Assembly: GCF_001441165.1 (NCBI RefSeq)
Contig: NZ_CP013126.1
Span: forward strand, 2,633,551-2,697,550
Source: Acidipropionibacterium acidipropionici
GTDB lineage: Bacteria; Actinomycetota; Actinomycetes; Propionibacteriales; Propionibacteriaceae
Direction of reading: 5' to 3'
Length of the DNA: 64,000 nt
A model generated the notes under the pieces. It was given only the letters and a program-made list of their open reading frames with translations. It did no database searches and was not told where the DNA came from. The position numbers and the translations under genes were made by a program. Shown piece after piece: positions 1 to 64,000 of this stretch (within the stretch, counting starts at the first letter, position 1; each line of letters opens with the position of its first letter).

Positions 1-3000
1 GGGGCGGGGACGGGCAAGACCACCGTGATGGCGGCCCGCGTGGTGTGGCTCGTCGCCTCCGGTCAGGTCCGCGCCGAGCAGGTGCTCGGTCTCACCTTCA
101 CCCGCAAGGCCACCGCCGAACTGGCCGACCGCATCGACTCGGCGCTGCGCACCGCCGGCGCCCTGGACGAGGGCCGGGCCGGAGCCACGGTCTCCACCTA
201 TGACGGCTTCGCCGCCTCCCTGGTCGACGAGTACGGCGCCTGGGACGGGATCGACCCGGGGGCCAGACTCATCACCCGCGCCCGGTGCCACCAGCTCGCA
301 CTCGAGGTGGTGCGCGACCTCGTCGAGCCGCCCGCGATGGCCGAGCGCCTCGCCCCGGTGTCCATCGCCGGGGCGATCGTGGGGCTGTCCGACCAGATGG
401 GCGCCCACCTGGTCGGCGCCGATCAGGTCCGCGAGGCCGATCGACGATGGCGTCGGCAGCTGGACGAGGCCCCGGCGAAGAAGAACGGCGACCCCTACGC
501 CGACGTGGTGGCGGCCCTGCGAACCGTCGACGAGAGGGAGGAACTGCTGAGCCTGGTCGAGCGCTACCAGGACCTCAAGAGGGACCGCGGACTGGTCGAG
601 TACGCCGACCGGATGGCCCAGGCCGCCCATCTGGCCGCCCACCGGCCCCAGGTGGGCCGGGACCTGCGCGGCCGCTTCGCGGTGGTGCTGCTCGACGAGT
701 ACCAGGACACCTCCTCGGCCCAGGCCGCGCTGCTCACCGACCTGTTCTCCGGCCCCGACCCGGCAGGAGGACTCGGCCATCCCGTCACGGCGGTCGGCGA
801 TCCCCTCCAGGCGATCTACGGCTGGCGCGGGGCGGCGGCCAGCAACATCCTCAGCTTCGCCCGGCAGTTCCCCCGCATCGGCGATGGCGGGGCGCCCGAG
901 CCCGCCACCACCCGCACCCTGCTCACCAATCGCCGCTCCGGAACCCGCATCCTCGACTGCGCGAACGACATCTCGGCCCCGCTGCGGGCCTCGGCCGCGG
1001 TGGCCGGGAGGGTCGGTGCGCTGCGGGCCCCCGATGAGACGCGCGAGGGCCTGGTCGCCTGTCACGGGCACCTCACCTGGCCGCGGGAATGCTCCTGGGT
1101 GGCCGACACCCTCGTGGAGGCCCACGAGCGGGGCGAGATCGACTCGTGGTCCCAGGCGGCCGTGCTGGTCCGCCGCAACTCCGACGTCGCCGATCTGCAC
1201 GCCGCCCTGGCGGGGCGACAGATCCCGGTGCTCATCGCCAACCTCGCCGGACTTCTCCAGCTGCCAGACATCGCCCTGGTGGTGGCCCACCTCAGGATCG
1301 TGGCGGACCGCCGCGACGACCAGGCCTGGGCCACCCTGCTCGCCGCACCACGCTTCGGCCTGGCCCCCGGCGATCTGGCCGCGCTGAGCGGGCGGGCCCG
1401 CGATCTGGCCCGCAGACGGCTGGCCGAGGACACCGCGGGCGGGTCCGGGGAGGACGGTCAGGAGCATCCCGACGCCCACCTGGCCGACGCCGTCGCGGAC
1501 CCCGGTGACCTGGCCGGGCGGCCCGGGCTGCGCGCCGCGGTGGCCAGGCTCTCGGCCGAGGCCCGCGTCCTGGCCGAGCACGGGGTCGACGGGCCCGACG
1601 ACCTGGTGCTCAGAGCCGAGCAGGTCACCGGACTGGTCGACGACCTGGCGGCCGACGATCCCGAGCGGGCCAGGAGCAGGCAGGGGCACCTGGATGCGCT
1701 CTGGGCGGAGATCCACGGGGCGCTGGCCGAGGACCCGGACCTCACCCTCGCCGGGGTGCTGGCCTGGCTGGCGGCGGAGGAGGAGTTCGGCGACGGGCTG
1801 GCGCGCAGCGCCCCCACCACCCAGGACGCGGTGGTCATCAGCTCCGTCCACGGGGCCAAGGGCCTGGAATGGCCGCTCGTGCTCCTGCCGGACCTCGACG
1901 CCGGGGTGTTCCCCTCGGCGATGGCCCCCGACAACCACATCACCCGGGCCGCCGTGCTGCCTTCGGCGGTCCGCGGTGACGCCGGCACCGTCCCGCAGCC
2001 GCGCTCCGGCTCCCGGGCCGACATGGCGGCCTACAAGAAGGATCTGGCCGAGGAGTCCCGCGGGGCCGAGGACAGGCTGGGCTACGTCGCCGCCACCAGG
2101 GCCCGGGACCGGCTCATCGTCTCCTGGCACCGCTGGAGGCCCTCGGCGACCAGACCCAGGACACCGGGGGCCTACGCCGCAGTGGTCGCCGACCGGCTGC
2201 GCGGGTGGGGACAGACGGTCCCCGAGCCGCCCGCCGACGACGACCCTCCCGCCGAGATCGCAGCCGGCCTCACCGGGGCGCCGTGGCCCCTGCACGCCGA
2301 CCCGGAGCTGGCCGACCGGATCGCCGACCTGGCCGCGCGGACCGCCCAGGCCCGCTCGGCACCCGGCGCCGGAGAGGGGCTGCCCGACGATCCCGCCGAG
2401 GCCGCCCTCGTGGCGCGATGGCGCGAGGATGCCGACGTCCTGCTGACCGCGCACCGGCGGGGCGCCCGGCACGGCGGATCCGGCCTGCCCCGCGGGCTCA
2501 CCACATCGCAGGTGGTGGCCCTCCACGCGGACCGGCGCAGATTCATGGACCAGCTGCGCCGGCCGATGCCCCGCCCGGTGATGCGGGGCGCCGACATCGG
2601 CACCCGGTTCCACGAATGGGTGGCCGGACGGCTGCGTCCCGGCGGACAGGGCCGTCTCGACCTCCTCGACGAGGAGCCGGTCGCCGCCTCCTCGGCCCCG
2701 GACCCGGTGCTGGAGCGCCTCAAGGAGGCCTTCCTGGCCAGTCGGTGGGCGGACGCGACGGTGCTGGCGGTCGAGGAGCCCTTCGCCCTCACCGTCGGCG
2801 CGACCGTGATCCGCGGGAGGCTGGACGCCGTTCTCGCCGACCCGGACGACCCGGACATCCAGGTCGTCGTGGATTGGAAGACGTCGGCCCCGAACACCGC
2901 CGACCCCGTGCAGCTGTCGGTGTACCGGCTCGCCTGGGCCGGATCGACGGGGGTGCCGCTGGAACGGGTGCGCGCCGCATTCCACCATGTGGGGGCGAAC

Positions 3001-3123
3001 CGGACCGTCGAGGCCCGTCCCCTCCTGACGTCGGCCCAGCTGGCCGAGGTGCTGGCCCCGGCCGGCCTGTCGGTGGACGACGCGGGCCCGGCCTCAGGGG
3101 AGTACCTAAGCTCGGAGGGGTGA
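1..3123 (+). CDS. adnB: AdnB-like helicase-nuclease subunit (5' end outside window)
   Basis: This is an SF1A (UvrD/Rep-type) DNA helicase with a C-terminal RecB-family nuclease. It is expected to be the AdnB subunit of the AdnAB motor-nuclease that resects double-strand breaks. The frame is open from base 1, and the first codons already form the Walker A motif GAGTGKT, so roughly 40 N-terminal residues lie outside the window. Numbered from base 1, the Walker B DEYQDTS is near residue 231, VHGAKGLEW near 616 and VAATRARDR near 696. The nuclease signature (GRLDAVL followed by VVVDWKT, the D...D-x-K pattern) is at about 939-961. MAARVVWLV right after the P-loop and the nudC gene downstream both match the actinobacterial adnA-adnB-nudC order. 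AdnA should lie just upstream of the window. It overlaps nudC by 4 nt (GTGA). Confidence 0.9.
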   Translation, partial: GAGTGKTTVMAARVVWLVASGQVRAEQVLGLTFTRKATAELADRIDSALRTAGALDEGRAGATVSTYDGFAASLVDEYGAWDGIDPGARLITRARCHQLALEVVRDLVEPPAMAERLAPVSIAGAIVGLSDQMGAHLVGADQVREADRRWRRQLDEAPAKKNGDPYADVVAALRTVDEREELLSLVERYQDLKRDRGLVEYADRMAQAAHLAAHRPQVGRDLRGRFAVVLLDEYQDTSSAQAALLTDLFSGPDPAGGLGHPVTAVGDPLQAIYGWRGAAASNILSFARQFPRIGDGGAPEPATTRTLLTNRRSGTRILDCANDISAPLRASAAVAGRVGALRAPDETREGLVACHGHLTWPRECSWVADTLVEAHERGEIDSWSQAAVLVRRNSDVADLHAALAGRQIPVLIANLAGLLQLPDIALVVAHLRIVADRRDDQAWATLLAAPRFGLAPGDLAALSGRARDLARRRLAEDTAGGSGEDGQEHPDAHLADAVADPGDLAGRPGLRAAVARLSAEARVLAEHGVDGPDDLVLRAEQVTGLVDDLAADDPERARSRQGHLDALWAEIHGALAEDPDLTLAGVLAWLAAEEEFGDGLARSAPTTQDAVVISSVHGAKGLEWPLVLLPDLDAGVFPSAMAPDNHITRAAVLPSAVRGDAGTVPQPRSGSRADMAAYKKDLAEESRGAEDRLGYVAATRARDRLIVSWHRWRPSATRPRTPGAYAAVVADRLRGWGQTVPEPPADDDPPAEIAAGLTGAPWPLHADPELADRIADLAARTAQARSAPGAGEGLPDDPAEAALVARWREDADVLLTAHRRGARHGGSGLPRGLTTSQVVALHADRRRFMDQLRRPMPRPVMRGADIGTRFHEWVAGRLRPGGQGRLDLLDEEPVAASSAPDPVLERLKEAFLASRWADATVLAVEEPFALTVGATVIRGRLDAVLADPDDPDIQVVVDWKTSAPNTADPVQLSVYRLAWAGSTGVPLERVRAAFHHVGANRTVEARPLLTSAQLAEVLAPAGLSVDDAGPASGEYLSSEG

Positions 3124-4064
3124 GACAGGACAGATCCACGTTCATCGGCGGCCCGGTCATCGACCGGTGCCATCTGGACCGCGACGACCCGGCGGCCAAT
3201 GCCGCCAGGTGGGCCGATCCGGGCGCTGTCCTGCTGCGCATCGGGCCCCGCGGGGAGGCCGCTGTCACCGGGGATCCGGCCCGGCTGGCCGCCGATCGGC
3301 CCTCCGGACGGCGGGACCCGCAGCGTCAGCTCCTCATCGGGACGGTGGCCGGGCGGCCCTGGTTCGTGACCCGAGCCGTCCCCGTCGCCGGCCCGGGGCG
3401 ACGCATCGAGTCGTTGAGAGGCTCCGATCTTCCGCCGGCTCAACGGGAGATCGTCTGGGCGGGGATGGCGGCCCTCAACTGGCACGAGTCCGCCCCCGTG
3501 TGCCCGCGCTGTCACGCCGGCACCCGGGTCGGCGAGGGAGGGCTGAGCAGGATCTGCACCGCCTGCGGCACAGTGGTCTTTCCGCGCACCGATCCGGCGG
3601 TCATCTGTGCCGTCCTCGACGACCGGGACCGGATCGTGCTGGGCCGTCAGCACGCCTGGGAGCCGGGCCGGGTCTCCGTGCTCGCCGGCTTCGTGGAGGC
3701 CGGCGAGGCCGCCGAGCACGCCCTGGTGAGGGAGGTCGCCGAGGAGACGGCGCTGCGGGTCACCGCCGCCCGGTATGTCTCCTCCCAGCCCTGGCCCTTC
3801 CCGCGGTCGCTGATGCTCGGCTATGTGGCGCGGGCCGAGGGGGACATCTCCCCGGTGGACCACGAACTGGCCGAGGCCGATCGCTACAGCCGCGACCAGG
3901 TGAGGGACCTCGTCGCGGCCGGAACCCTCATCCTGCCCTCACCGATGTCCATCGCCCGCAGCCTCATCGAGGCCTGGCTCGCCGACCGCCTGCCCGTCCC
4001 CGAGTCCGGCGCCGACCTGTCGGTCCCGCTGGGAGCGGCGCTCCCAGAGCCGGGCCAGCCCTGA
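3120..4064 (+). CDS. nudC: NAD(+) diphosphatase NudC
   Basis: Nudix hydrolase that splits NAD(H) into NMN(H) and AMP and, in characterised homologues, removes NAD caps from RNA. The protein has 314 residues. A four-cysteine zinc ribbon uses C128, C131, C146 and C149. The Nudix box runs from G190 to about 212 (G-x5-E-x7-RE-x2-EE, with Ala where the last Gly is usual). The NADH-pyrophosphatase signature SQPWPFP is at 222-228 and is followed by SLML. The open frame extends far upstream, but similarity starts near this GTG, which overlaps the adnB stop. Its Shine-Dalgarno-like GGAGGG abuts the start, so translation is probably coupled to adnB. The last 126 nt overlap the 3' end of recD on the other strand. 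Function is secure; the exact start less so. Confidence 0.88.
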   Translation: MRQDRSTFIGGPVIDRCHLDRDDPAANAARWADPGAVLLRIGPRGEAAVTGDPARLAADRPSGRRDPQRQLLIGTVAGRPWFVTRAVPVAGPGRRIESLRGSDLPPAQREIVWAGMAALNWHESAPVCPRCHAGTRVGEGGLSRICTACGTVVFPRTDPAVICAVLDDRDRIVLGRQHAWEPGRVSVLAGFVEAGEAAEHALVREVAEETALRVTAARYVSSQPWPFPRSLMLGYVARAEGDISPVDHELAEADRYSRDQVRDLVAAGTLILPSPMSIARSLIEAWLADRLPVPESGADLSVPLGAALPEPGQP

Positions 4065-5867
4065 GCGTCGTCGGGACGGCTGGGCCACCGCACGGCTCAC
4101 CGACTCGCGGGTGCCCACCACCGTCAGGCCGCGTCTGGCCCGGGTGATGGCGGTGTAGATCAGCTCCCGGGTCAGCAGCGGCGAGTCGGGAGGGGGCAGG
4201 ATCACCGTCACACGGTTGAACTGGGAGCCCTGAGCCTTGTGGACGGTCATCGCCTGAAGGGGACGCAGCGACGCCACCAGGGCGCAGGGCAGTCGCCGCG
4301 GGGCACCCGAGCCGCCCGGCAGAACGACGGTGGGCACCGGATCCTCGGTCACCACGACCCCGCAGTCGCCGTTGTTGATCTCCAGCTGGCGCATATTCCG
4401 GTTGACGATGACCGGCTCGCCGACCACCCAGCGGCCCCGGCCCAGCCCGGGCAGGGCCTCCGACAGGGCGGAGTCCATCTGTCGGGACCACGCCTCGACC
4501 CCGTAGGGCCCCTGACGGTGGGCGCACAGCAGCCGGTGCTCGTCCACCAGCCTCAGGGCCTCCTCGTCGTCGCCGCGGTTCACCGCCTCGAGGGTGTCGG
4601 CGGCCACCGACCGGATCTGCTCGGCCACCTCGGGAAGCTCCTGCAGCCCGACGCCTGCCGCATCCGCGTCGATGAATCCCACCGTCGAGTCGTCGCCGTC
4701 GAGCACGGCCATCACCGCATCCTGGTCCCCGCGGCGCACCGCCTCGGCGAGCCGGGCGATGGCGCCGCCGGAGCGGTGATTGCTGGTGAGGGTGGTGACC
4801 GGCAGCCGCTCGGGGCCCAGACCCGAGGCGGAGGCGACGACGTCGGCCAGGACGCTGCCGGCGTCCACCGAGACGAGCTGGCCGGGATCGCCGACCAGCA
4901 CCAGCCTGGTCGAGGGGCCGACGGCCTCCAACAGCCGGGCGGCCATCGGCAGGGACAGCATCGACGCCTCGTCGACGATCACCACCCCGGCCGCCAGGGG
5001 GTTGCGGGCGTCGTGGCTGAAGCCTCTGCCGGGCCCCCGGGACCCGAGGAGCGCATGCACCGTGGTGGCCTCGACGGAGGCAGGCCGGAATTCCTCGGGC
5101 AGGCCGGCCGCCACCTGGCCGACGGCGTCTCGCAGCCTGGCTGCGGCCTTTCCGCTGGGAGCCGCCAGCCGGACCGGCCCCGGATCGCCGGCCGCCCGGG
5201 CGAGCACCGCGAGGATCGTGCAGACCGTGGTCGTCTTCCCGGTGCCCGGTCCTCCCGCCAGGACGGTGAGGCGGTGCCGGCAGGCCCGCTCCGCGGCCTG
5301 GATCTGGGCGGGGTCCAGAACGGTGCCGGCCTGCCTCAGGGCGCCACCCACCGATTTGACGGCGGCCTCGACGAGGTGATCGGAGAGCTCGTCGGGAGGG
5401 TCGTCCGCCAGGCCGGCCATCAGCTGGGCCACCTGCTGCTCGTCCTGCCAGTACCGCTCGAGGTGGAGGATGCCCTCGTCGAGTCGCAGGGCCCGCCGGT
5501 TGGCCGGGGTCATCGGGCCCGCAACCGCCGGGCTGACCCCCAGCTCCTCGAGCCAGGCGGACGGATCGGGCCACGACAGGGCCTTGAACTCTTCGAGGGC
5601 GGCCAGCTCCCCGGGGCCGGCGGCGGCCACCACGGCCGGGTCGAGGATCTGACGGGCGATGTCCCGGCGGATGGTCGCCGGATCCATCTGGACTGATCCG
5701 AGTCGCAGCTCCCTGACGGTCAGGGCGGCGGCGAGCTCGACGTCGGGGGAGGGCTCCCCGCCGGCCCGGCAGATGAGTCGGGCCAGGTGGACATCGGCGG
5801 CCTCCAGCACGCCGGTGCGGCAGAAGGGGGCCAGATGTCCGGCTGCCACGGGGATGAGATCAGGCAC
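3939..5867 (-). CDS. recD: Exodeoxyribonuclease V alpha subunit RecD
   Basis: SF1B helicase subunit of RecBCD, translocating 5'-3' on DNA ends. The protein has 642 residues. The Walker A GGPGTGKTTT is at 205-214, Walker B VDEAS at 298-302, a GDPGQL motif III at 326-331, and the RecD C-terminal motifs TVHKAQGSQF (541-550) and YTAITRAR (571-578). It is the last gene of a recC-recB-recD operon, and its start overlaps the recB end by 8 nt. The last ~41 residues overlap nudC antisense and look like unselected tail after the conserved AITRAR-x-LTVVG element. With RecB and RecC next to it, assignment as RecD rather than the standalone RecD2 is firm. Confidence 0.93.
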   Translation of the reverse strand: MPDLIPVAAGHLAPFCRTGVLEAADVHLARLICRAGGEPSPDVELAAALTVRELRLGSVQMDPATIRRDIARQILDPAVVAAAGPGELAALEEFKALSWPDPSAWLEELGVSPAVAGPMTPANRRALRLDEGILHLERYWQDEQQVAQLMAGLADDPPDELSDHLVEAAVKSVGGALRQAGTVLDPAQIQAAERACRHRLTVLAGGPGTGKTTTVCTILAVLARAAGDPGPVRLAAPSGKAAARLRDAVGQVAAGLPEEFRPASVEATTVHALLGSRGPGRGFSHDARNPLAAGVVIVDEASMLSLPMAARLLEAVGPSTRLVLVGDPGQLVSVDAGSVLADVVASASGLGPERLPVTTLTSNHRSGGAIARLAEAVRRGDQDAVMAVLDGDDSTVGFIDADAAGVGLQELPEVAEQIRSVAADTLEAVNRGDDEEALRLVDEHRLLCAHRQGPYGVEAWSRQMDSALSEALPGLGRGRWVVGEPVIVNRNMRQLEINNGDCGVVVTEDPVPTVVLPGGSGAPRRLPCALVASLRPLQAMTVHKAQGSQFNRVTVILPPPDSPLLTRELIYTAITRARRGLTVVGTRESVSRAVAQPSRRRSGLARLWERRSQRDRQVGAGLGDGQAVGEPGLDEAAGDGHR

Positions 5868-8800
5868 GGCCCCTCCTCGATTCCGACAGCAGATCGCTGA
5901 CGCGCACCACGAGCTCGGCCGACGGATACCAGGTGAACACCCCGGTGGGCATCGTCGAGTCCGGGGCCCGGCGGCCCGTCATCCCACGGACGAACAGGTA
6001 GCCGACCCCGCCGAGGTGGCGGGAGGGGTCGTAGCCGGCCAGCCGGGAGGCCAGCATGCGGTGCAGCGCCGCGCTGTACAGGATCGCCTGGAGGGGATAG
6101 TGCGAGTCGATCATCATCCGGGCCATGGCCTCGGCGTCGTAGTCGTCGGGCCGCAAGGGCCGGCCGGGAGGCACCGGGATCCGATTGGTCTTGTAGTCGA
6201 TGACGAGGTGTCGGCCGTCGGGCAGGCGCAGCACGGCGTCGATGGAACCGGTGAGGAATCCGGCCAGCGTCCGCTCGGCGGCCGCGGACTCGGCCAGTAC
6301 CTTCCCGTAGCCCGCCAGCGGATCGTCGGGGGCCACCAGGCCCGGGTCGCGCAGCGCGGCGGCCAGGTCGGCCAGGGTGGCGGCCCGATCGGAGCGAGAC
6401 GCCATCGACAGTTCGAAGCCGAGTTCGGCGAGCCGGTTGCCGGTGCCGATGTCGCACAGCCGCCGCCCCGACGTGAGGGCGCCGAGATCAGTCCGCATCA
6501 CCGCGGCGAGCCCCTCGGCCAGCTGCGAGGCGGACACTCCGGGCAGCGGGGTCGAGGCCATCAGGAGCCCGGTCTGCTCGGCGACGTCGGAGTCGAGCCC
6601 CTCGGCGACCGGGCGGACTCGCTCCAGCACGGCGTGGACGAGGGTGCCGAAGGCGGTGCCCCCGGGCATCGCGCACAGGCCCTCCTCGGCCTGAGGATCC
6701 GGGGCGAGGGTCGGGGGATCCTCGTCCACGGGCTCGTCGGAGCCCGCCTCCGGGTCCACCGGGCCGGACACGCCGTGGATCCCGGCGGTGAGGCCGGAGT
6801 AGGAGGTCCGGCCCCAGCGCTCGTCGACGGCCCGGCTCAGGGTCCTGGCGGCCCCGGAGCCCGTCGTCGCACCCTGGGAGGCCAGGCGGAGCGGCCGCTG
6901 GCGGGGGACCGGCGCCACGTCCACGGCGCCGTCCAGCCAGGTGAGCCGGTAGGGATCGATCTGCCCGGTGCCCGGGCCCGGGGTGGCGGGGGCGCGATGA
7001 TCGAAAGCGAGCAGCCGGTGCAGGGAGGATCCTGAATGCTGACGACGGACGGGGGTCCACCACAGCCGCAGGGCCGAACGGGCGCGGGTCATCGCCACGT
7101 AGAGGGTGCGCAGGTCCTCGGCCATCTCGTCCTCGCGGTGGGCACTCCACACCTTCTCCCGGGCCGGTCCCTGGCCACCCAGATCCAGCAGACGACGGTG
7201 GCCGTCGTGCCAGATCACCGGATCTCCGTGATCGCGGGGGGTCCAGGTGCGCGCCACGTCGGGAAGCAGCACCACCGGGAAGCCGAGCCCCTTGGCCTGG
7301 TGGATGGTCATGATGGTGATCGCCCGGCGGTCGGTCTCCAGTCGCCGCGGCGACTCGTCGGCCCCCGCGGACCGCTGGTCGCGGATCCAGTCGGCCACCC
7401 GTCCCGGGGTGCGGAGCGCCCCGAGGCGCCCCGCGGAGGGGGAGGCGGTGCTGATGGCCTCACCGGCGATCTCGCCGGCCTGGCGAAGGTCGGTGACGTA
7501 CCGTTCACCGGCCCGGCCGGCCAGGATCCCGGCCAGCACTCCGGGACGATGGAGGGCCTCGTCGATGACCCCGTGGACCCCGAGGTCGGGCCAGCGCCGG
7601 GCCCAGGAGCCCAGCTGCACCGCAAGATCCGGGCGTATCGCTGAGCCGGGAGCCATGAGTCCGCCGGGGGTGCCGCCGCCCAGGGGGGACAGCGCCAGAC
7701 GGGCGACCACCGGCGGATCGGGCTGCTCGAGCCCGTCCAGCAGGTCGGCCAGGTCGGCGGCGGCCGGCGAACTCCAGATCGAGTCCGCGCCGGTGAACAC
7801 GGCCGGCACGCCGGCCCCCGCCAGTGCGCGCTGGATCTGGGCGCCGCGCCGACGGGTGCGCACCAGGACCGCGATGTCGCGGGGCTCCAGGGCCCGGTCC
7901 CCGTCCTCGTCGGCCCACATCGAGCCGCCCTCCAGCATCATGACGACCTGATTGACCAGGTCCTCCTCCACGAGTCGGTCCGCCTCGTCGGGTTTGAGGG
8001 TCGAGGGGCCCTCCTGCTGGATGCACCGCAGCTGGACCGGGTGGGACCAGTCGTAGCGTCGAGAGCCGATCGCCGGGCCGCTGATCCGCGACTGCCGGTG
8101 CCATGCCGACACGGGTTCCAGGCGGATGCGCGGATCGCCGAGCAGGGCCGGACCGAAGATCCGTGAGACCCCCTCGACGACGGGGGCGTCGGCACGCCGG
8201 TTGACGGTGAGGGCCAGTACCCGGTCGACGGCTCCGACGGCGTCCAGATAGGCGTGGATGTCGGCTCCCCGGAAGGCGTAGATGGACTGCTTCGGGTCGC
8301 CGATGAGCCACAGGTCCACCCGTCCACGGAAGGCCCGGTCGAGCACCTGCCACTGCAGCGGGTCGGTGTCCTGGAACTCGTCGACCAGCACGAGCCGGAA
8401 CTGCGAGGTCAATGCCGCCACCGCGTCGGGGCCGCGCCCCGGGTCGGCGAGGGCGGCGGCCAGGTCGGCGATGAGATCGTCGAAGGTGTGCTGGTGCGCG
8501 GCTCTGCGGCGTCTCTCGGACTCCTCGCGCACCGCGCGCGCCCACGCCAGCCGTGCCGTCGCCCCGGCGGTGGCCTCGGCCTGCCCCAGCGCCACCTCGG
8601 GATGCGAGACCGCCGCCTCCTGGCCCAGCCGCAGCCACGGGCCGGCCGACGGTGGACGGTCGTCGTCGAGATGGGTGCGCAGGAAGAGGTCCCGTCCCAC
8701 CTGGTCGGCCATCACCGACGGGTCGGCCAGCAGCCGGGAGGTGGGGTCGTGGTCGGCCAGGACGCCCAGCTGCGCGAGCATCCGTGCGGAGAACTCGTGG

Positions 8801-9162
8801 GTCGTGGTGATCGTCGCGTCCTCGAAACTGTCGACGGCCCGGTCGAGGCGGGCCGCCATCGCTGCGCGGGTCGCGTCGTCGCAGCCCGCCAGAAGCTCGT
8901 CGAGCTCATCGACGGGCCGACGGTCGCCGGCGAGCAGGTCGCGGCAGTCCACGAGGCGGGCATGCACCCTGGCGCGCAGCTCACGGGCCGCCGACCGGTT
9001 GAAGGTGGCCAGCAGCACCTGACCGATCCGCACCCGGCCGGAGGCGATCGCCCTGGCCACGATGGAGGCGATCGTCCAGGTCTTCCCGGTTCCGGCACTG
9101 GCCTCCAGAAGAGTCGTGCCCCGTGGAAGCTCGTCGGTGATGTCGAAGACCGGGGTGATCAT
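5860..9162 (-). CDS. recB: Exodeoxyribonuclease V beta subunit RecB
   Basis: SF1A helicase plus nuclease subunit of RecBCD, 1100 residues. Walker A EASAGTGKT begins at residue 20. Walker B VDEFQDTDP is followed by GDPKQSIYAFRGAD (motif III) and TIHQAKGLGFP (motif V). LYVAMTRARSAL is motif VI. The C-terminal nuclease has the conserved His in FGTLVHAVLERV and the catalytic block IDAVL...VIDYKTN (D...D-x-K), so nuclease activity should be intact. The start codon overlaps the recC stop as ATGA, which indicates translational coupling. The ASAGTGKT P-loop is typical of RecB and distinguishes it from AdnA/AdnB and UvrD. Confidence 0.94.
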   Translation of the reverse strand: MITPVFDITDELPRGTTLLEASAGTGKTWTIASIVARAIASGRVRIGQVLLATFNRSAARELRARVHARLVDCRDLLAGDRRPVDELDELLAGCDDATRAAMAARLDRAVDSFEDATITTTHEFSARMLAQLGVLADHDPTSRLLADPSVMADQVGRDLFLRTHLDDDRPPSAGPWLRLGQEAAVSHPEVALGQAEATAGATARLAWARAVREESERRRRAAHQHTFDDLIADLAAALADPGRGPDAVAALTSQFRLVLVDEFQDTDPLQWQVLDRAFRGRVDLWLIGDPKQSIYAFRGADIHAYLDAVGAVDRVLALTVNRRADAPVVEGVSRIFGPALLGDPRIRLEPVSAWHRQSRISGPAIGSRRYDWSHPVQLRCIQQEGPSTLKPDEADRLVEEDLVNQVVMMLEGGSMWADEDGDRALEPRDIAVLVRTRRRGAQIQRALAGAGVPAVFTGADSIWSSPAAADLADLLDGLEQPDPPVVARLALSPLGGGTPGGLMAPGSAIRPDLAVQLGSWARRWPDLGVHGVIDEALHRPGVLAGILAGRAGERYVTDLRQAGEIAGEAISTASPSAGRLGALRTPGRVADWIRDQRSAGADESPRRLETDRRAITIMTIHQAKGLGFPVVLLPDVARTWTPRDHGDPVIWHDGHRRLLDLGGQGPAREKVWSAHREDEMAEDLRTLYVAMTRARSALRLWWTPVRRQHSGSSLHRLLAFDHRAPATPGPGTGQIDPYRLTWLDGAVDVAPVPRQRPLRLASQGATTGSGAARTLSRAVDERWGRTSYSGLTAGIHGVSGPVDPEAGSDEPVDEDPPTLAPDPQAEEGLCAMPGGTAFGTLVHAVLERVRPVAEGLDSDVAEQTGLLMASTPLPGVSASQLAEGLAAVMRTDLGALTSGRRLCDIGTGNRLAELGFELSMASRSDRAATLADLAAALRDPGLVAPDDPLAGYGKVLAESAAAERTLAGFLTGSIDAVLRLPDGRHLVIDYKTNRIPVPPGRPLRPDDYDAEAMARMMIDSHYPLQAILYSAALHRMLASRLAGYDPSRHLGGVGYLFVRGMTGRRAPDSTMPTGVFTWYPSAELVVRVSDLLSESRRGRA

Positions 9163-12100
9163 CTCGGCCCTCCGGTCGACGCCGCCATCAACGGTCCGAG
9201 AAGCCAGCCGGACAGCTCCTCGGCGCTGGTGCCGACCCCGGTGCAGGCCGCCCTCCAGCCCTCCTCGGTGTCGTCGAGGAAGGCAGCCCAGTCGGAATCA
9301 TGGTCGCGGGCCCACTGCACCCCGACCCCGCTGCGTCCGGTGGCCCAGTCCGAGGAGGGCCCGCGGACCAGACCCGCCACCACCGCCGCGGTCCGCAGCG
9401 GAAGCGGCACCAGCTGCTGGCCCGACCACCAGGCCAGTCGGGCCAGGCCCGCCAGAAGCTCGGTGGAGCGCTCGGTACCCGGCGCCGTCATCACCCTGGC
9501 CGGCGAGTTGGAGGCCAGCACGGCGCGCCACGGGCCGGGTGCCAAGGCGCTCACCGCGAGAAGGTCGATCCACAGCGCCAGGAGGTCCCGGGCCGAGGCC
9601 CGGGACGCGGAGGTGCGCACCAGAGCCCGACCCCACACCTGCACCCTGCCCTCCAGACGCAGTGGACGGTCGGGGTCGGTGAGGGAGCCGGGCGGGAGGA
9701 CGAGGGGGGCGAGCGCGCCGCCGCTCAGCTCCAGATCGATGCCGACGAACCCGCAGGAGGCGTCCCCGCGCGCCCGACGGGCGTCGGCGAGGATGCTCGC
9801 GGCACGGTCGGCCTGGACGCGCAGCGGACCCAGACCGAGTTCGCCGGGAGGGGTGGATCCCCGCAGGCGCTCGGCGGTGAGGGCCTCGGCGCTCGAGGCC
9901 CCGGCCTCCAGGTCGGCCAGCAGACGGGAGCGCACCCCGTAGCCGTCCAGGGCCCCGAGCTCCAGGGGCAGCTCCTCGTCCGGCACGCTGCGCCACGACC
10001 GGGTGTCGGTGCCCAACCGGGTGCGCAGCAGCGCGCGGGCCGGGTGGCTCAGCACGGCGGCGAGGTCGGCGGGGGAATACACCCCCGACGGCAGGTCGAC
10101 GGCCGGGGGCAGGGGTGCGACGCCGCCGTGCGTGTCCGGAGGCGTCGAGGTGCCGACAGACACGGCGGGGTCGAAGCTTCGCCACGCGGGCCTGTCCCTC
10201 GCGGGCTCGGCGGGACGCTCGGCCGGCGAGAAGGGCTGGAGCCCGTGGGTGACGGTGAGGGCTGCAGGGCAGGCCCCGGCCGCCCTCAGAGCCGCGTCGA
10301 GGGTGGTGGCGAAGGGACCGGGAAGCACGGTGGCGTTGGTCACCGGGTCCAGCGCCTGACGCACCACGACCAGGCGACGGCGGGCCGATGCCAGGGCGTC
10401 GACGAGCAGCTGGCGGCTCAGCGCCGCGGAGTCCCGCTCAGGATCGTCGGCGCGCCGCAGCCCGGGAAGCTCCTCGGCCGGGGCGGTCGAGGAGTCGGGG
10501 TCGGCGATCACCACGACGGCATGCGCGATGCCGTCCAGATCGGCGGGCGCGCAGACCTGGACGGCCCCGTCGAAGAATGCCGCGCGACGGCGGTCGACGG
10601 TGCGCCTCTCCAGGATGTCGGCGATCCGCGAGGAGTCCATCACCGCATCCGGGCACGCCCGGGACAGTTCGGTGAGTGCACCCACCACGGCGGGACCCGC
10701 CCACTGCTGGTCGGAGGAGTCGGCGACCTCGTCGACGATCCGGGCCACCCTTGTCGACCACTGCGCGAGGGTGGCCGGTTCGGCGCAGTCGAGCATCGCC
10801 CGGCGCAGGCGCGACACGAGCTCGGCGAGACGACCCACCAGATCCACGTCGGCGGAGCCGACGCCGTCCAGCGGCGTCACGGTGGCCAACCATCCCGGAG
10901 GGGCCGGTGCCATCGCCGCGCCCAGCAGCATCCGTTCGATCCCCGCCATCCAGGTGGACTGGCGGACCTTCGGGAGGCCGGCGGCCCGGCGGGATCCCGC
11001 ATCGACACCCCACCGGATGCCCGAGTCCTCGACGAGGCGGGCGATGGTGGCGAGGTCGTCGGCGGAGAAACCGAACCGCCGCGAGACCACGGGCAGGGCG
11101 CACAGGTCGACCAGGTCGGTCGCGGTGGCCCGGACGGAATGCAGTCGCAGCACCGTCAGCACCGCCTCGGCCACCGGGTTGGGGCGGTCGGGGGCCGAGG
11201 CGGCCACGCGGATCCGACGCCCGGGATGCTGAGCCTCCCGCGACCCCGGATCGGACGCGGCGGTGAGGCCGGCCAGCAGCTGGGGCAGCCTGCTTGCCTC
11301 GGGGCAGACCACCAGGAGATCGCGGGGCTCGAGGTCCTCCATGTCGGCCAGCGCGTCGCACAGCACGTCGCGGATCACCTCGGCCTGCCTGTCAGGGCCG
11401 TGGCAGTCGTGGATCACGACCGTCCCATCGGTTCCGGCAGCCTCGACCGTGGTGCCGGAGCCTCCGGGGGAACCGGCCACGCCGGCGCGCAACCGGGCGA
11501 GCAGATCGGGGCCGGTGGCGGGTGGGGCCGCCGCCCGCGGGGGCTCGGGGCCGGTACCTAGGGAGCGGGCCCAGGCCGTGGTGCCTGCCGGGCGCACCCG
11601 GTCGAAGGCCGACCAGGGTCCCCGGACGGTGTCCCCGCGGGCCGGGTCGTCCTGGTCGAGATGGATCACCGTGGTGGTCAGGGCCTCTGCCAGCGCGGCC
11701 GCCAGCTCCCGATCGAGAGGGGAGGTCGACGCGGGGGCGAGCCACAGGCAGTCCCGCCACGGGAGCACGGCCCCGCCGATCGCCTCCAACAGCATCCGGT
11801 GGCGTCGGACGGGTTCGGGACGGCCCGTGTCCTGGTGCACCAGACGCGCCCACAGCGGGGCCCACCACCGGTGCGCGGGGTCCAGCGGGGACCCGTCGGC
11901 AAGGGTCTCGCGGCCCTCGGCCCAGCCCGACAGCAGTTCCGGCCAGGAGTCGGCGATCCGCAGCAGGGATCCGGCGGTCTGGCGTGCCAGATCCCACCCC
12001 GGGGACGGCACCCCCGAGGCGCTCAACCGCGCCAGATGGGCGCGGACCGCATCGAGCCACGGTGCCGGGTCGGTCTCGATGAGGGCGTCGATCCTCAGCG

Positions 12101-12404
12101 CGAGGGCGTCGGCCCGCCACGGGTCGCCCTGCTCGGCCAGACCCAGCAGGCGATGCTCGAGGTCGGTGCGCAGCCGGCGGGGGGAGCGCCCGGACAGGCC
12201 GGCGGCGACCCCCCGGCGGCGCGCCACCTGCTGTGCCAGGGCCAGGGCGTGAGCCCTGGACGGGGTCACCAGCAGGGGCAGTGAGAAGGGGTCGTCGGTC
12301 GGGCCCGTCAGCACCTCGACCGCGGCGTCGACGACCTGCTCCCAGTCTCGTGCCACGATGAGCCGGGGGGCACGGGGCCGACCCGCGGAAGTCGTCGTGC
12401 TCAT
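9159..12404 (-). CDS. recC: Exodeoxyribonuclease V gamma subunit RecC
   Basis: RecC scaffold and Chi-recognition subunit, 1081 residues, first gene of the recCBD operon. RecC folds like a helicase-nuclease but is degenerate: the N-terminal VTPSRAHALALAQQVA stands where a P-loop would be, and no Walker motif is present. Blocks such as DLLVVCPEASRLPQLL and VAEAVLTVLRLHSVRATATD are recognisable RecC elements. Identification relies mainly on length, the lack of ATPase motifs and linkage to recB and recD. The ATG at 12404 is preceded by a GAGGAGG Shine-Dalgarno about 5 nt away. The divergent 130-bp gap to uvrD2 carries a damage-type promoter (see 12454-12476). Confidence 0.9.
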   Translation of the reverse strand: MSTTTSAGRPRAPRLIVARDWEQVVDAAVEVLTGPTDDPFSLPLLVTPSRAHALALAQQVARRRGVAAGLSGRSPRRLRTDLEHRLLGLAEQGDPWRADALALRIDALIETDPAPWLDAVRAHLARLSASGVPSPGWDLARQTAGSLLRIADSWPELLSGWAEGRETLADGSPLDPAHRWWAPLWARLVHQDTGRPEPVRRHRMLLEAIGGAVLPWRDCLWLAPASTSPLDRELAAALAEALTTTVIHLDQDDPARGDTVRGPWSAFDRVRPAGTTAWARSLGTGPEPPRAAAPPATGPDLLARLRAGVAGSPGGSGTTVEAAGTDGTVVIHDCHGPDRQAEVIRDVLCDALADMEDLEPRDLLVVCPEASRLPQLLAGLTAASDPGSREAQHPGRRIRVAASAPDRPNPVAEAVLTVLRLHSVRATATDLVDLCALPVVSRRFGFSADDLATIARLVEDSGIRWGVDAGSRRAAGLPKVRQSTWMAGIERMLLGAAMAPAPPGWLATVTPLDGVGSADVDLVGRLAELVSRLRRAMLDCAEPATLAQWSTRVARIVDEVADSSDQQWAGPAVVGALTELSRACPDAVMDSSRIADILERRTVDRRRAAFFDGAVQVCAPADLDGIAHAVVVIADPDSSTAPAEELPGLRRADDPERDSAALSRQLLVDALASARRRLVVVRQALDPVTNATVLPGPFATTLDAALRAAGACPAALTVTHGLQPFSPAERPAEPARDRPAWRSFDPAVSVGTSTPPDTHGGVAPLPPAVDLPSGVYSPADLAAVLSHPARALLRTRLGTDTRSWRSVPDEELPLELGALDGYGVRSRLLADLEAGASSAEALTAERLRGSTPPGELGLGPLRVQADRAASILADARRARGDASCGFVGIDLELSGGALAPLVLPPGSLTDPDRPLRLEGRVQVWGRALVRTSASRASARDLLALWIDLLAVSALAPGPWRAVLASNSPARVMTAPGTERSTELLAGLARLAWWSGQQLVPLPLRTAAVVAGLVRGPSSDWATGRSGVGVQWARDHDSDWAAFLDDTEEGWRAACTGVGTSAEELSGWLLGPLMAASTGGPR

Positions 12405-12451
12405 CGGGCCTCCTCACTCGCGTCCCACGTGGACGATCCGGCGTCTCACAC

Positions 12452-12465
12452 GGACGATATCGTCC
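12452..12465. other. 14-bp perfect palindrome in recC/uvrD2 gap
   Basis: GGACGATATCGTCC is a perfect inverted repeat. A further GGACGAT half-site lies at 12431-12437, 21 bp (two helical turns) away. It covers the putative recC -10 element and could be an operator, or simply part of the promoter. Confidence 0.4.
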
Positions 12466-12476
12466 CGGACCGACAG
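12454..12476 (-). promoter_or_regulatory. Putative PafBC/DNA-damage-type promoter of recCBD
   Basis: Read on the minus strand this is CTGTCGGTC, then 8 nt, then TATCGT. The reported mycobacterial LexA-independent damage promoter is TTGTCRGTG-N8-TANNNT, so 7 of 9 upstream bases, the exact 8-nt gap and the -10 pattern agree. Predicted transcription start is near 12447, about 43 nt before the recC ATG. A 14-bp perfect palindrome (12452-12465) covers the -10. The consensus is from memory, and binding is inferred. Confidence 0.5.
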
Positions 12477-12520
12477 CGGGGCCCGGACCGCCACCCGCAG
12501 CATGCGTCGGCCGGGGGACC

Positions 12521-12526
12521 TAGAGT
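12521..12526 (+). promoter_or_regulatory. -10 element, leaderless uvrD2 transcript
   Basis: TAGAGT followed by 8 nt and the GTG start codon at 12535. No Shine-Dalgarno is present. Transcription would begin at or next to the start codon. Confidence 0.55.
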
Positions 12527-12534
12527 CTGGGGAC

Positions 12535-14637
12535 GTGACAGGACGACCGGCAGACCAGATCCTTGAGGCCCTCGATCCCGAGCAGCGCGAGGTGGCCTCC
12601 ACCTTCGGCGTCCCGGTGTGCGTGGTGGCCGGGGCCGGCACCGGCAAGACCCGGGCGATCACCCACCGCATCGCCTACGCCGCGGCCATCGGGCGCGCGG
12701 ATCCCCGTCGCACCCTGGCGGTGACCTTCACCACCCGGGCGGCGGGCACCATGAAGGCCAGGCTGGCGGGGCTGGGGGTGCCGGGGGTCCAGGCCCGCAC
12801 GATCCATTCGGCCGCCCTGAGGCAGGTGCGCTACTTCTGGCCGCGGGCCTACGGCTGCGAGCTTCCGCCGGTCAGCGACGCGCGGTTCAGAATGCTCGGC
12901 GAGTCGGCCCGGCGGGCCGGCCTGAGCGTCGACACCGCGCTGCTGCGGGATCTGTCCGCGGAGGTCTCCTGGGCGAAGGTCACCAACGTCTCCTCCGACG
13001 AGTACCCGGCCCTCGCCCGCGCCCGGTCGCGCATCGTCGCAGGCGTGTCGGCGGCCACCGTGGGACGGGTCCTGGCCGGCTACGAGGCCGTCAAGCAGGA
13101 GGCCTGCGTCATCGATCTGGACGACATCCTGCTGTGCGCGGTGGGCCTGTTGAGCGACCATCCCGACATCGCCGCGGAGGTCCACGACCAGTACCGGCAC
13201 TTCGTCGTCGACGAGTACCAGGACGTGTCCCCGGTGCAGCACACCCTGCTCGAGCTGTGGTTTAACGGGCGCGACGACGTGTGCGTTGTCGGCGACCCGC
13301 ACCAGTCGATCCACGCCTTCGCCGGAGCGCGATCCGACTACCTCACAGGATTCCTCGACGAACATCCGGGGGCGGCGCGGGTGGAGCTGGTGCGGAACTA
13401 CCGGTCGACCCCGGAGATCGTGGATCTGGCCAATGAGGTCCTCGTCCACAACCTCGGGTCCGACGAGGAGGCCGGCCGGGGCGGAGTGCGGCTCGTGGCC
13501 CGGGGCTCCCACGGCCCGGCCCCCCAGTTCACCGCCCACCAGGATGAGACCGCCGAGGCCTCGGCGGTGGCGAGCTGGCTGTCGGACCTCCACAGGGGCG
13601 GCGTCGACTGGTCCGAGCTGGCGGTGCTGCACCGCGTCAACTCCCAGGCTCCCGCTCTGGAGGCGGCGCTGGCCGAGGCCGGAATCCCGTACCTGGTCAA
13701 GGGCGCCGAGAGGTTCTTTGACCGCGCCGAGGTCCGCAGGGCCATCGTCGCCGTGACCACCGCAGCCCGCAACCCGGACCCCGAACCCGGTCAGGCTCTC
13801 GCCCGCACCGACGAGGTGCTGTCGGCGCAGGGCTGGACGCCGCTGGCACCCGAGGGCCAGGGCAGCGTCCGCCAGCGGTGGGAATCCCTTCAGGCCCTTC
13901 ACGACCTCGCCGCGAAGGTGGCGTCGTCGGATCCCACGGCCACCCTGGCCGACGTGGCCGCCTCCTTCTCCCAACGGGCCCGGCTCCAGCAGGCGCCCAC
14001 CATCGACGGGGTCGCCGTCTCGACGATGCATGCGGCCAAGGGGCTGGAGTGGCAGGGGGTCGCGGTGGTCGGGGCCAGCGACGCGATGATGCCCTTCATG
14101 ATGGCCGAGGGGCCTCAGGAGATCGCCGAGGAGAGACGGCTTCTCCACGTCGCGGTCACCAGGGCCCGGGAGCATCTGCTCGTCACCTTCGCCAGGTCCA
14201 GTACCGCCAAGGGACGATACGGCATCTCGCGGTTCCTGCGGGGCATGCCCGGCACACCCGAGGGGACCAGCGCCGCCGGGCCGAGGCGCAGACGCCGGGG
14301 GGCCAGGATCGCGACCTGCACGGTGTGCGGCGGGCCGCTCACCGCGGGGGCCGACCGCAAGCTCGGCCACCACCTGGCCTGCGAGGTCGACGTCGATCCG
14401 GCGGTCGTCGACCGGTTGAGGGCCTGGCGCAGCGACCGGGCCGGCCGCGACCGGGTGCCGGCCTTCGTCGTCCTCACCGACGCCACCCTGCTGGCGGTCG
14501 CCGAGCGGATGCCCGCCGATGTCGAGGAGCTGGGCGTCATCTCTGGTATCGGGCCCCGCAAGATCGAGCGCTACGCCGCCGAGCTGCTGACAGCGCTGCA
14601 TTCCGACTCCGCCCGCACCGGCGCCGGGCCCGACTGA
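12535..14637 (+). CDS. uvrD2: UvrD2-type ATP-dependent DNA helicase with HRDC domain
   Basis: SF1A 3'-5' helicase of the actinobacterial UvrD2 family, 700 residues. Walker A GAGTGKT is at 33-39, Walker B VDEYQDVSP near residue 225, and STMHAAKGLEW and LLHVAVTRAREHL are motifs V and VI. After the helicase core comes a CTVC...C-containing linker (about 594-616) and a C-terminal HRDC domain (about 625-695, with VISGIGPRKIERY). This is the architecture described for mycobacterial UvrD2, where the Cys motif joins the two parts. The frame is open 59 codons further upstream, but GTG 12535 sits 8 nt after a TANNNT box and fits a leaderless start. The 3' end overlaps the convergent E1-like gene by 67 nt. 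It lies divergent to recC. Confidence 0.92.
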   Translation: MTGRPADQILEALDPEQREVASTFGVPVCVVAGAGTGKTRAITHRIAYAAAIGRADPRRTLAVTFTTRAAGTMKARLAGLGVPGVQARTIHSAALRQVRYFWPRAYGCELPPVSDARFRMLGESARRAGLSVDTALLRDLSAEVSWAKVTNVSSDEYPALARARSRIVAGVSAATVGRVLAGYEAVKQEACVIDLDDILLCAVGLLSDHPDIAAEVHDQYRHFVVDEYQDVSPVQHTLLELWFNGRDDVCVVGDPHQSIHAFAGARSDYLTGFLDEHPGAARVELVRNYRSTPEIVDLANEVLVHNLGSDEEAGRGGVRLVARGSHGPAPQFTAHQDETAEASAVASWLSDLHRGGVDWSELAVLHRVNSQAPALEAALAEAGIPYLVKGAERFFDRAEVRRAIVAVTTAARNPDPEPGQALARTDEVLSAQGWTPLAPEGQGSVRQRWESLQALHDLAAKVASSDPTATLADVAASFSQRARLQQAPTIDGVAVSTMHAAKGLEWQGVAVVGASDAMMPFMMAEGPQEIAEERRLLHVAVTRAREHLLVTFARSSTAKGRYGISRFLRGMPGTPEGTSAAGPRRRRRGARIATCTVCGGPLTAGADRKLGHHLACEVDVDPAVVDRLRAWRSDRAGRDRVPAFVVLTDATLLAVAERMPADVEELGVISGIGPRKIERYAAELLTALHSDSARTGAGPD

Positions 14638-15389
14638 CAGCACCACCAGCACTCCGGGTGCGGATCCAGGGGTGCGCTCGAGTGGCCGCGCGGCGTCCAC
14701 GAGGCCCAGGTCGGTTGCGCCCAGGCGGCCTCGTCGCAGCCTGCGGCGACGAGACCGGCCACCTGTCCGGCGATCCAGCTGCGCCCGGCCCAGCAGCTCG
14801 CCGCCCCGGTGAGACCGGCGGCGGTGGCCAGCCACAGGGGGTCACGGCGGGCCATCGCCATGTCCAGGCAGTTCTGACAGCCCGGTCGCGACGCCGTGAG
14901 GACCGGGCCGGACCAGGCGTAGGCGGGTCCGCACCAGGCCATCATGGCCGGCACCCTCCGCTCCCGGCAGAGTTGGAGCACCGGTCGCAGGCCGAGCGGG
15001 TCGGTGGGACAGATGACCACCAGATCCGGGGTGAGGCGACTGGGGCTGTGATCCTCCATGAGCTGCCAGGACCCGCCCGGTCGTTCGGTGGCGGGGTCGT
15101 CGGACAGCTCCGCGACGACGGTGCCCGGGACACCCCGCAGAGCCTCGGCGACGTCGATCGCCAGACGTCCCGACCCCACGACGGCGACGGTTCGCGTCGG
15201 CCCGGCGCGCAGCAGGCCGAGCCGGTCCAGGGCGTGGGCCAGGGGGGCCGGAAGGGGGCCCTCGGCGAGGCGATCGGCGCTCAGGCCGCGCAACAGGTAG
15301 GAGCGGCCGTCGGCGGCCAGAAGCCGCAGACCGTGCGGCACCTCCACGACATCGCAGTTGAGAAGTCCCGGGCATCTGATGACTGTCAT
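14571..15389 (-). CDS. Standalone TOMM-leader-binding / ThiF (E1-like) family protein
   Basis: 272 residues. The N-terminal ~85 residues resemble the winged-helix leader-peptide-binding part of thiazole/oxazole-modified-microcin (TOMM) E1-like proteins. A degenerate Rossmann segment follows (TVAVVGSGRLAIDVAEAL, about 92-109), without the adenylating Arg/Lys set of true ThiF enzymes that I can recognise. Two CxxC pairs, GCQNC and ECWWC, probably bind zinc. No YcaO cyclodehydratase, dehydrogenase or obvious precursor is in the window, so its role is unknown. Actinobacteria conserve such a protein next to uvrD2. The ATG at 15389 overlaps the TGA of an upstream 71-codon Cys-rich frame (ATGA). The last ~22 residues overlap uvrD2 antisense. 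Family assignment is moderate. Confidence 0.6.
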   Translation of the reverse strand: MTVIRCPGLLNCDVVEVPHGLRLLAADGRSYLLRGLSADRLAEGPLPAPLAHALDRLGLLRAGPTRTVAVVGSGRLAIDVAEALRGVPGTVVAELSDDPATERPGGSWQLMEDHSPSRLTPDLVVICPTDPLGLRPVLQLCRERRVPAMMAWCGPAYAWSGPVLTASRPGCQNCLDMAMARRDPLWLATAAGLTGAASCWAGRSWIAGQVAGLVAAGCDEAAWAQPTWASWTPRGHSSAPLDPHPECWWCCQSGPAPVRAESECSAVSSSAA

Positions 15390-15601
15390 GGAGCGATGGT
15401 GGCCGTCGTGGCGATCCGGACGCCAGAGTCTGCCGACGACGGACAACACATCGGCCGGAACGGGCAACACTTCTGCGATCCGGGCAACACCTGGGACAAC
15501 ACGTTGGGAATTTCCTGTGCCGATCCCGTGAAAACAGTACAACCGCGGGGGCCGGCAGCGACGGGCGGACCCCCGGCCCGGCCGGGCGCCTTCCCCTGCA
15601 C
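15386..15601 (-). CDS. Possible Cys-rich small ORF coupled to the E1-like gene
   Basis: A 71-codon frame starts at GTG 15601, and its TGA overlaps the ATG of the E1-like gene. It encodes a Gly/Pro/Ala N-terminal half and a Cys/Ser/Thr-rich second half (QKCCPFRPMCCPSS, then IATTATIAP). That arrangement is reminiscent of a leader plus modifiable core. Against it: codon third positions are clearly less GC-rich than in neighbouring genes, no Shine-Dalgarno is evident, and the CC motifs fall on DNA repeats that recur in different frames. It may be non-coding. Listed because of the ATGA coupling. Confidence 0.2.
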   Translation of the reverse strand: MQGKAPGRAGGPPVAAGPRGCTVFTGSAQEIPNVLSQVLPGSQKCCPFRPMCCPSSADSGVRIATTATIAP

Positions 15602-15734
15602 CCGCCTCGAACCGAGAGTCCGTCCTCATGCTAAGTGAGTCGGTGCGCCCGGTCAACGGCCGGCGGTGGGGGGCCACCGCCGACCCGCCCGACCTGTCTC
15701 CCGAACTGTCAGACCCTCGGGCCATGATGGGGGA
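15390..15734. other. Divergent intergenic region, 345 bp
   Basis: This is the longest gene-free stretch apart from the Cys-rich frame. It holds four direct repeats of GGRCAACAC (15441-15502). A locally AT-richer patch at about 15500-15540 contains the short palindrome GGAATTTCC. CATGAT at 15723-15728 could be a -10 for the YgjP-like gene. I looked for a WhiB7-like gene, which sits at this point in mycobacteria, and found none. Confidence 0.6.
15441..15502. repeat. Four direct repeats of GGRCAACAC
   Basis: Copies are at 15441-15449 (GGACAACAC), 15462-15470 (GGGCAACAC), 15482-15490 (GGGCAACAC) and 15494-15502 (GGACAACAC). The start-to-start steps of 21, 20 and 12 bp are close to two, two and one helical turns, as in arrays bound cooperatively on one DNA face. 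The 20-bp step shifts frame, so conservation is at DNA level. The cognate protein is unknown. Confidence 0.7.
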
Positions 15735-16349
15735 ATGGCCGACACCACTGCATCTCCACGGACCGCATCGCCGCCCGACGACGCCCCCAGGATCATCGTG
15801 CGTCGCAGTGCCCGGCGACGGCGCACCCTGGCCGCCCGCCGGGAGGGCGACGCGATCCTGGTGATGGTCCCCGACGGGATGGATCCCGAGATCGAGTCCC
15901 GGCAGGTCCACGCCCTGGTCGCCCGGCTGCTGAAGCGCGAGGAGATCAGTTCACGGCCCTCCGATCCCGGTGAGCTGGAGAGGCGTGCGGCCGAGCTGGC
16001 CCTGCGCTACCTGGATCCCGTGGTCGGGAGTCGGGTGCGCCCCAGCTCGGTGCGCTGGGTCTCCAACCAGCACCACCGGTGGGGGTCCTGCACGCCCTCC
16101 ACCGGAAGGATCAGGTTGTCGGACACCATGCAGGACTTCCCGGCCTGGGTGGTCGATCACGTCCTGCTCCATGAGTTGGCCCACCTGGTCGAGCCCAACC
16201 ACGGTGCCCGGTTCAAGTCCTTGGCGAAATCCCATCCGCGGGCCCTGGAGGCGGAGGGATTCCTCATCGGGTGGTCATGGGCGAACCGGCGGGATAACGC
16301 CGACGACGGTGCCGCAGGCGGTCTTGAGGACGACGTCGACCAAGGTTGA
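15735..16349 (+). CDS. YgjP-like M48-family metallopeptidase
   Basis: 204 residues, DUF45/YgjP-like zinc metallopeptidase. The motif RWGSC, typical of the family, is followed by HELAH (H146, E147, H150) and a downstream H in EPNHGARF as third ligand, so the active site looks complete. There is no signal peptide or membrane segment, so it is cytoplasmic. Substrates of this family are unknown. The chosen ATG is preceded by CATGAT and GGGGGA, a layout identical to that before the M50-like gene at 25973. The longer open frame (from 15666) adds low-complexity residues and was not used. Confidence 0.82.
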   Translation: MADTTASPRTASPPDDAPRIIVRRSARRRRTLAARREGDAILVMVPDGMDPEIESRQVHALVARLLKREEISSRPSDPGELERRAAELALRYLDPVVGSRVRPSSVRWVSNQHHRWGSCTPSTGRIRLSDTMQDFPAWVVDHVLLHELAHLVEPNHGARFKSLAKSHPRALEAEGFLIGWSWANRRDNADDGAAGGLEDDVDQG

Positions 16350-16394
16350 TGAGCAAGCTGCCGGGGGGTCGCCTCTCCCCTCTGGGAACTGAGG

Positions 16395-17789
16395 TCACTC
16401 ACCCCGGCCCTGGGAGCGCAGCAACTCCTCGAGCTCCGCGTCGAGGTCGGTGCCGGACTGTTCGGAGTCCCCGGACTCCGCGGCGACGTATCCGAGAGGA
16501 TCGTCCAGGTCGGAGGTGACCGGCATGAGGTCGGGGTGGTGCCACACGGCGTCACGGCCCACGGTGCCGCGGGCGTCGCGCAGCGCCGCCCACAGATTGG
16601 CGGCGTCGCGGACCCGACGGGGCCTCAGTTCCAGGCCGAGCAGGGAGGAGAAGAAGGCCTCCGCCGGACCGGTGGTGGCGCGGCGGCGGCGGACCGCCTC
16701 GGCCAGCTGTGCGTGCTGGGGCATCCAGGTGGCGGCGACCTGGCCGGTGACCTCGTCGACCCATCCCTCGATGAGGGCCAGGAGGGTCTCCAGACGGGTC
16801 AGAATGCCGTCCTGCTCGGGTGTCCTGGTCGGCTCGAAGAGCCGACCCTGAAGACGCTGGGACAGCTCCTGCATCTTCTCGGGGGTGAGCTGGGAGAGGT
16901 CGTCGACGTCGACGGCGTCCTCGATGGCGGAGGCGTCGATGCGGATCTCACGCGCATAGTGCTCGACCAGGGCGAGCAGCTGGGGGCCCAGCCAGCCCAC
17001 CGCGTTGAACAACCGCTGACGGGCGGCCTCGCGCAGCACCAGGTAGATCTCGACGTCCCGGGGGTCCAGATCCAGGTCGTTCCAGGCCGGGCCCGCGTTG
17101 GTGGGCAGCAGGACGACCTGGGGGGAGTCGAGCACCTGAAGACCGATCTCGGTGCCCGACACGGTGGTGACCGACAGGTCCGCGAGGCGTTCTGCGAGCT
17201 GGGAACCGTAGAGCATCGCCGACATCCGCTGGAGGATCGGCGCCATCATCGCGCCGAGGGCCGCCATCGGATCGTCGTCCTGCTCGGGTTCGAACAGCGA
17301 GGTCATCGCGGTGGTCAGGGAGGTGAGGACCGGCTCGACGATCTTCTGCCAGGCGCCGAAGGTGTGCTCGATCCACTCGGCGCGGCTCCAGCAGGCGGGC
17401 TGGGAGGCCACCTGGGCGAACTCGCAGGCCTGGTCCAGCCAGTTCTCGGCCAGTCGGGAGGCGTCCAGCAGAGCTGTCCTGTCACCCTGGCCGGGGGTCG
17501 GGTCGGGGCCCTTGGAGGCCGCCATGTGGCGCGCCATGTCCTTGATCCGACTCCAGTCGACGGGGCCCTGCCCGGGCTGCTGGCCCGGGGCCTGGAAGCC
17601 GAGCGGGGCACCCGGGCCCGCCGCTCCCCCCATCCCCTGGAACATCTGGGAGAGCTGTGCCATGAAGTCGTTGACGTCGCCCTCCACCGGAAGGCCGAGC
17701 TGCTGCATCATCCGGCGGAACTGCTCGGCCATCTCCTCGGGATCGGGCTGTCCCGAGTCGGAGGCCGAATCGTGTGGACCGTCGTTCAT
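16395..17789 (-). CDS. DUF2342 (Zincin_2) family protein, apparently lacking HExxH
   Basis: 464 residues of the actinobacterial 'zinc-dependent metalloprotease / F420-associated hydrolase' family. The N-terminus is acidic with Gly/Pro/Gln-rich low complexity (about 20-90). The conserved alpha-helical core includes VEIYLVLREAARQRLFNAV. In the family this helix usually carries the His-Glu-x-x-His-like site, but here positions 253-257 read R-E-A-A-R, so only Glu254 remains. The product may be a non-catalytic homologue. The ATG at 17789 was chosen because GAGGAG lies 6 nt upstream. An ATG at 17795 would touch that Shine-Dalgarno. It is divergent to the PDZ-Lon gene, as in mycobacteria. Confidence 0.75.
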   Translation of the reverse strand: MNDGPHDSASDSGQPDPEEMAEQFRRMMQQLGLPVEGDVNDFMAQLSQMFQGMGGAAGPGAPLGFQAPGQQPGQGPVDWSRIKDMARHMAASKGPDPTPGQGDRTALLDASRLAENWLDQACEFAQVASQPACWSRAEWIEHTFGAWQKIVEPVLTSLTTAMTSLFEPEQDDDPMAALGAMMAPILQRMSAMLYGSQLAERLADLSVTTVSGTEIGLQVLDSPQVVLLPTNAGPAWNDLDLDPRDVEIYLVLREAARQRLFNAVGWLGPQLLALVEHYAREIRIDASAIEDAVDVDDLSQLTPEKMQELSQRLQGRLFEPTRTPEQDGILTRLETLLALIEGWVDEVTGQVAATWMPQHAQLAEAVRRRRATTGPAEAFFSSLLGLELRPRRVRDAANLWAALRDARGTVGRDAVWHHPDLMPVTSDLDDPLGYVAAESGDSEQSGTDLDAELEELLRSQGRGE

Positions 17790-17931
17790 GCCCATCTCCT
17801 CGAGCTTGATTCCTGAAGGTCCCTCCAGTTTAGAGACCCCACCAACCGTTCGGCCCCGCGCGGGGGTCGACGCTTCACGCCGACCGCCCGACGACAATCC
17901 GGCCGGTGAGCGTGGCGGGGGTCCTCACGGG

Positions 17932-17937
17932 TACCAT
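17932..17937 (+). promoter_or_regulatory. -10 element, leaderless PDZ-protease transcript
   Basis: TACCAT followed by 7 nt and ATG 17945. It overlaps an earlier in-frame ATG (17936), which would therefore not be transcribed. Confidence 0.5.
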
Positions 17938-17944
17938 GTCGGCC

Positions 17945-19075
17945 ATGTCCGGACCCGATCGTGCCCCCGTCGCCCCGGCCCGTGGTGGGGATCCGGTGAC
18001 CGCCGATACTCCGCAGCCCGGCTCCTACCGCCTGACGGCGGTGCTGTCGGGGCTGCTGGTGCTGCTGCTGGTGGTGGGGCTGGCCTTCGTCCCGGTGCCC
18101 TTCGTGAGCTGGTCTCCCGGCCGCACCGTCAACGTTCTGGGCGACACCGATCAGGGCAGGCCGATGATTGCGGTGTCGGGCCTGAGCACCCGCAGCAGCA
18201 ACGCCCAGCTGCGCATGACGACCGTCTCGGTGACCACCGCGGACGGGCGCCTCAGTCTGGTCGAGGCGCTCGCCTCCCACCTGCTTCCGCACCGCGACGT
18301 GCTCCAGCGCGACGCCGTCTATCCGACGGGCAAGTCGGCCGAGGATGTGCGCGCCGACGAGGTGGCGATGATGGACACCTCCCAGCGCGACGCCGTGGTG
18401 GCTGCGCTCCGGGCCGCGGGCCAGCCGGTGACCGAGATGCCGATGATCAGCGCCGTGACCGTCTCGGGGCCCGCCTACAACGTCCTCGTCCCCGGCGACC
18501 TGGTGCAGAAGGTGGACGGCACCGCCGTGCAGTCGGTGGCCGATGTCCAGCGCGCCATCCGCAAGAGATCGGTCGGCGACACGATCTCGATCAGCGTGCT
18601 GCGAGACGGCAGCACCGTCACCCGCAATGTGGTGGCGGCCTCCTCCCGGAACGACCCGCGCACCCCTCTGGTCGGCATCACCCTGAGCACCGGCTACCGG
18701 TACGCCCCCACGGTCAGCTTCGGGGTTCCCGGCAGCATCACCGGGCCCAGCGCCGGCCTGGTGCTCTCGCTGGGCGTCTACCAGACCATCTCCTCGGCCG
18801 ACCTGCTGGGAGACCTCAAGGTGGCCGGTACCGGGGAGATCTCCCCGGACGGCACCGTGGGGGCCATCGGCGGCATCAACGAGAAGATCGCCGGCGCCCA
18901 GCGCGACGGGGCGAAGATCTTCCTGGTCCCGGCCGACAACTGCCGTGACGTGAGGTCGGCGCCCGGGTCGATGACCCTGGTCAAGGTGGCGACACTCAAG
19001 GACGCCATCTCGGCCCTTCAGAAAGTCCGCTCCGGCGCCGACACCAAGGAGATCCCTCACTGTGACCCCAGCTGA
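17945..19075 (+). CDS. Membrane-anchored PDZ / Lon-type (S16) serine protease
   Basis: 376 residues, YlbL/Lon-like family. One N-terminal membrane helix (about 29-50) anchors it, followed by an extracytoplasmic PDZ domain (about 165-225, with NVLVPGDLVQKVDG) and a C-terminal Lon proteolytic domain. The Ser-Lys dyad is S269 in GPSAGLVLSLG and K314 in GGINEKIAGA. The 45-residue spacing matches Lon enzymes. No AAA+ module is present. It probably acts in envelope quality control. Its start is set by the leaderless promoter; upstream GTG 17906 and ATG 17936 are alternatives. It overlaps the next gene by 14 nt and likely forms an operon with it and the UPF0182 gene. Confidence 0.87.
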   Translation: MSGPDRAPVAPARGGDPVTADTPQPGSYRLTAVLSGLLVLLLVVGLAFVPVPFVSWSPGRTVNVLGDTDQGRPMIAVSGLSTRSSNAQLRMTTVSVTTADGRLSLVEALASHLLPHRDVLQRDAVYPTGKSAEDVRADEVAMMDTSQRDAVVAALRAAGQPVTEMPMISAVTVSGPAYNVLVPGDLVQKVDGTAVQSVADVQRAIRKRSVGDTISISVLRDGSTVTRNVVAASSRNDPRTPLVGITLSTGYRYAPTVSFGVPGSITGPSAGLVLSLGVYQTISSADLLGDLKVAGTGEISPDGTVGAIGGINEKIAGAQRDGAKIFLVPADNCRDVRSAPGSMTLVKVATLKDAISALQKVRSGADTKEIPHCDPS

Positions 19076-19631
19076 CAACCTCCACGACTCCGCGGCCACC
19101 GACGCCCTGGCGGCCGCCCTCACCGAGATCGACCGCTTCCTCGGCCGTGACGGATGGGGCCTGCCGGCGCGGCTCTTCGCGCTCGTGCCGACGGTCGACC
19201 TGATGGCCGCTGAGCCCTCCCTGGCCGACCGGCTCAGCGCGGGATCCCCCGACTCCCTGTCGAGCATCGAGCAGGAGGACTTCCACGCCGGCGACCACAT
19301 CGAGTCGACCCTGGCGGGCATCGTGTGGCCCGACGCCGTCACCGGCGCCGCGGTCACCCTGGAACGGGTCTTCCTGCCCGCCGACGAGGAGGCAGGGGTC
19401 CCCGACGACCCGCAGGCCGCCGCCGAGTACGTCGCCTCCCATCCGCGCCGCCAGGACCTGCGGGTGGTGGCCGGCGCGACCCGCGGGGGAGCGCACTTCG
19501 CGGTGGCTAGGGTGCTGGACCATCCCGATGACCTGCTCGGTGCGGAGAACCTCGTCCCCGGCCTCGAGGCCGCCCTGCTGGGCACCTTCGACGGTCAGGG
19601 CGCCCTCGACGATCAGATGGAGACGAAGTGA
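19062..19631 (+). CDS. PPA1309-family conserved protein
   Basis: 189 residues, soluble and acidic, no signal or membrane segment. It matches my recollection of the actinobacterial PPA1309 family, with LPARLFALVPTVDL near the N-terminus and ESTLAGIVWPDAVTGAAVT in the middle. No catalytic motif is apparent and the function is unknown. It starts at GTG 19062 with AAGGAG 10 nt upstream and overlaps the protease gene by 14 nt. Its TGA overlaps the GTG of the UPF0182 gene. The fixed order protease, PPA1309, UPF0182 suggests an envelope-linked role. Confidence 0.78.
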   Translation: MTPADNLHDSAATDALAAALTEIDRFLGRDGWGLPARLFALVPTVDLMAAEPSLADRLSAGSPDSLSSIEQEDFHAGDHIESTLAGIVWPDAVTGAAVTLERVFLPADEEAGVPDDPQAAAEYVASHPRRQDLRVVAGATRGGAHFAVARVLDHPDDLLGAENLVPGLEAALLGTFDGQGALDDQMETK

Positions 19632-22510
19632 GTTCCCACAGCGCGTCGGCACCGAGGAGGAGGCCGGCCCAGAGGCCGAGGAGACGCCACCGGATATGGG
19701 CGATCGTGCTGGTCGTACTCACGGTGGCGGTGCTGGCCTGGTTGCTGGCCTCCAACGTCGTCACCGATCTGCTCTGGTACTCGGCGATCGGCTATCGCAA
19801 GGTCTTCCTCACCCGGCTGCTCAGCGGACTGGGCCTGTTCCTGCTCGGCCTGGTCGTGGTGGGCGGGTCCACGGCGCTCAACATGGCGATCGCCACCCGG
19901 CTGAGGCCCTCGGAGGCCCAGGGGCCCGGGCACTATCAGGAGCTGCTCCTGCGTCGCAAGGTGCTGGCGATCCTGCTGCCGTCGCTCTTCGTGGGTCTGC
20001 TGGCCGGCACCTCGACCGCCAGCCAGACCTCGACCATGCTGGCCTGGTGGAACCGCACCCCGTTCGGCGTCAAGGACCCGTACCACGGCCTCGACGTGTC
20101 CTTCTACACGTTCACCTACCCCTGGTTGCGGATGCTGGTGAACATCGGCCTGGCCGCGGTGGTCCTCTCCCTGCTCGGCGCCTTCGTCGTCCACCTGTCC
20201 ATGGGGGCGGTCACCGTGCTGGCCCCCAGCATCCTCAGCCCCGGGGGCCCGGCCCGTCAGAAGCGCCAGCGGACCCACCTGTTCACCTCCCGCGCCCAGG
20301 CGCACCTGTCGGTGCTCGCAGCGATCGGTCTCGTGGTCTTCGCCGCCTCGAGCCTGCTGGGCCGCTACGGTCTGGAGGTCTCCCAGAGCTCGCTGTTCAC
20401 CGGTATCGGCTACACCGAGGATCACTACCGCGGCACCGCCAGGCTGGTCGTCGCCGGCATCTCACTGGTCGTCGCGGTGCTCTTCGTGGTCAACGCGAAG
20501 CTGCGCCGCTGGGGGGTGCCCGGTATCGGGATCATCCTCATGCTGGTCGCCACACTCCTGGTCCAGGGGATCTACCCGGCCCTCATGCAGCGTTTCTCGG
20601 TGACCCCCGACGCTCCCGACAAGGAGCGCCCCTACATGATCAACAACATCGCGGCGACCCGTGCCGCATACGGCATCGACAACACCACGATCTCGGACTA
20701 CTCGGCGGTCACCAGTGCGAGTTCGGGGCAGCTCAAGGCGGACGCCGAGGCCGTGCCGTCGATCCGGCTGATGGATCCCGCGGTCATCGGGCCCACCTTC
20801 GAGCAGCTGCAGCAGGTCCGCGGCTTCTACTCCTTCCCCAAGACACTGGACGTGGACCGGTACAAGGTCGACGGCACCATGACCGACACCGTGGTGGCGG
20901 CCCGCGAGATCGACCTGAACGGCATCACCGACAAGAGCTGGAACAACCTCCACACCGTGTACACCCACGGCAACGGGCTGGTCGCCGCCTACGGCAACAA
21001 GAGGCAGACCTCGGGGGAGCCCGAGTGGCTGGCCCGGGACATCCCGACCACCGGGAAACTGCCTGAGAAGCAGTCGCGCATCTACTACGGCGAGAGGTCC
21101 TCCCAGTACGCGGTGGTCGGTGCGAGGCCGGGCGCCGCCCCGGTCGAGCTCGACACCCCCGGCGGCGGGCAGGGGGCCCAGGGGGCCGAGCGCAAGAACA
21201 CCTACGACGGCAAGGGCGGGGTCTCGGTCTCCAACCCGCTGGTGCGCGCCATGTACGCCACCAAGTTCGCCGACATCAACCTGCTGCTGTCCGACCGGGT
21301 GCATTCGAACTCCCGCATCCTCTACGATCGCACCCCGCTGGACCGGGTGGCCAAGGTGGCGCCTTGGCTCAAGGTGGACAGCGACGCCCTGCCCACTCTC
21401 GTCGACGGACGCCTGGTCTGGGTCGTCGACGGCTACACCACCTCGGCCAACTACCCGAACTCGAACCGGGTGGACCTGCGCGACGCCTCCTCGGACTCCA
21501 CCTCCCAGACCCGGCAGGCCCAGCCCAGCGAACCGGTGAACTACATCCGCAACTCGGTGAAGGCCGTGGTGGACGCCTACGACGGATCGGTGACCCTCTA
21601 CGCCTGGGACACCAAGGACCCGATTCTCCGGACCTGGGAGAAGGCCTTCCCGGGAACGGTGCATCCGCGCTCCCAGATGTCGGCCGATCTGCTGAGCCAC
21701 GTCCGCTACCCTCAGGATCTCTTCAAGGTGCAGCGCCAGATCCTGGGCCGCTACCACACGACCAATCCCGACACCTGGTACCAGCGCAATGACGTGTGGG
21801 AGGCCCCCGACGACCCGGTGCGCACCGGTCAGGGACTCGAGCCCCCCTACTACCTCACGATCCGCTGGCCCGGGGAGACCAACCCGGTGTTCCGCTCCAC
21901 CGCGGCGATGGTTCCCAACAAGCGCCAGAACCTCGGCGCCTACATCTCGGTCGGCTCGGACGCCACGAAGTCGGACTACGGGAAGATCCGGGTGCTGCGG
22001 ATGTCCAGCTCCACCCAGATCGACGGCCCCAACCAGACCGCCAGCGCGATCATCGCCGACACCAATGTGTCCTCGAAGCTGCTGCCCTACCAGAACCGCG
22101 GCTCGGCGACGGCCACCCTGGGCAATCTGCTCACCCTTCCGGTGGGCGGCGGACTGCTCTACGTCCAGCCGATCTACGCCCAACGGCAGACCGGCTCGGG
22201 GGGCTACCCGATCCTCCGTTTCGTGGCGGTGCGCTTCGGCACCCATGTGGGTATCGGCGACACCCTCCAGGACGCCCTCGACCAGGTCTTCCAGGGGGAT
22301 GCGGGGGCGGACACGAACGAGAACCAGTCGGGCTCCTCCTCGACCGCGACGCCCCCCACCTCGCAGAAGGCCAAGGATCTGCTGACGCAGGCTCAGGGAG
22401 CCTTCACCGCGGCGGACAAGGCCCTCAAATCCGGAGACCTGGCGACCTACCAGAAGCAGATCGCCCAGGCTCGCAAACTCGTCTCCCAAGCCCTGGGACA
22501 GGTGAAATGA
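19628..22510 (+). CDS. UPF0182 large membrane protein
   Basis: 960 residues. A basic N-terminal tail (about 1-22) is followed by roughly seven hydrophobic segments in the first 330 residues (for example IWAIVLVVLTVAVLAWLLA). A long extracytoplasmic region comes next, with the family blocks YMINNIAATRAAYGI and YYGERSSQYAVVGA. A C-terminal Ser/Thr-rich linker ends in a short helical Ala/Lys/Gln tail. UPF0182 is widespread in actinobacteria and cyanobacteria; its function is not established. GTG 19628 overlaps the preceding TGA (GTGA), and the next gene starts within its stop (ATGA at 22507). Confidence 0.9.
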   Translation: MSSHSASAPRRRPAQRPRRRHRIWAIVLVVLTVAVLAWLLASNVVTDLLWYSAIGYRKVFLTRLLSGLGLFLLGLVVVGGSTALNMAIATRLRPSEAQGPGHYQELLLRRKVLAILLPSLFVGLLAGTSTASQTSTMLAWWNRTPFGVKDPYHGLDVSFYTFTYPWLRMLVNIGLAAVVLSLLGAFVVHLSMGAVTVLAPSILSPGGPARQKRQRTHLFTSRAQAHLSVLAAIGLVVFAASSLLGRYGLEVSQSSLFTGIGYTEDHYRGTARLVVAGISLVVAVLFVVNAKLRRWGVPGIGIILMLVATLLVQGIYPALMQRFSVTPDAPDKERPYMINNIAATRAAYGIDNTTISDYSAVTSASSGQLKADAEAVPSIRLMDPAVIGPTFEQLQQVRGFYSFPKTLDVDRYKVDGTMTDTVVAAREIDLNGITDKSWNNLHTVYTHGNGLVAAYGNKRQTSGEPEWLARDIPTTGKLPEKQSRIYYGERSSQYAVVGARPGAAPVELDTPGGGQGAQGAERKNTYDGKGGVSVSNPLVRAMYATKFADINLLLSDRVHSNSRILYDRTPLDRVAKVAPWLKVDSDALPTLVDGRLVWVVDGYTTSANYPNSNRVDLRDASSDSTSQTRQAQPSEPVNYIRNSVKAVVDAYDGSVTLYAWDTKDPILRTWEKAFPGTVHPRSQMSADLLSHVRYPQDLFKVQRQILGRYHTTNPDTWYQRNDVWEAPDDPVRTGQGLEPPYYLTIRWPGETNPVFRSTAAMVPNKRQNLGAYISVGSDATKSDYGKIRVLRMSSSTQIDGPNQTASAIIADTNVSSKLLPYQNRGSATATLGNLLTLPVGGGLLYVQPIYAQRQTGSGGYPILRFVAVRFGTHVGIGDTLQDALDQVFQGDAGADTNENQSGSSSTATPPTSQKAKDLLTQAQGAFTAADKALKSGDLATYQKQIAQARKLVSQALGQVK

Positions 22511-23097
22511 ACCAGATCCACGTTCCGTCCTCCGATCAGCCGCTGGTCGTCTCGGTGCATCCCGGCGTACCCGAACTTCTCATCAGCACCGCCGTCGGGT
22601 GGGCCCGGGCCTTCGGTTCATCGCTGTGCATGGCCTACGTCGACGAGTCCCGGGTCACGATCGAGGGCTACGAGGACGGGTCGGTGCGCCACACCGCCCT
22701 GGTGCCCGACGACGAGCGGACGCCCTGGCGGGCCAGGGACTCCCAGCTGCGCGAGGCCCTGGCCTCGGTGATGGCCGGATACCCCGACGTCGACTGGCAG
22801 TTCCGCTACCGGGCCGGGAACCCCGACCGGGAGCTGTCGCACCTGGCGCACACCCTGGACGCCGCGGCGATCATCGTCGGCACCAGGGCTCCGGGCTTCC
22901 GATGGACCGCCAAGGAGTGGTTCGACGGATCCGTGGCCCTGCAACTGTCGAGGCGTCAGACCCGCCCCGTCGTCCTGGTCCCGCTGAGCACGCAGGACTG
23001 GGAGCGCCCGGTGGCGGTGCGCCCGCCCGAGCCCCCGGAGACGACCGGCCGGGCGGACGACCGACCCGAGGAGATCGGCCCCGACCGGGTGGACTGA
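22507..23097 (+). CDS. Universal stress protein (UspA-like)
   Basis: 196 residues. A single Usp fold begins with PLVVSVHPGVPELLISTAVGWA, where the usual N-terminal Asp after the first strand is absent. The nucleotide-loop region IIVGTRAPGF...GSVALQL roughly fits G-2x-G-9x-G(S/T). The C-terminal ~30 residues are Pro/Glu/Asp-rich and probably disordered. The role is inferred as stress or nucleotide sensing; the substrate is unknown. The start ATG overlaps the UPF0182 stop. The longer open frame upstream runs inside the UPF0182 gene and is not the gene. Confidence 0.7.
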   Translation: MNQIHVPSSDQPLVVSVHPGVPELLISTAVGWARAFGSSLCMAYVDESRVTIEGYEDGSVRHTALVPDDERTPWRARDSQLREALASVMAGYPDVDWQFRYRAGNPDRELSHLAHTLDAAAIIVGTRAPGFRWTAKEWFDGSVALQLSRRQTRPVVLVPLSTQDWERPVAVRPPEPPETTGRADDRPEEIGPDRVD

Positions 23098-23102
23098 GCA
23101 CA

Positions 23103-23108
23103 TACCCT
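23103..23108 (+). promoter_or_regulatory. -10 element, leaderless GH3 transcript
   Basis: TACCCT, 7 nt, then ATG 23116. Confidence 0.5.
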
Positions 23109-23115
23109 GAAAGGC

Positions 23116-25530
23116 ATGACCGAGCTGACCGATCTGCCCCAGTACCTTCTGATCCGGCTGCTCTCGGGAGCCGATGACTGGCGGACGGTGGCCGCCGGGG
23201 AGGTCGGCGTGCGGTCGCTGCACCTGTCCGACGGCCCCCACGGGCTGCGGGTGCCCGACGTGAAGGGGGGCTCCCTGCCGGCCACCTGCTTCCCCACGGC
23301 GGTCACCCTGGGGGCGAGCTGGGACCGGGAACTGGCCGAGGAGGTCGGCGGGGCACTGGCGGTGGAGGCGGGGGCCCTCGGCGTCGACGTGGTGCTCGGC
23401 CCCGGGATGAACATCAAGCGGCATCCGCTGGGGGGACGCAACTTCGAGTACCTGTCGGAGGACCCGGTGGTCTCCGGCGAGCTGGCCGCCGCGATGGTGC
23501 GGGGAATCCAGGGCCGGGGAGTGGCCGCCTGCGTCAAGCACTTCGCCGTCAACAACCAGGAGACCATGAGGCTGTGCGTCGACGCCGTCGTCGACGAGCG
23601 GACCCTGCACGAGATCTACCTGGCGGCCTTCGAGACCGTGGTGCGCACCGCACGCCCGGCCGCCGTGATGGCCTCCTACAACGAGATCAACGGCACCGCC
23701 GCCACCACGAACCGGAGGCTCATCACCGAGGTGCTCCGGGGTCGCTGGGGCTTCGACGGACTCGTGATGAGTGACTGGGGCGCCGTCTGGGACCGGGTGG
23801 CGGCGCTGGAGGCGGGACTGGACCTCGAGATGCCCTCGAGCGCGGGGGCCTTCGACCGGTCGGTGGCCGCGGCTCTGGATTCGGGACGGCTGGGCCTCGA
23901 CGCCGTCCTCACCTCCGTCTCCCGGCTGGTCGGGCTGCAGAACCGGATCAGCCCGCCGAGGATCGACAGGATTCCGGCCGACGAGCACGACGCCCTGGCC
24001 CGGCGGGCGGCGGCGGCCGGTACGGTTCTGGCCGCCAATGACGGCATCCTGCCCCTGGCGGCGGGCTCGAAGGTCGCCGTCATCGGAGCCTTCGCGGCCA
24101 GACCGCGCTATCAGGGGTCGGGATCCTCGCAGGTGAATCCCACGCGGGTCACGGGCCTTCTCGAGGCCCTGGGCGCCAAGGACGTCGAGGTCGGCTACGC
24201 GAGGGGATACGACCCCGATGAGCAGCGCACCGACGCCGTCCTGGTCGCCGAGGCGGCCGAGCTGGCCGCGGCCTCCGACGTCGCCGTCGTGGTCACCGGG
24301 CCGCCGGAGGAACTGGAGTCGGAGGGGTACGACCGCACCGGAATGGACCTGCCCGCCCAGCACGACGCCCTGGTGCGCGCGGTGCTGGCCGCCAATCCCC
24401 GTACCGTGATCGTGGTGTGCTCGGGTTCGCCGGTCGCCCTCCCGTGGGCGGATCGGGCCGCGGCGGTGGTCCTGGCCGGGCTGGGCGGCCAGGCCGGAGG
24501 GGGAGCACTGGCCGACGTGCTGGTCGGCGACGCCGAGCCTGGCGGGCGGCTCGCCGAGACCTGGCCCCACGACCTGTCGGAGGTGGCGAGCGACCCGTGG
24601 TTCCCGGGAACCGGGGCGATGGTCCAGTACCGGGAGGGGCCGGCGATCGGTTACCGCCACACCGCCACCAACGGGGTGGAGCCCGCCTTCTGCTTCGGTC
24701 ACGGCCTCTCCTACACCCGCTTCGACTGGCGGGACGCCGTGCTCACCGAGCCCTGGATCGTCGCCGGTGACGGCCTGAGCGTCGACGTCGAGGTCGCCAA
24801 TGTGGGGGATCGGGCCGGATCCGATGTGGTCCAGGTGTACCTGTCGGACCGTACCGGCGTGGTCTCGAGGCCGAGGCGCTGGCTGGCCGGCTTCGCGAAG
24901 GTGCGGCTGGAGGCCGGGCAGAGCCGACGGGTGCAGGTGGCCGTCGGCGCCCGTGAACTGGGCTTCTGGGACGTCGAGAAGCACGACTGGGTGGTGCCCT
25001 CGGGGCATTTCGACGTCGAGCTGGGGCGCAGCGCCCACGACATCGTGGCGACCCTGGATCTGGTGGTCTCCGAAGGCGCTGATCATGCCCCCGAGAGGGC
25101 GTGGACGCCGTTGATCGCCGAGGACGACGAGGCCTTCGCCGCCCGGCTCGGACATGAGATCCCCCGGCCGGCCGCGACCACCCCGTTCACCGCGAGATCG
25201 ACGCTGGGCCAGGTGCGCCACACACCGCTGGGCGGCCTGCTGCACGCGGCGGCGATGCGCCGGCTGGCTGCAGGCGTCCGGGATCCGCGGTTCAGGCGGA
25301 TGATGGAGCACACCGTCGACGAGCTGCCGCTGCGCAACCTGCCGTCGATGACGAAGGGGCTGGTGCCCCTGGAGTCGGTCTCCCTCATCGTCGACGTGCT
25401 CAACGGCGCCCCCGACGAGATCCTGCGGCGGTCCTTCGGCGGTGCACTGGGCCTGGGAAGGGGAGTGGTCGACGCCGGCCGGGGTCTCTGGGGAGAGCTC
25501 AGTTCCCGGATCGGGAGGCTCGGCCGATAG
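23116..25530 (+). CDS. Glycoside hydrolase family 3 (beta-glucosidase-like)
   Basis: 804 residues. The N-terminal GH3 TIM barrel contains DGPHGLR, KHFAVNNQE and the nucleophile Asp in VMSDWGA. The C-terminal sandwich domain carries ESEGYDRTGMDLP, the usual acid/base loop. A fibronectin type III-like domain follows (about 545-650). The last ~150 residues are an Arg-rich helical extension with no recognised motif. There is no signal peptide, so it should be cytoplasmic and act on imported beta-glucosides or short oligosaccharides. It appears monocistronic, with a leaderless start and a strong hairpin just after the stop. Exact sugar specificity cannot be read from sequence. Confidence 0.88.
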   Translation: MTELTDLPQYLLIRLLSGADDWRTVAAGEVGVRSLHLSDGPHGLRVPDVKGGSLPATCFPTAVTLGASWDRELAEEVGGALAVEAGALGVDVVLGPGMNIKRHPLGGRNFEYLSEDPVVSGELAAAMVRGIQGRGVAACVKHFAVNNQETMRLCVDAVVDERTLHEIYLAAFETVVRTARPAAVMASYNEINGTAATTNRRLITEVLRGRWGFDGLVMSDWGAVWDRVAALEAGLDLEMPSSAGAFDRSVAAALDSGRLGLDAVLTSVSRLVGLQNRISPPRIDRIPADEHDALARRAAAAGTVLAANDGILPLAAGSKVAVIGAFAARPRYQGSGSSQVNPTRVTGLLEALGAKDVEVGYARGYDPDEQRTDAVLVAEAAELAAASDVAVVVTGPPEELESEGYDRTGMDLPAQHDALVRAVLAANPRTVIVVCSGSPVALPWADRAAAVVLAGLGGQAGGGALADVLVGDAEPGGRLAETWPHDLSEVASDPWFPGTGAMVQYREGPAIGYRHTATNGVEPAFCFGHGLSYTRFDWRDAVLTEPWIVAGDGLSVDVEVANVGDRAGSDVVQVYLSDRTGVVSRPRRWLAGFAKVRLEAGQSRRVQVAVGARELGFWDVEKHDWVVPSGHFDVELGRSAHDIVATLDLVVSEGADHAPERAWTPLIAEDDEAFAARLGHEIPRPAATTPFTARSTLGQVRHTPLGGLLHAAAMRRLAAGVRDPRFRRMMEHTVDELPLRNLPSMTKGLVPLESVSLIVDVLNGAPDEILRRSFGGALGLGRGVVDAGRGLWGELSSRIGRLGR

Positions 25531-25542
25531 CCGGCGGAATAC

Positions 25543-25580
25543 GGGAAGGCCCCGACTCCCTCAGGAGTCGGGGCCTTCCC
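25543..25580. terminator. Bidirectional hairpin between GH3 and tRNA-fMet copy 1
   Basis: A 17-bp perfect stem (GGGAAGGCCCCGACTCC and its complement) with a 4-nt loop. It lies 12 nt after the GH3 stop on the plus strand and 3 nt beyond the 3' end of the tRNA on the minus strand, so it can serve both. Confidence 0.8.
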
Positions 25581-25583
25581 GGT

Positions 25584-25660
25584 TGGTAGCGGGGACAGGA
25601 TTTGAACCTGTGACCTCTGGGTTATGAGCCCAGCGAGCTACCGAGCTGCTCCACCCCGCG
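25584..25660 (-). tRNA. Initiator tRNA-fMet (CAT), copy 1
   Basis: 77 nt including encoded CCA. The anticodon loop CTCATAA gives CAU. Initiator hallmarks are an unpaired C1-U72 at the acceptor end and three consecutive G:C pairs (GGG/CCC) in the anticodon stem. It is identical to copy 2 at 25779-25855. Confidence 0.97.
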
Positions 25661-25672
25661 TCGACCTGTTGA

Positions 25673-25701
25673 ACACTACCAGTGATGCCGTCGGGGCCCA
25701 A
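25673..25701 (-). promoter_or_regulatory. Promoter of tRNA-fMet copy 1
   Basis: On the minus strand, TTGGGC (25701-25696), a 17-nt spacer and TAGTGT (25678-25673), about 13 nt before the mature 5' end. Confidence 0.5.
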
Positions 25702-25731
25702 ATCGTGCAGACGCCGTCCCTGATATGACGA

Positions 25732-25773
25732 AGGCCCCCGGATCTCCATCCTCCGATGAAGATCCGGGAGCCT
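25732..25773 (-). terminator. Terminator of tRNA-fMet copy 2
   Basis: A 14-bp stem with one mismatch (CCCGGATCT core) begins 6 nt after the encoded CCA of copy 2. Confidence 0.65.
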
Positions 25774-25778
25774 CCGGT

Positions 25779-25855
25779 TGGTAGCGGGGACAGGATTTGA
25801 ACCTGTGACCTCTGGGTTATGAGCCCAGCGAGCTACCGAGCTGCTCCACCCCGCG
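25779..25855 (-). tRNA. Initiator tRNA-fMet (CAT), copy 2
   Basis: 77 nt, identical to copy 1 and offset by 195 bp, with its own promoter and terminator. CAU anticodon, C1-U72 mismatch and GGG/CCC anticodon-stem pairs mark it as an initiator. CCA is encoded. Confidence 0.97.
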
Positions 25856-25867
25856 TCGCGTTGACAA

Positions 25868-25897
25868 ACTATAGGGCCGCGGTCACGAGGCGCGCAA
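25868..25897 (-). promoter_or_regulatory. Promoter of tRNA-fMet copy 2
   Basis: On the minus strand, TTGCGC (25897-25892), 18 nt, TATAGT (25873-25868), 12 nt before the tRNA. Confidence 0.6.
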
Positions 25898-25972
25898 ATC
25901 CAGGGGCGATGGCGGACAGGACCCGGCCACCGACCACAGCCGGCGCCCAGTGAGGCTTGTCATGATGGGGGA

Positions 25973-26722
25973 GTGCAATGGTCCGAGATCTTCGACGCCG
26001 TCGCGTCCCGCCTCAACTCAAACTTCGCGGTGGGCGATCCGGTCGCCGGCCGCTGGCTGCTGGCGGGCATCGTGATCGCGGCGGCGAGCATCCTCATCGG
26101 CCCGCTGTGGCGGCTGGTGCGTCCCGCCGTCACCCTGGTCCACGAGCTCGGCCACGCCGCGGTGGGAGTGCTGAGCGGACAGAGGTTCACCGGATTCGTC
26201 ATCAGACCCGACATGTCGGGACACACCACCACCGTCGGGCGCACGAGCGGCCCGGGGATGGTGCTCACCGCCGCAGCCGGCTATCCGATGCCGGCGATCA
26301 TCGGGGCGGGCGCGATCCAGGCGGCCCTGGCGGGGCGCGCCGGGGTCGTCCTGCTGCTCATCCTCATCACCCTGGTCGTGGCCCTGTTCCACGCCCGCTC
26401 CCTGTTCACCGGTGGATCCCTCGTACTGCTCATCGGCCTCGACGGCTACCTGTGGTGGGCCGGAGACCGGCCCTGGGCGGCGGCCTCGGTGGTGTGGCTC
26501 GGTGCGGTGCTGCTGATCGGAGCCTGGCGCCATCTCGCGGCGGTCGCATTCCACGGCGACCGCAGCCAGGACCCGGGACTCCTGGCCTCCGCGACACGGG
26601 TTCCCACGGCAGTCTGGAACCTCGGCTTCATGCTGATCCTGGCCGCCTGCACATGGTGGGCGTGGCGGGTCCTGGAGATCCCCTTCGGCCTGGCCGTGGA
26701 GGCGCTGCTGGGCGGGCGCTGA
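25973..26722 (+). CDS. M50B-like membrane metallopeptidase
   Basis: 249 residues with about six hydrophobic segments. HELGH (in VTLVHELGHAAVGV, near residue 60) is the zinc site of site-2-protease-like M50 peptidases, placed in a membrane helix. A second-half Asp in IGLDGYLWW could be the third ligand. No PDZ domain is seen. Members of this subgroup are conserved in actinobacteria without a known substrate. The GTG start lies 6 nt after CATGAT with GGGGGA between. It appears to be a single-gene unit. The HELGH call is secure; actual proteolysis is inference. Confidence 0.75.
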   Translation: MQWSEIFDAVASRLNSNFAVGDPVAGRWLLAGIVIAAASILIGPLWRLVRPAVTLVHELGHAAVGVLSGQRFTGFVIRPDMSGHTTTVGRTSGPGMVLTAAAGYPMPAIIGAGAIQAALAGRAGVVLLLILITLVVALFHARSLFTGGSLVLLIGLDGYLWWAGDRPWAAASVVWLGAVLLIGAWRHLAAVAFHGDRSQDPGLLASATRVPTAVWNLGFMLILAACTWWAWRVLEIPFGLAVEALLGGR

Positions 26723-26814
26723 CCGGAGGGGCGGGGCGGGCCGTTGTGGGAAACCGCCAGATCGACGATGATTTCTCCGGGCCCCGACGACGGCGGGCCA
26801 CGGCCGAGGATCAC

Positions 26815-26820
26815 TAGACT
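26815..26820 (+). promoter_or_regulatory. -10 element of the peptide ABC operon
   Basis: TAGACT, giving a leader of about 50 nt before ATG 26878, whose GGGGAGGAG Shine-Dalgarno is well placed. This gene is therefore not leaderless. Confidence 0.45.
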
Positions 26821-26877
26821 CGGTCGCAGTTCGGCCGTGATCAGGGCAAAGTGCCCCGTGACGGGGAGGAGAGCTCC

Positions 26878-28377
26878 ATGAGAGCAGGCCTGCGGGTGGC
26901 AGCCGCCGCCTGCGCCCTCGCGCTGGTCCTGACGGGGCTGGTGGGGTGCTCCCGCGAGGATTCCTCGGACACGGTGGTGCTTGGGGCCACCGCAGCCCCG
27001 CCCACCCTGGACCTCACCGCCAACAACGCCGCCGCGATCCCCCAGGTGCTGCTCTACAACGTCTACGAGACGCTGTTGCGGGTCGACGACGACGGCAACC
27101 TGAAGCCCCTGCTGGCCCGGTCGTGGTCCCGCTCGACGGACGGACTGCACTACACCTTCCACCTCGACGACCGCGCCCGCTTCGCATCCGGGGCCCGGGT
27201 CGACGCCGCCGCGGTGGCCGACTCGCTGAACCGGATGCGCTCCAAGGACACCATTGAGGTGGTCAGCGCCCAGCTGGCGGCCGTCACGGCGATCACGGCG
27301 CGCGGCGACGACACGGTGGACATCACCCTCAAGCAGCGCGACAACTTCCTGCTCTACAACCTCGCCGGTGTCGCCGGGATCATCATCGATCCGGCCCACC
27401 GCACCGACCTGGCCCGCCATCCGGCCGGCTCGGGCCCCTACCGGGTCACCGGCTTCTCGCCCGGCGAGTCGGTCGATCTGGAGGCCTCGCCCGCCGCCTG
27501 GCACGAGCGTCCGCAGGTGGCCAGGGTGCGGTTCAGCTACTACACCGACGCCACATCCCAGACCGCCGCCCTGCTCTCGGGGGATCTCGACGTCATCACC
27601 GACCTCACCACCCCCCAGGCGGTCTCGCGGTTCTCCGACCCGAAGCGTTTCACCGTCACCCGGGGCACCACCAACGGCGAGGTGGTGCTCGGGCTCAACA
27701 ACTCCACCAGGGCGCTGTCGGACCGACGGGTACGGCAGGCCATCCTCATGGCGATCGACCGCAGGGGTCTCCTCGACGTCGTCTGGAACGGGCAGGGCAC
27801 CCTCATCGGCTCGATGGTGCCGCCCACCGATTCCTGGTACACCGACCTGTCGAAGCGCTGGCCCTACGATCCGGCGGCGGCCCGCAGGCTGCTGGCGCAG
27901 GCCGGCTACGCCGACGGCCTGAGGCTGCGCCTGCGGGTCCCCTCCCTGCCGTACGCCACCGCCTCCACCCGGGTCATCACCGACATGCTCAAGAGGATCG
28001 GTATCACCGTGGTCACCGATGAGCTGGAGTTCCCGGCTCGCTGGCTCGACGTCGTCTACACCCGCGCCGACTACGACATGACCGTCGTCGCCCATGTGGA
28101 ACCCCACGACATCGTCAACTGGGCGAATCCCGACTACTACTGGCGCTATCGCAACCCCACCTTCACCAGGCTCATCGGCCAGGCCGCCTCAGGGCCCGCC
28201 GACCAGTCCACCGCGCGGATGCGGCAGGCCTCCGAGATCCTGGCCGACGACGCCGCCGGGGACTTCCTCTACCTGATGCCGAAGATCACCGTTGCCAAGG
28301 CCGGGATCACCGGCCTGCAGCGCAATGCGGCCTCCCTGAGCTTCGACCTCACCTCACTGCGGAGGGCCGGCCGGTGA
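26878..28377 (+). CDS. ABC transporter substrate-binding lipoprotein, family 5
   Basis: 499 residues. A lipoprotein signal peptide (about 1-22) ends in the lipobox LVGC, so the mature protein is tethered to the outer membrane face. It has the SBP_bac_5 fold of peptide/nickel/opine binders, with YNVYETLLRVD and LLARSWSRSTDGLHYTF near the N-terminus, FRLDDxxxFASG-like block and VRQAILMAIDR in the middle. It is the first gene of a five-gene importer; the four following genes each overlap their predecessor by 4 nt. The open frame begins at 26851, but the ATG at 26878 has the Shine-Dalgarno and starts the signal peptide. The ligand is not deducible. Confidence 0.87.
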   Translation: MRAGLRVAAAACALALVLTGLVGCSREDSSDTVVLGATAAPPTLDLTANNAAAIPQVLLYNVYETLLRVDDDGNLKPLLARSWSRSTDGLHYTFHLDDRARFASGARVDAAAVADSLNRMRSKDTIEVVSAQLAAVTAITARGDDTVDITLKQRDNFLLYNLAGVAGIIIDPAHRTDLARHPAGSGPYRVTGFSPGESVDLEASPAAWHERPQVARVRFSYYTDATSQTAALLSGDLDVITDLTTPQAVSRFSDPKRFTVTRGTTNGEVVLGLNNSTRALSDRRVRQAILMAIDRRGLLDVVWNGQGTLIGSMVPPTDSWYTDLSKRWPYDPAAARRLLAQAGYADGLRLRLRVPSLPYATASTRVITDMLKRIGITVVTDELEFPARWLDVVYTRADYDMTVVAHVEPHDIVNWANPDYYWRYRNPTFTRLIGQAASGPADQSTARMRQASEILADDAAGDFLYLMPKITVAKAGITGLQRNAASLSFDLTSLRRAGR

Positions 28378-29345
28378 CCCCGCTGCGACGCCTGCTCCGC
28401 TCCCTGGCCGAGCTCATCATCAGCCTCCTGGTGGCCTCTCTCATCGTCTACGGGCTGCTCAACCTGCTGCCCGGCGACGTCGCCCAGGTGATGCTGGGCA
28501 CCAACGCCGACCCGGCGGCGGCCGCGAAGCTGCGCAACCAGCTCGGCCTGGACCGGCCCTTCCTGGTGCGCTACGGCGACTGGATGACCGGCCTGCTCAC
28601 CGGGAATCTGGGCTCCTCGGTGGTGAGCGGGGAGGCCATCGGTCCCGAGATCGCCTCCCGGCTCGCCGTCACCGGATGGCTCGTCGGACTGGCCATGCTG
28701 CTGGCGGTGCTGGCCTGCCTGCCGACCGGCATCTACGCGGCGGTCCACCGGCGACGGGCCCGCGGCTTCGCGGTCTCCGCCGCCTCCCAGATCCTCATGA
28801 GCGTGCCCGCCTTTCTGGCCGGCATCCTGCTCATCCTGCTCTTCTCGGTCACCCTGGGCTGGCTTCCCGCCGGATCCTACGTACCGCTCACCCACCACCC
28901 GGCCGACTGGCTGCGTCACATCATCCTGCCGGTGTGCGCCCTGGCCCTGGTGCAGGCCGCCGTCCTGTCGCGCTACGTCCGCAGCGCCTTCATCGACGTC
29001 CTCGCCGACGACCACCTGCGCACCGCCCGGGCGGTGGGCTGGAGGCTGTGGCCGGCGCTCATCCGCCACGGCCTGCGCAACGCCTCGATCAGCCTGGTCA
29101 CAGTCCTCGGCCTGCAGCTGTCGACCCTGCTGGTCGGCGCCATCGTCGTCGAACAGGTCTTCGTCATCCCCGGCCTGGGCTCCTACCTCCTCGACGCCGT
29201 CTCGATGCGCGACCTGGTCGTGGTCTCCGACGTCGTGATGGTGCTGGTGGCCCTGGTGCTGCTCATCACCTTCCTGGTCGACCTGCTGGTGGTGCTCATC
29301 GACCCCCGTCTGAGAGTCACGGCCGATGTGGAGGAGGACCAGTGA
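28374..29345 (+). CDS. ABC transporter permease, DppB-like
   Basis: 323 residues, six predicted membrane helices. It shows the DppB/OppB pattern: an N-terminal helix, a periplasmic loop containing LRNQLGLDRPFLVRYGDW, and the EAA-type loop with RTARAVGWRLWPALIRHGLRNA for coupling to the ATPase. VEQVFVIPGLGSYLLDAV is a family hallmark. GTG overlaps the lipoprotein stop (GTGA). It forms the membrane channel with the next gene. Confidence 0.88.
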   Translation: MTPLRRLLRSLAELIISLLVASLIVYGLLNLLPGDVAQVMLGTNADPAAAAKLRNQLGLDRPFLVRYGDWMTGLLTGNLGSSVVSGEAIGPEIASRLAVTGWLVGLAMLLAVLACLPTGIYAAVHRRRARGFAVSAASQILMSVPAFLAGILLILLFSVTLGWLPAGSYVPLTHHPADWLRHIILPVCALALVQAAVLSRYVRSAFIDVLADDHLRTARAVGWRLWPALIRHGLRNASISLVTVLGLQLSTLLVGAIVVEQVFVIPGLGSYLLDAVSMRDLVVVSDVVMVLVALVLLITFLVDLLVVLIDPRLRVTADVEEDQ

Positions 29346-30154
29346 GACGCGCCGGCCTGACCATCGGGACCACCCTGGTGGGACTCATCGTGATCGCCGC
29401 CCTGGTGTCACTGGTCTGGACTCCTTACGACCCCAACCTGGTGGTACCCGCCGAGCGCCTCCAGGGCCCCTCCCTGCGGCATCTGCTGGGCACCGACGGG
29501 TTCGGCTCCGACATCGCCTCCCGGCTCCTGGTCGGGGCGCGGACCTGTCTTCTGGTCGGCATCGTCTCGGTGGTCATCGCCGCCGGCATCGGGGTGCCCT
29601 GGGGAATGGCGTCGGCGATGCTTCGCCGGCCCTGGTCGCGGGTGAGTGCCCGGGCCTCGGACCTGCTCTACGCCTTCCCCGCCCTGCTGCTCGCGATCAT
29701 CCTGGCCGCGGCGGTGGGAGGCTCGACCCTCACCGGCATGATCGCCATCGGGATCTCCACGGTCCCGGTCTTCGCGCGCATCACGCGGACCGCCAGCTGG
29801 CAGGTGCTCAGCCAGGACTACGTGCTGGCCGCGCGGTCCTCGGGGATCGGATGGCTGGCCATCGCCCGCACCCACGTCCTGCCGAATATCGCCCCGCTGA
29901 TCGGGGTCCAGGCCTCGGTGGCCTACGGGATGGCGATCCTCGCGGAGGCGGCGCTCAGCTACCTGGGACTGGCCACCCCAGCCACCGTGCCGACCTGGGG
30001 CAGAATGCTGCGCGACGCCCAGGCCTACCTGTTCAACAGCCCGGCCCAGACCCTGTGGCCCGGCCTGGCCATCGCGGCCGCCGTGATGGGATTCACCCTG
30101 CTGGGCGACGGCCTGAGGGATTTCCTGGACCCCAGACTTCGGGAGCTGAGATGA
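29342..30154 (+). CDS. ABC transporter permease, DppC-like
   Basis: 270 residues, about five to six membrane helices. HLLGTDGFGSDIASRLLVGART is the DppC/OppC signature after the first helix. The coupling loop is YVLAARSSGIGWLAIARTHVLPN, and AEAALSYLGLA plus TWGRMLRDA are also typical. GTG 29342 overlaps the DppB-like stop. The N-terminal cytoplasmic tail common in this family is very short here (about 4 residues). Confidence 0.87.
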   Translation: MRRAGLTIGTTLVGLIVIAALVSLVWTPYDPNLVVPAERLQGPSLRHLLGTDGFGSDIASRLLVGARTCLLVGIVSVVIAAGIGVPWGMASAMLRRPWSRVSARASDLLYAFPALLLAIILAAAVGGSTLTGMIAIGISTVPVFARITRTASWQVLSQDYVLAARSSGIGWLAIARTHVLPNIAPLIGVQASVAYGMAILAEAALSYLGLATPATVPTWGRMLRDAQAYLFNSPAQTLWPGLAIAAAVMGFTLLGDGLRDFLDPRLRELR

Positions 30155-30966
30155 GCGGGGAACTGCTGAAGGTCGAGGATCTGCGCATCGATTTCGGACG
30201 CCGGCGCCGGGTCGCGGTCGACGGCATCGGCTTCAGCGTGGGGCAGGGGGAGAGGCTCGGGCTGATCGGGGAGTCCGGGTCCGGGAAGTCCGTCACCGCC
30301 CTGGCGGTGATGGGGCTGCTGCCCGACAACGCCCACATCTCCGGGTCCATCGACTGGCGGGGAGAAGAGCTGCTCGGCCGGTCCGACAAGGAGATGTCGA
30401 AACTGCGCGGGGACCAGATCGGGATGGTCTTCCAGGAGCCGATGTCCGCCCTGGACCCGACGATGAAGGTCGGTCGGCAGGTCGCCGAATCGCTGCGCCT
30501 GCACAATTCGTCGGCGACCTCGGCCCGTAGCGCCGTCATCGAGATGCTCGGCCAGGTCGGGCTGCCCGAGCCCCGACGGGTCGCCGGCTCCTACCCGCAT
30601 CAGCTCTCAGGCGGCCAGCGGCAGCGCGCGCTGATGGCCATGGCCCTGGTGAACAATCCCGATCTGCTCATCTGCGACGAGCCCACCACCGCCCTGGACG
30701 TCACCGTCCAGGCCCGGGTGCTGGCCACCCTGGACGAGGTGCTCGATGCCGTCGGTGCGGCCTGTCTGTTCATCTCCCACGACCTGGGCGTCGTCTCCCA
30801 GGTCTGCGACCACATCATGGTGATGCGCCACGGCGAACTGGTCGAGAGGGGGGCCACAGCCGAGGTGCTGCGGGCCCCCGAACATCCGTACACCCGCAGG
30901 CTGCTGAGCGCCGCGCGGCTGGACCTCGTGGAACCGGGCCAGATGATCGCGCCGGAGGACGCATGA
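30151..30966 (+). CDS. ABC transporter ATP-binding protein, DppD-like
   Basis: 271 residues. Walker A GESGSGKS is near residue 43, the Q-loop is in MVFQEPMSALDP, the ABC signature is LSGGQRQR, Walker B is LLICDEPT and the switch His is in FISHDLGVV. The short C-terminal part (HPYTRRLLSA) is the oligopeptide-transporter type, although the Cys cluster found in many DppD proteins is missing. ATG overlaps the DppC-like stop (ATGA). Confidence 0.88.
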   Translation: MSGELLKVEDLRIDFGRRRRVAVDGIGFSVGQGERLGLIGESGSGKSVTALAVMGLLPDNAHISGSIDWRGEELLGRSDKEMSKLRGDQIGMVFQEPMSALDPTMKVGRQVAESLRLHNSSATSARSAVIEMLGQVGLPEPRRVAGSYPHQLSGGQRQRALMAMALVNNPDLLICDEPTTALDVTVQARVLATLDEVLDAVGAACLFISHDLGVVSQVCDHIMVMRHGELVERGATAEVLRAPEHPYTRRLLSAARLDLVEPGQMIAPEDA

Positions 30967-31775
30967 ACCCACCCGAACGCCAGGATCCGCAGGAGCCCCC
31001 GGCGGAACTGAGGACAGAGGCGGTCAGCCTTCACCTGGGAGACCGCCGCGGTGGCGTCCAGGCGCTCGACGAGGTCAGCCTCGAGGTGCGCCCGGGAGTC
31101 AGACTGGGTCTGGTGGGGGAGTCCGGATCGGGGAAGTCGACCCTGCTCAGGGTGCTCGCCGGCCTGCACCGCCCCGACTCCGGGGATGTGCGGTTCCGGG
31201 GAGACTCCATCGTGGGGCGGCGCCCCCGGGAGCTGGCGGAGCTGCGCGCCAACGTCGCCCTGGTGTTGCAGGACCCCCGGTCCTCCCTCGACCCCCGGAT
31301 GAATGTGGGGCGGACCATCACCGAGCCGTTGCGCTCCCCGGTGCTGCGGCGGGCCCGGAGCCGCGAGGAGACCTCCGCGCAGCTGTCGAAGGTCATGGAC
31401 GAGGTCGGCCTCGACCCCGAATCGGCCGGACGTTTCCCCCACGAGTTCTCCGGCGGGCAGCGCCAGCGGATCGCCATCGCCCGGGCCCTCATCACCCGCC
31501 CCGCGGTGCTGCTGGCCGACGAACCGGTCTCGGCCCTGGACGTCTCGGTGCGCGCCCAGATCCTCAACCTGCTGCTGGAACTGGTGGCGGCCCGCGGACT
31601 CACGATGGTCTTCGTCTCCCACGACCTGGCCGTGGTGCGGCACCTGTGCGACGAGGTGGCCGTGATGCAGGAGGGCCGGATCGTCGAGTCGGGGCCACTG
31701 GCGAGCGTCTACCGGGACCCGCAGCACCGGGTCACCCGTGATCTGCTGGCCGCGATCCCCACGATTCGTATCTGA
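30963..31775 (+). CDS. ABC transporter ATP-binding protein, DppF-like
   Basis: 270 residues, second ATPase of the importer. Walker A GESGSGKST, Q-loop LVLQDPRSSLDPRMN, signature FSGGQRQR, Walker B VLLADEPV and switch His in FVSHDLAVV are all present. RMNVGRTITEPL is typical of DppF/OppF. It is the last gene of the operon, with the 63-bp tandem repeat beginning 12 nt after the stop. Confidence 0.88.
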   Translation: MNPPERQDPQEPPAELRTEAVSLHLGDRRGGVQALDEVSLEVRPGVRLGLVGESGSGKSTLLRVLAGLHRPDSGDVRFRGDSIVGRRPRELAELRANVALVLQDPRSSLDPRMNVGRTITEPLRSPVLRRARSREETSAQLSKVMDEVGLDPESAGRFPHEFSGGQRQRIAIARALITRPAVLLADEPVSALDVSVRAQILNLLLELVAARGLTMVFVSHDLAVVRHLCDEVAVMQEGRIVESGPLASVYRDPQHRVTRDLLAAIPTIRI

Positions 31776-31787
31776 CAGGCGGGGGCA

Positions 31788-31939
31788 ACCCCCTGCACCC
31801 CCGGGCGGGGACTGCGGCGATCCCCGGGTCCGCGTCGCAGGCCAGTGGTGACCCCCTGCACCCCCGGGCGGGGACTGCGGCGATCCCCGGGTCCGCGTCG
31901 CAGGCCAGTGGTGACCCCCTGCACCCCCGGGCGGGGACT
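31788..31939. repeat. 63-bp tandem repeat (about 2.4 copies)
   Basis: The units start at 31788, 31851 and 31914. The first two are complete and essentially identical, and the third is cut after about 26 bp. Each unit is very GC-rich and contains CCCCCGGGCGGGG and GATCCCCGGG, which can form short hairpins. The array sits between the ABC operon and the serA promoter. The period is a multiple of 3 and the minus strand is open through it, but I see no gene there. Confidence 0.9.
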
Positions 31940-32011
31940 ACTGTCCGTCGGGGGCATTCAAGCACGCCGGGAGCCCGTTCCCAGCGTATGAGACGGCATC
32001 ATGACGCTCCC

Positions 32012-32017
32012 TAGACT
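32012..32017 (+). promoter_or_regulatory. -10 element, leaderless serA transcript
   Basis: TAGACT, 8 nt, then ATG 32026. No Shine-Dalgarno. Confidence 0.6.
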
Positions 32018-32025
32018 GGGGCCTC

Positions 32026-33216
32026 ATGAAGGCACTCCTGCTCGAGAATATTCACGACGAAGCCGTTCGGACCCTGCGATCCGAGGGCTACGAGGTGGAG
32101 CGGTTGAGTAAGGCGCTGGGTGAGGATGAACTCATCGAGGCCCTCGAGGGGGTCGACCTGCTCGGAGTGAGGTCGCGCACCAACATCACCAGGAAGGTCG
32201 TGGAGGCGCGCGGGGACTCCCTCACCGCGGTCGGAGCCTTCTGCATCGGGACCAATCAGCTCGATCTGGACGCCCTGTCGGGGGCCGGCGTCGCGGCATT
32301 CAACGCCCCCTACTCCAACACCAGGTCGGTGGTCGAGCTGGTGCTCGGCGAGATCATAGCGCTGGCCCGCCGACTGGGGGATCGCAACACCCAGATGCAT
32401 CACGGGGTGTGGCGCAAGAGCGCTGCCGGCTCCCATGAGATCAGGGGCCGCAAGCTCGGCATCGTGGGCTACGGCAATATCGGCTCGCAGCTGTCGGTGG
32501 TCGCCGAGGCGATGGGCATGAGGGTGTGGTTCTACGACGTGGCCGACAAGCTCCCGCTGGGCAACGCCCGCAAGTGCGACAGCCTGGAGGAGCTCCTGCA
32601 GACGGTCGAGACGGTGAGCATCCACGTCGACGGACGCCCCGAGAACCGCGGCATGATCGGCGCCGCCGAGTTCGAGGCGATGCGTCCGCGCACCCTCTTC
32701 CTCAATCTGTCGCGGGGCGGCGTCGTCGACGTCGACGCGCTCGCCGAGAACCTGCGCACCGGCCACATCGCCGGGGCGGCGGTCGACGTCTTCCCCACCG
32801 AGCCGAAGTCCGGGGACGAGCCCTTCGTGTCCCCCCTCACCCAGCTCGACAATGTGGTGCTCACCCCCCACGTGGGCGGCTCGACCCAGGAGGCCCAGGT
32901 CGACATCGGGCGGTATGTCGCCAACAAGCTCATCGACTACGCCGAGAACGCCTCGACCAGCATGAGCGTCAACCTGCCCGACATCGCCCCGGCACCCGCC
33001 AACGGCACCCGGATCGGCCACCTGCACCGCAACGTTCCCGGTGTGATGGCCACGATCAACCGCCTCATCGCCGACTACGGCGGCAACGTGACCTACCAGG
33101 CCCTCGCCACCCGCGACGCCCTGGGCTACGCGGTGCTCGACATCGCCGAGACCGACCGCGGCCTGCTGGCCGAGGTGGCCCACTTGGACGCCACCATCCG
33201 CGCCAGGGTGCTCTGA
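32026..33216 (+). CDS. serA: D-3-phosphoglycerate dehydrogenase
   Basis: 396 residues. It oxidises 3-phosphoglycerate to 3-phosphohydroxypyruvate, the first step of serine synthesis. The NAD-binding Rossmann motif is GIVGYGNIGSQ (near 145). The catalytic set is R230 (NLSRGG), E259 (PTEP) and H282 (TPHVGGST). A C-terminal ACT domain (about 325-396, RNVPGVMATINRLI) suggests serine feedback. The length and single ACT domain resemble the E. coli-type enzyme rather than the longer mycobacterial form with an extra intervening domain. It is monocistronic and convergent with the HisN-like gene. Confidence 0.92.
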   Translation: MKALLLENIHDEAVRTLRSEGYEVERLSKALGEDELIEALEGVDLLGVRSRTNITRKVVEARGDSLTAVGAFCIGTNQLDLDALSGAGVAAFNAPYSNTRSVVELVLGEIIALARRLGDRNTQMHHGVWRKSAAGSHEIRGRKLGIVGYGNIGSQLSVVAEAMGMRVWFYDVADKLPLGNARKCDSLEELLQTVETVSIHVDGRPENRGMIGAAEFEAMRPRTLFLNLSRGGVVDVDALAENLRTGHIAGAAVDVFPTEPKSGDEPFVSPLTQLDNVVLTPHVGGSTQEAQVDIGRYVANKLIDYAENASTSMSVNLPDIAPAPANGTRIGHLHRNVPGVMATINRLIADYGGNVTYQALATRDALGYAVLDIAETDRGLLAEVAHLDATIRARVL

Positions 33217-33221
33217 GCCCC

Positions 33222-33259
33222 TCCCCGGGGGGCCGCGCCGCCGGGGACTCAGTCCCCGG
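33222..33259. terminator. Overlapping hairpins between convergent serA and hisN-like genes
   Basis: TCCCCGG (33222-33228) can pair with CCGGGGA (33241-33247). Alternatively CCGGGGACT (33241-33249) pairs with AGTCCCCGG (33251-33259) around a single base. The two folds exclude each other. There is no T-tract. Confidence 0.4.
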
Positions 33260-34034
33260 CCACCATCTCCAGAGCCTCGTCGTGGAGCAGGCCGTTGGAG
33301 GCCAGGGCGTTGCCGCTCCACGGGCCGTCGACGCCGTCGAGACCGGTGAAGCGCCCGCCAGCCTCCCGGACGATCACATCCAGGGCCGCCATGTCGTGCA
33401 GCGACAGCTCCGGCTCGCAGGCCAGGTCGACCGTCCCCTCGGCGACCATCATGTAGGACCAGAAGTCCCCGAAGGCCCGGGTGCGCCACACGCTGCGCAT
33501 CAGCTCCCCGAATCCGCGGCCGCGGCCCTCCTCGACCCAGCCGTGCAGAGACGAGTAGGACAGGAAGGCGTCATTCAGATCGGCGACCGCCGAGACGTGG
33601 ATCGGCCGGGCCTTGACCAGAGACTTCCCGGTCCACGCGCCGATCCCCTCCGCCGCCCACCAGCGGCGCTGCAGCGCCGGTGCGGAGACCACCGAGGCCA
33701 CCACCCGGTTCTCGATGCTCAGCGCGATGAGGGTGGCCCACACCGGCACCCCCCGCAGGAAGTTCGCCGTCCCGTCGATCGGGTCGATGATCCACCGCCT
33801 CGGCCCCTGGCCGGTGTCGGCGCGCTCCTCGCCGTGCACCGCGTCCCGGGAGCGGCTGCGGCCCAGAGTCCGTCGCACGGAGTCCTCGACCGCCAGGTCG
33901 GCGTCGGTGACCTCGGTGTGATCGGGCTTGGCGGAGATCCTCAGGTCCGCGGCCTGGAATCGTGCCATGGTGATGGAGTCGGCGTCGTCGGCCATCACAT
34001 GGGCCAGGCGCAGATCATCGGTGAAGTCGGTCAT
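33249..34034 (-). CDS. hisN: Inositol-phosphatase family protein, HisN-like
   Basis: 261 residues of the Mg-dependent inositol monophosphatase fold. Metal and catalytic motifs are GEERAD (about 69-74), WIIDPIDGTANF (about 83-94) and, near the C-terminus, LSLHDMAALDVIVREAGG. In actinobacteria the closest family is histidinol-phosphatase HisN, while other members dephosphorylate inositol-1-phosphate or PAP, so the substrate is inferred. The ATG at 34034 is 7 nt after a TANNNT box. The frame stays open far upstream through the opposite-strand peptidase gene; that part is not this gene. It is divergent from the S10 peptidase by only 30 bp. Confidence 0.8.
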   Translation of the reverse strand: MTDFTDDLRLAHVMADDADSITMARFQAADLRISAKPDHTEVTDADLAVEDSVRRTLGRSRSRDAVHGEERADTGQGPRRWIIDPIDGTANFLRGVPVWATLIALSIENRVVASVVSAPALQRRWWAAEGIGAWTGKSLVKARPIHVSAVADLNDAFLSYSSLHGWVEEGRGRGFGELMRSVWRTRAFGDFWSYMMVAEGTVDLACEPELSLHDMAALDVIVREAGGRFTGLDGVDGPWSGNALASNGLLHDEALEMVAGD

Positions 34035-34041
34035 GGTCCCC

Positions 34042-34047
34042 ACCGTA
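34042..34047 (-). promoter_or_regulatory. -10 element, leaderless hisN-like transcript
   Basis: Minus-strand TACGGT, 7 nt, then ATG at 34034. Confidence 0.5.
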
Positions 34048-34052
34048 GTGAA

Positions 34053-34058
34053 TAGTGT
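34053..34058 (+). promoter_or_regulatory. -10 element, leaderless S10-peptidase transcript
   Basis: TAGTGT, 6 nt, then ATG 34065. Only 5 bp separate it from the opposing -10. Confidence 0.5.
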
Positions 34059-34064
34059 GGTGGC

Positions 34065-35513
34065 ATGCCTGAACAGTCCGCCGAAGCACCCGAACCGACT
34101 CCCGCGGAGCCCGTCGATGAGCTGGTGACCACGCACCACACCCTCGCCACCCCCGACGGACCGCTGGAGTACACCGCCACCACGGGGGTGGTGGCGGTGC
34201 CCACCAGACAGACTCCGGGCGAGTCCCCCCGATCCGCCGACACCGGTCTGATCGGCGTCACCGCCTACACGCTGGACGGGGGCGGTCCCGCCAGGCCCCT
34301 CACCTTCGTGTTCAACGGCGGGCCCGGATCGCCCTCGATGTGGCTCCACATGGGTCTGGTGGGCCCTCGCGTCGTCGACGCCGGAACCCCCGACAGCCCC
34401 GCGACTCCGCCCTTCACGATCGTCGACAATCCCCACACCCTGCTGCGGGCCACCGACATCGTCGTCATAGACGCCATGTCCACCGGCTACTCGCGGGCGG
34501 CCGACGGGCAGAAGGCCGCCCAGTGGCACGGCTGGAAGGCCGACGTCGAGCAGGTCGCTGAGCTCATCCGGATCTGGTGCACCCGCAACGACCGCTGGAC
34601 CAGCCCCCTCCACCTGCTCGGGGAGTCCTACGGGACGATCCGGGCCGTCAGCGTCGCCGAACGCCTCCAGAGCGCCTACGGCATGTACCTGGCCGGCATC
34701 GTGCTGGTCTCCAGCGTGCTGGACTTCGGATCCCAGGACTTCGACAACGCCCGCTGGGACGAGGCCTGCATCCACTTCCTGCCCACCTATGCGGCCATCG
34801 CCTGGTACCACGGTCGCCATCCGGGGAGATCCCTCGAGGAGGTCCTGGGGGAGGCCGAGGAGTTCGCCGACGGGCCCTACCGCCTGGCCCTGGGAAAGGG
34901 CCGCAGGCTGCCCGCCGAGGACCGTGCCCGGGTGGAGGACCGGCTCGCCCGGCTCACCGGGCTGCCGGTGGACTACATCCGGCGGGCCGACCTGCGCGTC
35001 GAGCACCTGCGCTTCTGCACCGAGCTGCTGCGCGACCAGGGCCTGGTGGTGGGCCGCATCGACGGCCGATTCACCGGCCCGGCCCGCGCCGGAACCGATG
35101 AGATGATGGACACCGACGCCTCCGACGACGCCACCCGCGGCGCCTTCACCGCGGCCACCCAGCACTACCTCCGCGCCGAGCTGGGCAGCCCGTCCGAGAG
35201 GGAGTACGTGGTCTCCGCGGACCTGTGGAAGGACTGGAATTACCGCGAGTTCCAGGGACGCCCGGTCAACGTCACCGACAAATTGGAACGGGTGATGCGG
35301 GCCCAGCCGGGACTTCGGGTGCGCATCGAGTACGGCCGCTACGACCTGGCGACGCCCTACTTCGCCGCCCAGGACATGGTCGACCATCTCCATCTCCCCG
35401 AGGCGGCCTTCAACCGCATCGAGCACGCATACTTCGAGACCGGCCACATGCCCTACCTGTCGATGCGGGAGAGGGAGGCCGACGAGATCGTGGCCTTCCT
35501 CACCCGGGGCTGA
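34065..35513 (+). CDS. Serine carboxypeptidase-like protein (peptidase S10)
   Basis: 482 residues, alpha/beta hydrolase of the S10 family. FNGGPGSPSMW is the oxyanion-hole block. The triad is S188 (GESYG), D427 (RYDLATPY) and H461 (TGHMPYLS). No signal peptide is seen, so a cytoplasmic location is predicted, unlike eukaryotic vacuolar S10 enzymes. The N-terminal ~25 residues are acidic and Pro-rich. Possible activity is C-terminal trimming of peptides. It is convergent with rsgA and close to it (18 bp). Confidence 0.85.
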   Translation: MPEQSAEAPEPTPAEPVDELVTTHHTLATPDGPLEYTATTGVVAVPTRQTPGESPRSADTGLIGVTAYTLDGGGPARPLTFVFNGGPGSPSMWLHMGLVGPRVVDAGTPDSPATPPFTIVDNPHTLLRATDIVVIDAMSTGYSRAADGQKAAQWHGWKADVEQVAELIRIWCTRNDRWTSPLHLLGESYGTIRAVSVAERLQSAYGMYLAGIVLVSSVLDFGSQDFDNARWDEACIHFLPTYAAIAWYHGRHPGRSLEEVLGEAEEFADGPYRLALGKGRRLPAEDRARVEDRLARLTGLPVDYIRRADLRVEHLRFCTELLRDQGLVVGRIDGRFTGPARAGTDEMMDTDASDDATRGAFTAATQHYLRAELGSPSEREYVVSADLWKDWNYREFQGRPVNVTDKLERVMRAQPGLRVRIEYGRYDLATPYFAAQDMVDHLHLPEAAFNRIEHAYFETGHMPYLSMREREADEIVAFLTRG

Positions 35514-35531
35514 ACGCCGGGGGAGTTCCGC

Positions 35532-36527
35532 TCAGCGTGTCCTGGCGGCATCCAGTCGGCGGAAGGAGGCCAGCCGCAGGGCGGGGATCCGTCCGGCCCG
35601 CAGCGCCTCGTCGAGACCGCACTGCGGATCCTCGGCGGTGTGCCGGCAGCCCCGCGGGCAGTCGACGGTGAACGCCTCCAGGTCGGGGAAGGCGGAGAGC
35701 ACGTGGTCGGAGCTGACGTGGGACAGCCCGAAGGACCGCACCCCAGGGGTGTCGATCACCCATCCGCCGTCGGGCAGCTCCAGGGCCTGAGCCGATGTGG
35801 AGGTGTGACGCCCGCGCCCGGTCACCTCGTTCACCTGGCCGGTGCGGCGGTCGACCCCCGGGATGAGGGCGTTGATGAGGGTCGACTTGCCGACCCCCGA
35901 ATGCCCGACCAGGACGGTCGTCAGGCCCGCCAGTCGTTCGCGGATCGGGCCCAGATCGGCCCCGGGACTGCTGGTCACCACCGGGACTCCCAGCGGCGAG
36001 TAGAGCTCGGTGAGCTCGCGCGGGGAGGCCAGATCGGCCTTGGTGAGACACAGCACCGGATCCGTGCCGGCCTCGTACGAGGCCACCAGGATCCGGTCGA
36101 TCATGCCGATCCGCGGAGGCGGGTCGGCCAGCGCGGTGACGATGAGGATCTGGTCGGCGTTGGCGACCACGGGCCGCTCGTAGGGGTCGGTGTCGTCCGC
36201 GGTGCGCCTCAGCACGGTGCGTCGCCGCATCGTCTCGGCGATCCTGGCGAGACTGCCCTCGTCCCCGGAGATGTCACCGTCCAGACGCACCCGGTCGCCG
36301 ACGATGACTCCCTTGCGCCCCAGCCCGCGGGCCTTCGCGGCGGTGACGTCCTGCCCCTCGACCCGGCAGCGGTAGCGGCCGCGATCGATCGAGAGCACGG
36401 TGCCCACCGGAAGACCGGAGTAGTCGGGTCGGTTCTTGGTGCGTGGCCGGGTGCGGCGGCGGGGCCTCTCGTAGCCGTCCTCGTCGAAGGTGTCGACGCC
36501 GGAGGAGGCCAGTCTGCGCGGGCTCAC
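35532..36527 (-). CDS. rsgA: Ribosome small-subunit-dependent GTPase A
   Basis: 331 residues. RsgA is a late 30S-assembly GTPase. An Arg/Lys-rich N-terminus leads to an OB fold (about 45-110). The circularly permuted G domain follows in the order G4 (TKADL), G1 (GHSGVGKST), G2 and G3 (DTPGV). A C-terminal zinc-binding segment has CPRGCRHTAEDPQC. The GTG at 36527 overlaps the aroA TGA (GTGA) and is preferred to the further upstream in-frame ATG at 36551 inside aroA. The aroA-rsgA pairing is conserved in actinobacteria. Confidence 0.92.
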   Translation of the reverse strand: MSPRRLASSGVDTFDEDGYERPRRRTRPRTKNRPDYSGLPVGTVLSIDRGRYRCRVEGQDVTAAKARGLGRKGVIVGDRVRLDGDISGDEGSLARIAETMRRRTVLRRTADDTDPYERPVVANADQILIVTALADPPPRIGMIDRILVASYEAGTDPVLCLTKADLASPRELTELYSPLGVPVVTSSPGADLGPIRERLAGLTTVLVGHSGVGKSTLINALIPGVDRRTGQVNEVTGRGRHTSTSAQALELPDGGWVIDTPGVRSFGLSHVSSDHVLSAFPDLEAFTVDCPRGCRHTAEDPQCGLDEALRAGRIPALRLASFRRLDAARTR

Positions 36528-37837
36528 CGGGAACCCGCCAGGTCGGCCCACATGGAGGGGAAGTCGGGCATCGTCTTGGAGGTGCAGGAGACGTCGTCGA
36601 GGCTCACCCCGGGCACCGCCAGGCCGATGAGGGCGCCGGCGTGGGCCATCCGGTGGTCGGCGTAGGTGCGCATCCGGGCCGGGTGCAGGGCCCGGGGGCC
36701 TTCACCGAGGATCTCCAGGCCGTCGTCGGTCTGGGCGATGCGGGCACCGACCCGCGACAACTCGGTCTCCAGAGCCGCCAGCCGGTCGGTCTCGTGGCCC
36801 CGGATGTGAGCCACACCGGAGATGACCGTGCGGCCGTGGGCCAGGGCCGCCAGTGCGGCCACCACCGGGGTGAGCTCGGAGGCGGCGTGGAGGTCGAGCT
36901 CGGCGCCGTGCAGCGGGCCGGCACCGGTGACCACGGCCGTCCCGTCGGCCACCCGGGCGTCGGCGCCGAGGGTACGGGCGACGTCGAGGAAGAGGTGCCC
37001 CGGCTGAGTGGTGCGCTCCGGCCATCCCGGCACCCGTGCGGTGCCCCCGACCGCCATGGCGGCGGCCAGGAAGACGGCGGCATTGGTGAGATCGGGCTCC
37101 ACCACGGCGTCCAGGGGGCGGATCGGGCCGGGCTCGACCCTCCAGTGGTCCTCGTCGTCCTGGTCGACGACGACGCCGCGCTCGGCGAGCATCGCGACGG
37201 TCATCGCGATGTGGGGGGCCGAGGGAACCGATCCTCCCCGGTGGCGCAGGTCGATGCCCTCCGGGTAGCGGGCCGCGGAGAGCAGCAGGGCCGAGATGAA
37301 CTGGCTCGATCCCGACGAGTCGATGGTGACGCGGCGCCCCGGCAGCCGTGCCGGGGCCTCGAGGGCGAAGGGCAGCCGATCCCCGTCGACCCGGGCACCG
37401 AGCTGCCGCAGCCCGTCGAGCACTGGGGCCACCGGTCGCGCCGAGGCGGCTGCGTCGCCGGTGAAGCGGGTGCGCCCCGGCGCGATGGCCGCCGCGGCCG
37501 GCAGGAAGCGCATCACGGTTCCCGCCAGGCCGCAGTCGATCGGAGCCGGGGAGGCGTGCAGGGTCGGGGGCGGAGACACCCTCACCCGGCCGGGCCCCAG
37601 ATCCTGCAGGTCGACACCGAGGGCGGTCAGGCCGTCCCTCATGAGCATGGTGTCCCGACTGGCGAGGACCCCGTCGAGGGTGCTGGGACCCGAGGAGAGC
37701 CCGGCCAGTAGCAGTGCCCGGTTGGTCTGGGACTTGGAGCCGGGGACGACGGTGAGGGAATCGAGAGGACCGTCGGCGGCGGGGGCCGGCCACGGGCCGG
37801 CCCCCGCCTGCGCGGTGGAGTGCTGGGGCTCAGTCAC
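36524..37837 (-). CDS. aroA: 3-phosphoshikimate 1-carboxyvinyltransferase (EPSP synthase)
   Basis: 437 residues. It transfers enolpyruvate from PEP to shikimate-3-phosphate in aromatic amino acid synthesis. Substrate motifs are VPGSKSQTNRALLLA near the N-terminus, DCGLAGTVMRFLPA (a variant of the usual GNAGT) and the C-terminal Asp/Glu-rich HIRGHETDRL. The Leu in place of Asn in GLAGT is typical of the actinobacterial group as I recall it. GTG 37837 overlaps the upstream DoxX-like gene by 8 nt and excludes an Arg-rich extension to 37948. Operon: doxX-like, aroA, rsgA. Confidence 0.93.
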   Translation of the reverse strand: MTEPQHSTAQAGAGPWPAPAADGPLDSLTVVPGSKSQTNRALLLAGLSSGPSTLDGVLASRDTMLMRDGLTALGVDLQDLGPGRVRVSPPPTLHASPAPIDCGLAGTVMRFLPAAAAIAPGRTRFTGDAAASARPVAPVLDGLRQLGARVDGDRLPFALEAPARLPGRRVTIDSSGSSQFISALLLSAARYPEGIDLRHRGGSVPSAPHIAMTVAMLAERGVVVDQDDEDHWRVEPGPIRPLDAVVEPDLTNAAVFLAAAMAVGGTARVPGWPERTTQPGHLFLDVARTLGADARVADGTAVVTGAGPLHGAELDLHAASELTPVVAALAALAHGRTVISGVAHIRGHETDRLAALETELSRVGARIAQTDDGLEILGEGPRALHPARMRTYADHRMAHAGALIGLAVPGVSLDDVSCTSKTMPDFPSMWADLAGSR

Positions 37838-38414
37838 CGATCTGGTCTCGCACCTTCTTCTCGGCCTTCTTCTGCGCCTTGGCGATGCTGCGGCGTCCGT
37901 CCTTGGCCTTGCGGCGGATCTGCTTGCCGGTGTTCTCGGCCGATTCACCGAGGGCCTTGCGGCGCTGGGCCAGCCGCCAGGCGATGCTCGGCTGGCCGGC
38001 GGTGTCCCGGGAGGCCATCAGAGCGCCTCCGAGGAGGGCCACATTGCGCAGCAGCACCGACCGGGCGCCGGCACGATCCTCCTTCGGAAGGGTCTTCTCG
38101 GGAATCGAGGCGACGACATGGGGCACCATGCTCGCCGCCACCAGGGCGGCGCCGGCGCGGCGTCCCAGACCGGTGCCCATCGCGACCCCGCCGACGGCCT
38201 GGACGGCGCCGGCGAGACGCACCAGGGAACGGGTGTCCTCGGGGATGTGGGAGCTGACCGACGCCGGCAGGGAGCGCTGCACTAGAGGGAGCAGTTTGTC
38301 GGCGACCGGCTCGGCGTCCTCGACGAAGGTGTCGGGTTTGAGCGCCGCATTGGTGCCCTTGACGACGAAGTAGCTGGCGAACAGGGTACGGCCCAGACCG
38401 CGAATGATGCTCAT
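37830..38414 (-). CDS. DoxX-family membrane protein
   Basis: 194 residues. It resembles DoxX-like four-helix membrane proteins: [15 protein letters not shown] at the N-terminus, then hydrophobic helices around [32 protein letters not shown] and [15 protein letters not shown]. The C-terminal ~55 residues are strongly Lys/Arg-rich ([13 protein letters not shown]) and probably cytoplasmic. Function is unproven; DoxX relatives are linked to redox or respiratory processes. The first gene of the operon with aroA and rsgA. Confidence 0.7.
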
Positions 38415-38502
38415 GCCCCATTCCTACCGTCTCGGACCCCAAGGGGGAAGCGGATCGCCGGATTCATCCCGTCGTCCGGGCCTGCCGGACCCGGAGTGCC
38501 GG

Positions 38503-38527
38503 GGAATATCTCGGGTGGCGGGGCGTT
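38503..38527 (+). promoter_or_regulatory. Sigma-R/SigH-type promoter (autoregulatory)
   Basis: GGAAT (38503-38507), 17 nt, GTT (38525-38527), matching the GGAAY-N16-18-GTT consensus of actinobacterial sigma-R/SigH. Transcription would start near 38535, upstream of in-frame ATG 38537. Confidence 0.65.
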
Positions 38528-38603
38528 GTGAGGGGTATGGCTACGGGAACTCTTACCAGGACGCGGGCCTCCGGCTCGACCGCTCGCGCGCGGGAGGGTG
38601 GGC

Positions 38604-38609
38604 TACGCT
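38604..38609 (+). promoter_or_regulatory. -10 element, leaderless short sigR transcript
   Basis: TACGCT, 8 nt, ATG 38618. This would give a shorter, leaderless sigma factor mRNA independent of sigma-R. Confidence 0.5.
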
Positions 38610-38617
38610 TGTACGCG

Positions 38618-39283
38618 ATGACTATTCCTTCCAGCGGTGCCGGCGAGGCGCATGGGCGCGACGAGGCCGAGGAGACCGATCAGCAGCGCGCCGCCCGCTT
38701 CGAGCGCGACGCCATGGAGTACCTGGATCAGCTCTACGGGGCGGCTCTGCGCATGACCCGCAATGCGGCCGACGCGGAGGACGTCGTCCAGGAGACCTAC
38801 GCGAAGGCCTTCGCCTCGTTCAAGCAGTTCAGGCCGGGAACCAACCTCAAGGCGTGGCTGTTCCGGATCCTCACCAACACCTACATCAACACCTACCGGA
38901 AGGCCCAGCGGCGTCCGCAGACCTCCGACGACGAGAATGTCGAGGACTGGCAGATCGCCCGTGCCGCCTCCCATGAGGCCACCGGTCTGCGGTCGGCCGA
39001 GGTGGAGGCCCTCGACGCGATGCCCGACACCCAGGTGGTGCGGGCCCTGGACAGTCTGTCCGAGGACTTCCGCGAGGTGGTCACCCTCGCCGACATCGAG
39101 GGCTTCTCCTACAAGGAGATCGCCCAGATCATGGGCACCCCGATCGGCACCGTGATGTCACGACTCAACAGGGCCCGCAAGCAGCTGCGCGGCCAACTGG
39201 TCGACGTCGCCGGAGCGCGCGGCATCGGCCCCAAGGCGGGAAAGGTCGATGAGGAGACCCTCGGCCAGGAGGTTCACTCATGA
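38618..39283 (+). CDS. sigR: ECF sigma factor SigR/SigH (thiol-oxidative stress)
   Basis: 221 residues from ATG 38618. Region 2 is about 26-92 ([20 protein letters not shown]) and region 4 about 145-200 ([20 protein letters not shown]). It directs transcription of thioredoxin, mycothiol and protein-repair genes in response to disulfide stress, judged from homologues and from the adjacent RsrA-type anti-sigma gene. An in-frame ATG at 38537 would add 27 residues and lies just after a sigma-R-type promoter, so two isoforms are possible. The anti-sigma gene overlaps its stop (ATGA). Confidence 0.92.
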
Positions 39284-39537
39284 TCGACGACAGCAATCCC
39301 GAATGTGCGGAGAAGGCCTGCGGCTGGGCCCTGGACCATCTCCAGGAGTTTCTCCACGGCGAACTCTCCGATGAGGCGGCCGACGCCTTCCGTCACCACC
39401 TCACCGCCTGCGAGTCCTGCATGGACGAGGCCGACATGGAGGCCGCGGTGAGCCGGGCGCTGAGGCGCTGCCAGCAGCCGGTGCACGCCTCGATCGAGCT
39501 GCGGATGAGGATCGTCGGGCTCACCCTCGACAGCTGA
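39280..39537 (+). CDS. rsrA: Mycothiol-system anti-sigma-R factor (ZAS family)
   Basis: 85 residues. The redox-sensing zinc motif H-x3-C-x2-C is H40, C44 and C47 (HLTACESC). Additional C9 and C14 in the N-terminus provide a partner cysteine as in RsrA/RshA. Under disulfide stress zinc is lost and the sigma factor released. The ATG overlaps the sigR TGA, giving stoichiometric coupled synthesis. The strong hairpin at 39581-39628 ends the operon. Confidence 0.92.
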
Positions 39538-39580
39538 GGCTCTCGACAGCCGGCGCCGCCCTCCCGTACAGGAGTCCGCG

Positions 39581-39628
39581 GACACGAGGAGGGGCTCCAC
39601 CCGATCGGGTGGAGCCCCTCCTCGTGTC
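39581..39628. terminator. 48-bp perfect palindrome, bidirectional terminator
   Basis: A 22-bp GC-rich stem with a GATC loop, between convergent rsrA and the bL37 gene. There is no T-tract on either side, as is common for actinobacterial hairpins. Confidence 0.8.
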
Positions 39629-39675
39629 CCGGGGCGAGCCCGGGACCTCAGGTCTGCGCGGAAACGCGCGATCAC

Positions 39676-39750
39676 TCAGGCGTTGGGACGCTTGCCGTGA
39701 TTGGCGTTCTTCTTACGACGCGAGCGACGCTTGCGGCCGGTCTTTCCCAT
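39676..39750 (-). CDS. 50S ribosomal protein bL37
   Basis: 24 residues, almost half Lys/Arg, ending in ANHGKRPNA. This is the tiny actinobacterial large-subunit protein first recognised in mycobacterial ribosome structures. The ATG at 39750 has a clear GAGGAGG Shine-Dalgarno about 6 nt upstream. The frame remains open upstream to 39894, but those residues are not basic and the Shine-Dalgarno fixes the start. It lies between rsrA and pdtaS. Confidence 0.9.
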   Translation of the reverse strand: MGKTGRKRRSRRKKNANHGKRPNA

Positions 39751-39814
39751 GGAGGGCCTCCTCAGGTGTGTCCAACCCTCCGGCATGGGAGGGGCCGCGC
39801 GGAGCACGGCAACG

Positions 39815-39820
39815 ATCATA
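39815..39820 (-). promoter_or_regulatory. -10 element of the bL37 gene
   Basis: Minus-strand TATGAT in a locally AT-rich stretch (39811-39833). The implied leader is about 58 nt. Confidence 0.5.
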
Positions 39821-39921
39821 CATTTTGCCGCAACCGCGTCCCACATCCAAATGCGGGCGGGCCCGTCGGCCGACGGCGCAACGGCGGAGGGCATGGCTTC
39901 GGGGCTTCACCGCAGAGGCAA

Positions 39922-39927
39922 TAGAGT
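39922..39927 (+). promoter_or_regulatory. -10 element, leaderless pdtaS transcript
   Basis: TAGAGT, 7 nt, ATG 39935. Confidence 0.55.
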
Positions 39928-39934
39928 GTGGCCC

Positions 39935-41407
39935 ATGCCCGCTCTCGACCGGTTCATGGTGTCTCGAAGCCGACTCAGCAAGAATGACGTCGGCTGGCTC
40001 AGCCAGCTCGTCGAGGACTGGCAGATCCTGGCCGACATGTCCTTCTCGGACCTCATCCTGTGGATCCCCGACGAGGATCCCAACATCTTCTGGGCCGCCG
40101 CCCAGATCCGGCCCGACACCGGGCCGACGGCCCTGGAGGAGGACGTCGTCGGGGAGTCGGTGAGCTACGACGACGAGAATCTGGTCACCGAGGCGTTCAT
40201 GAGCGCCGAGATGTGCGAGACCAGCAACAACAAGCTCTCTGCCGGCATCCCGGTCGACGTCTGGGCCATCCCGGTGATCCGCCATGACGAGGTCATAGCG
40301 GTGGTCGAGAGGCACACCAATCAGATGGGCGTGCGGGCCCCGGGATCCACCGAGGACAACTATCTGGAGATCGCGGGAATCCTCTCCGAGATGCTGCACC
40401 ACGGCTCCTTCCCGATCTTCCCGAACCATGACCGGGCGCTCGCCCCCCGGGTCACCGACGGGGTGATCAGGGTGGCCACCACCGGCATGGTGACCTATGC
40501 CAGCCCCAACGGCCTGTCGGCCTTCCGCAAGCTCGGCCTGTCGGGGGACCTGGACGGCGAGTACCTCATCCCGGTGGTCCGGGAGCTGTGTCCCAATCTG
40601 CGCGACGTCGGCCAGACGGTCGGCATGGATCTGGACGGCAAGTCGCTGCGGGAGACCGATATCGAGAACTCCGAGGCCACCCTGCGAGCAAGGGTGATGC
40701 CGCTGCGCACCTGGCTCGACGACTTCGAGGTGCCGGCCGGCACCCTCATCCTGGTGCGCGATCTCACCGAGCTGCGCAGCCGGGACCGTCAGCTCGTCAC
40801 CAAGGACGCCACCATCCGCGAAATCCACCACAGGGTGAAGAACAACCTTCAGACGGTGGCCGCCCTGCTGCGCCTCCAGTCGCGCCGGATGACCAATGAG
40901 GACGCCAAGCTGGCCCTCAAGCAGGCGATGGGCAGGGTGTCGGCGATCGCCGTGGTGCACGAGATCCTGTCCCAGAATTTCGAGGAGGAGGTCGACTTCG
41001 ACGAGGTGGCCGACCGCATCCTGAGGATGGTCGGGGACGTCGCGGCATCCTCCGGCCGGGTGGTGGCGCGACGGGAGGGCAGCTTCGGGAAGGTGCATGC
41101 GGACGCCGCCACGGCCCTGTCGCTGGCCACCACCGAGCTCTGCCAGAACGCGATCGAGCACAGCCTGGGATCCTCCTCGGGGGAGGTCGTGGTGCGCCCG
41201 CACAGAGAGAACGGCCTGCTCGTCGTCGACATCGTCAACGACGGCAAGCCGTTACCCGAGGGATTCTCCCTGGCGAATCACCGGAAGTCCCTCGGCCTGT
41301 CCATCGTCACGACCCTGGTCGAGGATCTCGGAGGCACCTTCACCCTCCAGAACAATCCGGGGGACAAGGGCACCTGCGCCCGGATCACGGTCGAGACACA
41401 GGACTGA
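39935..41407 (+). CDS. pdtaS: PdtaS-like sensor histidine kinase
   Basis: 490 residues, soluble. An N-terminal GAF-type sensor (about 10-155) is followed by a PAS-like segment (about 165-285). The HisKA_2 dimerisation domain has the phospho-acceptor His in IREIHHRVKNNLQTVAALL. The HATPase domain has the N box TTELCQNAIEHS and the G box KSLGLSIV. In mycobacteria PdtaS phosphorylates the RNA-binding antiterminator PdtaR; no pdtaR is in the window. The start is defined by the leaderless promoter. It is followed by convergent whiB1. Confidence 0.88.
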   Translation: MPALDRFMVSRSRLSKNDVGWLSQLVEDWQILADMSFSDLILWIPDEDPNIFWAAAQIRPDTGPTALEEDVVGESVSYDDENLVTEAFMSAEMCETSNNKLSAGIPVDVWAIPVIRHDEVIAVVERHTNQMGVRAPGSTEDNYLEIAGILSEMLHHGSFPIFPNHDRALAPRVTDGVIRVATTGMVTYASPNGLSAFRKLGLSGDLDGEYLIPVVRELCPNLRDVGQTVGMDLDGKSLRETDIENSEATLRARVMPLRTWLDDFEVPAGTLILVRDLTELRSRDRQLVTKDATIREIHHRVKNNLQTVAALLRLQSRRMTNEDAKLALKQAMGRVSAIAVVHEILSQNFEEEVDFDEVADRILRMVGDVAASSGRVVARREGSFGKVHADAATALSLATTELCQNAIEHSLGSSSGEVVVRPHRENGLLVVDIVNDGKPLPEGFSLANHRKSLGLSIVTTLVEDLGGTFTLQNNPGDKGTCARITVETQD

Positions 41408-41437
41408 ACTCCACGGGGCCTGAACCCGGCCGGGGGA

Positions 41438-41689
41438 TCAGGCCTTGCGGACCCGCGAGCGCGACTGGCGCCGCTTGATGGCTCGTCGCTCGTCCTCGCT
41501 CATGCCGCCCCACACGCCGTGGTCCTGGCCGGCTTCCAGAGCCCACGCCAGGCACTCGGCGCGGACGTCGCAGCGGGCACAGACCTTCTTGGCCTCCGCG
41601 ATCTGTGCCAGGGCGGGCCCGGTGTTCCCGATGGGGAAGAACAACTCCGGGTCCTCGTCGAGGCAGGCGGCCTTGTGGCGCCAATCCAT
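41438..41689 (-). CDS. whiB1: WhiB-family iron-sulfur transcription factor (WhiB1-like)
   Basis: 83 residues. The 4Fe-4S ligands are C9, C37, C40 and C46 (C-x27-C-x2-C-x5-C). The G(V/I)WGG turn follows at 58-62 (GVWGGMSEDERRA) and the C-terminus is basic for DNA binding. Mycobacterial WhiB1 is essential, binds the primary sigma factor and responds to nitric oxide. Its position beside pdtaS supports WhiB1. The ATG at 41689 has GGAG 10 nt upstream. A TTG at 41695 would add two residues. Confidence 0.9.
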   Translation of the reverse strand: MDWRHKAACLDEDPELFFPIGNTGPALAQIAEAKKVCARCDVRAECLAWALEAGQDHGVWGGMSEDERRAIKRRQSRSRVRKA

Positions 41690-41827
41690 GCGCAATTCAC
41701 TCCTTCAGACCCCGCGACGAGGTCAACAAATGATGACTGGGGTCCGCATCGACGGGCCGGGCTCGAGGGTGCGGTTCACGGCGCAGAGCCCCGACCGACT
41801 TATGGTCGGACCAGAAAAGTGTGCCAA

Positions 41828-41860
41828 TCGGAGGGGCCTTTGTAAAGACCGTTCCTCCGA
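41828..41860. other. Nested inverted repeats upstream of whiB1
   Basis: The outer arms are TCGGAGG (41828-41834) and CCTCCGA (41854-41860). The inner arms are CTTT and AAAG (41838-41847), flanked by GG and CC. Centres agree within about 1.5 bp. It lies about 140 bp upstream of whiB1 and 120 bp upstream of the membrane gene at 41979. Confidence 0.45.
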
Positions 41861-41937
41861 CCGCGGACACCTCGAACTGCGGCTCCTGCGTCGTCGATCG
41901 CCGGGACGAAGGGCCGCCCGGGGCGGAACGCCTCCCC

Positions 41938-41943
41938 TATGAT
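41938..41943 (+). promoter_or_regulatory. -10 element for small membrane protein gene
   Basis: Perfect TATGAT. The predicted leader is about 30 nt before GTG 41979, which has GGAAGGG 8 nt upstream. Confidence 0.45.
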
Positions 41944-41978
41944 AGGCGTGGCGACGCCGTTCGGGAAGGGTGAATCGA

Positions 41979-42365
41979 GTGACTCGACGCAGCGACCTCA
42001 GGTCCCCTCTGCCGGTGCTCCTGGCGGCATGGTCGACCTGGCTCTCGGCCCTGGCCCTGGCAGGGGTCGGGGTGGGCAGCATCGTGGTCGGTCACGGCCG
42101 CTTCTCGATCGGCGTGGGGGCGATGCTCATCGGCTACGCGCTGTTCGTCGCCCTCATCGGCCGGTGGCTGGTCCGACGGGCGTCCTGGGCCGACGGGCCG
42201 TTGGTGGCCAGCGGCATCCTGCACCTGGTCGTCGTGGTCTCGCTGGTCCGGTCCGGGGCGCCCGCCTGGTTCCTCGTGCTGGCGGCGCTGGCCGGGGTGG
42301 CGGTGGTCAGCGCCCTCCTGCCGGTCAGCCGACGCTGGCTGGCCGGGGCCCCTCAGACGCGCTGA
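41979..42365 (+). CDS. Small four-helix membrane protein, unknown function
   Basis: 128 residues with four hydrophobic helices (for example LPVLLAAWSTWLSALALAGV and GPLVASGILHLVVVVSLV) and short basic loops. A membrane protein gene sits near whiB1 in mycobacteria too, but I recognise no named family. The start at GTG 41979 is based on the Shine-Dalgarno; GTG 41970 is three codons earlier. It is convergent with the DUF6104-like gene. Confidence 0.7.
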   Translation: MTRRSDLRSPLPVLLAAWSTWLSALALAGVGVGSIVVGHGRFSIGVGAMLIGYALFVALIGRWLVRRASWADGPLVASGILHLVVVVSLVRSGAPAWFLVLAALAGVAVVSALLPVSRRWLAGAPQTR

Positions 42366-42379
42366 GCGGTCCCGGGGCC

Positions 42380-42556
42380 TCACTCGTCCTCGTCGTCCAG
42401 GCGCGCCAGGAAGGTGGCCAGCCGCTCCACCGCGACCTCGAACTCCGGGTTGAGGTCGACGAAGTGGCGCATCTCCTCGGCCATCCAGCCCAGCGTGGCC
42501 TCCTCGTCGCCCCGACGACGCTCCAACTCCTCGATGCCACGATCAGTGAAGTACAT
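42380..42556 (-). CDS. Small DUF6104-like protein
   Basis: 58 residues, acidic, starting MYFTDRGIEELERRR and ending LARLDDEDE. An Arg/Glu-rich helix is followed by LGWMAEEMRHFVDLNPEFEVAV. It fits the short actinobacterial DUF6104 family, function unknown. The ATG at 42556 has an AGGGG/GGAGGGG Shine-Dalgarno just upstream. It lies 42 nt downstream of kgd on the same strand and is probably cotranscribed with it. Confidence 0.75.
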   Translation of the reverse strand: MYFTDRGIEELERRRGDEEATLGWMAEEMRHFVDLNPEFEVAVERLATFLARLDDEDE

Positions 42557-42598
42557 CGGACCCCTTCCCCTCCCTCTGCGATGCCGATGCGGGGCCCC

Positions 42599-45500
42599 TC
42601 ATCGCTGCGCGAAGGCGGCGGTGAGAAGGGCCTCCTCCTCGGCCATGTGGGCCCTGTGCTGGCCGACCGAGGAGGCGGCCAGGGAGGGCCTGGACACGAC
42701 GCTGAGACCGGCTCCCAGCCACGGCAGCGCGTCGGCGGTCTCCTCGGCGAGGTGAGTCTGGATGTAGGGCCACGGCCCCTGGTTCTTCGGCTCCTCCTGC
42801 ACCCAGCGGACATCGCGGACGTGGGCGAAGGGGCTCAGCGCCCGGGTCAGCGACGCCACCGGCATCGGGTACAGCCTCTCCATGCTCACGATGGCCACCT
42901 CGGCGTCCAGGCCCTGCTGGGCCCGGCGCCGGATGAGCTCCCAGCGCACCTTCCCCGAGCACAGGATCACCTGGCGCACCCGTGACGGGTCGGTGATGGA
43001 GGGGTCGGGCAGCACCTGCTCCCAGTGGCCCCGGGTGAACTCGTCGACTGCCGAGACCGCCATCTTGTTGCGCAGCATCGACTTGGGGGTAGCGATCACC
43101 ACGGGCCGGTGCAGGTTGACGTAGGCGTGGTAGCGCAGCAGGTGGAAGTAGCTGGCCGGGCTGGAGGGCTGACAGACCGCCATCGCCTCGTCGCTGCACA
43201 GCGACAGGAAGCGCTCGAGGCGGGCCGAGGAGTGATCCGGGCCCTGACCCTCGTAGCCGTGGGGCAGCAGCAGGACGACCCCGGACTTCTGGCCCCACTT
43301 GGCGCCGGCCGAGGCGATGAACTCGTCGATGATGGTCTGCGCGCCGTTGACGAAGTCGCCGAACTGGGCCTCCCAGAGCACCAGGGAGTCCGGCCTGGCC
43401 ACCGAGTACCCGTACTCGAATCCCAGCGACGCGAACTCGTTGAGGGGGGAGTCGTAGATATCGAGGTGGCCCACCTGGCCGTCGAGGATGTGGTTCACCG
43501 GGATGTACCGCCGGCTGGTGACCCGGTCCACGATGGCTCCGAACCGCTGGGAGAAGGTGCCGCGGCGGGTGTCCTGGCCGACCATCCGCACGTGCAGCCC
43601 CTCGGTGAGCAGGGATCCCAGGGCCAGCATCTCGGCGGAGGCCCAGTCGACGCCCCCCTCTCGCAGGCCCTTGGCACGCCGGGCGAGCTGGGGGGCGATC
43701 TTCGGATGGGGGGTGAAGGAGGCCGGCAGGTGCTCCTGGGCGGTGGCGACCTGCTCCATGAGCTCGGCGCTCACGGCGGTGGGACGGTCGACGTTGCGCT
43801 TGGCGGGGTAGTCGGGAGCCGAGTCGTAGGGGGCCGGTGCGGAGGTGGCCTGACGCACCTCCTTGAAGACGGTCTCCAGCCGGTCGCGGAACTTCGACAT
43901 TACCGCCTCGGCGTCCTCGACGCTGATGTCCCCGCGGCCGATGAGATTCTCGGTGTAGATCGTGCGCGTCGACCTCTTCTGGGAGATGAGGTCGTACATG
44001 TGGGGCTGGGTGAAGCTCGGGTCGTCGCCCTCGTTGTGGCCGCGTCGCCGGTAGCAGACCAGGTCGATGACGACGTCGCGGTGGAAGGTCTGGCGGTACT
44101 CGAAGGCGATCCTGGCCGCCCGCACCACGGAGGCCGGCTCATCGCCGTTGACGTGGATCACCGGGGCGGCGATGGACTTCGCGACACCGGTGGCGTAGGT
44201 GGAGGTGCGCCCGTCGGAGGGGGAGGTGGTGTAGCCGATCTGGTTGTTCACCACGATGTGGACGGTGCCGCCGGTCGAGTAGCCCTCCAGCTGGCTCATC
44301 TGCAGTGTCTCGAAGACCACTCCCTGGCCGGCGAAGGCGGCGTCGCCGTGCATGAGGATCGGCAGCACGGGGTAGTCCTCGGGATTGCCCAGGACGTCCA
44401 ACTTGGCCCGGCAGATGCCCTCCAGCACCGGGTCGACGGCCTCCAGGTGGCTCGGATTGGCGGCCACCGAGGCCTTGATGGTGGTTCCCGAGGGAGACGT
44501 GAAGAGTCCCTCGTCGCCCAGATGGTACTTGACGTCGCCCGAGCCCTGGGCGTTCGACGGCGCGGCGTTGCCCTCGAACTCCCGGAAGATCTGTCCGTAG
44601 GACTTGCCGACGATGTTGGCGAGCACGTTGAGCCGGCCGCGGTGGGGCATGCCGATGCAGACCTCGTCCAGGCCCTTGTTGGCGGCCTGGGAGCACAGTG
44701 CCGAGAGCAGCACGATGGCCGACTCGCCTCCCTCGAGGCTGAACCTCTTCTGGCCGACGTACTTGGTCTGCAGGAAGGTCTCGAAGACCTCGGCCTCGTT
44801 GAGCTGGTCGAGGATCTGCAGATGGACCTCCCGCGACAGCGGGGTGTGGGCGCGCTCGAAGCGCTCCTGGAACCAGCTGCGCTGCACGTGATCGGTGATG
44901 TGCATGTACTCGATGCCCAGCGTGGAGGCGTAGGAGTCGCGCAGGATGTCGAGGATCTCGCGCAGCGTGAGATTGGCCCGCTTCTTGCCGCCGAAGTTGT
45001 TGACCGGGAACCGCCGGTCGAGATCCCACAGGGTGAGCCCGTGGCTGTTGAGCATGAGGTCGTGATGGTAGCGGGGCTTGTACTCGAGGGGATCCAGATC
45101 GGCCGACAGGTGGCCGAACTTCCGCCAGGCCTCGATGAGGGTGATGACGCGGACCTGCTTGCTCACCTGGTCGGGCCGGTTGGCCATCCGGTCCGGGGCC
45201 CACTGGACGGGGGCGTAGGGGATGCGCAGGGACTCGAAGATGTCCTCGTAGAAGCGGTCCTCGCCCAGCAGCAGCTGATGGATCCGTCTGAGGAACTCCC
45301 CGGACTGGGCTCCCTGGATGATGCGGTGGTCGTAGGTGGAGGTGAGGGTGGTGAGCTTGGAGATGCCCAGCTCCGCCAGTCGGCTCGGGCTGCCGCCCTG
45401 CCACTCGGCCGGGTAGTCGATCGACCCCATGCCCAGGATGACGCCCTGACCGGGCATCAGCCTCGGCACCGAGTGGTTGGTGCCGATCCCGCCCGGATTG

Positions 45501-46354
45501 GTGAGGGAGGCGGTGACCCCGCGGAAGTCCTCGACGGTCAGCGAGTTGGTGCGCCCCTTGCGGACGATCTCCTCGTATGCGGCCCAGAACCCGGCGAAGT
45601 CCAGGGTCTCGGCCGAGGTGATCGCCGGCACGACGAGCTTGCGGGTGCCGTCGGATCCCACGACGTCGATCGCCAGGCCCAGGTTGATCGAGTGGTTCTC
45701 GACCAGGTGGGGCTTCCCGTCGATCTCGGCGTAGGCGTTGTTCATCTCCGGCACGTCCTTGAGGGCCTGCACCATGGCGTAGCCCAGGAGGTGGGTGAAG
45801 GAGACCTTGCCGCCCTTGCTCTGGCTGAGGAATTTGTTGATCATCGTGCGGTTCTCGATGACGAGCTTCATCGGGACCTCGCGCACCGAGGTGGCCGTCG
45901 GCATCGACAGCGAGTCCTCCATGTTCCGGGCGGTGCGCATCGGGGCGCCGCGCAGCCGGACTCTCTCCGGTTCGCTCGAGGGCACGGGCGGGGCCGCCTT
46001 GGGAGCCTCATTGGCCACCGGTTGGCGGTGTTCGGGGGCCTGCCGGCGGTGCTCGGGGGCGGGTTCCGCCGGTCGGGCGGGAGCGGGCTTGGTGGCCGGT
46101 GGCGTCGCAGCCGCCGGGGGAGTCTGAGCCGGTCGCGAGGGGGCCGGTTGTGCGGGTGAGGACTGAGCCTGCTCCTCGGGCCGGTCTGGTGACCGGGGGG
46201 CCGAAGGCCCGGTCAGGAAGAAGGTGGACCAGGCCGGATCCACGGATCCCGGATCGGCCTCGAATCGCTCCCGCATCTCCTCGATCAGCCAGTCATTGGC
46301 TCCGAAGTCGCTGTCTGCGGGGATGGAACTGCTGTGTCCGGCGGAGGATGCCAC
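42599..46354 (-). CDS. kgd: Multifunctional 2-oxoglutarate decarboxylase/dehydrogenase E1-E2 (Kgd)
   Basis: 1251 residues, the actinobacterial fusion of a succinyltransferase (E2) domain and the thiamine-dependent E1. The N-terminal segment NDWLIEEMRERFEADP is characteristic. A Pro/Ala linker (about 48-110) follows. The E2 catalytic domain has the His in STYDHRIIQG (about 330-340); no lipoyl domain is fused, as known for Kgd. The E1 part has the thiamine-binding blocks GDAAFAGQG and NNQIGYTT and the C-terminal transketolase-like domain. It feeds 2-oxoglutarate into the TCA cycle; in relatives the FHA protein GarA inhibits it. DUF6104-like gene follows. Confidence 0.94.
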   Translation of the reverse strand: MASSAGHSSSIPADSDFGANDWLIEEMRERFEADPGSVDPAWSTFFLTGPSAPRSPDRPEEQAQSSPAQPAPSRPAQTPPAAATPPATKPAPARPAEPAPEHRRQAPEHRQPVANEAPKAAPPVPSSEPERVRLRGAPMRTARNMEDSLSMPTATSVREVPMKLVIENRTMINKFLSQSKGGKVSFTHLLGYAMVQALKDVPEMNNAYAEIDGKPHLVENHSINLGLAIDVVGSDGTRKLVVPAITSAETLDFAGFWAAYEEIVRKGRTNSLTVEDFRGVTASLTNPGGIGTNHSVPRLMPGQGVILGMGSIDYPAEWQGGSPSRLAELGISKLTTLTSTYDHRIIQGAQSGEFLRRIHQLLLGEDRFYEDIFESLRIPYAPVQWAPDRMANRPDQVSKQVRVITLIEAWRKFGHLSADLDPLEYKPRYHHDLMLNSHGLTLWDLDRRFPVNNFGGKKRANLTLREILDILRDSYASTLGIEYMHITDHVQRSWFQERFERAHTPLSREVHLQILDQLNEAEVFETFLQTKYVGQKRFSLEGGESAIVLLSALCSQAANKGLDEVCIGMPHRGRLNVLANIVGKSYGQIFREFEGNAAPSNAQGSGDVKYHLGDEGLFTSPSGTTIKASVAANPSHLEAVDPVLEGICRAKLDVLGNPEDYPVLPILMHGDAAFAGQGVVFETLQMSQLEGYSTGGTVHIVVNNQIGYTTSPSDGRTSTYATGVAKSIAAPVIHVNGDEPASVVRAARIAFEYRQTFHRDVVIDLVCYRRRGHNEGDDPSFTQPHMYDLISQKRSTRTIYTENLIGRGDISVEDAEAVMSKFRDRLETVFKEVRQATSAPAPYDSAPDYPAKRNVDRPTAVSAELMEQVATAQEHLPASFTPHPKIAPQLARRAKGLREGGVDWASAEMLALGSLLTEGLHVRMVGQDTRRGTFSQRFGAIVDRVTSRRYIPVNHILDGQVGHLDIYDSPLNEFASLGFEYGYSVARPDSLVLWEAQFGDFVNGAQTIIDEFIASAGAKWGQKSGVVLLLPHGYEGQGPDHSSARLERFLSLCSDEAMAVCQPSSPASYFHLLRYHAYVNLHRPVVIATPKSMLRNKMAVSAVDEFTRGHWEQVLPDPSITDPSRVRQVILCSGKVRWELIRRRAQQGLDAEVAIVSMERLYPMPVASLTRALSPFAHVRDVRWVQEEPKNQGPWPYIQTHLAEETADALPWLGAGLSVVSRPSLAASSVGQHRAHMAEEEALLTAAFAQR

Positions 46355-46463
46355 CTGTGCCTTCTTCCGTACTCATCTGCTCGCGCACCGGGCGCCGACC
46401 GCCCGATCGAGCGCCATCGCCCGTGGTCCCGGGGGGTGCTTGGGACGCTCGTTGCCCATGATG

Positions 46464-47798
46464 CTATAGGGAGCGGGCGGCGTTCCCAATTTTCTCTGGA
46501 AGCGTGTCGGCGACGGGCTCCGGGAGCGGCCTGGTGTCGGCCAGGGAGCGGCGCAGGGCGATCCCGGCCACGGCCACGGTGAGCAGGGCCATGGCATTGC
46601 GGGCCACGAGCAGCGAGATCGCCCAGCCCTGGGGCGGGGTGCCGATGACATGGCCGTAGCTGAGCGGGTAGACGCACTGGGTGAGCACCCCGGTGAGGAA
46701 GAGGGCCCCGGCGGCCACCGCGCCGGTCCGCCGGACCCGGATCAGGGAGGCCTCGGGTGCCTCCGGCTCACCCGAGAAACCGTCCAGAAGAACTGCCATC
46801 GCGGCCCCCCACCACACGAAGTACTGGGGGGAGAGGGTCTTGTTCGAGACGATGAGGGCGCCGATGATGACGGTCGAGGCCAGGGCGACGGTCCGGTGGC
46901 TGAGCCCGTCGCGCTGCCAGGAGGTCACCCCCAGAATGACCGCCACACCGACCGCGACGGCCATCAGGAGGCTCGACAGCGCGGTCCACAGGCTCACCCC
47001 GGGGCCGGTGATCTCGTAGGCGTTGAACCGGCTCATGGCGACCACGTGCTCGCCGGCGCTCTCGAAGAGCCTCTGGATCATCGGTATCGAGGCGGGCACC
47101 GACTCGATCTGGAGTCCGCGGTCGGACTGCCAGGTGAGGGGGGAGACGAGCCTGGACCAGGAGGTGGTCACCAGTGACGCCAGGGCCAGGAAGCCCCCGG
47201 TGACGGCGAAGGAGACGAGTCTGCGGGTCGCCGGGCGGTTGCGACCGATCATCGGGAGGATCAGCAGGGCCGGCCACAGCTTGATCGACGCCCCCACGGC
47301 GATCGCCGCCCCGCAGGCGGCCGGGTGGCGCCGGTACCAGAGGGTCGCCAGGCCCATGCACACGGCGGGCACCATGTCGAAGCGGAACCACATGATCGGC
47401 CCCAGGGCGAAGACGAAGAGCACCCACCAGACGGTCCCGAAGCGGTGGCCGGCGCGCCACAGGGCCAGCGTCATGACGGCGTCCAGGGTCATCATCGTCA
47501 CGGCGAAGAGGGGCAGGAAATACGTCGCCCCCTGTCCGCCCGACGCCCACACCAGCAGCTTCATGCCCCAGATCACCGGGACCGGGTACTCCTGGAGGAT
47601 CTGGGAGACCGGCAGCTGGGAGGAGGTGAGCCACCACTTGTAGTAGTTGACGTCGCCGACGATGTAGTTGCTGTTCGGAAGTGTGAAGATCCGCAGCATG
47701 AGCATCCGGGTGATCGCCCACAGCGCGATGATCCCGGACGCCGCCAGGAAGTCGGCACGGGCGTTTCGGGGAGGCGTGATCACCTGGCGGTCTGGCAC
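46464..47798 (-). CDS. GT87-type polyprenol-dependent membrane glycosyltransferase
   Basis: 444 residues with about eleven hydrophobic helices. The first extracytoplasmic loop has the acidic pair in GDVNYYKWW, typical of GT-C enzymes that use polyprenyl-phosphate sugars. IKLWPALLILP and LSPQYFVWW are GT87/DUF2029 hallmarks. It likely transfers mannose or arabinose-type sugars to envelope glycans; the acceptor is unknown. GTG 47798 is chosen because TATCGT lies 8 nt upstream (leaderless). A TTG at 47807 is less likely. kgd follows after 109 bp on the same strand. Confidence 0.8.
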   Translation of the reverse strand: MPDRQVITPPRNARADFLAASGIIALWAITRMLMLRIFTLPNSNYIVGDVNYYKWWLTSSQLPVSQILQEYPVPVIWGMKLLVWASGGQGATYFLPLFAVTMMTLDAVMTLALWRAGHRFGTVWWVLFVFALGPIMWFRFDMVPAVCMGLATLWYRRHPAACGAAIAVGASIKLWPALLILPMIGRNRPATRRLVSFAVTGGFLALASLVTTSWSRLVSPLTWQSDRGLQIESVPASIPMIQRLFESAGEHVVAMSRFNAYEITGPGVSLWTALSSLLMAVAVGVAVILGVTSWQRDGLSHRTVALASTVIIGALIVSNKTLSPQYFVWWGAAMAVLLDGFSGEPEAPEASLIRVRRTGAVAAGALFLTGVLTQCVYPLSYGHVIGTPPQGWAISLLVARNAMALLTVAVAGIALRRSLADTRPLPEPVADTLPEKIGNAARSL

Positions 47799-47806
47799 GG
47801 GTCGCA

Positions 47807-47812
47807 ACGATA
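47807..47812 (-). promoter_or_regulatory. -10 element, leaderless GT87 transcript
   Basis: Minus-strand TATCGT, 8 nt, GTG at 47798. Confidence 0.5.
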
Positions 47813-47856
47813 CCGGCAGTGCCCAACGGCTCCCCGGGCCTTCCAGCGGCCCCGGG

Positions 47857-48933
47857 TCAGCGCAGGTGGTCGGGACTTCCGGACCTCGGTGCGCTGTCCA
47901 GCGCGTTGAGGGCGCGGATCAACCGGTACAGCGAGCCGACCTTGAAGGGGTCGAAATGGCAGACCAGACGCGGAAGATCGAGGCGGTCGTGATCCCTGAT
48001 CTCCCGGCGCAGCGGCCCGCGCGACTGGAACCCTCCGGAGGTCAGCAGGTCTGAGAAGGAGTCGTCGAGGCCGGCGATCTCCGCGGCGGTGGGCTCGGCC
48101 CGCAGTCTCAGCACGAGGCGGTCGCCCGCCCATCGCAGGGAGTCGTAGTTGCGCCAGAACCCGGTGATCTCGTCGGCCGCGGCCGCCACCGAGTCGGTGA
48201 GCAGGACCCGGTCGAAGTCGTCGGGGGAGATTACCCCGGCCGGAAGGAGCTGCTCCTGCGCGAAGGCCCGCAGACCGTGCCACAACCGGCCGCCGGGCTC
48301 GTCGAGAAGGACGATGGGCGTCGGCTCTGACTTGCCGGTCTGCTGGAGGGTGAGCAGTTCGAAGAGCTCGTCGAGGGTGCCGAATCCGCCGGGGACGTAG
48401 ACGAATCCGTGGGATTCCTTGACGAGCATCAGCTTGCGCGTGAAGAAGTACTTCATCGCGACATTCCGGCTCCCCTCGATGGAGGAGTTCGGCTTCTCCT
48501 CGAAGGGCAGTCGGATGGAGACCCCCAGCGAATGCTGCGCGCCGGCCCCCTCGGCCGCCGCCTGCATGATGCCGGGCCCGGCCCCGGTGACGACCATCCA
48601 GCCGCGCTCGGCGAGGGCGGCCGAGACGTTGCGGGTCTGCTGGTAGGCGGGGCTGTCGAACCTGGCCCTGGCCGAACCGAAGATGGTCACCTTCGGGGTC
48701 CGTGCGAAGGGCGCGAAGAGGCCGAAGGCCTCGCGCATCTCCGCCAGGGCCGCGCTGGCGATCTTGAGATCGAGGCGGGAGGCGCCGTCGGTCCCCAGCC
48801 CGAGGCCGGTCTCGAGGATGCGTCTGACGAGTTTCCTGTTCCGGGTGATGCCGGCCTCGGCGAGAACGCCCCGGAGCTCATCGGCAATCTGGTCGTCGGG
48901 AGTACCGCATGACACGCCTTGTGAATCGGTCAT
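47857..48933 (-). CDS. LOG-family Rossmann protein
   Basis: 358 residues. The central domain carries the Lonely-Guy signature PGGFGTLDELFE and the upstream MVVTGAGPGIMQAAAEGA, the phosphoribohydrolase active site that releases cytokinin-like bases from nucleoside 5'-monophosphates. It is longer than typical LOG enzymes: about 70 extra residues at the N-terminus and about 100 at the C-terminus (region after EITGFWRNYDSL), so a different substrate is possible. The chosen ATG 48933 has no clear Shine-Dalgarno; ATG 48951 is an alternative. tRNA-Arg lies upstream on the same strand. Confidence 0.72.
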   Translation of the reverse strand: MTDSQGVSCGTPDDQIADELRGVLAEAGITRNRKLVRRILETGLGLGTDGASRLDLKIASAALAEMREAFGLFAPFARTPKVTIFGSARARFDSPAYQQTRNVSAALAERGWMVVTGAGPGIMQAAAEGAGAQHSLGVSIRLPFEEKPNSSIEGSRNVAMKYFFTRKLMLVKESHGFVYVPGGFGTLDELFELLTLQQTGKSEPTPIVLLDEPGGRLWHGLRAFAQEQLLPAGVISPDDFDRVLLTDSVAAAADEITGFWRNYDSLRWAGDRLVLRLRAEPTAAEIAGLDDSFSDLLTSGGFQSRGPLRREIRDHDRLDLPRLVCHFDPFKVGSLYRLIRALNALDSAPRSGSPDHLR

Positions 48934-48986
48934 GGCGCAAGCGTCGCACATTGTCACCCGTCGACGACGACGGGCCGATGCGTGGG

Positions 48987-49058
48987 CGCCCCCGGCGCGA
49001 TTCGAACGCGCGCTCCCGCCTCCGGAGGGCGGTGCTCTATCCCCTGAGCTACGGGGGC
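48987..49058 (-). tRNA. tRNA-Arg (CCG)
   Basis: 72 nt without CCA. The acceptor stem is GCCCCCG/CGGGGGC, the anticodon loop CTCCGGA gives CCG, and the T loop is TTCGAAT. The bases after the discriminator G are CCCA, so CCA must be added enzymatically, unlike the two fMet genes. It precedes the lysA cluster, where argS stands in mycobacteria. Confidence 0.95.
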
Positions 49059-49210
49059 CCGGCTCGGCCAACGGTCGAACCAGTCGTTGACTCTAGCGCA
49101 TCGCGGCCGACGCGGCCATTCGGGGCCGACGAGCCCCGCCGTGGGGGCCGGGAGACGTCGCCAGCCGGACAGTGCAGGCCCCGCCGGCGAGGTCTGGCAG
49201 GCTTGGGGGC

Positions 49211-50632
49211 ATGACCCATATGCATGTGGCGGGATCTGTTCATGCCGATGTCGCCTCCGCCGGCCCCCAGTGGCTGGCCGTCCCGACCGACGTCAACGAG
49301 CTCGACCGCAGATTGTGGAGTACGACGGTGGAGCGGCAGGAGGAGGGCCCGCTGAGCATCGGCGGGGTCGACGTCGTCGATCTCGCCGGTCAGCTGGGCA
49401 CCCCGTTGTACGTCATCGACGAGGCCGACTTCCGCACCAGGGCGCGGGCCTTCCGCGACGCCTTCGCCGGATGGGACGTCTACTACGCCGGGAAGGCCTT
49501 CATCACCCGCGCGCTGGCCGGATGGGTCGACGAGGAGGGGCTCTTCCTGGACGTGTGCACCGAGGGGGAGCTGTGCACCGCCCTGGAGGGCGGTTTCGAC
49601 GCGGCCAGGATCGGGATGCACGGCAACAACAAGTCCGTGCGCGAGCTGGAGATGGCGCTGCGGGCAGGGGTGGGCCGGATCATCGTCGACTCCCTCGACG
49701 AGATCGACCGGATCGAGACGCTGTGCCGCGAGCACGAGACCCGGGCCCGTGTGATGGTGCGGGTCACCCCGGGTGTGGAGGCCCACACGCACGAGTACAT
49801 CGCCACCGCCCACGAGGACCAGAAGTTCGGCTTCTCGATCGCCAACGGGGCCGCGATGGTCGCCATGGTGCGCTGCCACGCCAGCCCGGTGATCGACCTG
49901 CTCGGCATCCACTCCCACATCGGCTCGCAGATCTTCGACACCGGCGGCTTCGAGGTCGCCGCCAGGCGCACCATGAAGCTGCTCACCCAGTTCCGCCAGG
50001 CCACCGGCACGGTGCTTCCCGAGCTCGATCTGGGCGGCGGATTCGGCATCGCCTACACCTCGCAGGACTCTCCTTCGGCCCCCGAGGCGCTGGCCGCCGA
50101 TCTGCGCGAGATCGTGGAGACCGAGGCGCGCGCCCATCAGATGCCGGTGCCCCACACCTCGATCGAGCCGGGCCGGGCGATTGTCGGACCGGCGGGGACG
50201 GCGATCTACACCGTCGGCACCGTCAAGCCGGTGGATTTGGACGGCGGCGCCCAGCGCGTCTACGTCTCGGTGGACGGCGGGATGAGCGACAACATCCGTC
50301 CCGCCCTCTACGCCGCGGAGTACTCCGCCACCCTGGCCAATCGCGTCTCGGACCGCGGCCCGGTGCTGTGCCGGGTGGTCGGCAAGCACTGCGAGGGTGG
50401 CGACATCCTGGTCCGCGACGAGTACCTGCCCGCCGACATCCGGCCCGGGGATCTGCTGGCGGTGCCGGCCTCGGGGGCCTACTCCCGGTCGATGGCCAGC
50501 AACTACAACCACGTCCCACGGCCGCCGGTGATCGCGGTCAATGGGGCAGAATGGTCCACACTGCTGCGTCGGGAGACCCTGGACGACCTCCTCGCCCTGG
50601 ATCAGGGGCCGGTGGTCGGAGATCCGAGATGA
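49211..50632 (+). CDS. lysA: Diaminopimelate decarboxylase
   Basis: 473 residues. The PLP-dependent enzyme makes L-lysine from meso-diaminopimelate. The PLP lysine is in YYAGKAFIT, the glycine loop is ELDLGGGFGIAY, EPGRAIVG binds phosphate and the C-terminal barrel has CEGGDIL and ASGAYSRSMASNYN. ATG 49211 is preceded by CAGGCT 7 nt upstream, a near-TANNNT box, so a leaderless start is possible. It is the first gene of lysA-hom-thrB and is overlapped by hom (ATGA). Confidence 0.94.
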   Translation: MTHMHVAGSVHADVASAGPQWLAVPTDVNELDRRLWSTTVERQEEGPLSIGGVDVVDLAGQLGTPLYVIDEADFRTRARAFRDAFAGWDVYYAGKAFITRALAGWVDEEGLFLDVCTEGELCTALEGGFDAARIGMHGNNKSVRELEMALRAGVGRIIVDSLDEIDRIETLCREHETRARVMVRVTPGVEAHTHEYIATAHEDQKFGFSIANGAAMVAMVRCHASPVIDLLGIHSHIGSQIFDTGGFEVAARRTMKLLTQFRQATGTVLPELDLGGGFGIAYTSQDSPSAPEALAADLREIVETEARAHQMPVPHTSIEPGRAIVGPAGTAIYTVGTVKPVDLDGGAQRVYVSVDGGMSDNIRPALYAAEYSATLANRVSDRGPVLCRVVGKHCEGGDILVRDEYLPADIRPGDLLAVPASGAYSRSMASNYNHVPRPPVIAVNGAEWSTLLRRETLDDLLALDQGPVVGDPR

Positions 50633-52029
50633 CGACCGGCCGGCCCCCACAGCCCGACGGCAAGGACGATCGCGAGGAGCGCACGATGGATGAGGACCAG
50701 GCCCTGCTCACCCCCGAGGCCGGGGAGACGACCACGCCGCTGCGGGTCGCACTGCTCGGCTGCGGAGTGGTCGGTTCCCAGGTGGCGCGGATGATCCTGT
50801 CGAGGGCCGACGACGTGGCCGCCAGGGTGGGTCGCCCCGTGGAGCTGGCCGGGATCGCCGTGGCCCACCCCGACCGTCCCCGGGCCCGGCTGCCACAGGA
50901 CCTCTTCACCGCCGACGCCGAAGCCCTCGTGGCCCGCGACGACGTCGACATCGTCGTGGAGGTGATCGGCGGCATCGAGCCCGCCTACCCCCTCATCATG
51001 AGCGCCATCGAGCACGGGTCCTCGGTGGTCACCGCCAACAAGGCGCTGCTGGCCGCCCACGGCCACGAGATCTATGCGGCCGCCGATGTCCACGGCGTGG
51101 ACGTCTACTACGAGGCGGCGGTCGCCGGGGCGATCCCCATCGTGCGTCCACTGCGCGAGTCCCTGGTGGGCGACGAGATCCGCCGGGTGATGGGCATCGT
51201 CAACGGCACCACGAACTACATCCTCGACAAGATGACCTCGGAGGGGGTGGACTTCGAGACCGCCCTGGCCGAGGCTCAGCGTCTGGGCTATGCCGAGTCC
51301 GACCCGACCGCCGACGTCGAGGGCTACGACGCCGCCGCCAAGGCGGCGATCCTCGCCTCGCTGGCCTTCCACACCCGGATCCGGGGCTCCCAGGTGCACC
51401 GGGAGGGGATCACCGGGATCACCCCCGAGGACATCGAGGCCGCCCGCGGCATGGGCTGCGTCATCAAGCTGCTCGCCATCTGCGAGATGGAGCCCGAGGG
51501 GGTCTCCGCGAGGGTCCATCCGGCCCTGGTGCCCGAGGACCACCCGCTGGGCGGTATCCGCGGCGCCAACAACGCCATCTTCGTGGAGGCCCGCGAGGCC
51601 GGTCACCTCATGTTCATGGGCCCGGGGGCGGGGGGCTCCCCGACCGCCTCGGCGGTGATGGGAGATCTCGTGACGGTGGCCCGCAACCGCGCCCGCGGCG
51701 TCGCCGGCCCGGCCCAGGCGATCTTCGGGGACGTCCCGGTGGCCGAGATGGGCACCGTGCACACCCGATTCCAGCTGAGCATCCAGGTGCGCGACGAGCC
51801 GGGCATCCTTCAGCAGGTGGCGGCCATCTTCGCCAGCCACGGCGTCTCCCTCCAGACCGTTCAGCAGTCCGCCCTGGAGGGCGCCGGCAAGGAGGACGGA
51901 TGGTCGGCCACCCTGCGGATGGTCCTCCACGAGACCCGGGAGTCCGATTTCGAGACCTGCCTGGACGAGCTGACCCGCTCCCCGATCGTCAACGGGCAGC
52001 CCCGGTTCATCCGGGTCGAGGGGATGTGA
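50629..52029 (+). CDS. hom: Homoserine dehydrogenase
   Basis: 466 residues. It reduces aspartate semialdehyde to homoserine. The NAD(P)-binding motif is LLGCGVVGSQVAR (near 42). TANKALLA, the catalytic region GIVNGTTNYIL and SDPTADVEGYDAAAKA are well conserved. A C-terminal ACT domain (about 385-460, VRDEPGILQQVAAIF) suggests threonine feedback. The ATG at 50629 overlaps the lysA stop. A second ATG at 50686 with GAGGAG 6 nt upstream is an equally plausible start and would drop 19 disordered residues. Confidence 0.93.
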   Translation: MTTGRPPQPDGKDDREERTMDEDQALLTPEAGETTTPLRVALLGCGVVGSQVARMILSRADDVAARVGRPVELAGIAVAHPDRPRARLPQDLFTADAEALVARDDVDIVVEVIGGIEPAYPLIMSAIEHGSSVVTANKALLAAHGHEIYAAADVHGVDVYYEAAVAGAIPIVRPLRESLVGDEIRRVMGIVNGTTNYILDKMTSEGVDFETALAEAQRLGYAESDPTADVEGYDAAAKAAILASLAFHTRIRGSQVHREGITGITPEDIEAARGMGCVIKLLAICEMEPEGVSARVHPALVPEDHPLGGIRGANNAIFVEAREAGHLMFMGPGAGGSPTASAVMGDLVTVARNRARGVAGPAQAIFGDVPVAEMGTVHTRFQLSIQVRDEPGILQQVAAIFASHGVSLQTVQQSALEGAGKEDGWSATLRMVLHETRESDFETCLDELTRSPIVNGQPRFIRVEGM

Positions 52030-52030
52030 G

Positions 52031-52939
52031 ATGAGCTCGTCGGGCGCGACGGTCTCGGTCCGGGTTCCCGCCACCTCGGCGAATCTGGGCCCCGGCTATG
52101 ACTGCATGGGGCTGTCCCTGGACCTGTGGGACGAGGTCACGGTGACCACCCGCGAGGCCCCCGGGGTGAACATCACCGTCACCGGGGAGGGTCACGACAC
52201 GGTGCCCCACGACGAGTCCCATCTGGTGGTGACCACGCTGCGTCAGGGGCTGGTGGATCTGGGATACGACCGGCCCGACATCGGACTGGACCTGTCGGCG
52301 CGCAACCGGATCCCGCACAGCCGGGGCCTCGGATCCTCGGCCGCCGCGATCGCCTCCGGACTCTTCCTGGCCTGGGGGCTCGCACGCCCCGGCGAGGATC
52401 CGGACCGAGACCTGCTGCTGACGATGGCCACCGCCATCGAGGGGCACCCCGACAACGCCGCCCCGGCGATCCTGGGCGGCGCCCAGGTGGCCTGGGTCCA
52501 GGACGGCCAGGTGCGTCACATCCGTCTCGACGTCCTGCCCGAGGTGAGCTTCCGGGTCCACGTCCCCGACCGCCATGTGCCCACCGCACTGGCCCGTCAC
52601 GTGCTCCCGGTCGACGTGCCGCGCGCCGACGCCATCCACCAGGTGCTCGCCTCGACCCTGCTGGTCACAGCCCTCACCTCGGCCCCCCAGCACCTTCTGG
52701 CGGCCACCAGGGACTGGATCCACCAGCCCTACCGCAGGCCTCTCATGCCGGAATCGGCCGATCTGATGGACCGGCTGCGCTGGGCCGGCGTCCCGGCCGT
52801 CATCTCGGGTGCCGGGCCCACCGTGCTGGCGATGGGGACGGCGGAGATGCTGGCGGCCGCGCGCTCGGTCGATGATGCCGGATTCATGGTCGACGATCTG
52901 TCCCTGGGCGGGGCCGCCCAACTCGTCGAGACCCGCTGA
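52031..52939 (+). CDS. thrB: Homoserine kinase
   Basis: 302 residues, GHMP kinase. Motif 1 is VPATSANLGPGYDCMGLSL, motif 2 the ATP loop IPHSRGLGSSAAAIASG, and motif 3 AVISGAGPTVLA near the C-terminus. It phosphorylates homoserine for threonine synthesis. It starts one base after the hom stop. Threonine synthase (thrC), which sits between thrA and thrB in mycobacteria, is absent here. Rho follows with its own promoter. Confidence 0.92.
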   Translation: MSSSGATVSVRVPATSANLGPGYDCMGLSLDLWDEVTVTTREAPGVNITVTGEGHDTVPHDESHLVVTTLRQGLVDLGYDRPDIGLDLSARNRIPHSRGLGSSAAAIASGLFLAWGLARPGEDPDRDLLLTMATAIEGHPDNAAPAILGGAQVAWVQDGQVRHIRLDVLPEVSFRVHVPDRHVPTALARHVLPVDVPRADAIHQVLASTLLVTALTSAPQHLLAATRDWIHQPYRRPLMPESADLMDRLRWAGVPAVISGAGPTVLAMGTAEMLAAARSVDDAGFMVDDLSLGGAAQLVETR

Positions 52940-52956
52940 GGGCCCGGGAACAGGAT

Positions 52957-52984
52957 TTGTCACCCGGTCGGGCCCTGCTATAGT
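52957..52984 (+). promoter_or_regulatory. Promoter of rho
   Basis: TTGTCA (52957-52962), 16 nt, TATAGT (52979-52984). It is one of the best-matching housekeeping promoters in the window. Transcription should start near 52991. Confidence 0.65.
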
Positions 52985-52990
52985 TGCCGT

Positions 52991-53183
52991 CAGCGCGTGT
53001 TCAACGCGCTTCCTTCCCCGATATGCCGCCCGGCGCAGAATGCTCATGGCGTGTTCGGGGTTCTTCCGGCGGTACCGCCTCCTGTACGGATCTCCACGTG
53101 AGGCCCAGCGGAGCAGCGGCCTGCCAGCAATATTCCCGCCTCCGGGCTGCTGTGCCTGAGATGAGGCAGTCGAAGGGATTTAC
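52991..53183 (+). promoter_or_regulatory. Long 5' leader of rho
   Basis: About 190 nt. Its first bases form a 7-bp hairpin, AGCGCGT (52992-52998) with ACGCGCT (53004-53010). A 54-codon frame from ATG 53022 runs to a TGA that overlaps the rho GTG, although its third positions are not GC-biased. GAAGGGA just before GTG 53184 is a usable Shine-Dalgarno. Rho autogenous control through the leader is known in other bacteria and is inferred here. Confidence 0.45.
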
Positions 53184-55205
53184 GTGACCAGTTCCACCCA
53201 GAACGGCGGATCCACCGGGGATCTGTCGAGCAAGCTTCTGCCCGAACTGCGGTCCATCGGGACCCAGATGGGCATCAAGGGTGCCAGGACGATGAGGAAG
53301 GCCGATCTCGTCTCGGCCATCAAGGCCGGTGGCTTCGTGCAGGCCTCCGCCCGCTCCGGCGAGCCGCGCTCCAGGCGGGCGCCGAGGGCCGCTGCCGCCA
53401 CAGACACCGCCACCCCGCCGAAGGCCGAGAACAGCACCGCGCCGAAGGCCGACAACAACGCCGCGCCGAAGGCCGAGAGCAGGACCGCGCCGACGGCCGA
53501 CAACAACGCCGCACCGGCTTCGAGGAACCAGGAGGAGCTGCCGACCGGATCGGGCCAGGCCGAGACCTCGCGCCCCTCCCGGGCCCGCGGGACGGACCAG
53601 GACCGGCCGCGCCGTCGCAACAATGCTCAGCCGCGTTCCGAGGACGCCGCGCAGGCCGGAGCCGGCGAGGACCGCTCCGAGAGCCAGCACGGTGGGCCCA
53701 ACCACCAGGACTCGACCCATCAGGAGTCGAACCGCAACCGGCGCCGTCGCAACCAGCCGCGTCACAATTTCGACGAGGCCGTGGCCGAGTCCCCCTCGGC
53801 CGAGGTGAACGACGAGGTCGGCGCCCGCCTGGAGGCGCTCTCCCAGCAGGCCGGCCACCAGGGCGGGGGAGAGAGCCGACGCTCCGAGGGCCGCACCGAG
53901 TCGCGCAGCGAGCCCCGTCATGAGGATCTCGGCGGCACGGGTTCCGATGACGACTTCGGCAATGGTCGCAGGTCCCGCAGGCGCCGTCAGCGCGACCGCC
54001 AGAACCGCCGCAACAAGCGCGGTCCGGAGCAGCGCTACTCCGGGAACGACTCGGACCCCAATGTCCGCGAGGACGACGTCCTGGTGCCCTGCTCGGGCAT
54101 CCTCGACATCCGCGACCAGTACGCCTTCGTGCGCACCAGCGGATACCTGCCCGGCCCCAACGACGCCTACGTCTCGATGAACATGGTCCGCAAGCACGGG
54201 CTGCGCAGGGGAGACGTGGTCACCGGTGCGCTGCGTGCCAAGCGCGAGGGGGAGAGGCGTGAGAAGTTCGCCCCCCTGGTGCGCCTGGACACGGTCAACG
54301 GCGTCGATCCCGAGCAGATGCGCAGTCGCGCCGAGTTCTCCAAGCTGACCCCGCTGTACCCCCAGGAGAGGCTGCGTCTGGAGACCGACGCGAAGAACAT
54401 GACCGGCCGGATCATCGACCTGGTCAGTCCGATCGGCAAGGGCCAGCGCGGCCTCATCGTCTCTCCGCCCAAGGCGGGCAAGACGATGATCATGCAGTCG
54501 ATCGCCAACTCGATCACCCGGAACAATCCGGAGGTCCATCTCATGGTGGTCCTGGTCGACGAGCGTCCCGAGGAGGTCACCGACTTCGAGCGGACCGTCT
54601 CCGGGGAGGTCATCGCCTCCACCTTCGACCGTCCCGCCGACGACCACACCCAGCTCTCCGAGCTGGCCATCGAGAGGGCCAAGAGGCTCGTCGAGCTCGG
54701 TCACGACGTGGTGGTCCTGCTGGACGGCATCACCCGTCTTGGGCGCGCCTACAACCTGGCGGCACCGGCCTCGGGACGGATCCTGTCGGGCGGCGTGGAC
54801 TCCGCGGCCCTCTACCCGCCGAAGAAGTTCTTCGGCGCCGCCCGCAACATCGAGAACGGCGGTTCGCTGACCATCCTGGCCACCGCCCTGGTGGAGACCG
54901 GGTCGAAGATGGACGAGGTGATCTTCGAGGAGTTCAAGGGGACGGGCAACTCGGAGCTGCGGCTGCGCCGCGAGTTCGCCAACAAGCGCCTCTTCCCGGC
55001 CATCGACGTGGACGCCTCCGGCACCCGCCGCGAGGAGCTGCTGCTGTCGCGCGAGGAGACCGCGATCATGTGGAAGCTGCGCCGGGTGCTCTCGGGGCTC
55101 GACGGCTCCCAGGCCCTTGAGATGATGCTGTCCAAGCTGCGCAAGACCCAGACGAATCTGGAGTTCCTCTACGCGATCTCGAAGACCACCCCCTCGGCCG
55201 ACTGA
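53184..55205 (+). CDS. rho: Transcription termination factor Rho
   Basis: 673 residues. An N-terminal SAP-like helix pair (about 13-50, LLPELRSIGTQMGIKG) is followed by about 240 residues of Ala/Asn/Arg/Glu-rich low complexity, the insertion typical of actinobacterial Rho that adds RNA affinity. Then come the cold-shock-like primary RNA site (about 295-370) and the RecA-like ATPase. Walker A is SPPKAGKT with K433, Walker B is VVVLLDGITRL, and the Q/R loops are present. Part of the linker is a repeat of AAPKAE/NN-type units (about 75-115). GTG 53184 is supported by the Shine-Dalgarno. Confidence 0.95.
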   Translation: MTSSTQNGGSTGDLSSKLLPELRSIGTQMGIKGARTMRKADLVSAIKAGGFVQASARSGEPRSRRAPRAAAATDTATPPKAENSTAPKADNNAAPKAESRTAPTADNNAAPASRNQEELPTGSGQAETSRPSRARGTDQDRPRRRNNAQPRSEDAAQAGAGEDRSESQHGGPNHQDSTHQESNRNRRRRNQPRHNFDEAVAESPSAEVNDEVGARLEALSQQAGHQGGGESRRSEGRTESRSEPRHEDLGGTGSDDDFGNGRRSRRRRQRDRQNRRNKRGPEQRYSGNDSDPNVREDDVLVPCSGILDIRDQYAFVRTSGYLPGPNDAYVSMNMVRKHGLRRGDVVTGALRAKREGERREKFAPLVRLDTVNGVDPEQMRSRAEFSKLTPLYPQERLRLETDAKNMTGRIIDLVSPIGKGQRGLIVSPPKAGKTMIMQSIANSITRNNPEVHLMVVLVDERPEEVTDFERTVSGEVIASTFDRPADDHTQLSELAIERAKRLVELGHDVVVLLDGITRLGRAYNLAAPASGRILSGGVDSAALYPPKKFFGAARNIENGGSLTILATALVETGSKMDEVIFEEFKGTGNSELRLRREFANKRLFPAIDVDASGTRREELLLSREETAIMWKLRRVLSGLDGSQALEMMLSKLRKTQTNLEFLYAISKTTPSAD

Positions 55206-55258
55206 CCGCTCGGCCCCCTCCCACCAGCCGGGCAGGGGTTCCCTCTGGCAGGACCGGT

Positions 55259-55287
55259 TTGATCCTGACGCGAATGTGGGGAACAAT
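55259..55287 (+). promoter_or_regulatory. Possible rpmE promoter
   Basis: TTGATC (55259-55264), 17 nt, AACAAT (55282-55287). Confidence 0.35.
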
Positions 55288-55355
55288 TGCTCGACGCTGC
55301 CGGTTCACGCCATCCCGGCGACCCGGCATCGAAACAGATCAAGGAGAACACGATC

Positions 55356-55574
55356 ATGAAGCAGGGCATCCACCCCGAGTACCACCTGACCACGGTCACG
55401 TGCACCTGTGGCAACACCTTCACCACCCGCAGCACCGCCCCCTCGGGGACGCTGAGTGCCGATGTGTGCGCCAAGTGCCATCCGTTCTACACCGGCAAGC
55501 AGAAGATCCTCGACACTGGTGGCCGGGTCGCCCGCTTCGAGCGCCGCTACGGCAAGGCGGGCAAGAAGAACTGA
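55356..55574 (+). CDS. rpmE: 50S ribosomal protein L31 (zinc-binding form)
   Basis: 72 residues, bL31. The Cys-containing C+ form has CTCGNTF and [10 protein letters not shown], giving the zinc site. Zinc-free paralogues usually replace this form under zinc starvation; none is in the window. ATG 55356 has AAGGAG 9 nt upstream, so the earlier in-frame start at 55287 is rejected. A strong hairpin follows at 55616. Confidence 0.96.
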
Positions 55575-55615
55575 CGCCGCCCCCGGCACCGGCCGGGGAG
55601 AATCACAGTCAGCAG

Positions 55616-55648
55616 GCACGACGCCGGGCATTCGGCCCGGCGTCGTGC
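55616..55648 (+). terminator. Hairpin terminator between rpmE and prfA
   Basis: A 14-bp perfect GC-rich stem (GCACGACGCCGGGC) with a 5-nt loop, 41 nt after the rpmE stop and 22 nt before prfA. Confidence 0.75.
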
Positions 55649-55670
55649 CATGTCATCAAGGAGATCTGCA

Positions 55671-56792
55671 GTGGCGTCGACGGGAGCCGAGGAGCGCAGC
55701 ACCGAGCAGGCCCCGGAGAAGGACGAGACCGTCGCCTCGATGCGCCTGCGCCGCGATGAGATCGACCGGGAGCTGTCCAGCGCGGAGGTCCTCGGCGATC
55801 CCTCGGCGATGAGGCGGCTGTCCAGGGAGCGGGCCCGGCTGGGGCATGTGCTGGCCGCCGCAGACCGCGCCGCGAGCCTGGCCGATGACGAGGCCGCCGC
55901 GGGCGAGCTGGCCGCCGAGGATGAGAGTTTCACCGCCGAGCACGACGCCATGGCGGCCGATCTGGAGCGGGCCAGGGCCGAACTCACCGAGCTGCTGGCC
56001 CCCTCGGACCCCCTCGACGACGAGGACGCCCTGGTGGAGATCCACTCCGGGGAGGGCGGCGAGGAGTCGGCCCTGTTCGCCGCCGACCTGCTGCGGATGT
56101 ATCACCGGTACGCCGAGTCCGTGGGCTGGCGGATCGAGGAGCTGGACTCCCAGCCCACCGATCTGGGCGGATTCCGGTCGGTGACGGTGGCGGTGCGCGG
56201 CACCGTCGAGCGTCCCGCCTACGGCACCCTGAAGTTCGAGGCCGGCGTGCACCGGGTGCAGCGCATCCCCGTGACCGAGTCCCAGGGGCGGGTCCACACC
56301 TCGGCGGTGGGGGTGCTCGTGATGCCCGACGTCGACGCCGAGCAGGTCGACCTGGACCCCGCCGATGTGCGCGTCGACGTCTTCCGCTCCTCGGGCCCGG
56401 GCGGCCAGGGGGTCAACACCACCGATTCCGCTGTCCGCCTCACGCATATCCCCACCGGCATCGTGGTGAGCTGTCAGAACGAGCGCTCGCAGCTTCAGAA
56501 CAAGGAGCAGGCGATGCGGATGCTGCGCGCCAATCTCGCCGCCCTGGCCGCCGAGGAGGCCGCCGACGAGGCCACCCGGATGAGACGCGAACAGGTGCGG
56601 TCGGTCGACCGGTCCGCCCGGATCCGCACCTACAACTACCCGGAGAACCGGCTCACCGATCACCGCATCGGCTTCAAGAGCCATCGCCTGGACGCCATCC
56701 TGGACGGCGACCTCGGCGAGCTCGAGACGGCCCTGCACTCCGACGAGGTGGCCCGCCGGATGGCCGCCGCGCGCGCCGGGGAGGGCCGGTGA
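55671..56792 (+). CDS. prfA: Peptide chain release factor 1
   Basis: 373 residues, recognises UAA/UAG. The GGQ peptidyl-hydrolysis motif is 244-246 in SGPGGQGVN. The RF1-specific tripeptide P-x-T is in [13 protein letters not shown], which excludes RF2 (SPF). GTG 55671 has AAGGAG 7 nt upstream; ATG 55650 lies at the foot of the terminator hairpin and is rejected. prmC, which methylates the GGQ glutamine, follows with a GTGA overlap. Confidence 0.95.
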
Positions 56793-57667
56793 CCGGCCCC
56801 GACGTCGTCGGGCGGCAGCCCGGGGTGGCCGGTCTGCTGGGTCTGGGATCCCGTCGGCTAGCCGGCACCGGATCACCGACTCCCGCCGCCGACGCCAGAG
56901 TCCTGCTCTGCCACGCCCTGGACACCGAACCATCCCGCCTGATCCTCGCCCCTCCCCCCGATCCCGAACAGGTGAGCCGTTACCGCGAGCTCATCGCCGC
57001 CCGTGCCGCGGGAACGCCGGTGCAGTACCTCACCGGGGAGGCGTGGTTCAGGTCCGAGCGCATCGAGGTGGGGCCCGGGGTCTTCATCCCGCGGCCCGAG
57101 ACGGAGCTGCTGGTCGGCGAGGCGGTGGCCGAGGCCGCCGCCCGGGTGGCGGCGGGGGAGTCCCCGACGGTGATCGACCTGTGCACGGGTTCGGGTGCGA
57201 TGGCCGCCGCGCTGGCCCGTGAGGTGCCAGGTGCCCGGGTGCATGCCGTGGAGGCCGATCCCGATGCCCTGGTCTGGGCCCGCCGCAACCTTGCGGGATG
57301 CGCGGTGACCCTTCATGAGGGGGACGCCGTCAGGCTGCCCGAGGGCATGGACGGCCTGGTCGACATCGTCATGACCAACCCCCCCTACCTGCCCCTGACC
57401 GGCGGGGAGCCGGCCAGCCGCCAGGTCGTCGAGACCGAACCCGGGCCGGCGCTGTTCTCCGGGGAGGACGGGCTGGATCTGCTGCGCGATCTGGTGCCGC
57501 ACGCGGCCGCTCTGCTGCGCCGCGGCGGCCTGTTCTGCTTCGAGCACGATCCGAGCCAGGAGGCCTCGGCCCCCGGGCTGTTGGCGGCAGACGGCCGTTG
57601 GGAGCAGATCGAGGACCATCGGGACCTGGCCGGGCGCTCGCGATACGTCACGGCCCGCACGAGCTGA
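56789..57667 (+). CDS. prmC: Release factor glutamine methyltransferase
   Basis: 292 residues, HemK/PrmC family. An N-terminal helical domain (about 1-85) binds the release factor. The SAM-dependent Rossmann domain has [12 protein letters not shown] (motif I) and the N5-glutamine methyltransferase signature NPPY in MTNPPYLPL. It methylates Gln of the GGQ motif of RF1/RF2. The start overlaps the prfA stop, fitting its dedicated role. Confidence 0.93.
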
Positions 57668-57722
57668 ATCGAGGCCCGAGCCGATCCGGGTCCGTGCACG
57701 CAGTGGTGGAAGGATGAGGGGT

Positions 57723-58556
57723 ATGGACGAGATGACAACCGCCGAGGAATCCGATCCGGGCGAGCAGCCCGGGGCTCCGGAGGTCCTCGACGTCACAGAC
57801 CCGCAGATCCGGGTCGACTCCCTGAGACGCGCCGCGGAGGCCCTCAAGGAGGGGGAGTGCGTGGTGCTCCCCACCGACACCGTCTACGGGATCGGGGCGG
57901 ACGCCCTCGATCCGCTGGCGGTCCAGAGGCTGCTGATGGCCAAGGGGCGCGGCCGGGACATGCCCCCGCCGGTGCTCATCGGCGATGCCGCCGTCCTGCC
58001 GGCCCTGTGCGACCGGGTCCCTGCGGCGGCCCGGGATCTGGCCGAGGCCTTCTGGCCCGGCGGCCTGACTCTCATCTTCCGGGCCCAGGAGGATCTCACG
58101 ATGGACCTGGGGGAGACCAACGGCACCATCGCGGTGCGGGTCCCCGACCAGGACGCGGCGCGCGACCTGTTGCGGATCACCGGTCCACTGGCGGTCAGCA
58201 GCGCCAACAAGTCCGGCCACCCGGCCGCGCTGGAGATCGGCGATGCGCTGAGCCAGCTCGGCACCTCGGTGGCGGTCTACCTGGACGGCGGGCCGTCGCG
58301 GATCGGGGAGTCGTCGACCATCATCGATTTCGCCTCCGACGACGCCGGCAAGGTGCTGCGGCAGGGTGCGCTGTCGATCGAGGACATCCACCGGGTGGCC
58401 CCCGACGTCGTCCCCCTGGACCCCGAGCCCGCCGAGGATGCGGGCGAGGAACCGACCGAGGAGACCACCGGGTCGGAGGACGGCGCGGCGGAGGCCGGCG
58501 AGCCCGACACCGCCGGATCCGACAGTGCGGAACCCGAGAACGGGGAGGCCGGCTGA
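57723..58556 (+). CDS. L-threonylcarbamoyladenylate synthase (TsaC/Sua5 family)
   Basis: 277 residues. The YrdC-like fold makes threonylcarbamoyl-AMP for tRNA t6A37. VVLPTDTVYGIGADA and the Lys/Arg-rich MAKGRGRDMP loop are the nucleotide-binding signature, and VSSANKSGHPA is also typical. The C-terminal ~60 residues are highly acidic (Glu/Asp/Pro/Ala) and replace the Sua5 domain, so the protein is TsaC-like with an appended disordered tail. The start at ATG 57723 is based on GGAAGG 9 nt upstream; ATG 57714 and 57732 are alternatives. Confidence 0.88.
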   Translation: MDEMTTAEESDPGEQPGAPEVLDVTDPQIRVDSLRRAAEALKEGECVVLPTDTVYGIGADALDPLAVQRLLMAKGRGRDMPPPVLIGDAAVLPALCDRVPAAARDLAEAFWPGGLTLIFRAQEDLTMDLGETNGTIAVRVPDQDAARDLLRITGPLAVSSANKSGHPAALEIGDALSQLGTSVAVYLDGGPSRIGESSTIIDFASDDAGKVLRQGALSIEDIHRVAPDVVPLDPEPAEDAGEEPTEETTGSEDGAAEAGEPDTAGSDSAEPENGEAG

Positions 58557-58560
58557 GCCG

Positions 58561-59712
58561 ATGCGCGAGTACCTCCTCGTCATGCTCGTCTCGGGGCTGA
58601 CCACATACCTGCTGGCCGGCCTCTGCCGCCAGGCGGCACTGCGGTTCGGGGCCGTCGCCCCGGTGCGGGAGAGGGACGTCCACAAGGTCCCGGTGCCCTA
58701 CTTCGGGGGCGTGGCGATGCTCGGCGGGGTGGTCTTCGCATGTCTGCTGGCACGCAACCTGCCCTTCCTGGGCCGGCACGTGCTGGTGGCCGACGACGCC
58801 CTCACGATCTGCCTGGCGGGGGCGGTGATCTGCCTGGTCGGCGTCATCGACGACCTGCTGGACCTTCCCGCGCTGGCCAAGGCCGCCGGACAGGTGCTGG
58901 CCGCCGGGATCGTGGTGACGGGCGGGGTGAGGCTGTTCTGGATCCCGTTGCCCAACTCGATCATCGCCCTGGGAACACCCACCTCGATCCTCGTGACGGT
59001 GCTCATCATCGTGTTGTGCGCCAATGCCGTGAACTTCGTCGACGGGCTCGACGGGCTGGCCGCGGGGGTCGTGGCGATCGGCTCCCTGGCCTTCTTCTCC
59101 TACACCTATCTGCTCGCCCACGAGCAGGATTTCGTGGTGGCCACCACCGCCTCCCTCATCACTGCGGTGACGGCCGGGGCGTGCATGGGCTTCCTGCCGC
59201 ACAACTGGCATCCGGCCCGGATGTTCATGGGAGACTCCGGGGCGCTGCTGCTCGGTCTGCTGCTGGCATCCTCGACGATCTCCCTGACCGGCCAGGTGGA
59301 CTCCTCGGCGCTGAGCGCCCGGGACGGCGGGCTGGTGCCCAGCTACCTGCCCATCGTGCTGCCGCTCGTCATCCTCCTCATCCCGGTCCTCGACCTGGTG
59401 ATGGGATACATCCGGCGCACCTGGCACGGAACCTGGTTCTTCGTCGCCGACCGCAAGCACATCCACCACAGGCTGCTTCAGCGGGGCCATTCCCACGTCC
59501 GGGCCGTCCTGCTGATGTACCTGTGGACCGCCGTGCTGTCCTTCGGGACCGTGGTCATGGGTCTGGCGCGCACCTGGTGGTCGGTCGTGCTCACCGTGGT
59601 GGGGATCGTCGTGTCGATCCTGCTCACCGTCGCCAACAATCACCCCTCCGGCCCGGGGCCACGGCAGGGCCCGGCCGATGATCCGCAGGCTCTGGAGCGG
59701 CGGACGGCCTGA
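58561..59712 (+). CDS. WecA-like polyprenyl-phosphate GlcNAc/sugar-1-phosphate transferase
   Basis: 383 residues with about eleven membrane helices. Family motifs are IDDLLDLPA (Mg site), NAVNFVDGLDGLAAG, MGDSGALLLG and the cytoplasmic KHIHHRLLQ (the HxHHR-type loop). It starts lipid-linked glycan synthesis by loading a sugar-1-phosphate onto undecaprenyl or decaprenyl phosphate. The mycobacterial gene at this position (rfe/wecA after prfA-hemK-sua5) initiates arabinogalactan linker synthesis; here the product may prime wall polysaccharide. ATG 58561 follows the TsaC-like stop by 4 nt. Confidence 0.9.
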   Translation: MREYLLVMLVSGLTTYLLAGLCRQAALRFGAVAPVRERDVHKVPVPYFGGVAMLGGVVFACLLARNLPFLGRHVLVADDALTICLAGAVICLVGVIDDLLDLPALAKAAGQVLAAGIVVTGGVRLFWIPLPNSIIALGTPTSILVTVLIIVLCANAVNFVDGLDGLAAGVVAIGSLAFFSYTYLLAHEQDFVVATTASLITAVTAGACMGFLPHNWHPARMFMGDSGALLLGLLLASSTISLTGQVDSSALSARDGGLVPSYLPIVLPLVILLIPVLDLVMGYIRRTWHGTWFFVADRKHIHHRLLQRGHSHVRAVLLMYLWTAVLSFGTVVMGLARTWWSVVLTVVGIVVSILLTVANNHPSGPGPRQGPADDPQALERRTA

Positions 59713-59806
59713 TTCCGTCGCCGGCGCCCCGCCGATGGGGAAGAATGGACGCCACCCGCCCGGGGCCTGCGCCTGCCCGGGGACCCGCCCAGCGACGGAG
59801 CCAGAC

Positions 59807-61042
59807 ATGAGCGTCATCCGCGACCTCGCAGCAGTCGGTGACAGAGTGCTCGGCACGGCCGGCCGTGCCGTGCGCGTGCTGCGCGGCGAGGGCCCGGCCG
59901 GGCTGGCCAGGCGCGGGGTGCGCGTGGCCTACCGGTACCTGGGGGTCGCCGGACTGGACCTGCCGCTGCTCGACGCCGACATCGCGGACTCCACCACACT
60001 GCGCCTTCCCCTGCCCGGCAGTCATGTCAACAGGGACCGACCCATGGAGGTGGGCTGGGTCATCACCCCGCCCGCTCCCGGATCGGGCGGTCACACCACC
60101 CTGCTGCGGATGGTCGAGGCGACCGAGCGCGCCGGGCACCACTGCACCCTCCTCCTCCATGACCGCTACGGAGGCGACATCGGCCGGCAGAAGGCCGTGA
60201 TCCGCCGATGGTGGCCCGGCGTGCGGGCCGAGGTGCGCAGCGTCGAGGACGGTATCACCGGGGTCGACGCCTGCGTGGCCTCCTCGTGGGAGTGCGCGCA
60301 CGTGCTGGCGGTGAGGGGAACCGACCCGATGCGCAGGCTGTACTTCATCCAGGACTTCGAGCCCTACTTCTACCCCAGGGGATCGCTCTACGCGCTGGCC
60401 GAGGACACCTACCGGTTCGGCTTCCGGTGCATCGCCCTGGGAGAGATGGTGGCGCGGACGCTGCGCCGCGAGGTCGGCATCGCCCCCGACGTCACCGAGT
60501 TCGGGTGCGACACCGGCGTCTACCGGATCCTCGACGGGAGGCCCCGCACCGGCGTCGTCCTCTACGCCCGGCCCGAGGTGCCGCGTCGGGGATACCTGCT
60601 GGCCCGGATGGCTCTCGAACGGTTCCATCGGGAGCATCCGGACGCCGATATCCACATCTACGGGGAGACGGTGGACGACCTGCCCTTCCCGGCGGTCCAG
60701 CACGGACGGATGACCCCGTCCCAGCTCAATGAGCTCTACAACACCTGCCGTGCCGGTCTGGCGATGTCCTTCACCAACATCTCGCTGGTGACCGAGGAGA
60801 TGCTGGCCGCCGGTGTCCACGTGGTGGCCAACGACCATCCCGACGCACGGGCAGATCTGCCCGACGGGCATGTCAGCTGGGCGGCGCCGACCCCGGGCGG
60901 CCTGGCCGAGGCGCTCGGGCGGGCCTACACCGCACCCTCCGGTGATGAGGAGGCCATCGCCTCCTCGGTGAGGCAGGTGGGGTGGACGCGGGCGCAGGCC
61001 GACGTCGTGCGCATCCTCGAGGAGGAGGTCTACGGGATCTGA
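59807..61042 (+). CDS. WsaF-like glycosyltransferase
   Basis: 411 residues. An N-terminal helical region (about 1-50) leads into a GT-B fold. FIQDFEPYFYPRGSLYALAE is a hallmark of the WsaF rhamnosyltransferase group. The C-terminal half has GRMTPSQLNELYNTC and the donor-site Glu in VTEEMLAAG. It probably adds rhamnose or a related sugar to a surface polysaccharide. CGGAG lies 7 nt before ATG 59807. Its 3' end overlaps the convergent flippase by 13 bp. Confidence 0.8.
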   Translation: MSVIRDLAAVGDRVLGTAGRAVRVLRGEGPAGLARRGVRVAYRYLGVAGLDLPLLDADIADSTTLRLPLPGSHVNRDRPMEVGWVITPPAPGSGGHTTLLRMVEATERAGHHCTLLLHDRYGGDIGRQKAVIRRWWPGVRAEVRSVEDGITGVDACVASSWECAHVLAVRGTDPMRRLYFIQDFEPYFYPRGSLYALAEDTYRFGFRCIALGEMVARTLRREVGIAPDVTEFGCDTGVYRILDGRPRTGVVLYARPEVPRRGYLLARMALERFHREHPDADIHIYGETVDDLPFPAVQHGRMTPSQLNELYNTCRAGLAMSFTNISLVTEEMLAAGVHVVANDHPDARADLPDGHVSWAAPTPGGLAEALGRAYTAPSGDEEAIASSVRQVGWTRAQADVVRILEEEVYGI

Positions 61043-62526
61043 GCGGCCCCGGGGTCGGAGACGTCCTCGTCTCGCGGGCCCCGGATCCGGGCCAGGCGGG
61101 ACAGCAGCCAGCGACCCGTCACCGCCAGGTACAGGGCCACCGCACCGGCCCCGCCGGCCAGCAGTGCGATCAGGGGACGGGAGATGAGGTGGGAGGCCGC
61201 CAGTGCGACCAGGCAGGCGGGGAGGGTGGCCAGGGTCGGGCGGAGACAGGCCCTGATCAGGGCCGTCATCCGCACCCCGGTGGCGCGGATGATGGCCAGA
61301 TAGCCGGGCAGGATGAACACCGCCGAGGCGCCCACGTGCACCCAGGCGGCGCCCACGATCCCGTGCCGGCTCGTCATGACGATCATTCCCGCGGTGAGCA
61401 CGACGATGGTGAGGACCTGCAACCACAGCACCGGTCGACTGCGCCCCAGGGCGTAGAGATAGCCGGAGAACAGGTCGAAGATCACCCGCAGCGCACCGTA
61501 GATCCCCAGGGCCGCCAGGACGGGCACCGACGGGGCCCACTTCGCCCCGTAGATGACGTGGATCAGCGGACCCGCGAGGGCTGCGAGGGTGACGCCGGCG
61601 GGCAGGGCCATCGACCAGATGACGGCGGTGAGCTGAGGCAGTGCGCCGGCGCTGTCGGGGACCCGGGAGGTGTAGGGCAGGGCGATGGAGCGGACCATCT
61701 GGGACAGGGCGCTCATCGGCCAGTTGGCGATGTTGAATCCCAGGACGTAGAAGCCGAGGGCGGTGGCCCCCGCCATCCTTGCGATGACGACGTTGTCGAC
61801 GTTCAGCAGGATCCAGGCGAAGAGATTGGCTCCGGCCACGGGGAGGCTGAAGGCCAGGATCCCCCGCCACCGGGCCCGGTCCAGACCGAGGTGGGGACGC
61901 ATCCGGGTGGCGACGAACTGGAGGGTGCTGGAGATCGCCTGTGCGGCGACTCTGCCGATGGCCAGGGAGAGCACTCCCAGCCCGGCGGCGAGGAGGGCGA
62001 AGGTCACCGCGGTGGAGACGATGAGGTCCACCAGGCTGATGAGGAACAGCTCGCGCTGCTGGAAGCGGCGCAGCATCAGCCCGTAGGGCACGATCGAGAC
62101 CCCGGCCAGCAGCAGGGTCAGCGACAGCACCGCGATGGCGCCGGCGGCGTCCCGGTCGCCGAGCAGATCCGCGAGCCGGGAGCTCGACACGATGGTGGCG
62201 AGGGCCAGGCCGGTCCCGCTGATGAGCCCGAAGGTGGCCACCGTGGGTGCGATCCGGTCGGGCTCCTCGGACCGGATGATCTCCGACGACAGGCCGAGGT
62301 CGGCGACGGTCATGAGGATGCCCTGGACGGTCAGTGCGACGGCGTAGACGCCGAACTGGTCGGGGGCCAGGATCCGGGCCACGACGACCCCGACGATCAC
62401 GCTGCCCAGCCGCAGCACGATCGTGCTCACCCCGCTCCAGGCCGCTCCACGGGCCGCCGTGGCGCCCAGACCCTCGGCGTCGGGCTCTGCGGGATCCTCG
62501 GCGCCGGTCTGAGGAAGCAGTGCCAT
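61030..62526 (-). CDS. Wzx-like polysaccharide flippase (MOP superfamily)
   Basis: 498 residues, about twelve to fourteen membrane helices. Features are an N-terminal cytoplasmic GATAARGAAWSGVSTIVLRL, RILAPDQFGVYAVALTVQGI and FGVY/DLGLSSEIIR blocks of the O-antigen/exopolysaccharide exporter family. It would flip lipid-linked repeat units across the membrane, acting with the WecA-like and WsaF-like enzymes. ATG 62526 has GGGAGG about 7 nt upstream; ATG 62544 is an alternative. Confidence 0.85.
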   Translation of the reverse strand: MALLPQTGAEDPAEPDAEGLGATAARGAAWSGVSTIVLRLGSVIVGVVVARILAPDQFGVYAVALTVQGILMTVADLGLSSEIIRSEEPDRIAPTVATFGLISGTGLALATIVSSSRLADLLGDRDAAGAIAVLSLTLLLAGVSIVPYGLMLRRFQQRELFLISLVDLIVSTAVTFALLAAGLGVLSLAIGRVAAQAISSTLQFVATRMRPHLGLDRARWRGILAFSLPVAGANLFAWILLNVDNVVIARMAGATALGFYVLGFNIANWPMSALSQMVRSIALPYTSRVPDSAGALPQLTAVIWSMALPAGVTLAALAGPLIHVIYGAKWAPSVPVLAALGIYGALRVIFDLFSGYLYALGRSRPVLWLQVLTIVVLTAGMIVMTSRHGIVGAAWVHVGASAVFILPGYLAIIRATGVRMTALIRACLRPTLATLPACLVALAASHLISRPLIALLAGGAGAVALYLAVTGRWLLSRLARIRGPRDEDVSDPGAAQIP

Positions 62527-62612
62527 CGTCGAGCCTCCCGTCATCCCTCCCGCATCAGGTGAGGGGAGTCTAACCCGGGCAGTGTTGACGGTGTGCGCGG
62601 GTCGTGAAGGGA

Positions 62613-64000
62613 TCAGCTGGCCGCCACTGCGGCTCCCCTGGCGTCGGCGGCGGTGGCCGAGTAGCGGTAGTTGTCCCGCCACTCGGCCCATCCCGGCCCG
62701 CCCTGGACGGTGGAGGGGCCCCAACCCGTGCTGAGGAAACGATTGTTGATCGCCCGGGCGTCACGGTATGTGCCGCCCGAGGAGGGCTGGTTGAGGAAGA
62801 GGTTGTAGCCGCCGCCCTCGATGAGGTTGCCGTCGACGAGGACGGTGTCGATGTCCTCCCCGGTGGACTGGATGAACAGACCGGCCGTGACATTGCCGTC
62901 GGCGATGTCGAAGCGGTTCCGGGTGAACCGCGCCACCCGGCCGGGGTTCTCATCGCGCATGAAGTCGCGCAGGGTGGCGGCCTCGTTGTGGGACTCGCCG
63001 TACGACCTCAGGTCGGTGACGTAGTTCTGCTCGGCGATCGCGTCGTGCTTCATGCCGGTGCCGTAGAAGCAGATGCCGCTGCCCATGCCGTGCAGGTAGT
63101 TGCGCTGGAGGGTCCCGGCGCCGCGGAAGGCGCAGGCGGCGGCGATCTGCGAGGCGGGCAGCCCCGAGGCGTCGATCTCGGAGTCGCGGATGACGATGCT
63201 CTTCGCAGAGATCACCGGGCAGGAGTCGCGACCGCAGACGAAGTTCGAGACGATGGCGGCCGTCCCGGACGAGGCGGAGCTGCCGCTGCGGGGCCGGATG
63301 CAGGAGCGTTCGACAACGATGTCGCCGTTGCGCAGGTCGAGATTGCCCTCGACGCGCACCCCGGAGATCCGGGTGCCCGCCGCGGGGGTCAAGGAGCCGG
63401 TGTACTGCGGAAGGCTGGAGCAGCTCAGACCGAAGGGGGCCAGGCCGACATTCCTGGCATTGAGCTGCCAGCCCATCAGCCCGGTGGCAGGCGTCGTCGG
63501 GGTGGTGGCAGGAGTCGTCGGGGTGGTGGCAGGAGTCGTCGGGGTCGTGGTCGGTGCTGGGGAAGTCGCGGTGGGAGTCGGGGAAGTGGTGCCCGGTGCG
63601 GTCAATGAGGGGGAGAACACGGTGTCCACCCAGTAGTTGCTGCCGCCGTAGGTGGATCTGGGGAAGGAGGACGACCGGCCGTTGGTGTACACCCCGGCGT
63701 TGCGCTGCATGGTGAGCGTGGGGGTCGTGCGGGTCTGGGAGAAGTACTTGCGGGTCGTCGAGTAGGACCCGGATCCTGCGAAGGCCGAGACGACATAGTC
63801 CTTGCCGGCCGACAGCTTCACCCGGGAGTCGAGCTTGACGTCGATCCAGCCGGTCGCCGAGGTCCGCGAGACGGCGACACGGGCCAGGCGGGTTCCGGAG
63901 CTGTTCCACAGCGAGACGCTGGAGGGCGTGGTCCTGGGGTGCGAGCGCGCCTTGTAGAACCGCAGCGTGCTCACCGTCCCGTCGGTCGACGGGGTGAACC
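62613..64000 (-). CDS. DUF4082 / right-handed beta-helix surface protein (5' end outside window)
   Basis: At least 462 residues; the frame is open to the window edge, so the N-terminus and any signal peptide are missing. The visible order is a DUF4082 jelly-roll-like domain (TLRFYKA..., GWIDVKL..., YVVSAFAG), a Thr/Pro linker built from TPATTPT repeats, and a C-terminal parallel beta-helix (repeated IVIRDSEID, NRFDIADGN, VLVDGNLIEGG rungs). Such proteins are usually secreted and bind or cleave polysaccharide. Catalytic residues cannot be identified. It lies just upstream of the flippase gene on the same strand. Confidence 0.72.
   Translation of the reverse strand, partial: FTPSTDGTVSTLRFYKARSHPRTTPSSVSLWNSSGTRLARVAVSRTSATGWIDVKLDSRVKLSAGKDYVVSAFAGSGSYSTTRKYFSQTRTTPTLTMQRNAGVYTNGRSSSFPRSTYGGSNYWVDTVFSPSLTAPGTTSPTPTATSPAPTTTPTTPATTPTTPATTPTTPATGLMGWQLNARNVGLAPFGLSCSSLPQYTGSLTPAAGTRISGVRVEGNLDLRNGDIVVERSCIRPRSGSSASSGTAAIVSNFVCGRDSCPVISAKSIVIRDSEIDASGLPASQIAAACAFRGAGTLQRNYLHGMGSGICFYGTGMKHDAIAEQNYVTDLRSYGESHNEAATLRDFMRDENPGRVARFTRNRFDIADGNVTAGLFIQSTGEDIDTVLVDGNLIEGGGYNLFLNQPSSGGTYRDARAINNRFLSTGWGPSTVQGGPGWAEWRDNYRYSATAADARGAAVAAS
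63483..63545 (-). repeat. Three 21-bp tandem repeats encoding a Thr/Pro linker
   Basis: Units at 63483-63503, 63504-63524 and 63525-63545. The last two are identical and the first differs by one base. Each encodes seven residues, so copy-number change keeps frame and alters linker length. Confidence 0.85.

What the first reader, a model, noticed from the sequence alone, without database searches (positions are those of the whole stretch)
12454..12476. DNA-damage-type (PafBC-like) promoter before recCBD
Minus strand CTGTCGGTC-N8-TATCGT matches the reported TTGTCRGTG-N8-TANNNT motif at 7 of 9 upstream positions with exact spacing and a valid -10. It is 43 nt before a recC start that has a proper Shine-Dalgarno. 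It would place RecBCD under the LexA-independent damage response in this lineage.
Basis: partly seen in the sequence, partly recalled or inferred. Interest (0 to 1): 0.55.

Follow-up and report, generated by a model that had tools for sequence, protein, structure and literature searches.

The report
DNA-damage promoter before recCBD genes
The short DNA switch spotted before the recCBD repair genes looks genuine: most related bacteria examined carry it in the same place, often paired with a second switch for a neighbouring helicase gene, and this genus seems to have kept that damage response while losing the classic LexA/SOS one.

Summary
The site is real: CTGTCGGTC-N8-TATCGT at 12454-12476 (-), 49 nt before recC. 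In 112 family genomes examined (own included), TGTC-N12-TANNNT precedes recC in 94; reversed-pattern controls gave 1 and 0. recA, the positive control, has it in 29 of 30, perfectly in this genome. Genome-wide the core has 26 hits against 7 controls, before uvrA, polA, recG, ruvB, priA and others; 13 have a start codon 6-7 nt after the -10. PafB and PafC are encoded. A weaker element, 12504-12526 (+), faces a divergent UvrD/HRDC helicase; 58 of 112 family genomes have a strict one. No LexA DNA-binding domain was found in the five genus genomes. The principle is known: RecBCD belongs to the M. smegmatis PafBC regulon (PMC8223512). New here: conservation across a second family, the bidirectional arrangement, and PafBC apparently acting without LexA. 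Against: the window site scores low among its kind, two of five genus genomes lack the upstream element and a third has a remnant, and strict conservation outside the family is 2 of 14. No expression data.

The parts
12454..12476 (-). PafBC-type (RecA-NDp) promoter of recCBD: -26 element CTGTCGGTC (12468-12476), 8-nt spacer, -10 TATCGT (12454-12459)
   Evidence: rank 1 in window with relatives' matrix; conserved spacing
12409..12415 (-). Shine-Dalgarno GAGGAGG of recC
   Evidence: read
9159..12404 (-). recC (exodeoxyribonuclease V gamma), first gene of recCBD
   Evidence: ORF; TIGR01450 E 1e-90, below the curated cut-off
5860..9162 (-). recB, start overlapping the end of recC
   Evidence: TIGR00609 E 2e-152, below the curated cut-off
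3939..5867 (-). recD, start overlapping the end of recB
   Evidence: TIGR01447 E 6.7e-113, above cut-off
12504..12526 (+). Divergent PafBC-like element GCGTCGGCC-N8-TAGAGT, back to back with the recC site (27 bp between the two); 4 mismatches to the consensus and not the strict core
   Evidence: rank 2 in window; strict form in 58 of 112 family genomes; in 59 of 59 antisense-hit genomes the helicase frame lies downstream
12535..14637 (+). UvrD-family helicase with HRDC domain (UvrD2-like), GTG start 8 nt after the -10, so probably leaderless
   Evidence: Pfam UvrD-helicase, UvrD_C, HRDC; start chosen by me from the -10 and relatives' starts

Best explanation
12454-12476 (-) is a PafBC-dependent promoter. 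When damage exposes single-stranded DNA, PafB-PafC binds it through the WYL domains, joins RNA polymerase-sigma A, and PafB reads the -26 element CTGTCGGTC while the polymerase melts the -10 TATCGT, giving a recCBD mRNA with a leader of about 42-43 nt. A weaker matching element on the other strand drives a leaderless mRNA of the UvrD/HRDC helicase, so two DNA-processing machines rise together from one bidirectional region. Shown here: the elements, their conservation, the encoded PafB/PafC, the repair-gene company of the motif, and the missing LexA domain. Inferred from mycobacterial work: binding, ssDNA trigger, induction by damage.
For: TGTC-N12-TANNNT before recC in 94 of 112 family genomes (own included); other spacings 6-18 give at most 2; reversed controls 1 and 0. 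23 of 46 in the first set against shuffle mean 0.1, maximum 2. No hit on either strand in 140,278 bases of those 46 loci beyond 100 nt inside recC. recA positive control 29 of 30, perfect in G000. Genome: 26 core hits against 7 reversed, 13 with ATG/GTG 6-7 nt after the -10. Downstream genes include recA, uvrA, polA, recG, ruvB, priA, a gyrB/parE-like subunit and a DEDD exonuclease with a UvrC-like part. PafB and PafC match solved M. smegmatis and A. aurescens PafBC; HTH_PafC present. No sigma-70-type promoter found in 12380-12600. No SOS box in 126 recC upstream regions.
Against: The window site scores 12.9, below the 5th percentile (14.4) of the training sites. In the genus G002 and G004 keep only the -10 side and G003 only GTC upstream. 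Outside the family strict conservation is 2 of 14. The helicase-side element of the window has 4 mismatches to the consensus. In M. tuberculosis RecBCD was not induced by mitomycin and no regulatory element was found (PMC8151990, passages). Family genomes are related, so the 94 are not independent events. No transcription start, binding or induction data exist for this organism.
Confidence: 0.85

Rival explanations
1. The window site is a decayed element: recCBD is transcribed from the -10 (GGACGATATCGT) as a constitutive promoter, and PafBC control is lost or marginal in this genus.
For: Score below the 5th percentile of relatives' sites; G002 and G004 keep GACGATATGGT but not the upstream element.
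Against: The upstream element is intact in both G000 and G001, 20 of 23 positions equal while flanks diverge; it still ranks first in the window.
Confidence: 0.1
2. The element is read by another activator, such as ClgR or a different WYL protein, rather than PafBC.
For: ClgR was reported to recognise the P1 motif in M. smegmatis (PMC5656591, passages); G000 has two further WYL proteins.
Against: PMC11804915 (passages) describes PafB engaging the -26 motif in the initiation complex; PafB matches occur in 57 of 57 genomes searched.
Confidence: 0.05
3. Chance match in a GC-rich divergent intergenic region.
For: The 2-mismatch consensus alone gives 4 window matches against 1.17 expected.
Against: Exact spacing, strand and position repeat in 94 of 112 family genomes with controls of 1 and 0.
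Confidence: 0.02

Closest known systems
RecA-NDp / P1 promoters controlled by PafBC in mycobacteria (Gamulin 2004 and Muller 2018, not read; as described in passages of PMC5656591 and PMC8223512)
   Same: Same -26 element, 8-nt spacer and TANNNT; same company (recA, uvrA, recombination genes); RecBCD is named as a regulon member in M. smegmatis.
   Different: Propionibacteriaceae; recCBD and a UvrD/HRDC helicase share a bidirectional region; half of the genome's core sites look leaderless; no LexA domain found in this genus.
LexA-controlled SOS promoters of actinobacteria
   Same: In 24 of 30 genomes recA carries an SOS box (one in shortened form) besides the PafBC-type element.
   Different: No such box near recC in 126 regions, none before recA in the four genus genomes checked, no LexA DNA-binding domain in the genus.

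Membership tests
PafBC (RecA-NDp) promoter | -26 element resembling TTGTCRGTG | tested here: met
   7 of 9, TGTCGGT intact; C at position 1 in 50% and at position 9 in 20% of relatives' recC sites
PafBC (RecA-NDp) promoter | 8-nt spacing to TANNNT | tested here: met
   exact; other spacings 6-18 at most 2 of 112 on the recC strand
PafBC (RecA-NDp) promoter | no housekeeping -35 element | tested here: met
   0 sigma-70-type sites in 12380-12600; a simple consensus scan only
PafBC (RecA-NDp) promoter | genome encodes PafB and PafC | tested here: met
   adjacent WYL genes; matches to 7p5x chains and HTH_PafC
PafBC (RecA-NDp) promoter | placed before DNA repair genes and conserved at orthologues | tested here: met
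   94 of 112 family genomes at recC, 29 of 30 at recA
PafBC (RecA-NDp) promoter | conserved within the genus at recC | tested here: inconclusive
   strict form in G000 and G001 only; G003 a remnant; G002 and G004 lack it
PafBC (RecA-NDp) promoter | damage-inducible, PafBC-bound transcription | not testable with these tools
   needs RNA and ChIP data
LexA/SOS promoter | SOS box CGAAC-N4-GTTCG near the promoter, LexA encoded | tested here: not met
   0 of 126 recC regions; no LexA domain in five genus genomes

The most novel reading that the evidence does not exclude
In this genus PafBC has replaced SOS: LexA and the recA SOS box are gone, and one ssDNA-sensing activator runs repair (recA, recCBD, uvrA, polA, recG, priA, ruvB) and also anti-phage defence. 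Eight of the 26 core sites, picked by eye, were compared with PADLOC and all eight matched; leaving out one with generic helicase matches, seven lie before DUF4062, TmtA-like, MzaC-like, NOV_C, DUF4011, Mrr and AAA_21 genes, three with a start codon 6-7 nt after the -10. Phage replication or DNA ends would then switch on repair and defence together.
Probability: 0.35. Interest if true: 0.75.

Novelty: new member of a known kind. Interest (0 to 1): 0.5.

Why it matters
RecBCD is a powerful nuclease that repairs ends and, by established knowledge from E. coli, destroys phage DNA, so its regulation matters. This lineage offers a natural test of PafBC control without a LexA background, in a group for which the open library held no paper naming both PafBC and Propionibacteri*. 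It also gives a sharp rule (TGTC-N12-TANNNT, often with a start codon 6-8 nt later) to predict damage-inducible genes in Propionibacteriaceae.

Tried and rejected
Rejected: SOS control of recC (no box in 126 regions); a standard sigma-70 promoter; chance. The first conservation scan read minus-strand loci in the wrong orientation and is replaced. The RecC search in named genomes found two relatives, which named the genus. A plasmid search for relatives of two defence-like genes gave 1202 and 32 records, all under 60% identity; the one actinobacterial record fetched has the Z1 gene overlapping the upstream gene and was not scanned. Genome sites that I judge to be chance: L138 (inside a type I specificity gene), L142 and L152.

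Sampling: of 191 family genomes with a RecC match, 32 were in the first set and 80 of the other 159 were picked by hand from the printed list, 61 of them with alignments reaching the RecC N terminus; 79 were not looked at. recA: the 30 genomes given loci, of 56 with a match. For PADLOC I gave 8 of 26 sites' genes, chosen because they looked defence-like, with no control set. In one search the recC frame was recognised downstream in 74 of 97 sense-hit genomes; in 23 it was not, probably because the fragments are short. The chance figure for leaderless starts (about 1.4 of 26) is a hand estimate from base composition.

Full report
OBSERVATION. The minus strand at 12454-12476 reads CTGTCGGTCCGGGACGATATCGT. 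Against tTGTCRgtg-8 nt-TannnT, the consensus quoted in PMC5656591 (passage), 7 of 9 upstream positions match, the spacer is exact and the -10 fits. The recC ATG is at 12404, 49 nt from the motif, with GAGGAGG at 12409-12415; recC, recB and recD overlap end to start. RecC and RecB match their models strongly but below the curated cut-offs, RecD above. Alone the match is not striking: 4 matches with up to 2 mismatches in the window, 1.17 expected; 243 in the genome against 114 for the reversed pattern.

CONSERVATION AT recC. RecC was found in 46 of 57 genomes, own included. In their upstream regions TGTC-N12-TANNNT occurs in 23 of 46, with no hit at any other spacing from 2 to 21 on that strand; 200 shuffles gave a mean of 0.1, maximum 2. 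Of 159 further family genomes with RecC I took 80 by hand: 73 of 80 have it. Together the family gives 94 of 112 strict and 102 of 112 when the first T may be any base; reversed-pattern controls gave 1 and 0 (strict), 3 and 8 (relaxed). Outside the family, in the same order, it is 2 of 14 strict and 3 of 14 relaxed; several of these show CTGTCGG at the right distance from a weaker -10 with a GTG about 7 nt later. No hit occurred on either strand in 140,278 bases of the 46 loci beyond 100 nt inside recC. Where the recC frame was recognised downstream (74 of 97 sense-hit genomes), the nearest in-frame start is 6-10 nt after the -10 in 54 of 74; the window's recC, 49 nt away with a Shine-Dalgarno, is not of that leaderless type.

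WITHIN THE GENUS. G001 keeps CTGTCGGTCACGGACGCTATCGT, 20 of 23 positions equal, while the flanks diverge. G002 and G004 keep a -10 (GACGATATGGT) but not the upstream element, and G003 has only AAGTC there. By its distribution the element is ancestral in the family, kept in the window's species and its nearest relative, and probably lost or weakened elsewhere in the genus. The window site is weak: matrix score 12.9, below the 5th percentile (14.4) of the 153 training sites, yet first of all window positions. The training sites were chosen by the strict core, so this rank is not fully independent of it.

A SECOND, DIVERGENT ELEMENT. On the plus strand 12504-12526 reads GCGTCGGCCGGGGGACCTAGAGT, rank 2 in the window. 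It has 4 mismatches to the consensus and not the strict core. Eight bases after its -10 a GTG (12535) opens a 700-residue UvrD-family helicase with an HRDC domain. The strict form occurs on this strand in 58 of 112 family genomes, the relaxed in 72 of 112 against a reversed control of 8. In 59 of 59 antisense-hit genomes among the 126 regions the helicase frame lies downstream, in 54 of 59 with the nearest in-frame start 6-8 nt after the -10. In the genus G002 has the strict form. The two window elements lie back to back, 27 bp apart. UvrD2-like is my name from the UvrD plus HRDC domains (recalled comparison with mycobacterial UvrD2).

REGULATOR AND REGULON. Two adjacent WYL genes in the genome are PafB and PafC: they match M. 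smegmatis PafBC chains of 7p5x (species name recalled) and the A. aurescens fusion 6sj9, and PafC has the HTH_PafC domain. PafB matches occur in 57 of 57 genomes. The recA upstream region has the element in 29 of 30 genomes (30 of the 56 with RecA), without mismatch in G000. Genome-wide, TGTCRG-N10-TANNNT has 26 hits against 7 for the reversed pattern, so about a quarter may be chance. Thirteen of the 26 have an ATG or GTG opening at least 100 codons exactly 6 or 7 nt after the -10; my hand estimate for chance is about 1.4. Downstream genes by profile include recA; uvrA, polA, ruvB, RNase PH, a gyrB/parE-like subunit and a DEDD exonuclease with a UvrC-like part over a curated cut-off; recG and priA below it; and SNF2 and ResIII helicases. 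Less expected ones are a penicillin-binding protein and a tyrosine phosphatase.

LOSS OF LexA. The LexA DNA-binding domain (PF01726) is over cut-off in 51 of 57 genomes; the six without are the five genus genomes (no match) and G016 of genus g13 (weak match). In 197 family genomes 184 are over cut-off; the 12 with no match are the five genus genomes and seven others, all drafts in 100 or more contigs, 59-97% complete. With the full LexA model, G000, G001, G003 and G004 have nothing, G002 a partial match at positions 77-199, and seven of nine g13 genomes a divergent form below cut-off. In G134 and G078 lexA lies between a helicase gene and nrdR; in G000 those neighbours (found by tblastn, named by eye) are present with a small ORF and a gap of about 130 nt, and the relatives' lexA frames gave no hit there. 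The SOS box before recA was not found in G000, G001, G002, G004, G016 and G025, and was found in the other 24 of 30, one shortened. G003 recA was not examined. The genus is Acidipropionibacterium: G004 shares its contig length with A. jensenii DSM 20535 and G003 with an Acidipropionibacterium MAG. That G000 is A. acidipropionici and G001 A. virtanenii is my recollection of genome sizes. P. freudenreichii is reported to have lexA (PMC2909200, passage), and a C. acnes lexA is assayed in PMC11264938 (passages).

MECHANISM. From PMC11804915 (passages): PafBC is activated by ssDNA at the WYL domains, inserts between promoter and sigma A domain 4, and PafB contacts the -26 motif. Applied here, damage would raise RecBCD and the helicase together. 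The conservation and company of the element are shown; binding, trigger and induction are inferred.

KNOWN OR NEW. The review PMC8223512 (passages) lists RecBCD and AdnAB in the M. smegmatis PafBC regulon and says the motif extends to other actinobacteria; a table passage of PMC5656591 lists RecB at -1.6 among proteins altered by pafBC deletion. PMC8151990 (passages) reports no induction of RecBCD by mitomycin and no element in M. tuberculosis, and PMC9380542 (passages) says an initial search suggested that the motif is not conserved in S. venezuelae. So the kind is known. No paper in the open library held both RecA-NDp and recC, PafBC and Propionibacteri*, or Acidipropionibacterium and LexA; the library lacks most subscription papers. 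Muller 2018 and Gamulin 2004 were not read.

DEFENCE LEAD. I gave PADLOC eight of the 26 downstream genes, those that looked defence-like; all eight matched some model, with no control set. L141 matches look generic (helicase and sigma parts) and I leave it out. The seven are L031 DUF4062, L032 TmtA-like, L033 MzaC-like, L036 NOV_C, L139 DUF4011, L140 Mrr, L143 AAA_21. Only L031, L036 and L143 have starts 6-7 nt after the -10; L033 lies inside an upstream open frame and the L140 start is 164 nt away. A listing for PafBC with anti-phage and related terms (20 of 112 shown) showed WYL regulators in defence (for example the SiwR abstract, PMC10693628), but no title or abstract start on PafBC control of defence genes. 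Seen in one genome only; offered as a lead.

Noticed in passing
G000 loci L031, L032, L033, L036, L139, L140, L143: PafBC-type core elements before genes that match anti-phage defence models; three have start codons 6-7 nt after the -10.
   Followed up: partly
L154:13230-13363 (G000) against L126 and L128: lexA is missing from between its usual neighbours; no LexA DNA-binding domain was found in the five genus genomes.
   Followed up: yes
L129, L130, L132-L136 (genus g13): Seven of nine g13 genomes carry a divergent LexA-like protein below the model's cut-off, two a normal one; whether the divergent form still binds SOS boxes is unknown.
   Followed up: no
L141:2088-5000 (G000): One long frame, cut by the end of the locus, with a ResIII/helicase part followed by sigma-70 regions 1.2, 2 and 4: an unusual fusion of helicase and sigma factor, or a frame artefact.
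   Followed up: no
L035 and L037 (G000): Core elements with start codons 6-7 nt downstream before a penicillin-binding protein and a tyrosine phosphatase, unexpected members if real.
   Followed up: no
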